From the IMG/VR virus record IMGVR_UViG_3300047444_000028, positions 1 to 23,944 of that record: a DNA stretch of 23,944 bases; one strand, written 5' to 3'. Positions 1 through 23,944 of the stretch are shown piece by piece. Under the pieces are notes generated by a model. It worked only from the letters and a program-made list of their open reading frames with translations, was not told the DNA's origin and did no database searches. The first letter of the stretch is position 1. Every line of letters starts with the position of its first letter. Source of the DNA: a virus. The position numbers and the translations under genes were made by a program.

Positions 1-1
1 A

Positions 2-631
2 ATGGGGGCTCTTGAAGATATCTTTGCACAATACGGTGCGGAAGTACCGCCTACCCTGAGTGCTGATATTGAAGAGGCTATGGACGATACCCCTGAAGAG
101 ATTCGTCTTGAGGGAGAGTGGATGCTTTACTCGCTAAAGTATCCACTCTCCCCCCGCATCACTAAGACATGCAGTCGTTGTGGTGAGCCTTTTCAGACCA
201 ATTACAATGGGGTGGGTAACTGCTCTAACCGGTGTGTTATAGAGGAACTAAGAGAGAAGTTCGGTCTTCTGTGGACACCCGGTAACAGGAAGAATAAAGA
301 GAAATGGGAGACTAGAGTCCCTGCCTCTATCATTCCTTATTCTGCTTTGAGGGCTATGAAAAAGCTGGTAGTTCAAGCAGAAGCTGATCTAGGGAAGCCA
401 ATAGAGATTGGGGTTTCTGTCGAGAAGTTTGTTTTGCCGATACCTTCGCGGGTTGGCCAACGTGCTTCGGTTTCTGAGTCAACCTATAAGCTCCCGGATT
501 TGGCTGAACCTGAGAAGGCTTCTGAACCACTACCGGTTCATCCTTCACATAGTCCAGAAGCTTTGGTTCAGGAGGATTCTGTTCCAGAACCTCCTTCGGA
601 AGATCCTTTCGCAGAGCTTTTCTCTCTGTAG
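2..631 (+). CDS. Zinc-binding-type protein of unknown function, convergent with the Wbl gene
   Basis: A 209-residue product whose first ATG lies at the very edge of the window, so the true start may be upstream. Residues 57-78 hold C57-x2-C60-x13-C74-x3-C78, a treble-clef or zinc-ribbon-like cysteine set, preceded by an acidic N-terminus (residues 1-40) and followed by a basic patch around residues 93-105. The last 60 residues are rich in Pro, Glu and Ser and look disordered. This is the only credible plus-strand gene here. Its final 92 codons lie antisense to the C-terminal part of the Wbl gene. Known zinc-ribbon proteins of phages bind nucleic acid or act as small regulators, but no specific family is recognised and no function is assigned. 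That it is coding is supported by its composition and intact cysteine motif. Confidence 0.75.
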   Translation: MGALEDIFAQYGAEVPPTLSADIEEAMDDTPEEIRLEGEWMLYSLKYPLSPRITKTCSRCGEPFQTNYNGVGNCSNRCVIEELREKFGLLWTPGNRKNKEKWETRVPASIIPYSALRAMKKLVVQAEADLGKPIEIGVSVEKFVLPIPSRVGQRASVSESTYKLPDLAEPEKASEPLPVHPSHSPEALVQEDSVPEPPSEDPFAELFSL

Positions 632-833
632 TAGTGGTACCACCAAACATACCTTCTACTTCATTGATAACTGCCCATTCTCTACAGAGGTCCTGAACAG
701 GGCACATAGCACAGATGCCCTTAGCGGCCTTAATAGTTGATTTAGTCAAGTCATCCCCGAACAGCTTAGGGTATGACGTGCAAATGGCTTGTTGAGACCA
801 CACTTTGCGGTGGCTTGACAGGACTGTATACAT
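354..833 (-). CDS. WhiB-like (Wbl) iron-sulfur transcription regulator
   Basis: A 159-residue product. The first 75 residues match the Wbl family: W12, then C18-x22-C41-x2-C44-x5-C50, the four ligands of the [4Fe-4S] cluster, followed by the glycine turn GMFGG (61-65) and a basic stretch ending in RKALRK (71-76). Wbl proteins bind region 4 of the primary sigma factor and adjust promoter choice; phage members such as TM4 WhiB are known to interfere with host division and superinfection. Here the usual Trp of the G-[VI]-W-G-G turn is Phe. The remaining 84 residues are a Pro/Gln/Lys-rich tail of unknown role encoded opposite the plus-strand zinc-protein gene. The ATG at 833 follows a weak purine-rich ribosome site and a good promoter at 866-894. 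The family call is firm; the length of the real C-terminus is less sure because of the overlap. Confidence 0.88.
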   Translation of the reverse strand: MYTVLSSHRKVWSQQAICTSYPKLFGDDLTKSTIKAAKGICAMCPVQDLCREWAVINEVEGMFGGTTTTERKALRKDLPKEVLEQNPPEPKLLDYVKDEPVVVQKPSQVQPNPGAYRLTQKPKHVGQPAKVSAKQTSRQKPQSLLASLDQLLLELPAFS

Positions 834-865
834 GATTATGTTCTCTTTCCCCAGCGGATAAGATC

Positions 866-894
866 ATCTTAACATCGTGTATTTAAGTGGTCAA
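866..894 (-). promoter_or_regulatory. Sigma-70-like promoter for the Wbl gene
   Basis: On the minus strand a -35 box TTGACC (889-894) and a -10 box TAAGAT (866-871) are separated by exactly 17 bases. The -10 box lies about 33 bases before the ATG of the Wbl gene, leaving a short leader. The -10 box overlaps the small palindrome AAGATGATCTT, which could be an operator. The site is downstream of the late-operon terminators, so the Wbl gene is likely a separate transcription unit. Called from sequence alone. Confidence 0.6.
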
Positions 895-934
895 GCAACA
901 TGAGAGTACGTGTCTCAGAAGTTTTCCAAACAAA

Positions 935-966
935 TGTACCCCCGGGGCTTGACTCCCGGGGGTACA
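935..966 (-). terminator. Rho-independent terminator at the end of the late operon
   Basis: A perfect 12-bp inverted repeat (arms 935-946 and 955-966, TGTACCCCCGGG and its complement) with an 8-base loop. Read leftward, the stem is followed by TTTGTTTGG, a U-rich run; read rightward there is no such run. It therefore suits the leftward late operon, about 70 bases after the holin-like gene stops, and would insulate the Wbl promoter from late readthrough. Confidence 0.8.
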
Positions 967-988
967 CCTGTCACTATAGAAGTAGTAG

Positions 989-1023
989 GCCCCGTCCTCC
1001 AATTCGACAGCGGAGGGCGGGGC
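989..1023 (-). terminator. Second stem-loop directly after the holin-like gene
   Basis: Arms 989-1000 and 1012-1023 pair over 12 positions with one irregular pair (C/A in leftward RNA, G/U in rightward RNA) around an 11-base loop. It lies about 10 bases after the holin-like stop and 22 bases before the perfect terminator. No strong U run follows in either direction, so it may assist termination or protect the 3' end of the late mRNA. Confidence 0.5.
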
Positions 1024-1033
1024 TTCGGGCTGT

Positions 1034-1357
1034 CTAGGCTCCCTTCTGAGCCTGAACAGTACCCGGCAGTGGATCAACCGGCGCGGGACCTACTTCTGTA
1101 GGAATCGGGTTAGGATCAGTAGAGTCCAACGACTCCCCCGGCAATCCACCGGCCCTATTAGGCACCCGCCAAGTTACCCCATAACTGGCGAGTACTGCTA
1201 GGACAATAATGCCCCACTGTGCCTGCGTAAGATACTGAATACCTTGTGCAGTAGCAGGCTGTAGGTCAAGGGCAAGTACAAGAGTTCCCACAAGGGCGGC
1301 TACACCAGAGGCAATAGCCTTAGACACCTTGAGAATTTCATTTCCTACTGTGTTCAT
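1034..1357 (-). CDS. Small two-helix membrane protein, putative holin
   Basis: A 107-residue product. The ATG at 1357 sits one base after the stop of the virion lysin gene and follows GGAGC with a 6-base gap; the longer frame reaching back to 1492 would run inside the lysin gene and is rejected as the start. There are two hydrophobic segments, about residues 14-32 and 48-64, a short turn containing LTQAQW between them, and a charged, Pro-rich tail (70-107). The layout, including a VPN motif just after the second helix, resembles small actinophage proteins annotated as holins. It is the last gene of the late operon, next to a cell-wall hydrolase gene. Holin function is inferred from size, topology and position; a non-lytic membrane role is possible. 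Confidence 0.65.
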   Translation of the reverse strand: MNTVGNEILKVSKAIASGVAALVGTLVLALDLQPATAQGIQYLTQAQWGIIVLAVLASYGVTWRVPNRAGGLPGESLDSTDPNPIPTEVGPAPVDPLPGTVQAQKGA

Positions 1358-1358
1358 T

Positions 1359-2747
1359 TTAAGCTCCCATGAGACGGTTGGGTCGGAGATAACCGAGTAG
1401 AGCTGTTTTACTGAGGTTAACAATAGCTGAAGCTCCGTTAGGGCCGGCGGCCGTAGCATTGTTAGAAAGAGTCTTAACAGTACCGTCACCATTATCTCCG
1501 AGTATAATTCCTACATGTGATCCCGGAGTATAGCCTCCTTTAGCCCAAATGGCTACATCACCCATCTGAGGCCTCTGGCTCCGGTCTATCTGTGTATAAG
1601 CACGAGGGTCGTGATTATTCCAGATTTCATCTGCGGTACCTACCATTGGTGCACTACCGCCCACAAACCCGGTAGTGTAGAAATCGTAAAGGTCAACGCA
1701 TTGTGCGCCATACCAATGGTCATAATCAAGATACTTGTTGGTATTCTGACTAATCCAGTTGAGCGATCCATTAGCTGCCATTGTAGGGGCGGCGACTTTA
1801 CCCTGTGGCTGTTCCATAGTAAGGTAGTCCACAAGCTTTTGAGCATTAGCGTACTGAGCTTGGTAGTTAGAGCCGTCTGAAAAGGCGCTTTTCTCTACTG
1901 CCTGTGCGGCCTGCCAAGGGGTCATACCAGTATGGTCAGTACCGGCTAGAGTATCGTAGAACTTACTGATTTCGTAGTTAGGGTCCATAACCTGCTGGGC
2001 ACTACCCCAGCCCTGAGAAGGCCTCATCTGAAAGAGTCCTAGAGAGTCCCTGTCCCCACCATTAAGGTTATGAAGAGACGATTCAGTAAGACCAGCCATA
2101 ACGGCTGTTTCGATATCCTGTCGGGACATACCCCGCTGAAGACCGTTCTGGATAATCTGCCGGGCGTTATTGATCTGATCCCCGTTAAAGCCGGGAACAT
2201 TGACCTGATTACCGGCCAGTGCAAGGTTAGAGGGATTACCTCCGCTATTGCTTATCTGCTGAGCCTGCTGAGCCTGTTGCTGGGCCAACTGTGCCTGATG
2301 CTGTTGGGCCATAGTAGCGGTGTCGTGATTAGCTTCCTGACCAATAGCGTCAATATCTGACGTATCAATGTTAGGAGGGGGCGTATTAGGAACACCCCCT
2401 ACTGCCTCAGAAGGCTTAGGCGTCTGGTTAGCGGTATGGGCGGCGTTAGTATCCGCACTGCCTCCCGCACTAGCACCCTGCATAGCGGTCTGGTTAGGTA
2501 GCTGTCCTGCCGCTTGTGCAGTATTAGCTACCGGAGTAGCAGTACCAGCCGCAGGTGCACCCATATTCATATTAGGGACATGCTCCACAGAGGGGGCCGG
2601 ATTAGTCTCAAAAGGCTGTGCGCCATAAGACGTAGTAGCGTTATCAACATGCTGGCTAAGGCTATCAAGATGCCTCTGCATAGCAGGGTGAAGGTCACCG
2701 TATCCCGCACTACCTGTGGAGGTATCTTCTCCGTACTGAGTAGTCAT
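1359..2747 (-). CDS. Virion-associated lysin with SLT transglycosylase and CHAP domains
   Basis: A 462-residue product. Residues 1-180 are low complexity (Ala, Pro, Asn), ending in a Gln-rich run at 146-166. Residues 190-305 form a lysozyme-like transglycosylase domain: E222 in the helix, then SLGLFQMRPSQGWG (235-248), the usual G-L-F-Q context. Residues 330-455 form a CHAP amidase/peptidase domain with C350 in GAQC and H411 in SHVGIILG. Together these would cut both glycan and peptide bonds of peptidoglycan. The start forms a TAATG overlap with the giant ejection-type gene, and the position at the end of the ejection cluster argues for a virion enzyme that breaches the wall during entry rather than the main endolysin, although a lysis role cannot be ruled out since a holin-like gene follows. 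Confidence 0.85.
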   Translation of the reverse strand: MTTQYGEDTSTGSAGYGDLHPAMQRHLDSLSQHVDNATTSYGAQPFETNPAPSVEHVPNMNMGAPAAGTATPVANTAQAAGQLPNQTAMQGASAGGSADTNAAHTANQTPKPSEAVGGVPNTPPPNIDTSDIDAIGQEANHDTATMAQQHQAQLAQQQAQQAQQISNSGGNPSNLALAGNQVNVPGFNGDQINNARQIIQNGLQRGMSRQDIETAVMAGLTESSLHNLNGGDRDSLGLFQMRPSQGWGSAQQVMDPNYEISKFYDTLAGTDHTGMTPWQAAQAVEKSAFSDGSNYQAQYANAQKLVDYLTMEQPQGKVAAPTMAANGSLNWISQNTNKYLDYDHWYGAQCVDLYDFYTTGFVGGSAPMVGTADEIWNNHDPRAYTQIDRSQRPQMGDVAIWAKGGYTPGSHVGIILGDNGDGTVKTLSNNATAAGPNGASAIVNLSKTALLGYLRPNRLMGA

Positions 2748-5700
2748 TAGCGGTTATTCCTTTGGATATCTGAGCGTAGGGCGGACTTAGCGGTCTTAGC
2801 TTCAGCTATACTAGAGCGAAGGTCCGCAGGTGAATTGTAATCTGTGGCATGGAGTCCTGTAAAGAAGTTGAATACATCGGCAGGGATACCAGTTCCCGGT
2901 ACAGGCATTGAGTTGCCCTTATCGGTACGGTTCTGAGTCGGGTTGTATAGCTCTTTACCCGTGCCTTTGGAAATCATATCCAGCTGGGGTGGAAGAACGT
3001 TATCCTGCAAGTACTGTGCGTTATCCTTAATCGGGATACCGTTAGACTGTCCAGTAGCCATTTCAATCGGAATCTTAGCAAATGGACTAGCCATACCAAG
3101 CAGGTTAGCTCCGGGGTTCGGATTCATAAGAGTCTGCATAACGTCGATAGAAGGAGCCATTGGGGAGTAGCCCCACAACTGGCCGTCTTCTGTCTTCATC
3201 TGCGGCCCGATAATGTTCTCGTAGTAGTACTGAGGGAACAACTGGTTAATCGGAAACGGCTTACCGACAGACATAGGCTCTACACCGTTTGCCTTAGCCT
3301 GCGCATAGAGAAGCTTATTCGGGGCCATGTAGACACCGGGCTTCTCCACCATACCCTCAATGATATTGGGGATCATCCCACGGAGCCACGTGTAGTAGAG
3401 GATAGCCCTACGTGCATAGACAGACTCTTCCCGGCTAAAGTCGGCAGAAGTAGGTGCCCATTTACGGACCCTCACGAACGCCTTATTAAAGGCATCCTCA
3501 ATAGAGGCGTGATCACCGTGAATAAGGGTATCCATAGCCAATGCGCCGCGAGTCAGGTTATCACGAAGAGCGGAGTACTTGTTGAAGTTAAAGAGTTTGT
3601 TATCGAGGATAGCGTCAGTAGCCTTCAGGGTGGCATTAGCGAACTTACCTCCTGCACCCTGATCAAACTCGGACAAGTAGTCCTCGTGCTGACCAGCACC
3701 GTGAGGGGCGATAAAGATTTTATCATCCATCATGCGGCCAATTTCGGTAGCAGTGTAGTACTTGACGTTACCGTTGATACGAATAGGAACCATGTGCTTC
3801 AGTTCCGACTTAGGAATATTCTTACCGTACTGACCCGCCGCTAGAGTAGTAGCCCGTTCAAACTTAGAGCCAAGGCCCTTAGCAAACATCTGCTCATCCC
3901 TGCCGATAGCAGAGAGTACCCGCATGTTGTAGGCATAAGACCGGGGATCAGTAACACCGGCAAGGAAGTTACGGACAGTATCACCCATAACGTTGGATAC
4001 CCAGTGACCGGGCCGTAGCGTCGTCTGAGTAGCCTTCATAACCTGCGTTACCGGGTCAAAGACGTTGTTCACAAACCGGCCCACAAAGGTCTTATCACTG
4101 ACCTTACGGGATTCGTTGATAAGCCTGTGTACAGCCGGTACTTCCCATGCCGCCGCTTTGTCGTAGTAGAGGCTCTTATCCAGAAGATCATAGAAACCGG
4201 GACCTTCAGAGGCGGCTCGGGGAATAGCACCAATACGTGCCATACCGTTAGTCCTCTTACGGCCTATATTCCATGTGATCTTGGAGTGTCCCTCTTTAGG
4301 CTCCACAGAGCCGAACTCTTTTTCAAAGCTACGGGCCATAGCTACCCGGCTATTCAAGTCCATAACAGCGGAGTGCATCTTGGAGATAATGTCTGCGGCC
4401 TGTTCTGCACTGGTAATGTTCATGTGTTGCCAGAACTCGTGCAGGTTATCTTTAGTAGCACTGGCATACCAGCGGGAGTCGATAGCATCGAATACCCCTG
4501 CGTACTTAGGCGTATTGAGAACTTCTTTCAGGAAGTCTTTATCCAGCGTACCTGCCTTGATAGCCTTGATATAGCGGCTATCCGTGTTGAACAGGACGCC
4601 AAGATTCTTCTTGAGTTCCCGGGCACTATCACCCTCTACCGCCATTTTACCGTTAGCCGCAGTAATGATAGCTTTGGTGTCTTCCAGAAGCTGACCGTCC
4701 TTATTGTACTTCATAAGGTAGTCGGTCAGGGACTGGTGCATCATGCTCTGTACCCGCATAAGCGAGTGCTTACCCTGCATTACCGTGTCATAGAAGTTGC
4801 CTGTAGCAAGATAGGGGAACTTAGCGTTAAAGAAGGATTGGATCGGGTGGAGAGAACGCATAACGTCAGTAGCAATTTGACCGGCATATACGTCAATAGG
4901 ACCGTACTGATCACCGGAAGCTTTGAGGGCATTCTCGGCGTCTTTACGGGAATCACCGATAGTGGTCTTGGGATCAGCGGCCTTAGCGGCCTTTTCTTCC
5001 GCAGGAGTAAGTACCTCACCCTTTAGTTGCTTAACCCAGTCGGTGTACTGGTTACGGTCTACTTCGGGAAGAAGTGCTGTAGTATCCTTAGTAACCGTAT
5101 TGAGCCAGTTGAGCGTCTTTTCGTAGCTCCACGGACCGGAAGAATAGCGTGCAAGACGGTTCTTTAGATCAGCCCAGTTACTCTCAGTGAACTTCTCCAA
5201 ATCAGCCTTGTGCATGGCTTGGTTATACAGGTGGCGCTGTTCCAGCATAGTACCAATATGAGGATCACGGATGATCTTGTGGGCAAGTTCATCCATATCC
5301 TTTTCATACTCTTTAGCCCCGCCTTTACCTGCCTTTTGACGGGCGGTAATAGCCTCATCCCTAGTGGCCCCAATGTTCTTCAGATCGTCTTTGGTAGCCT
5401 TTTTACCGTAGGCACTTCCCTCACCCATAAGAACGTCTTTGATCTTACTCTGAGACTGGTCAAGAAGCTGTTCTACGCGCTCCGGGCTAATAGATCCTCC
5501 GGCCTTCTTAATGGCTTCCATGATACCCTTGCGTTCATGGAGAAGCGTCTCCATAGCAGTATCAAATGCCAGAGGGTTAACCATGTCCTTCTTGTCAGAG
5601 CCGATAATGTGACGCATAAGGTCGCCCTTAGTAAGCGTGCTCTTACCGTGAATACCGTCCACAGACTTGGCCGAGATAGCTTCGAGGATATCACCTTTGG

Positions 5701-7498
5701 TAAGGTGGATATAGCCTCCCTCATTAGCCGCCTTGGACATATTCAGAACGGGAATCATACCGACAGCCTGAAGCTGGGAGTCGTGAGCCTTCAAAAGCTT
5801 AGTGACAATACCGAGCTTATCAAAGCGGGAGACTCTGCGGCCCGACTTAGCCAAGAGAGGGTCCATACCCCCTTCAATAGACTTCTTCACTACACCGTTA
5901 GCAACCGTCTCTACGGGCTTTCCGTGGATAGCCTGCAAAGCGTTCTTAAAAGGCAACTGCTGTGAGTGGCTGTCCATAAGCAGTGGGTGCCTAATACCGC
6001 CAGCTTCCTGTGCAGAGGCACCCTTAGTACGGGCTTCCGGTCCCCGGTATCCTTCTTCGTTAATCTCGGGGAACTCAGCGCCTGCCTGATAGTGCTTGGT
6101 CTGGTTAACCATATCAGTAACAGTCTTCTGCTGGAATCCGGGCTGAAGATTAAGGGGAGTAGAGGCACCCCGGTCATTAAGCTTACCCGCCGCCGCGGCC
6201 TTTTCCTTATTGACTACCTCAGGGTGCAGTACAATAGGCTCATTGAGGGAAGCGGTTCTCTTATCAGCCTCAGCCATACGAGTAGCCTGCCGGTCTTCGG
6301 GAGACATTGCTTCCCAGCTTTTATTAGCCAGAGTATTAGCGGCGGCAGAGTTAACAATATCTGCCTGCTTAGCTACAGTCTCTTTAGGAGCCTTGGGAGG
6401 GTCTTCTACCACAGTAGGGGCTTTGACCGTATCTGGTGCGGCCATAGTTGCTACCGGCTCTTTAGCCAGCGCATCCTTATTAGCAACACCTTCAAGGTGA
6501 GCCTGTAGCAGAGCCTCAGGATCAACGGTAAGGGGCTGAAGAAACGCCTTCTTTTCGGCAGGGCTAATGAAGTTCTTAATACCGTTGAGCATCTTAGAGG
6601 CATCACTGGTTGCCCAGTTAGTCTTCATCTCATTGCCGAGTGCGCTTAGTACAGCCTGAGTAGGACCCTGCTCTTGTGCCTTCAGGATATTGGCAATTTC
6701 GGGTATCTTGTGGTAATCATCTACTGCCGCCTGCTTAGCAGACTCATGGTCCAGAGGGGCTGTAGGGGCCGCAGGAGGCTCCGCAGGAGTGGTTACGCCG
6801 TCCGTACCCACCTGCCAGTCCGCAGGCTTGGCGGCCCCGTCAGCGCCCCCCAGTGCCTCAGCACCCAGCGGTTCGGGCACCGATTCGGCCACCTTCGCCG
6901 CACCCTCAGCTACTTTAGCCGCACCTGCCTTACCGGCATCCTTCAATGCGGCCATAGCTATACCGGGTGCTTTAAGTACGGTCTTACCTACACCTGTACC
7001 GGGGATAAGGTTAATAGGATCGAGGATCATATCACCGCCAATACCGGCGATGTTGGTCATATCCTTACCAACCTGAGTACCTTCTAGGTTAGTACCCTTG
7101 ATATTGTGCTGGGCAATATCAATGAAATCCTTGGCATAGGCCGGGTTATGGTTGATACCTGCGTCAATACCCTGCTGGACACCCTTGGTCAGATCATTGA
7201 TATCAAAAGGTGCCCCGCCCTTATCCTGACGGGTAAGAGAGTTATCAATCGTGTTGGTCAGCATATAGAACGGAGTCTCTATGAAGTCAACAATATTCTG
7301 TAGGGCACTGCCCGGATTAGAAGGACCGCTCCCGTTCAAGTCAGCCATAGTAGGACCGCCTGTGCTTCCCACAGGAGCGGCCTTCAAGGCGCTAAGCATT
7401 GCTGGAACGTCTAGCTTAGCGCCCTGAATAGCGGCGGCGTCGGCATTACTAAGTACGGGCGAGTTCCCGGGACCATATTCAGGAACGGGAGCGGTCAT
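2747..7498 (-). CDS. Giant internal virion / DNA-ejection-type protein
   Basis: A 1583-residue product, the largest in the window. The N-terminal 70 residues are Gly/Pro/Ser-rich; residues 145-170 contain GGDMILDPINLIPG, a motif style seen in large phage internal proteins; 190-260 is Ala/Pro/Glu-rich; most of the remainder is predicted helical with scattered charged residues, and a region near 1135-1200 holds aromatic and Gly-rich turns (LRPGHWVSNVMGDTVRNFL). No enzymatic motif is convincing. In podoviruses such as T7 the proteins of this size and position (gp15, gp16) leave the capsid at infection to form the channel across the envelope. Here the hydrolase activity seems split off into the next gene. 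The assignment rests on size, position and composition, not on a recognised family. The ATG follows a weak GGTGG site. Confidence 0.7.
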   Translation of the reverse strand: MTAPVPEYGPGNSPVLSNADAAAIQGAKLDVPAMLSALKAAPVGSTGGPTMADLNGSGPSNPGSALQNIVDFIETPFYMLTNTIDNSLTRQDKGGAPFDINDLTKGVQQGIDAGINHNPAYAKDFIDIAQHNIKGTNLEGTQVGKDMTNIAGIGGDMILDPINLIPGTGVGKTVLKAPGIAMAALKDAGKAGAAKVAEGAAKVAESVPEPLGAEALGGADGAAKPADWQVGTDGVTTPAEPPAAPTAPLDHESAKQAAVDDYHKIPEIANILKAQEQGPTQAVLSALGNEMKTNWATSDASKMLNGIKNFISPAEKKAFLQPLTVDPEALLQAHLEGVANKDALAKEPVATMAAPDTVKAPTVVEDPPKAPKETVAKQADIVNSAAANTLANKSWEAMSPEDRQATRMAEADKRTASLNEPIVLHPEVVNKEKAAAAGKLNDRGASTPLNLQPGFQQKTVTDMVNQTKHYQAGAEFPEINEEGYRGPEARTKGASAQEAGGIRHPLLMDSHSQQLPFKNALQAIHGKPVETVANGVVKKSIEGGMDPLLAKSGRRVSRFDKLGIVTKLLKAHDSQLQAVGMIPVLNMSKAANEGGYIHLTKGDILEAISAKSVDGIHGKSTLTKGDLMRHIIGSDKKDMVNPLAFDTAMETLLHERKGIMEAIKKAGGSISPERVEQLLDQSQSKIKDVLMGEGSAYGKKATKDDLKNIGATRDEAITARQKAGKGGAKEYEKDMDELAHKIIRDPHIGTMLEQRHLYNQAMHKADLEKFTESNWADLKNRLARYSSGPWSYEKTLNWLNTVTKDTTALLPEVDRNQYTDWVKQLKGEVLTPAEEKAAKAADPKTTIGDSRKDAENALKASGDQYGPIDVYAGQIATDVMRSLHPIQSFFNAKFPYLATGNFYDTVMQGKHSLMRVQSMMHQSLTDYLMKYNKDGQLLEDTKAIITAANGKMAVEGDSARELKKNLGVLFNTDSRYIKAIKAGTLDKDFLKEVLNTPKYAGVFDAIDSRWYASATKDNLHEFWQHMNITSAEQAADIISKMHSAVMDLNSRVAMARSFEKEFGSVEPKEGHSKITWNIGRKRTNGMARIGAIPRAASEGPGFYDLLDKSLYYDKAAAWEVPAVHRLINESRKVSDKTFVGRFVNNVFDPVTQVMKATQTTLRPGHWVSNVMGDTVRNFLAGVTDPRSYAYNMRVLSAIGRDEQMFAKGLGSKFERATTLAAGQYGKNIPKSELKHMVPIRINGNVKYYTATEIGRMMDDKIFIAPHGAGQHEDYLSEFDQGAGGKFANATLKATDAILDNKLFNFNKYSALRDNLTRGALAMDTLIHGDHASIEDAFNKAFVRVRKWAPTSADFSREESVYARRAILYYTWLRGMIPNIIEGMVEKPGVYMAPNKLLYAQAKANGVEPMSVGKPFPINQLFPQYYYENIIGPQMKTEDGQLWGYSPMAPSIDVMQTLMNPNPGANLLGMASPFAKIPIEMATGQSNGIPIKDNAQYLQDNVLPPQLDMISKGTGKELYNPTQNRTDKGNSMPVPGTGIPADVFNFFTGLHATDYNSPADLRSSIAEAKTAKSALRSDIQRNNR

Positions 7499-7503
7499 AT
7501 TAT

Positions 7504-8949
7504 CTAACCACCATTCTGCATAGCGAGAAGCATGTCAATGTTGGGATCAGCCTGTGCCTTATTAGCTGTCGCCATTTGAGCGAAGTTGATAAGGTCGTTA
7601 CCATTGATGTTCGGGTTGCCCTTGATAGAGGGGTCCTGAGACATAGCCTTAACAATGTCCGCATAGGTAGGCTTAGTTCCCGGAGTAACCTGAAGCTGGC
7701 CCATTAGAGCGTTGTTATATGCTGTGGCGAACTGAGGATAAGAATGCAGAGCAGTAGAAGCGGGGTCAACGTTAGCTGTACCCGCCGCCGCCTGAGCCTG
7801 TAGTGCCTTACCCTGATCCAAGTTGTAAGTACCCACGTCACTAAGAGCAGACATAAGGCCCTTGTTACCGACGAGAGCCGCAAAGCGGTCAGTATTAGCC
7901 TGTGCACTGTCCTTAGCCATACCGTAACCGGCCTGAATACGAGCCATAGCGTCAGCGTAATTCTGCTTCTGAGCTTCCATTTCGCGGGTAGCTTCTTGGT
8001 TAGCCAGATCAGCCTTGTACTTGTTCATAGACTCATCGTAACTGGTACGCTGGTTCTGAAGCTGAGTATTAGCCGCAATGCCCTGAGTACCAATAGCGGT
8101 AGCCATTTCATTGTTCAGGTTAGTTCCCTGAGTAGCCGCCGCCTGAGCATTCTCAGCCTGCTGTTGAGCATTCTGTAGAGTACCCGCCACAGCTACATCA
8201 GCCGGATCAGTCTTCTGATCCCCTGCGGCCATAGGCATACCGCCCCTTTGTGCTACTGCGGCCCTTTGAGCCAGTTCAGCATTCTTTAGCTGGGCAAGAG
8301 CGGCGACGTTAGCACGTGCGCCACCCTGAACAGCGTTACCTTCGTTATTAGCAACCTGTTGAAGAATGTTGTTATTACCAAGCCGAGAGACATTAGCGTT
8401 GGTGTTATACATATCCTTCATATCAGTGCCGACCTGATTGTACTGGCCGTGTACCTGATTCATGCCCTGATTGATAGACCCAAGGTCTTTCGCATAGGCA
8501 TCCTGAGCGAGTTGCAGATAGTTAGGGTGCTGAATACCGTTCATCTGCGCAAACGTCTGGTTAATGATATTGGGATCAATAGCCGGAGTATTGAGCATAT
8601 GCGTAAAGGCATCAATCATTGTCTGACTAAGGCCCGGCTGAGCGGGTGGAGTAGTATCCTGTCCCTGAATAGCGGCAAGACCCCTATCGGCAGGATCACC
8701 TGTAGGCATCATAGAGCCAGCATTCTGCATAGGCGGTGCACTAGGCGCGCTACTATCCGCAGAACCCATGCCATAAGAGCTATAGGGATCGGAGGGACTG
8801 GTACCGTTCATACCCGTCATGCCAGCGTCAAGCTTCTGACCGAAATTGCCGAGGCTGGAAGTAATGGCGTGGCTAAGGCCTTGGTTAGCCTGACCGATAG
8901 CGTTAAAACCGTTACCGATGTTTCCCATCATATCTTCGAGAAAACCCAT
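7504..8949 (-). CDS. Helical Gln/Asn/Ala-rich internal virion (ejection-type) protein
   Basis: A 481-residue product. The N-terminus (1-45) looks like an amphipathic helix with repeated Gly and Asn; 45-110 is a Pro/Ser/Met-rich linker; 110-360 is a long helical region dense in Gln, Ala and Asn with probable coiled-coil stretches (for example about 255-340); the C-terminus has a small folded-looking segment. There are no membrane spans or catalytic motifs. The gene lies between two other ejection-type candidates and five bases upstream of the giant gene, and its start follows AAGGGC at normal spacing. By position it parallels the medium-sized core or ejection proteins of podoviruses. Function is inferred. 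Confidence 0.65.
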   Translation of the reverse strand: MGFLEDMMGNIGNGFNAIGQANQGLSHAITSSLGNFGQKLDAGMTGMNGTSPSDPYSSYGMGSADSSAPSAPPMQNAGSMMPTGDPADRGLAAIQGQDTTPPAQPGLSQTMIDAFTHMLNTPAIDPNIINQTFAQMNGIQHPNYLQLAQDAYAKDLGSINQGMNQVHGQYNQVGTDMKDMYNTNANVSRLGNNNILQQVANNEGNAVQGGARANVAALAQLKNAELAQRAAVAQRGGMPMAAGDQKTDPADVAVAGTLQNAQQQAENAQAAATQGTNLNNEMATAIGTQGIAANTQLQNQRTSYDESMNKYKADLANQEATREMEAQKQNYADAMARIQAGYGMAKDSAQANTDRFAALVGNKGLMSALSDVGTYNLDQGKALQAQAAAGTANVDPASTALHSYPQFATAYNNALMGQLQVTPGTKPTYADIVKAMSQDPSIKGNPNINGNDLINFAQMATANKAQADPNIDMLLAMQNGG

Positions 8950-8958
8950 TGTGTGCCC

Positions 8959-9867
8959 TTATGCGCTAGAGGGGAGGCCGGAGTTCATTTGAGTAGCCAA
9001 GCGGTTAGCGGCGTCACCAAGGTAACCCGTAAGAGCAGGACGAGCCTGATTATACTGATCCGCAAGGCCTGCAATCAGGTTGTTGTACTGTCCCACAGTA
9101 GAGTCGTTCATATTCGTCAACTGGTTATTGTACTGATCCTGAAGGTTCTTAGTAGCCGTCTGCCAAACACCCGAACCGCTACCCAGCATACCCCGGGAAG
9201 CAAAGTCTTCTGCGTTATTCCTAAGACCGTGAGCCTGTTCGTTATTGAAGTTAGCAAGACCCGTATCGAAGTTCTTACCCATACTGCCGCCAAGAGCGCC
9301 CGGATTAGCCGAATAGGTCTGGTCACCGTTAACGTCAGTGTTGATATTGTAAAGCTTACCGAGAGACTTTCCGCTCCAACTAGAGCCGAGCAGGTCATTA
9401 GGATCAGTAGCCTTGTTCTCCTGAAGATTCTGGCCACCTACCTGACCTGCGATATTGCGCTCATAGTCATTCAGCTTATTGATAAGAGCCGTCTTCTGGT
9501 TGACGTAGGTCTGGTCTTCAATACCCTGACCGAACTTGTCCCCACCGGGCATCCACTCTTTATAGCTGTGGTGTACCGGAGGGGGAGGGGGAGTAACAGG
9601 AGGGGTACTAGGAGCCGCCCCGCCCCCGCCAGTAATGTCACCCGGCTGGTAATACGTTGGAGTATAAGAGGGAGCGGGGCTATAAGCCTGAACAGGGTTA
9701 GTTGCCACAGGGCCGTAAACCCTGCCGACAGGGGGAGTGTAACCAGTATTAGGGCTATACGTCTGAACAGCGGGAGTGTCGTAAGAAACGCGGGCAGTAG
9801 ACGGCGCGGTAATATCACCGGCACCGAAGCTAACCTGCTGACCGCCACCATCTACTTGCATAACCAT
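8959..9867 (-). CDS. Pro/Tyr-rich and helical virion protein, ejection-type candidate
   Basis: A 302-residue product. Residues 15-100 are rich in Pro, Tyr and Thr with loosely repeated TYSP/AYSP motifs, ending in a polyproline run before HHSYKEWMPGG; residues 115-300 are helical and Asn/Gln-rich, including ASRGMLGSGSG (about 224-234), a turn seen in small tail or internal proteins of short-tailed phages. The ATG forms a TAATG overlap with the preceding 64-residue gene. No known family is recognised with confidence. The combination of a flexible Pro-rich half and a helical half suggests an elongated structural or ejected protein. Confidence 0.6.
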   Translation of the reverse strand: MVMQVDGGGQQVSFGAGDITAPSTARVSYDTPAVQTYSPNTGYTPPVGRVYGPVATNPVQAYSPAPSYTPTYYQPGDITGGGGAAPSTPPVTPPPPPVHHSYKEWMPGGDKFGQGIEDQTYVNQKTALINKLNDYERNIAGQVGGQNLQENKATDPNDLLGSSWSGKSLGKLYNINTDVNGDQTYSANPGALGGSMGKNFDTGLANFNNEQAHGLRNNAEDFASRGMLGSGSGVWQTATKNLQDQYNNQLTNMNDSTVGQYNNLIAGLADQYNQARPALTGYLGDAANRLATQMNSGLPSSA

Positions 9868-10061
9868 TATTTCTTACCTACTCCCTTTAGCTTATCGGCC
9901 AGAGCCTTATTCTTAGCAGAAGCAGGACTCGTTTTCTTGTGCGGTGGCTTAGGTGCGCCGCCTCCCGCAATAGGAGGACGACCTCCGCCCATAGCCGGAA
10001 GACCACCCATAGGGGGCATACCACCCACCGGCGGCATACCGCCCATCATTGGCATAGACAT
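9867..10061 (-). CDS. 64-residue Met/Gly/Pro-repeat protein with basic tail
   Basis: Residues 5-26 are built from imperfect repeats of MPPVGG, MPPMGG and LPAMGG, followed by a Gly/Pro segment and a lysine-rich C-terminus (KNKALADKLKGVGKK). It has a perfect AGGAGG ribosome site (10068-10073) six bases before the ATG, and ends in a TAATG overlap with the next gene, so translation is well supported despite its small size. The repeats would form a flexible, hydrophobic but non-helical stretch, and the tail could bind DNA or acidic surfaces. No function is recognised; the context suggests a minor virion component. Confidence 0.65.
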   Translation of the reverse strand: MSMPMMGGMPPVGGMPPMGGLPAMGGGRPPIAGGGAPKPPHKKTSPASAKNKALADKLKGVGKK

Positions 10062-10063
10062 AT

Positions 10064-10357
10064 CTAGCCTCCTATTTTCTGTGAAAGTAGATCATTCTTA
10101 ACTGCGGCTTGTGAATCTCTAAGAGCATAACCAGCTGGGTTTACTGACCCCGCTCCTACCTGTGGGGAAGGGCTAAAACCGTTATACACCTTGTTACCGA
10201 CACCGTAGTCGTTGTTCAAGGCATATCCGGTACTAGCATTACCCTGCGGGGCGGTGCCATAAGGGGTTGTCATACCCGGATTGGCAGTGGGATTAGTAAG
10301 GTTACTGATACGGTCTTGGAACTTCTGTAAGTAAGCCGCTGTTCCATTGTCCAGCAT
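10064..10357 (-). CDS. 97-residue Asn/Gly/Tyr-rich protein of unknown function
   Basis: A short protein with a helical N-terminus (AAYLQKFQDRISNL, residues 7-20), a Gly/Pro/Asn/Tyr-rich middle that looks disordered, and a short helical end. No cysteines, membrane spans or known motifs. It lies between the nozzle-like gene and the Met/Gly/Pro-repeat gene with gaps of 21 and 2 bases, and its ATG follows GAAAGG. Likely a minor structural protein of the tail or internal core. Confidence 0.6.
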   Translation of the reverse strand: MLDNGTAAYLQKFQDRISNLTNPTANPGMTTPYGTAPQGNASTGYALNNDYGVGNKVYNGFSPSPQVGAGSVNPAGYALRDSQAAVKNDLLSQKIGG

Positions 10358-10378
10358 AACGTGCGCCCTTTCTCGGGG

Positions 10379-12481
10379 TCAAGAAACCTTCTCAGATTCA
10401 GTGCTGTGAGGCAGAGCATAAGTGACAAGGCTGAATATCTTACAGGGACCAGTAGTCGTATTACCTAGAGAAGTCATAGTAACATTGAACTGTATCTGCC
10501 TGAACCTTAGTGACTTCAGGTTACGCGCAAACACCCGGCCATTAGCCGTCATGGAGTTAGCGAGAGAGTCACTGTCAATAACATTGAGTTGCTGACCCCG
10601 CCAAATAAGCGGATTGCCCCATGTTCCCTGCGCAAGCTGGGCATGAGTATAGTTCTGCAAGTCGCCCCACGAGGGCAGAAGCGTCTGCGCAATAGGGATA
10701 GTCACCGTATTGATATCCCTCTTGGTAACGCAGTCAATACCCCACCAGAAGAGACGCTTGACGTTGGCCGGAGCCTGATAATCGTAGCTCTTAGTGTTAA
10801 GAACGCACTCGATGTATTCAATAGAGGTAGCACTGGCATAGTGGTGGTCCGTCAGCTTTATCATAGAGATAGGACTCTGGCCGTTGGTCCGGGTAAAAAT
10901 CGGGTTAGTGACAGAGAAGTTAGAGCCGTTAACCATTCCTGTGGCGGTAAAGGACAAGTAAGCCTGAATAGCCTGAGCAGGGGCCTGAAATGCCGCGTTA
11001 ATAGAGCCGGGAGTTAGTGCCACCGTTTGGGTGGAAGTAGCGCCTGTCCTCAATAGATACGTCATAACAGCGTTTACCGTAACACCTGCATCTGCGGCTA
11101 CGGTACCTGTTACCGAGAAGTTAAGGCCCGGACCAAGAGGTACATTGTAGTTAGTAGTAGCGCCCGATCCGTTCATCAACAGGGTGCAGGTGTTACCGGA
11201 TGCAGTAGAGGCTACGTTAATAGTACCCGCACCATCCACCGTTACGTTGAAGAAGTTGCCGCTGTTAGCCTGAAGATAAGCACGTGCGTCTGCCGAGATA
11301 ACGTCCGTGATGTAGTTACTGCTAGGGTTCTGTACGGTACCCTGAGAAGCGGCTATATACGTTAGAGGCGCGGCAGAGGCGGGGTCCTGAGGCAACTGGT
11401 AGAATCTGCCCGGAGTACCGGAGAAGCTTCGCCACTGACTCCATGTCTTAGTATCAATGCCATAGACGTACATGGTGTTGTTATACTGCACGATGATACG
11501 TCTGGATACCGCTGACATAGATACTGTGGCGGCAGTAGAGTCTACGCAGGAGTTATCGCCGTCAGACTGGAAATAGACCAGCTTATTGATCTGGATAAAC
11601 AGGTTATTGATAAGCTCGTAGACACGCCCCTGATGGAGAATGTAGACGTAGTTCTCGAAGTTGACAATAGAGAACTGGTTAGAGCACCCGATGTAGTCAC
11701 TGAGCCTGTCTATCTGACCCTTGGCGGGATCAGAGGCGTAGCTGAACCGATATGTACTGTCACTCTTGAAGATCAATAGAGAGTTGGCAAGAGGCAGGAT
11801 AGCCGTAATAAAGCCACCATTACCTTGATCCACAGGGAAGGTATCAGTGGATGCGGCCCCGCCGTTAGAACGCCATTCATAGGCCAGAGAACCGGCAGTA
11901 GCGTCAATGTAGGAGAAGTTAATCGTGTTGGCATTAGCCGCAGTTTTAGTATCTACTGTCCACAGACGGGACTTCCAAGCAATAAGAATGTCACCATGAG
12001 GCATAACAAAGCCAGAAGTATTATTAAGCGTAACACTAGCGTCACCCTTCTTCCATCTGAACCCTACGTTTGCGGCCCCTGCACTGGTATTGAAGTAGCA
12101 GGTATCAATCCACTGAGTATAGCAGGATGCCTTATCGCCAGCGGCAGTGAAGGTGTTGATGACGATAACGGTACCGGTGGGATCACCATTAAGAATAGCC
12201 GCAAGAGTCCATTGAGACGCACCTGTCTGGTACTGAGCAATAACGTACCATTCGGTGTTAGATACGCGGTAGATTCCGAATACCTGATAGTTGCTGTAGC
12301 CTGCCGTAGTAATCAGGCTACCGTTAACTACCTCGATAGGCGGACGGCACGTCAAAGACGTGTCCAAGGCTACCTCGAAGTTGATGAGTTTTACTACCTC
12401 ATCATCATCACATTCCCCGGACTGGGAAATGTTATTAAGCCCCTTCTTGAAAGGGCCAATCTTAATGGACTTCCCGGGCAT
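10379..12481 (-). CDS. Tail nozzle-like / stabilisation protein
   Basis: A 700-residue, beta-rich product. The N-terminus has the pattern IGPFKKGLNNI...DDDEVVKLINFEV (residues 7-36) followed by CRPPIEVV (45-52), close in style to proteins that open with a list of target loci in phage stabilisation/nozzle proteins (P22 gp10, T7 gp12 class). Repeated blade-like segments (about 60-370) fit a propeller. About residues 390-530 look like an inserted Thr/Ser/Asn/Gly-rich beta-sandwich, possibly carbohydrate binding. The gene directly follows the adaptor-like gene through a TAATG overlap, which is the usual adaptor-nozzle order in podoviruses. The role is well supported by order and N-terminal pattern; the inserted domain's role is inferred. 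Confidence 0.72.
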   Translation of the reverse strand: MPGKSIKIGPFKKGLNNISQSGECDDDEVVKLINFEVALDTSLTCRPPIEVVNGSLITTAGYSNYQVFGIYRVSNTEWYVIAQYQTGASQWTLAAILNGDPTGTVIVINTFTAAGDKASCYTQWIDTCYFNTSAGAANVGFRWKKGDASVTLNNTSGFVMPHGDILIAWKSRLWTVDTKTAANANTINFSYIDATAGSLAYEWRSNGGAASTDTFPVDQGNGGFITAILPLANSLLIFKSDSTYRFSYASDPAKGQIDRLSDYIGCSNQFSIVNFENYVYILHQGRVYELINNLFIQINKLVYFQSDGDNSCVDSTAATVSMSAVSRRIIVQYNNTMYVYGIDTKTWSQWRSFSGTPGRFYQLPQDPASAAPLTYIAASQGTVQNPSSNYITDVISADARAYLQANSGNFFNVTVDGAGTINVASTASGNTCTLLMNGSGATTNYNVPLGPGLNFSVTGTVAADAGVTVNAVMTYLLRTGATSTQTVALTPGSINAAFQAPAQAIQAYLSFTATGMVNGSNFSVTNPIFTRTNGQSPISMIKLTDHHYASATSIEYIECVLNTKSYDYQAPANVKRLFWWGIDCVTKRDINTVTIPIAQTLLPSWGDLQNYTHAQLAQGTWGNPLIWRGQQLNVIDSDSLANSMTANGRVFARNLKSLRFRQIQFNVTMTSLGNTTTGPCKIFSLVTYALPHSTESEKVS

Positions 12482-13164
12482 TAGTACACCGAATCCTCAG
12501 GATCAAGAAGAATAGAGGGGAAGTGATCTTCCTCTACCTCTGTGCGGTCTTTGACGATGGACAGGAGTTCTTTATACTCGGCTTTCTTTGCCGCGTTGGC
12601 CTGCCAGTTCTCGTCAAGCTCATAGACCTGAGCCAGTACAAAGGAGAGCAGAGCCGGGTAGTGACTATCCGGGATATCCAGCATATCCGTTGTAGCCAGT
12701 ACCGTCTTGGGATAAGCCATATAGTGAATGCTTAGCGCCGCAGTAGAAGCCTGAGCCGGTGTCGGGTATAGGTAGAGAACGCCTGAGTCATCCAGCCACC
12801 AGTCCGTAGGCACACCGTTAGTAGGAGACGGGTACAGGGTGTTGTTATACAGAATGTACGTCTCAGCCTGCTGGCGGGTTACCGGATTGAGTACCGACCC
12901 CTGATACCGTACCGAACGGATAAGCCGGATACCGGTGAAGTTGGGGTCAGTGGAAAGGTTGTAGGCGTTCTGGTTAGCAACGATATCCGTGCTGGCATTA
13001 GCCATATTGAGAGACGGGTTAGTCTCAAAGATTTGACGCTGACCAAGGTTGATAAAACGCATGATATCAACACTGGTAATCTGGACGCTGGAATCATCAC
13101 CGAATTGCCGGAAGACGTAAGTGTCTACGTCTTGGACTGTGTGGGTCTTAGACTCTACTCCCAT
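12481..13164 (-). CDS. Head-to-tail adaptor-like protein
   Basis: A 227-residue product. It begins with a helix (SVDIMRFINLGQRQIFETNP, about residues 31-50), followed by a small beta domain with YYPTP-like elements (WWLDDSGVLYLYPTPAQAS, about 122-140) and ends in helical segments with DSHYPALLSFVLAQVYEL (about 166-183). This helical bundle plus beta insertion, size and position match the adaptor class that docks under the portal in short-tailed phages (P22 gp4 / T7 gp11 role). Both junctions are TAATG overlaps with its neighbours. I assign the role from architecture and gene order; no sequence comparison could be run. Confidence 0.7.
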   Translation of the reverse strand: MGVESKTHTVQDVDTYVFRQFGDDSSVQITSVDIMRFINLGQRQIFETNPSLNMANASTDIVANQNAYNLSTDPNFTGIRLIRSVRYQGSVLNPVTRQQAETYILYNNTLYPSPTNGVPTDWWLDDSGVLYLYPTPAQASTAALSIHYMAYPKTVLATTDMLDIPDSHYPALLSFVLAQVYELDENWQANAAKKAEYKELLSIVKDRTEVEEDHFPSILLDPEDSVY

Positions 13165-13640
13165 TAGATGATGTACTTCCTATCTGGTTCCTGAATAACT
13201 CCGTCACGGACAATGCGTCCGTCGGCAAGCTTATTGGTGTAGGTACCAGAGTTGTAGACAGCCTTGGCTTCTTCAAGCCTTTCCATCAGAACGTCTTTGG
13301 TAGCCTTCTTCTTCTCAGCGTTGGCATTGAGCATCTTACGCTTATGCTCTTCCCACAGGGCCTTTTCGCCGTGACGCTGGCTATCGTTATGATAGAGCCA
13401 ACCGAGGATGAAGTTCAGGTTCTTAGCTTCATCCTCGGTTAGCTCTTTAATGACTGACTGAGTTGCTTCATTCACAATGGCAAAAGGCTTCTCGACCCGA
13501 CCATAGAAGGTGGTGTTGACCTCTTTAAGCGTAGCTGGCATGTAAGCGACCCTAAAGCCGGGATAACGCTCTGCTACGTCAGCATCGTTAGCGAGTACCT
13601 CAGAGGGTACCATTGTGTTGCCTACAAACTCGTAAGTCAT
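13164..13640 (-). CDS. 158-residue protein of unknown function in the head-tail block
   Basis: The N-terminal half contains beta-type segments (EFVGNTMVPS; FRVAYMPATL) and an FYGRVEKPFAIV stretch; residues 65-125 are helical and rich in Lys and Glu, and the end is basic (DGRIVRDGVIQEPDRKYII). The ATG follows AGGAGA at four bases, a strong ribosome site. The gene sits between the endolysin and adaptor genes. No family is recognised. A structural, chaperone or head-completion role would fit the context. Confidence 0.6.
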   Translation of the reverse strand: MTYEFVGNTMVPSEVLANDADVAERYPGFRVAYMPATLKEVNTTFYGRVEKPFAIVNEATQSVIKELTEDEAKNLNFILGWLYHNDSQRHGEKALWEEHKRKMLNANAEKKKATKDVLMERLEEAKAVYNSGTYTNKLADGRIVRDGVIQEPDRKYII

Positions 13641-13652
13641 TGTATCTCCTGC

Positions 13653-14729
13653 TTAGGGGATACGGATACGCTCTCCCGGGAAAATCTTGTTAGGATCAGC
13701 GATACCGTTGTATCGCGCGAGAGTCTGGTAGTCCGTACCGTATTTAGAGGCAATACCCGAAAGGGAATCACCGGACTGTACGATATAAACAGTACCAGAG
13801 GGTACCCCTTGCGCAGAAGGAAGATTGAGAACCCACCCCACCTTAATAAAGTTGGGGTTAGTAATCCACCTATTTACTCCGAGAATAGCCTGTACCGACG
13901 TATGGAACTGTGCGGCAATCTTGCTAAGCGTATCGTTAGGTTCTACGATGCACTGAGTAGGGTGGCTAGGAGCAGGAGCAGGCTTAGGAGCCGGAGCAGG
14001 TGCCGGATGAGGGGCAGGAGCAGGAGCAGGTGTAGGAGCAGGAGACGGTGCACCCGCATACTTGTACCACGTTGCCTTATCCTCAAAGAACAGGGATACG
14101 TCAAATGGACCCTCATTACCGAAAAATGTAGTAGAAGAGTACTGGTGACCCGCTACTACCGGCCATGCCTTCCACTCTGATACCTGACCGTTTTCCCAAG
14201 CTACCGGATAAGAGAAGCTTCCGAGAATCTTACGGTTATCGTCCCATCCCTGTTCAGGAGTAGTGTAGTCATACTGGGAACCCCACAGGGAGGATTTGGT
14301 AGCAACCTTATCCCAGTTGTACGCATTGACTTCGCCTTCCCCGACATAGGTCAGGGGATAAGCCCGCTTAGCACCAACGTATTCGTTCCACTGATAAACC
14401 CACTCCACCTTATCAGTACCGGGAGGGTGTTCCTCACTGTCCATAAAGGTGTTGATAGCCCGCTCGTGAAGACGTGGGTGAGTGTTGATTTCACTCAGGA
14501 AGAACTGTGCTTCTTCGGCGGGAGTATGTACCGTCCGATTCCGAATGTGATAAAGACCGATAACAAGGTTCCGGGGATCATCCAGAGCTTCATTGAACTG
14601 TTCCTTCCAGATAGGGTTAGCGCCTTCGCAACCAAAGGTCACGCCGATAATGACACCATCCAGATTAGGGATAGTGGTGGTGGGCTTTCCCTCCTGATAG
14701 CGGGAAACGTCTACTACGTGCAGTACCAT
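13653..14729 (-). CDS. Endolysin: GH25 muramidase with two LysM domains
   Basis: The start is set at the ATG at 14729 because AGGAGA (14735-14740) lies five bases before it; the frame runs back to 14792 but those extra 21 residues read through the preceding gene. The 358-residue product has a GH25 (1,4-beta-N-acetylmuramidase) domain at about 1-222: D7 in DVSRYQ, GLYHIRN (58-64), the D97-x-E99 pair in FMDSEE, and GHQYSS (194-199). Then comes a 30-residue Ala-Pro linker (227-256) and two LysM peptidoglycan-binding domains (about 259-303 and 313-357). It lacks a signal peptide, so it needs a holin for export. Its place between a LamG-like gene and the adaptor block, far from the putative holin at the operon's end, is unusual. 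Confidence 0.92.
   Translation of the reverse strand: MVLHVVDVSRYQEGKPTTTIPNLDGVIIGVTFGCEGANPIWKEQFNEALDDPRNLVIGLYHIRNRTVHTPAEEAQFFLSEINTHPRLHERAINTFMDSEEHPPGTDKVEWVYQWNEYVGAKRAYPLTYVGEGEVNAYNWDKVATKSSLWGSQYDYTTPEQGWDDNRKILGSFSYPVAWENGQVSEWKAWPVVAGHQYSSTTFFGNEGPFDVSLFFEDKATWYKYAGAPSPAPTPAPAPAPHPAPAPAPKPAPAPSHPTQCIVEPNDTLSKIAAQFHTSVQAILGVNRWITNPNFIKVGWVLNLPSAQGVPSGTVYIVQSGDSLSGIASKYGTDYQTLARYNGIADPNKIFPGERIRIP
13974..14046. repeat. Low-complexity Ala-Pro linker repeat inside the endolysin gene
   Basis: The plus strand reads as repeated GGAGCAGGAGCAGG-like units that encode alternating Ala and Pro on the minus strand, joining the GH25 and LysM domains. Repeats like this expand and contract by slippage, so linker length may differ between relatives. 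Confidence 0.75.
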
Positions 14730-14739
14730 TGTTTTCTCC

Positions 14740-15612
14740 TTAGGGCTGTGCTCGGAGCCAGTAAAGCTCTTCGTACTGATTTGCGCTACCAAACGCTATA
14801 CGCTTGGCATCCTGAACACTAAGGCCAGAAGTACCGGCTACAGTGTTCCAGTAAATCTCTTCCATATCTTCTGTAGAGAGATTAGTCTTTGAGGTCTTAG
14901 CTTGGAGGAACTTGTAGTACAGATCAGCCCTAGACCCCGAAGTAGGTCCTAGCGTCTTCTGGTAGTACTCAACCTGCGTATTAGCTAGGCTAAGTCCTCC
15001 GTCCACAGGGGCGGTGACGCTGACAGTATCAATGTTCCAGACACCTTGGTTACCGACTTCCTGAGAACCAAGGTAAGCGGTATCAATCTGAGGGGCTGAG
15101 AACCAGTCGGCAGGCTTATTGGCAGAGGACAGGTAAGTAGTCCCATTGAGTTTGAGGGTAGGAGTACCGTTGATATTCCATGTGAACTCTACATAGACCC
15201 AAGTATTAAGAGCCAGTGTAAAAGCGGCACCGATAAACCAGTAGTTAGAGCCCCCAGCGGCCTTAACTACCCGGAGCCATACGTTGTTACCGCCTACGGC
15301 ATTAGCGCGGTATACGTCAGCGAGTCGTTGTGTTCCGTAAAAGAGACGGGCAAAAGGGACGTTGGAGCCGTTAGCGCCCTCGGTAGTGACCCTCCACCAT
15401 CCCTTGATGGTAATAGCTGGGGCAGGGCCGACACTTCTCTTGAAGTTGGCTATGTCAACAGTAGCCGCAGGTACGCTTCCCTGTGCTCCAAAAGAACCAT
15501 CATGGGCCGCACCCGCGATAATAGTAGCAGTACCCGCACCGGCAGTAACAGCTGTCCAGCCTTGTGCTGTACCATCGTCAAAGGTAGTGCTTATATCCTG
15601 TGGGAAAGACAT
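14740..15612 (-). CDS. LamG/concanavalin-like beta-sandwich structural protein
   Basis: A 290-residue product. Residues 1-205 have the pattern of a lectin-like jelly roll: FDDGTAQGWTA (11-21) opening, alternate strands with WWRVTTEGANG, then TWVYVEFTWNINGTPTLKLNG (about 137-157), and WNIDTVSV closing strand. Residues 215-290 form a second, helical region with YYQKTLG and two similar short helices. Such domains in phages usually bind surface glycans and occur in fibres, spikes or decorations. The gene sits directly upstream of the endolysin, with the stop overlapping the endolysin ribosome site. Receptor binding is inferred, not shown. Confidence 0.65.
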   Translation of the reverse strand: MSFPQDISTTFDDGTAQGWTAVTAGAGTATIIAGAAHDGSFGAQGSVPAATVDIANFKRSVGPAPAITIKGWWRVTTEGANGSNVPFARLFYGTQRLADVYRANAVGGNNVWLRVVKAAGGSNYWFIGAAFTLALNTWVYVEFTWNINGTPTLKLNGTTYLSSANKPADWFSAPQIDTAYLGSQEVGNQGVWNIDTVSVTAPVDGGLSLANTQVEYYQKTLGPTSGSRADLYYKFLQAKTSKTNLSTEDMEEIYWNTVAGTSGLSVQDAKRIAFGSANQYEELYWLRAQP

Positions 15613-15628
15613 AGCGGTCCTATCTCAA

Positions 15629-15656
15629 AGGAGGGGCCGGTTAACCGACCCCTCCT
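15629..15656 (-). terminator. Stem-loop between the coiled-coil membrane gene and the LamG-like gene
   Basis: In leftward RNA the arms AGGAGGGGUCGGU and ACCGGCCCCUCCU pair along their whole length with one G-U pair around a tight UUAA turn (arms about 15643-15656 and 15629-15642). It starts one base after the stop of the 141-residue gene and is followed by UUUGAG, a weak U run. It could be a partial terminator or an mRNA-stabilising processing site. The ribosome site of the next gene is outside the stem. Confidence 0.55.
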
Positions 15657-15657
15657 G

Positions 15658-16083
15658 TTAGTGATGATTACTTATGATCGACCAAAGCAATGCACCTACG
15701 GATACCAGTGGACTGACTATAATAGCCGCCCTAGACAATCCGTTGTGTTGCTTATCTTGAATACCGGATACGTCGTTCTTGATATCCTGTATTGTTGTTT
15801 CGTGTGCGGATATGGTTCCGGCTAGGTTCGCGGCTGTTTGAGCCGTATCCTTGTTTGTATCTTCCCACCGCTTCTGTACCTTTTCCGCAAAGTCTGCGAG
15901 AGCCTTAGCCCCTTCGTCCTTAACCGCTGTAAGGTCTGTACGAAGCTTACGGGAAACGTCTTCTGCGTCTGCGATACGTCGTGCATGTTCCGTTACAAGA
16001 GTGGAAAGAATACCCTCAATTTTACCTAGCTGTATTTGTACTTGGACTAAGACCGCATTGTTCGTCTGGTCTTCCCCCGACAT
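15658..16083 (-). CDS. Coiled-coil protein with C-terminal membrane anchor (XhlA-like, putative lysis accessory)
   Basis: A 141-residue product: heptad-like helix over residues 10-110 with regular Leu/Ile/Val positions, then a basic turn and a single hydrophobic segment at about 118-138 (AAIIVSPLVSVGALLWSII) ending in SNHH. This N-terminal coiled coil with a C-terminal anchor resembles the XhlA-type membrane proteins that work with holins in Gram-positive phages. It precedes the LamG and endolysin genes. It could be a holin partner, an antiholin or a virion membrane-contact protein. The ATG follows the previous stop by four bases with no clear ribosome site, suggesting translational coupling. 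Confidence 0.6.
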   Translation of the reverse strand: MSGEDQTNNAVLVQVQIQLGKIEGILSTLVTEHARRIADAEDVSRKLRTDLTAVKDEGAKALADFAEKVQKRWEDTNKDTAQTAANLAGTISAHETTIQDIKNDVSGIQDKQHNGLSRAAIIVSPLVSVGALLWSIISNHH

Positions 16084-16087
16084 AGCA

Positions 16088-16606
16088 CTAGCTTACAGTA
16101 TAGTGAATAGCGTAAACCGTGTTAGCCTGAGAAGCCGCAGGTGCCGAAGCAAGCGAAATGGTGAATCCCGTGTTACTGGCACTGGCAATATACGTTGCCA
16201 ACGGGGCAGTAGCGGCGTTATTCGGGTCAAGGCTTACATACGGAATACGTCCAGCCGGAAGAGGCTGACCGAAAGTAACCGTGACCATAGCACCTGCGGC
16301 GGGAGTAGTACCCGTACCGAAAGTAATACCGCCGCGTGCATCCGTAGAACCCGCAGAGAGAACGGGAGCCGGGGGAGTAGTACCCGCGTTGGCACCCGCC
16401 GCAATAACAGGAGCCGCAAAGTTGTGCTCAGAGAGGTCCGTGATAAGCAGGTTACCGAGGTTTACCTGCTTCATAAGGGCATCTTCGATAGAGAAAGGGT
16501 TGAGAAGATCAGTACCGAGGTTATCGCCAAGCAACTGCTTAGCGAGACGGGCAAATACTTCACGACGATGAAGATATCCCGGCATTCCAGAATCGCGCTG
16601 TGCCAT
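16088..16606 (-). CDS. Beta-rich fibre or capsid-decoration protein
   Basis: A 172-residue product. Residues 1-60 are helical and include RREVFARLAKQLLG; residues 85-172 form a compact beta domain with the pattern DARGGITFGTG, VTVTFGQPLPAG, SASNTGFTISLASAP, VYAIHYTVS. This end domain is common in phage fibre and receptor-binding proteins of actinophages. Placement directly after the capsid gene also allows a head-fibre or decoration role. The ATG follows AAAGGA with normal spacing; a strong stem-loop separates it from the capsid gene. Confidence 0.62.
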   Translation of the reverse strand: MAQRDSGMPGYLHRREVFARLAKQLLGDNLGTDLLNPFSIEDALMKQVNLGNLLITDLSEHNFAAPVIAAGANAGTTPPAPVLSAGSTDARGGITFGTGTTPAAGAMVTVTFGQPLPAGRIPYVSLDPNNAATAPLATYIASASNTGFTISLASAPAASQANTVYAIHYTVS

Positions 16607-16624
16607 TGTGTTATCCTTTCATAA

Positions 16625-16656
16625 CTAAGGGGAGTGGGAAGTCCCACTCCCCTTAG
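16625..16656 (-). terminator. Perfect stem-loop after the major capsid gene
   Basis: Arms CTAAGGGGAGTGGGA (16625-16639) and its exact complement (16642-16656) give a 14-bp stem closed by a four-base loop. It sits between the capsid stop (16673) and the ribosome site of the fibre-like gene. No U run follows leftward (UUAUGAAAGG), so it is unlikely to be a full terminator; it more likely pauses or partly terminates transcription, or protects the upstream capsid mRNA from 3' decay. Confidence 0.6.
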
Positions 16657-16672
16657 CGTAGAAGTGAATCGC

Positions 16673-17890
16673 TTACGCGATATCCTCAGTGATGTTCGTG
16701 ATAATGCCCTGCGCGTTACGCCGGGTGCACCCAAGCTGGGAGTATTCGTACATCAGAGCGACGTAAGCGTCGTATCGACCGTTAGCGTCAACCTTCTGCT
16801 TCCACATAGAACCGTCACGGTCCATGAACTTAAAGCCGTGAGGCCGGAAGAGAGAGAAGTGCTTCTCAGTAAGGAACCAAGCGGTAGACGGCGGTGCGTC
16901 GATATCGGCGATAAGCGGGATAGGTGCTCCCACAGAAGCGCCGCCATTGAACTCAAGACCAACATAACCACCCGCAAAGGTCTTGGTGTCAGTAAAGCGC
17001 CTCTGCTGAGTAAGCAACTGCCAGTAAGCACGCTGTACGCCGAGAGAAGTAAGGATAACGCTGGCCTTAGCACCGTTACGGTACAGACGGTCAACCATGC
17101 GCATGAATACAGCTTCGGAGAGAGCGGTGGAAGTGCCACCCTGCGTGTTGACTTCACTCTTCCAGAGGCGAGTAGAAGACGGGTTAATACCGTACAGAGT
17201 AGAAGCGTTATCTACAATGCTGGCGAGACCGTTCCATTCGCGGTTGTAGTTGCCGGTACGGATAAGGATATCGTTAGCAACGATGCCCGTAGTCGTACCC
17301 GTAACAGTAACCGTGAGGTTAACCGTATCAATACCGGTAACCACAAGAGCGGCAGTACCGTGGAGAGTACCACCCGTAGTAACAGCATCCAGTACAGAGT
17401 TGTCCTGAATGTTCTGAACGGAGTCAACGGTGATAACCTGACCAGCTACAGATACAACCGTAGCGATCTTACCGTTGCCACTACCGAAGTACTGACGGTT
17501 GCGGTCCTTAGCAAGATCGTCCTTAAGACGGTCCATTTCAAGGTCCACTGCGTTAGCGAACGTCTGGTAGTCCTTATTGGCAAGCTCAAAGGTCTGACCG
17601 GAGAGTTCGATAACACCGTACTGGTTCATCAGAGAAAGCTGTGCACGCTGAGTCTGCTGGTAACCGGCAGTCGGCAAAGCTTCGTTTTCGTTACGCGCAC
17701 CGATACCAGAGTTACGACCGATGTGAATCGGGAACACAACATACCGACCGCCATAAGGCTGTTCGGCTGTACCCTCGGAAGTCTTGTTGATGCGGTTGTA
17801 AGCACGAGTCTCGTTATTGAGTTGCTCGTTAAGAGTCTTAGTATAGACTTCCTTCAGTACAGGCTGAAGGTTTGTCATGTTCTGCGGCAT
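16673..17890 (-). CDS. Major capsid protein (HK97 fold)
   Basis: A 405-residue product directly after the scaffold gene (10-base gap), with a GGGGTAGG ribosome site. The order of features fits HK97-type capsids of Gram-positive phages: N-arm with helical residues 9-30, E-loop-like segment rich in Gly/Arg/Asn (47-75), spine helix (DLEMDRLKDDLAKDRNRQYF, 116-135), then an inserted beta domain at about 140-212 with VAGQVITVDSV and LTVTVTGTTTG, then P-domain elements including REWNGL, TSLGVQRAYW and the C-terminal strands. The domain inserted near residue 140 looks like the I-domain present in several phage capsid families. The protein lies downstream of portal and scaffold genes. The call is strong by order and pattern. 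Confidence 0.85.
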   Translation of the reverse strand: MPQNMTNLQPVLKEVYTKTLNEQLNNETRAYNRINKTSEGTAEQPYGGRYVVFPIHIGRNSGIGARNENEALPTAGYQQTQRAQLSLMNQYGVIELSGQTFELANKDYQTFANAVDLEMDRLKDDLAKDRNRQYFGSGNGKIATVVSVAGQVITVDSVQNIQDNSVLDAVTTGGTLHGTAALVVTGIDTVNLTVTVTGTTTGIVANDILIRTGNYNREWNGLASIVDNASTLYGINPSSTRLWKSEVNTQGGTSTALSEAVFMRMVDRLYRNGAKASVILTSLGVQRAYWQLLTQQRRFTDTKTFAGGYVGLEFNGGASVGAPIPLIADIDAPPSTAWFLTEKHFSLFRPHGFKFMDRDGSMWKQKVDANGRYDAYVALMYEYSQLGCTRRNAQGIITNITEDIA

Positions 17891-17900
17891 AACCTACCCC

Positions 17901-18815
17901 TTATTGTTCGGACTGTCGCATCATATCTGCGACATAAGCTGTTCGTTGCTGACGAGTCATTTTTCCATACTCAGGTTCAGAGTCCGCTGGTACTCCGGTT
18001 CTTGCCCTAGAAAGATTAGGCGGGGGAGTAGCCCTATTTCTAGGAGCAAATCCACCTGTTTCCCAAAGCACCTTTGCGGCGGCCATAACATCTGCGGGAG
18101 TTTCTCGTCCTGTCTTTGCCTGCTGTTCCGCCGCCATACCGAGTGCCGTCCTTATGACCAAATCCATAGGGAGGTTCTTATACTGCATGTGGTTCTGCAC
18201 TGCATTGACTTCAGCATCTACCTGAGCCTGCATTTGCTGAGCCAGTTGAGCGTTTTGCATTTGCTCTACTGCCTGCTGTGCAAACTGAGCCTGATTAGCT
18301 AGTTGCTGGACTCGTGGGTCCTTAAAGATATCTGGCTGATCTTCCCCCAATTCAAGGGTCTGATCCTCTGTGCGCTGTTGCTCTTGGCTTTGAGCGGCGG
18401 CTTGAGCTTGCTGGAAGTTATACGCCTGCTGTAGATAGTCGTATACTCCCCGCGGATTGGTATTCAGAAGATTCATGAGTTGCAAACCCTGAGTCAACTG
18501 CTCCCGCGAGATATTATTCTCACTAAACTCTTTATAAGCTGCCGCTTGCTGCTGTTGCTCTTGCGCGTACTTCTCCATACGCGAAAGGTGACCCTTCAGG
18601 TGAGAGTGGAAGTGTTCTGGTACTGGGTCCAGAATGTCCTTCCAAGCAGGGTTATCTTTGATAGCCTGCTCAGCCTTATTAGGCTCAGTCTCTACGGGAG
18701 TCGGCTCACTATTGGCTTCTTCGTTTCCTTCGGGAAGCTGTGGCTCTGAAAACTCGTGGTTCTCAGACTCTTGGCTTTCCGGTTCAAACTCAGTTTCAAT
18801 CGGGCCACTACTCAT
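17901..18815 (-). CDS. Capsid scaffolding protein
   Basis: A 304-residue product. The N-terminus (1-60) is strongly acidic and Pro-rich, the middle (75-215) is helical and unusually rich in Gln and Ala, with probable coiled coil, and the C-terminus (270-304) is basic with MTRQQRTAYVADMMRQ. This architecture, acidic head, coiled body, basic capsid-binding tail, together with its place between portal and capsid genes, is typical of phage scaffolds. No protease motif is seen, so proteolytic maturation, if any, would need another gene. The ATG follows a GGAAATACA spacer in a 64-base gap after the portal gene. Confidence 0.82.
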   Translation of the reverse strand: MSSGPIETEFEPESQESENHEFSEPQLPEGNEEANSEPTPVETEPNKAEQAIKDNPAWKDILDPVPEHFHSHLKGHLSRMEKYAQEQQQQAAAYKEFSENNISREQLTQGLQLMNLLNTNPRGVYDYLQQAYNFQQAQAAAQSQEQQRTEDQTLELGEDQPDIFKDPRVQQLANQAQFAQQAVEQMQNAQLAQQMQAQVDAEVNAVQNHMQYKNLPMDLVIRTALGMAAEQQAKTGRETPADVMAAAKVLWETGGFAPRNRATPPPNLSRARTGVPADSEPEYGKMTRQQRTAYVADMMRQSEQ

Positions 18816-18879
18816 TGTATTTCCATTCCGCGTTGTTCCACTAACGGTCTTGACGCTCTATGTATAGATTATCTTAGGA
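18816..18879 (-). other. 64-base AT-rich gap between portal and scaffold genes
   Basis: The only portal-side gap of this size. Read leftward it has TCCTAAGATAATCTATACAT, with TAAGAT and TATACA, each like a -10 box, but no good -35 box at the right distance. It contains AGATAATCT, a small palindrome that resembles AGATGATCT over the Wbl promoter's -10 box. A weak internal promoter for the scaffold/capsid genes is possible; otherwise this is only the scaffold leader. Confidence 0.35.
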
Positions 18880-21075
18880 TTAAGCTTGCTGTCCAGCACC
18901 CTGCTGTGCAGGTGCCGGGTTAGAGAACTGGTTATTACCACCGGCATTATGTCCACCCTGAGGTCCCTTAGGCGGTGCACTACCACCCGGAGGCAATCCC
19001 GGAGCGCCTTGTGTCGGTCCGCCTTGTCCACCGCCACCCGCTGTTCCACCCATCATCATCTGGCTAAGCATCTTCTGTTGCTTCTTAGCGATATGAGCGT
19101 CGTAGTGGGCTTTAGCTTCCTTCTGCACAATCGGATCAAGAGTCTGATACGTCTGAGACTTAAGGAAAAGACCGTGAGCTTGGATATGCTGGTCATCATC
19201 ATCCCAGTCGTTAACAGGTACGATAGGTGCATCGAACTTATCAACGGTCTGAGCAAGGGTCGGGTTACTACGTGCCTGCTGTTCGTTCTGCATACCGTTC
19301 TGCATAAGGAACTGTTGCTTCATAACGTCCCGGATACCCAGCGTAGTCTTTACCTGTTCAGGGTCCATCGTCTGGAAGACAGTGTTCTCACGGTGAGCCG
19401 CACGCTTATCAGCGTCCGCTTCCTCGTAGTAGCTCTGCATGTTAGGCAATTCCATGAGTTCCAGACCCTTATCCTCGGGAATAATACCCCGGGTAATCAT
19501 ATCCATGAACATAGCGTTCTTGGCAGACTTGGATACAGGCAGTACAGAGCCGGATTCGATACGGATATCGGTACCGGTCTTAATATCGGCACCCTTTAGC
19601 AGATGCACCGATATAGCATTGTTCGGTCCCACAGAGCGGACAAGTCGAGCTTCATCCCAAAACTGGACACAAAGCTCAAGAACTTGCTTAGCGACCGCCT
19701 GAATACCGCGCTCAAAGCTCTTATAGACCGGAGCCATATAAGAGTCGTCACGTTCCTGAAGGAAGTTAATAGCCGTAGCGGCAGTTACACCACTGGGAGC
19801 CTGTCCCTTAGAGACTTGGTGCTGACCACTGATATCCTCAAAGTCTTCAGAGTAGTACTGCTGTTCGTCTTTGAGGTATCCGGGCATTGTCGGTACCTGA
19901 ATAGGTACTGGTTCTTTAAAACCGGGGTTAATTTCCACAAGCTGGCCGGGACGAGAAGTCCACTTAGTGACATCAATAGAGCCTCGCTGTACGAAATAAC
20001 CCGATTTTGCGGTGCTGTTACGGTTCTCGATAAGCTGAGAGCGTGCCCGGTTGATTTCCTTCTGAATGGGAATAAGGTCTTCCAGTACAGAAGTAGTCCA
20101 ATAAGTTCCAGACGGAACGTTTTCAAGCTTCGTGAACGGGAAATCGCCGTGATCATACGGGAGGCCTTCCAGACTTGAATAGACCACACGCCTATCACAA
20201 GTGATGAACATACCACCCTCAGGCAAAAGGTTCGTAGCACCCTCTTTCACCCACGCTTCGATAATAAGGCACGAGTCTGGCTTAGCAGTTTCTTCCGCCC
20301 CAACAAGATTAAGGTATCGAGTTTCCATAATCTCATTAGTAGAAACAACATTAGGAGTATGATCGGGTGTGATAACGTCAGGCCAGCGGTCTTTTGCTTC
20401 TTCAATCGACATTGTATAGACATGTAGAATGTAAGGTTGACGCTGTATATCAAGTTCAAGAGAATTAGGAACCATGATATTAAAAGGAGTTGGAGCCGTA
20501 ACACAAATATCGCCCTCAGAAGGCTCTTGTGTTTCAGGGTTTGGAGCTTCATAGTCATCTGCGTCACTATCCCAAATGGTCTTGACATAACCAAGACCAC
20601 AAGTAGATACCCAAAAAGCTGCGTCAGCAAAGGCTTTAGCAATGTCTTTGGTTTCGTAGACGTACTCCCAAAGATTCTTTCCAGCTTCTGCGGACTGGAT
20701 ATCCTCTTCTTCAGAGGACGCTGGCACCACAGAGGCCTGAGGCTTTTGTGAAGTCAGCCGGGAAATCTCAGTACGAACAGCGGGACGAATCTTATTGATG
20801 ACCATACGGACACGACCGGGCACGTTAGGAGCCCTTGTAAGCTTCCCCCTAAGCAGGGCGACATACTGGTCACCCTTGAAGAATGCTAGGTTGATATACC
20901 ACTGATTACGGATAGGAGTGATATCACTCTTACACTTGATGTAGTTAGCCTGTGCCCAGTCCGAGAGCTTACGCTCTAGTTCTTTCTCTTTGAGCTTCTT
21001 TACATCATCGTCTTCTACAGGCTCAAAGGAGGAACCGACATTACTGTCGAGTTCAGTCCCGGATGAGACGGTCAT
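18880..21075 (-). CDS. Portal protein
   Basis: A 731-residue product. It opens with an acidic, charged helix (20-45), followed by WYINLAFFKGDQYVAL (about 59-74) and RVRMVINKIRPAVRTEISRL (about 89-108), typical of the wing and clip region of portal proteins; middle strands include SGTYWTTSVLEDLIPIQKEIN; the stem region has VPTMPGYLKDEQQYYSED and SGVTAATAINFLQERDD, the portal motif found in P22-like and related families. About residue 623 begins the DWDDDDQHIQAHG element, followed by a Gly/Pro/Gln-rich tail of some 60 residues that looks disordered. The portal forms the 12-subunit ring through which DNA passes. It sits between small packaging-side genes and the scaffold. The ATG follows GAGGTAG. 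Confidence 0.9.
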   Translation of the reverse strand: MTVSSGTELDSNVGSSFEPVEDDDVKKLKEKELERKLSDWAQANYIKCKSDITPIRNQWYINLAFFKGDQYVALLRGKLTRAPNVPGRVRMVINKIRPAVRTEISRLTSQKPQASVVPASSEEEDIQSAEAGKNLWEYVYETKDIAKAFADAAFWVSTCGLGYVKTIWDSDADDYEAPNPETQEPSEGDICVTAPTPFNIMVPNSLELDIQRQPYILHVYTMSIEEAKDRWPDVITPDHTPNVVSTNEIMETRYLNLVGAEETAKPDSCLIIEAWVKEGATNLLPEGGMFITCDRRVVYSSLEGLPYDHGDFPFTKLENVPSGTYWTTSVLEDLIPIQKEINRARSQLIENRNSTAKSGYFVQRGSIDVTKWTSRPGQLVEINPGFKEPVPIQVPTMPGYLKDEQQYYSEDFEDISGQHQVSKGQAPSGVTAATAINFLQERDDSYMAPVYKSFERGIQAVAKQVLELCVQFWDEARLVRSVGPNNAISVHLLKGADIKTGTDIRIESGSVLPVSKSAKNAMFMDMITRGIIPEDKGLELMELPNMQSYYEEADADKRAAHRENTVFQTMDPEQVKTTLGIRDVMKQQFLMQNGMQNEQQARSNPTLAQTVDKFDAPIVPVNDWDDDDQHIQAHGLFLKSQTYQTLDPIVQKEAKAHYDAHIAKKQQKMLSQMMMGGTAGGGGQGGPTQGAPGLPPGGSAPPKGPQGGHNAGGNNQFSNPAPAQQGAGQQA

Positions 21076-21508
21076 CTACCTCAATTCCTTCCTCTTGCCT
21101 AAACCACTCGGCTTCATCACTACTAAGAAAACCCCGAACCCGGACAATTTCGTCCATAGCTTCTTGGGCTGGTGTATCAGATACAGCTACTTCAGAGTCC
21201 GAGAAGGGACGTGAGGGATTCCCCGGCTGGCTTATCGACAGAGCCTGAAAGCTCATCGGGTCCTTTGCTGACAGGAGATTCATCGCCTGATTGTTTTGCT
21301 GTGTCATTAGCTCGGCCTGAACTTGAATTGTTGCGCTTAGGTCGCGGCTTAGTTCCTTCATCACCCGGCCATACCGGTTGCTTAACAGCTGACTGCTCCG
21401 TAAGATAAGTCGGTTCTGGGTCTTCTGATTTTGGTACATCAGGTACAACCAAGGTGACTGTAGAATCAAGAGAAGCAAGAAACTCAGAAGTAACTCGGGA
21501 AAGTTCAT
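21053..21508 (-). CDS. Nested-frame protein before the portal gene, start uncertain
   Basis: The frame runs for 151 residues. Its right-hand two-thirds overlap the 207-residue gene in another frame, but its C-terminal 40 or so residues cover a 116-base stretch with no other gene and end inside the portal start, so at least part of it is likely translated. The longest reading has a hydrophobic N-terminus (LLLSFLLLLILQSPWLYLMY, residues 6-25), then a polar stretch, and ends in SSDEAEWFRQEEGIEVDD (about 129-146). Alternative starts are at 21307, 21283, 21256 and 21157; none has a clear ribosome site, and coupling from the upstream gene is likely. No function is recognised. The membrane reading may be an accident of the overlap. 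Confidence 0.5.
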   Translation of the reverse strand: MNFPELLLSFLLLLILQSPWLYLMYQNQKTQNRLILRSSQLLSNRYGRVMKELSRDLSATIQVQAELMTQQNNQAMNLLSAKDPMSFQALSISQPGNPSRPFSDSEVAVSDTPAQEAMDEIVRVRGFLSSDEAEWFRQEEGIEVDDRLIRD

Positions 21509-21815
21509 TTTTGTAGCTTTCTACCTTAGTAGGGAGTTCGTTGAGCCGTGCCCTAAGCTCAGCGTTTTCATTCTTTAGAGCAGTAACCTCATCAAGCGTC
21601 GCCATGCCCAAGACGTGAGCCATTTCCACAACGTCTTCAACGCGGAGATAAGCAGTGCCGTCTGCGTAGTTATTAGTAGGATCGGGAAAATCCACTTTAA
21701 GATCAATGAACGGACCATCTGACTTATTCCAGATAAGGTCCCGGAACGGGTATAGGTAGGCTTTTTCATGGAGCGTAAACCTAGAGTGAGGGTGGTGGTT
21801 AATGGGATCAGACAT
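21192..21815 (-). CDS. Coiled-coil protein of unknown function
   Basis: A 207-residue product. The N-terminal domain (10-70) has alternating aromatic and charged residues with YLYPFRDLIWN and AYLRVEDVVEMAHVLGMA, then a leucine-rich coiled coil (about 73-116, LDEVTALKNENAELRARLNEL), then a long polar tail rich in Ser, Pro, Glu and Lys that looks disordered. The ATG forms a TAATG overlap with the preceding gene. It lies between terminase and portal genes, where some phages encode packaging or capsid accessory proteins. The role is not recognised. Confidence 0.65.
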   Translation of the reverse strand: MSDPINHHPHSRFTLHEKAYLYPFRDLIWNKSDGPFIDLKVDFPDPTNNYADGTAYLRVEDVVEMAHVLGMATLDEVTALKNENAELRARLNELPTKVESYKNELSRVTSEFLASLDSTVTLVVPDVPKSEDPEPTYLTEQSAVKQPVWPGDEGTKPRPKRNNSSSGRANDTAKQSGDESPVSKGPDELSGSVDKPAGESLTSLLGL

Positions 21816-22099
21816 TACCGGATACTTTCGTCGTCAACGGTATTAGGGCCGCCTTCACCCGGGAACACATAGTCCTCGGACGGACGCTCTACTGCGGGAG
21901 CATAGAAGTGATCACCCTCGTAAGGAGCGGGTGGATTAGTGTGAGTCTCAATAAGGTTCACAGCACCCTGCGTAATGACCTTATCAGCAAACAGACCCCA
22001 AAGATCAGGTTCGCGGTTCTCATTGTGCGCGTGCATAAGTTCGGCTTCAATTGCGGCAGACTCTTCCATGTAAGGACCACCATAGATTACTTCAGGCAT
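21815..22099 (-). CDS. Small acidic protein of unknown function
   Basis: A 94-residue product from the ATG at 22099, which forms TAATG with the terminase stop and follows GGAG at five bases; a GTG two codons earlier is less likely. The protein is acidic and Glu/Pro-rich, with a helix around residues 10-26 (ESAAIEAELMHAHNE) and no other recognisable motif. Its tight coupling to terminase suggests production in step with packaging proteins. No family is recognised. Confidence 0.65.
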   Translation of the reverse strand: MPEVIYGGPYMEESAAIEAELMHAHNENREPDLWGLFADKVITQGAVNLIETHTNPPAPYEGDHFYAPAVERPSEDYVFPGEGGPNTVDDESIR

Positions 22100-23697
22100 T
22101 ACCACTCCATTTCCCAGCTTGAATATTCGTCGTGCAGTATATAGCCCGAATCACCTTCAAGTGATCCGAAATCCCTATATTCCTTCTCGCCACTGTTGGG
22201 CTGATCAGTAAAGGGAAAAGGAATATCTGCTACTGCACCTAATCTATCAGTGACCTGCTTCGTAGGTACAGAATCATCAAAAGACAGATCAGGCATTGTG
22301 GTAATGAAGTAACGCAAGCAATCACAGAGGTCGTCGTGCTTCTTGTGGGGCTTAGTCTTGGGAGCATTCTTGGATTCCAGCTTCTTGCTGGCCCATGTCT
22401 CCCAGTGGTACTTAAGCATTTCATCTTCAAGCAGGACACAGTTTTCTACATAATGCCATGTAGGTTGTTTCGTCAGGGGATTAATCTGAAGGTATTCATC
22501 AAACTTTCGCAATCCTGTATCAACTGAATCAGGTCCTGTTGGTACGCCTTCGACAGCGAGATAGATTCCGTGCTTAGCGTACTCGCCGATATCTGATATT
22601 CCAGTATTGGCCCTAGTCTGTCTAAGTGCAGGATCGCCCGTTCTAAGGTAGACCTTAGCTCTTTGACCCGTATCCTTGTACTTAAGCGTGGACTCATAGG
22701 CTTTGACTCGCTGGGCCCATCCTTCGATAGTGACATAGCTATCCCTCATTTCAAAGAACGTAATGATAGTTCCATCTGGTTTTACCGCGTGCCATAGCCA
22801 TGCGGTAGGGTGAACCCAGCCAGAGTCAACAGAGGTATAGATACGCATATCGCTGGTGAGTTCAAACTCACTCATGGGTATCCGGTGAATCCGGGGCTGG
22901 AAGTTCTTGAATACCTTTCCACCCAATTGCACAAAGTCACCCTTTTCACGTGCACGCCTGTCGTCTTCACTAAGGGTAGCGAGATAGGCGTCACGAGATT
23001 CCGGGGGAAGATACGGGTTATCCGCCATATCTGCCTGCACAATGAAGAAGCGGTGGTTGGGGTTATCCTTGGCCGGTTCATAGATACGCTCATAGACCCA
23101 CGTCATACCGAACAACGGGGTCATACTCATCCACCATGAACCATTGGTATCAATAAGACGAGCACCACATTCTTCAAAGATATCCTGTGGCGGTTCCTCA
23201 TCGAATGAAACAAAGTGACGGGAGGCAGATGCGAACTTATCCGTCTCCTGTTCGTAACTCATGAACTCAATAAAGCTACCGTTATTCAAATGCAGGGTAT
23301 CAGTCTGCTTATCGTAGCTGTCTTCCCAGTTACCGTTAATCAGGTATTGCTGAGGCATGTACTGCTTAAACAGCGGAATGGTGACAGGCTTGATAATGTT
23401 CTTGAAGTCAACGGTGACGAAACGCCCGCGTACAGGCTCCCGAGGCATGACCCTATAAGGATGCGTCTTAGTCAGCCACCAGACGCATTCCACCACATTT
23501 GCTACAGTCTTACCTGTACGGTTACCTCCAATGAAAAGGCGTCCGTGCTTCTGAGACTGGTGAAACCATTCCTGTTTAGGGTATGGCTTATGGTGAAATA
23601 CGTTAGGCAGGAATGCTGTGTTCTTTAGGGTATTTCCCACAGAAGCAAGTGCATCCTCAAAGGACAATTCTCTTGGGTTACTACGCCGTTGTACCAT
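22099..23697 (-). CDS. Terminase large subunit
   Basis: The packaging motor: ATPase plus headful or cohesive-end nuclease. Counting from a TTG two codons upstream, Walker A is GGNRTGKT (59-66), Walker B is FVSFDE (164-169), and the nuclease domain shows D293 in SVDSGW and the terminal HDD (456-458) in KKHDDLCDC. The start is given at ATG 23697; a TTG at 23703 is the alternative. Neither has a clear ribosome site, and both lie inside the end of the upstream gene, so coupling is likely. The C-terminal 76 residues after HDD are acidic and may dock to the portal. A small terminase subunit was not found in the window, and is probably beyond the right edge. Confidence 0.92.
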   Translation of the reverse strand: MVQRRSNPRELSFEDALASVGNTLKNTAFLPNVFHHKPYPKQEWFHQSQKHGRLFIGGNRTGKTVANVVECVWWLTKTHPYRVMPREPVRGRFVTVDFKNIIKPVTIPLFKQYMPQQYLINGNWEDSYDKQTDTLHLNNGSFIEFMSYEQETDKFASASRHFVSFDEEPPQDIFEECGARLIDTNGSWWMSMTPLFGMTWVYERIYEPAKDNPNHRFFIVQADMADNPYLPPESRDAYLATLSEDDRRAREKGDFVQLGGKVFKNFQPRIHRIPMSEFELTSDMRIYTSVDSGWVHPTAWLWHAVKPDGTIITFFEMRDSYVTIEGWAQRVKAYESTLKYKDTGQRAKVYLRTGDPALRQTRANTGISDIGEYAKHGIYLAVEGVPTGPDSVDTGLRKFDEYLQINPLTKQPTWHYVENCVLLEDEMLKYHWETWASKKLESKNAPKTKPHKKHDDLCDCLRYFITTMPDLSFDDSVPTKQVTDRLGAVADIPFPFTDQPNSGEKEYRDFGSLEGDSGYILHDEYSSWEMEW

Positions 23698-23944
23698 CGA
23701 CAAAATTCGTTTGAGAGCAGATCAGGGAGATAAGGTTGGCTACTGCCGCATTACCTCCGCGTGATCCAGTAATGGTTCCGCTAAAGAGAAGCGGACTGTT
23801 ATTGCCGTCATGGCTATGCGCACCACTAGCGGCCTGATTAACGCCGGGGCCTAGTGTGTGGTGCTGTGCATTAGTGTCACTATCTACGTCAGAGAAAGCA
23901 TGGAACAACCTGTTACTCACAGGGTCCATAGGCATCTGAGCCTG
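23681..23944 (-). CDS. C-terminal part of an unknown protein (5' end beyond the window)
   Basis: The frame is open through the right edge, and the first ATG at 23935 has no ribosome site, so this is probably the end of a longer gene. The visible part holds ASGAHSHDGNNSPLLFSG (about residues 36-53 of the ATG version), a His-containing loop seen in some phage fibre or minor structural proteins, then TITGSRGGNAAVANLISLI. The stop lies 17-23 bases inside the terminase start region. Function not assigned. Confidence 0.5.
   Translation of the reverse strand, partial: QAQMPMDPVSNRLFHAFSDVDSDTNAQHHTLGPGVNQAASGAHSHDGNNSPLLFSGTITGSRGGNAAVANLISLICSQTNFVDGTTA

Follow-up and report, generated by a model that had tools for sequence, protein, structure and literature searches.

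Convergent genes whose transcripts run into one another have been described in bacteria, where the excludon and other convergent 3'-overlapping transcripts overlap mostly through their untranslated regions (PMC7154746, Fig. 3b). Antisense overlap of open reading frames has also been documented in E. coli, on the basis of expression data (PMC9927249), and in viruses, where a survey of annotated overlaps counted 21 of 347 Podoviridae reference genomes with an antisense overlap of more than 50 bases (PMC7017920). A third set of studies concerns the WhiB-like (Wbl) regulators encoded by phages (PMC8612146). The components of the locus analyzed here, a phage Wbl gene that meets a zinc-type protein gene tail to tail, are thus known: the phage Wbl proteins (PMC8612146), the viral antisense overlaps (PMC7017920) and the convergent overlapping transcripts (PMC7154746). 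No description of the zinc-type/Wbl pair itself was found in the literature searched; the main text on phage Wbl regulators mentions neither Jasmine nor antisense (PMC8612146), and that of the Jasmine genome paper does not use the word 'overlap' (PMC5513430).

How does the pair compare with these systems? Like the excludon (PMC7154746), it is convergent, has no terminator between the genes, and is predicted to send one mRNA 3' end into the neighboring gene, with mutual antisense as the result. It differs from the excludon in that its overlap is protein-coding on both strands and resides in a phage, in that regulation is here a prediction, and in that the putative wbl-strand terminator lies within the partner gene, at much the same position in several lineages. 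The pair shares with the viral (PMC7017920) and E. coli (PMC9927249) overlaps two open frames on opposite strands, but unlike those cases it has domains or motifs outside the overlap in both genes, occurs in seven lineages and carries the marks of two-frame constraint. Finally, the Wbl protein has the four cysteines of the other actinophage Wbl regulators (PMC8612146) and a turn that resembles their glycine turn, but its gene is solitary, lies where the lysis and replication blocks meet, converges on a zinc-type gene and encodes a long, predicted disordered tail.

The stretch of DNA analyzed, called the window below, is virus DNA of 23,944 nucleotides, positions 1-23,944 of IMG/VR record IMGVR_UViG_3300047444_000028; this 23.9-kb window is part of a podovirus-like genome. 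A leftward block runs from the terminase through a P22-like portal and a CHAP endolysin to a small gene that is a holin by position, and at the left end of the window the rightward gene 2-631 meets the leftward gene 833-354. IMG/VR contigs of the same type carry, rightward, a DNA polymerase (DNA pol A), a RuvC-like gene and then the zinc-type gene, the first two being named for their resemblance, in position and sequence, to Jasminevirus. The zinc-type gene probably starts at base 2, because GGAG followed by ATG is found upstream in two contigs (L005/L008). The relevant features are as follows, with the lineages named here taken up below:

2-631, + strand: zinc-type protein gene (phrog_32248, 209 aa), last of the rightward replication block; stop codon 629-631
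110-154 (gene bases 109-153), - strand: 17-bp hairpin in the zinc-type gene, no T-run, -29.7 kcal/mol
170-235, + strand: Cys4 motif C57-x2-C60 ... C74-x3-C78, invariant in all relatives including outgroups
343-410, both strands: double-frozen block; Jasminevirus and soil type B are 95-100% identical here and about 60% in the surroundings
354-631, both strands: shared antisense coding stretch, 278 bases, both stop codons included
354-833, - strand: Wbl (WhiB-like) regulator gene, 159 aa (PF02467, 5.1e-13); stop codon 354-356
369-392, - strand: hydrophobic Wbl tail motif LDQLLLEL (LDQLLLGL in relatives, LDAFLLSL in L055)
374-393, both strands: 20-base core CAAGCAGAAGCTGATCTAGG, identical in four close lineages, + QAEADLG, - LDQLLL
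612-800, - strand: predicted Wbl iron-sulfur domain (C18, C41, C44, C50, G61-x3-G65), from the Pfam match
866-894, - strand: wbl promoter-like site TTGACC-17-TAAGAT with TG before the second hexamer
929-972, - strand: strong hairpin between holin and wbl, probable lysis-block terminator, from a hairpin scan
1034-1492, leftward (-): small gene, holin by position
1359-2747, leftward (-): CHAP endolysin
22099-23703, leftward (-): terminase (Terminase_6N)

Several observations concern the leftward block in its own right. The endolysin differs locally from that of L008 at about 1880-2050 (SAQQVMDPNYEISKFYDTLAGTDHT in the window, NPNQIMDPNYEISKFYDTLASTQHN in L008) in viruses that are otherwise nearly identical, which suggests micro-diversity or exchange in the lysin. 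A second cell-wall-related gene lies within the virion block (13653-14792, -); it has a probable GH25-like N-terminus, recognized by eye, then a Pro/Ala linker, and two LysM domains (Pfam 4e-29). Adjoining the lysin is a gene for a 1583-aa protein (2747-7498, -) that has no Pfam match and is possibly an internal or ejected virion protein.

The original prediction placed the overlap of the two genes at 354-631, and this is exact: they share 278 bases on opposite strands, with no internal stop in the + or the - frame, and the cysteines of the zinc motif (Cys57/60/74/78) are found at 170-235 as proposed. The Wbl domain had been placed outside the shared part; the Pfam match at 612-800 enters it by about 20 bases. 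In the codon phase of the pair, + position 1 lies opposite - position 1, + 2 opposite - 3, and + 3 opposite - 2. Given the + codons of the window, the - frame is open in 0.7% of codon permutations and 4% of synonymous shuffles; given the - codons, the + frame is open in 0.8-0.9%. For the five other close sequences, the - frame is open in at most 1.5% by permutation and 0.8-5% by synonymous shuffle, and the + frame, given the - codons, in at most 0.4%. Across all six close sequences the - frame is open in 0.2-1.5% of permutations. The same test is mostly non-significant for the shorter overlaps of the outgroups (L055, p.03-.21; DS1,.08-.12; L064,.03-.42). The overlap of the zinc-type and Wbl frames is not due to chance.

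The same tail-to-tail overlap, in identical codon phase and with 140-338 shared bases, occurs in seven lineages: the window type, Jasminevirus, soil types A and B, L055, a short-overlap soil group, and DS1. The Arthrobacter phages Jasmine, Brad and Casserole (Jasminevirus) share 335-338 bases, with both genes annotated, and Adat, GurgleFerb and Nellie gave similar matches; the two Jasminevirus proteins are about 41% and 33% identical to those of the window. The exact 20-base pattern from the overlap led to soil lineages A and B, in which the two genes share 335 bases. A fully degenerate pattern for the + peptide, covering every synonymous codon, returned the same 12 contigs as the exact 20-mer, and therefore no virus contig searched matches the + peptide pattern with other codons. 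For outgroups, a Wbl-protein profile yielded 80 viral loci, which were scanned together with the DS1 locus using a zinc-protein profile. Overlaps of 227 bases in the deeper soil contig L055, 140 bases in the short-overlap group (L062-L065) and 194 bases in Cellulosimicrobium phage DS1 emerged, all in the codon phase of the window. These outgroup loci again have a gene for a family A DNA polymerase as one neighbor (in L055, L064 and DS1) and cell-wall hydrolase genes as the other. Both frames are open in all distinct close sequences as well as in L055, L064 and DS1, and none of the overlapping sequences has one frame broken with its partner kept, in line with the original prediction; however, L058 has the pair without the overlap, in convergent order with the genes 409 bases apart. 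As judged from these comparisons, the pair is an old, conserved, tail-to-tail arrangement in podoviruses of actinobacteria (Jasminevirus and relatives). Two further observations came from the same loci: the Wbl gene of DS1 (L119, MW590223; 4368-4916, -), which shares 194 bases with the zinc-type gene, is absent from the annotation as deposited, and five viral contigs (L061, L081, L082, L110 and L112) have two Wbl open frames in tandem, adjacent on the same strand.

The two proteins differ in how much can be said of them. The Wbl protein matches PF02467 (Pfam Whib) over residues 12-74 (5.1e-13; 49.8 bits vs a curated cut-off of 23.6) and, by profile, WhiB/WhiB1 in the PDB (8e-9). Its cysteines C18, C41, C44 and C50 are invariant in the seven sequences compared, and its turn, G[V/I]WGG in the family, reads GMFGG in the window, GIWAG in close relatives and GIWGG in L055, L064, DS1 and L058. 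The zinc-type protein belongs to phrog_32248, a family annotated without function. Its homologues are found in 8 Jasminevirus records, DS1 and IMG/VR contigs; a PDB sequence search gave weak matches only (best E 0.047), GTDB genome contigs searched with the zinc-protein alignment held no relatives, and plasmids searched with the DNA and with the Jasmine zinc protein gave no match. AlphaFold models of the two proteins have low confidence (mean pLDDT 45 and 53), lowest in the tails of both (pLDDT 29-50), and both C-terminal tails are low-complexity and predicted to be disordered.

Because the third position of a + codon pairs with the second of a - codon, and vice versa, selection can be separated by frame. 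Strand-wise synonymous rates across relatives, proposed earlier as a check, are indeed lower in both frames inside the overlap for the A-B pair:.188 inside vs.432 outside for the + frame (p 5e-4) and.143 vs.543 for the - frame (p 2e-6), in tests that treat sites as independent and draw on few lineages. The contrast is sharpest in the first third of the overlap between Jasminevirus and B, where synonymous rates are.168 vs.639 for + (p 1e-5) and.063 vs.779 for - (p 2e-10), and no change alters both proteins. Changes that alter both proteins are also the rarest class when two independent pairs are pooled (.045 vs.127, p 3e-4). The window provides the deepest split among the close lineages: conserved + residues use identical codons at 16 of 22 positions in the overlap vs 17 of 45 outside when compared with B (p.01), and at 16 of 20 vs 19 of 45 when compared with Jasminevirus (p.007); in mid-overlap the window cannot be aligned reliably with the others at the DNA level, and counts from that part carry little weight. 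Within Jasminevirus, constraint on the + tail is not detectable (p.78 and 1). Taken along the overlap, both frames are tight in the first third (window about 354-440), which is the end of a predicted helix on the + strand (QAEADLG) and LDQLLL on the - strand. In the middle third both frames are open but almost unconstrained between Jasminevirus and B, and the last third is constrained in both frames in the A-B pair and mainly in the Wbl frame within Jasminevirus. These patterns indicate that there is purifying selection on both frames, strongest in the first third and weak in the middle third, and argue that both proteins have genuine C-terminal tails encoded by the overlap.

The predicted transcription signals suggest a relationship that extends beyond the coding overlap. 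The second hexamer and the spacing of the wbl promoter-like site (TTGnnn-17-TAAGAT) are kept in Jasminevirus and in types A and B, where the sequence upstream of wbl (L010, L034, L031) reads TAAGAT, six bases, ATG; wbl looks leaderless in all three. In the window (830-870), ATC replaces that ATG, and translation of wbl seems to begin about 33 bases farther downstream, after a stretch rich in purines. The hairpin at 929-972 separates wbl from the lysis genes, and wbl seems to form a transcription unit of one gene, with a promoter to itself.

That no terminator lies between the two genes was part of the original prediction and holds, so that the predicted transcripts of the convergent genes overlap; the strong hairpin within the zinc-type gene (110-154) had been missed. 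A wbl-strand hairpin with a T-run lies inside this gene, at bases ~99-146, in five of the seven lineages (Jasminevirus, 108-136; A and B, 99-127; L055, 106-136; DS1, 102-146), and these five hairpins are the best on the wbl strand over the whole non-overlapping part of the gene. Each is followed by a T-run of at least 6 T in 8 bases, and each has p <=.01 against synonymous shuffles. The 17-bp hairpin of the window has no T-run but occupies the position of the relatives' predicted T-tailed wbl-strand terminators, and 0 of 400 synonymous shuffles reach it. No such hairpin was found at bases ~99-146 in L064, of the short-overlap group, and in L058, which has no overlap, a T-tailed hairpin directly follows the wbl stop. 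On the simplest reading, the wbl mRNA appears to end inside the zinc-type gene, which would make this RNA complementary to most of the zinc-type mRNA. In the other direction, no clear, T-tailed + strand terminator for the zinc operon was found in the window before or in wbl, and RNA from this operon may therefore cross wbl. DS1 (L119) has a 21-bp + strand hairpin near the wbl start (4824-4877, -43.7 kcal/mol), a candidate terminator of its rightward operon.

We favor, and hold to be moderately probable, the view that the two genes, at the replication/lysis junction, form a conserved pair that is dual-coding and reciprocally antisense and whose members probably interfere with each other. The coding end of wbl extends into the gene that closes the replication operon, and the 3' end of its mRNA would lie farther in. 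With its own promoter, no intervening terminator and an embedded wbl-strand terminator in five lineages, wbl would yield an mRNA complementary to that of its partner over about 500 bases, and such complementarity, as predicted, is what antisense or collision control would need. To this extent the original prediction, which raised a small two-gene switch through antisense RNA or polymerase collision, is supported in part, and such a switch is possible. Interference could then act through convergent polymerases or through RNase III cleavage of the RNA duplex, such that strong wbl transcription would lower the zinc-type protein, perhaps with the operon mRNA, and vice versa. Mutual interference of this kind would be the most likely consequence, a claim that we regard as roughly evenly balanced. 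Perhaps the pair goes further and is a true reciprocal antisense switch, long held in this phage group, with RNA control and two binding-tail sequences locked in one stretch of DNA. Transcription of wbl, stopped only inside the zinc-type gene, would then silence the end of the replication operon, and read-through from the operon would silence wbl; we put this forward tentatively.

Alternatively, the arrangement could be passive compaction, in which the two tails were extended into each other by stop loss, both were selected, and the antisense RNA has no regulatory effect, the embedded terminator being merely where the wbl transcript happens to end. An overlap that varies from 140 to 338 bases and falls to zero in L058, which retains both genes, would fit this history, as would low-complexity, predicted disordered tails of the kind that extensions would produce, and a weakly constrained middle third. 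However, in five lineages the wbl-strand hairpin is found not just after the wbl stop but within the zinc-type gene, at its bases ~99-146, and passive drift would not obviously hold it in a constant place despite differing overlap lengths. Compaction of this kind is a possible but doubtful account.

The original prediction had offered a second alternative, that one tail is a by-product of constraint on the other gene, with only one C-terminal tail functional. The last third of the overlap within Jasminevirus looks as if only the Wbl frame mattered: among J1-J3, seven changes are + nonsynonymous and - synonymous and none is of the opposite kind, and the Wbl domain itself ends in this third. In the A-B pair, however, both kinds of change are suppressed and double-nonsynonymous changes are rarest, and the C-terminal end of the zinc-type protein stays acidic/hydrophobic in Jasminevirus, A, B, the window, L055 and DS1. 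The freezing of both frames rules this explanation out in the first third, and elsewhere it is excluded only partly; overall we consider it unlikely.

Could the first third instead be frozen by a DNA or RNA signal rather than by dual coding, so that one tail's open frame at 343-410 is incidental? Identity of 95-100% over 70-80 bases between Jasminevirus and B, and a 20-mer that four lineages share unchanged and that occurs once in the window, are what such a signal might look like. The frozen block, however, has no conserved RNA structure (covariation term +1.72, unfavorable), no Rfam family near threshold in a permissive search (one spurious lncRNA match fell far below cut-off) and, in the window, no promoter-like site. 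Moreover, the block has diverged in L055, where the + peptide is KAEKRLG rather than QAEADLG, yet the - strand still reads LDxxLLxL (LDAFLLSL) in unchanged register and keeps its Asp, even though the opposite + codon has switched from Asp to Arg; the - motif thus does not merely shadow the + peptide. Considering also that the rate drops of both frames in A-B extend beyond the block, we find a signal of this sort quite improbable. A role of the 20-mer as an att site or repeat was rejected, the sequence being single-copy in the window with no tRNA.

The weakest proposal, a very remote prospect, is that LDQLLL[EG]L (QLxLxL) tethers a sigma-binding Wbl to replication by binding the host sliding clamp, in the manner of T4 gp33: QLLL[EG]L stands at the disordered C-terminus in four close lineages, resembles the clamp motif QL[SP]LPL of Hda (PMC3836487) and was seen in no other likely gene of the scanned sequences (shadow frames only), and T4 gp55 is built in a comparable way, with a core, a divergent linker and a short hydrophobic/acidic end (PMC2988020), but the protein-level match is short, and the idea ranks low because the motif reads AFLLSL, without Gln, in L055 and is absent from L064, DS1 and L058. 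The likeness to T4 gp33/gp55, with their polymerase-binding core, divergent linker and short hydrophobic end (PMC2988020), is one of resemblance only; there is no sequence relation, the clamp-like motif is lost in the outgroups, and the Wbl protein is not a member of that group.

To return to the conserved, reciprocally antisense pair: long antisense coding overlaps are often suspected of being annotation errors. Since both genes here have domains or motifs outside the overlap, with selection in two frames and seven lineages that include cultured phages, the zinc-type/Wbl pair provides a clean, testable case. At the boundary between replication and lysis, where we infer that the pair has its role, a single stretch of DNA would carry two proteins and perhaps a transcriptional switch as well. 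Phage Jasmine and its Arthrobacter host exist, so the pair is open to direct experiment.
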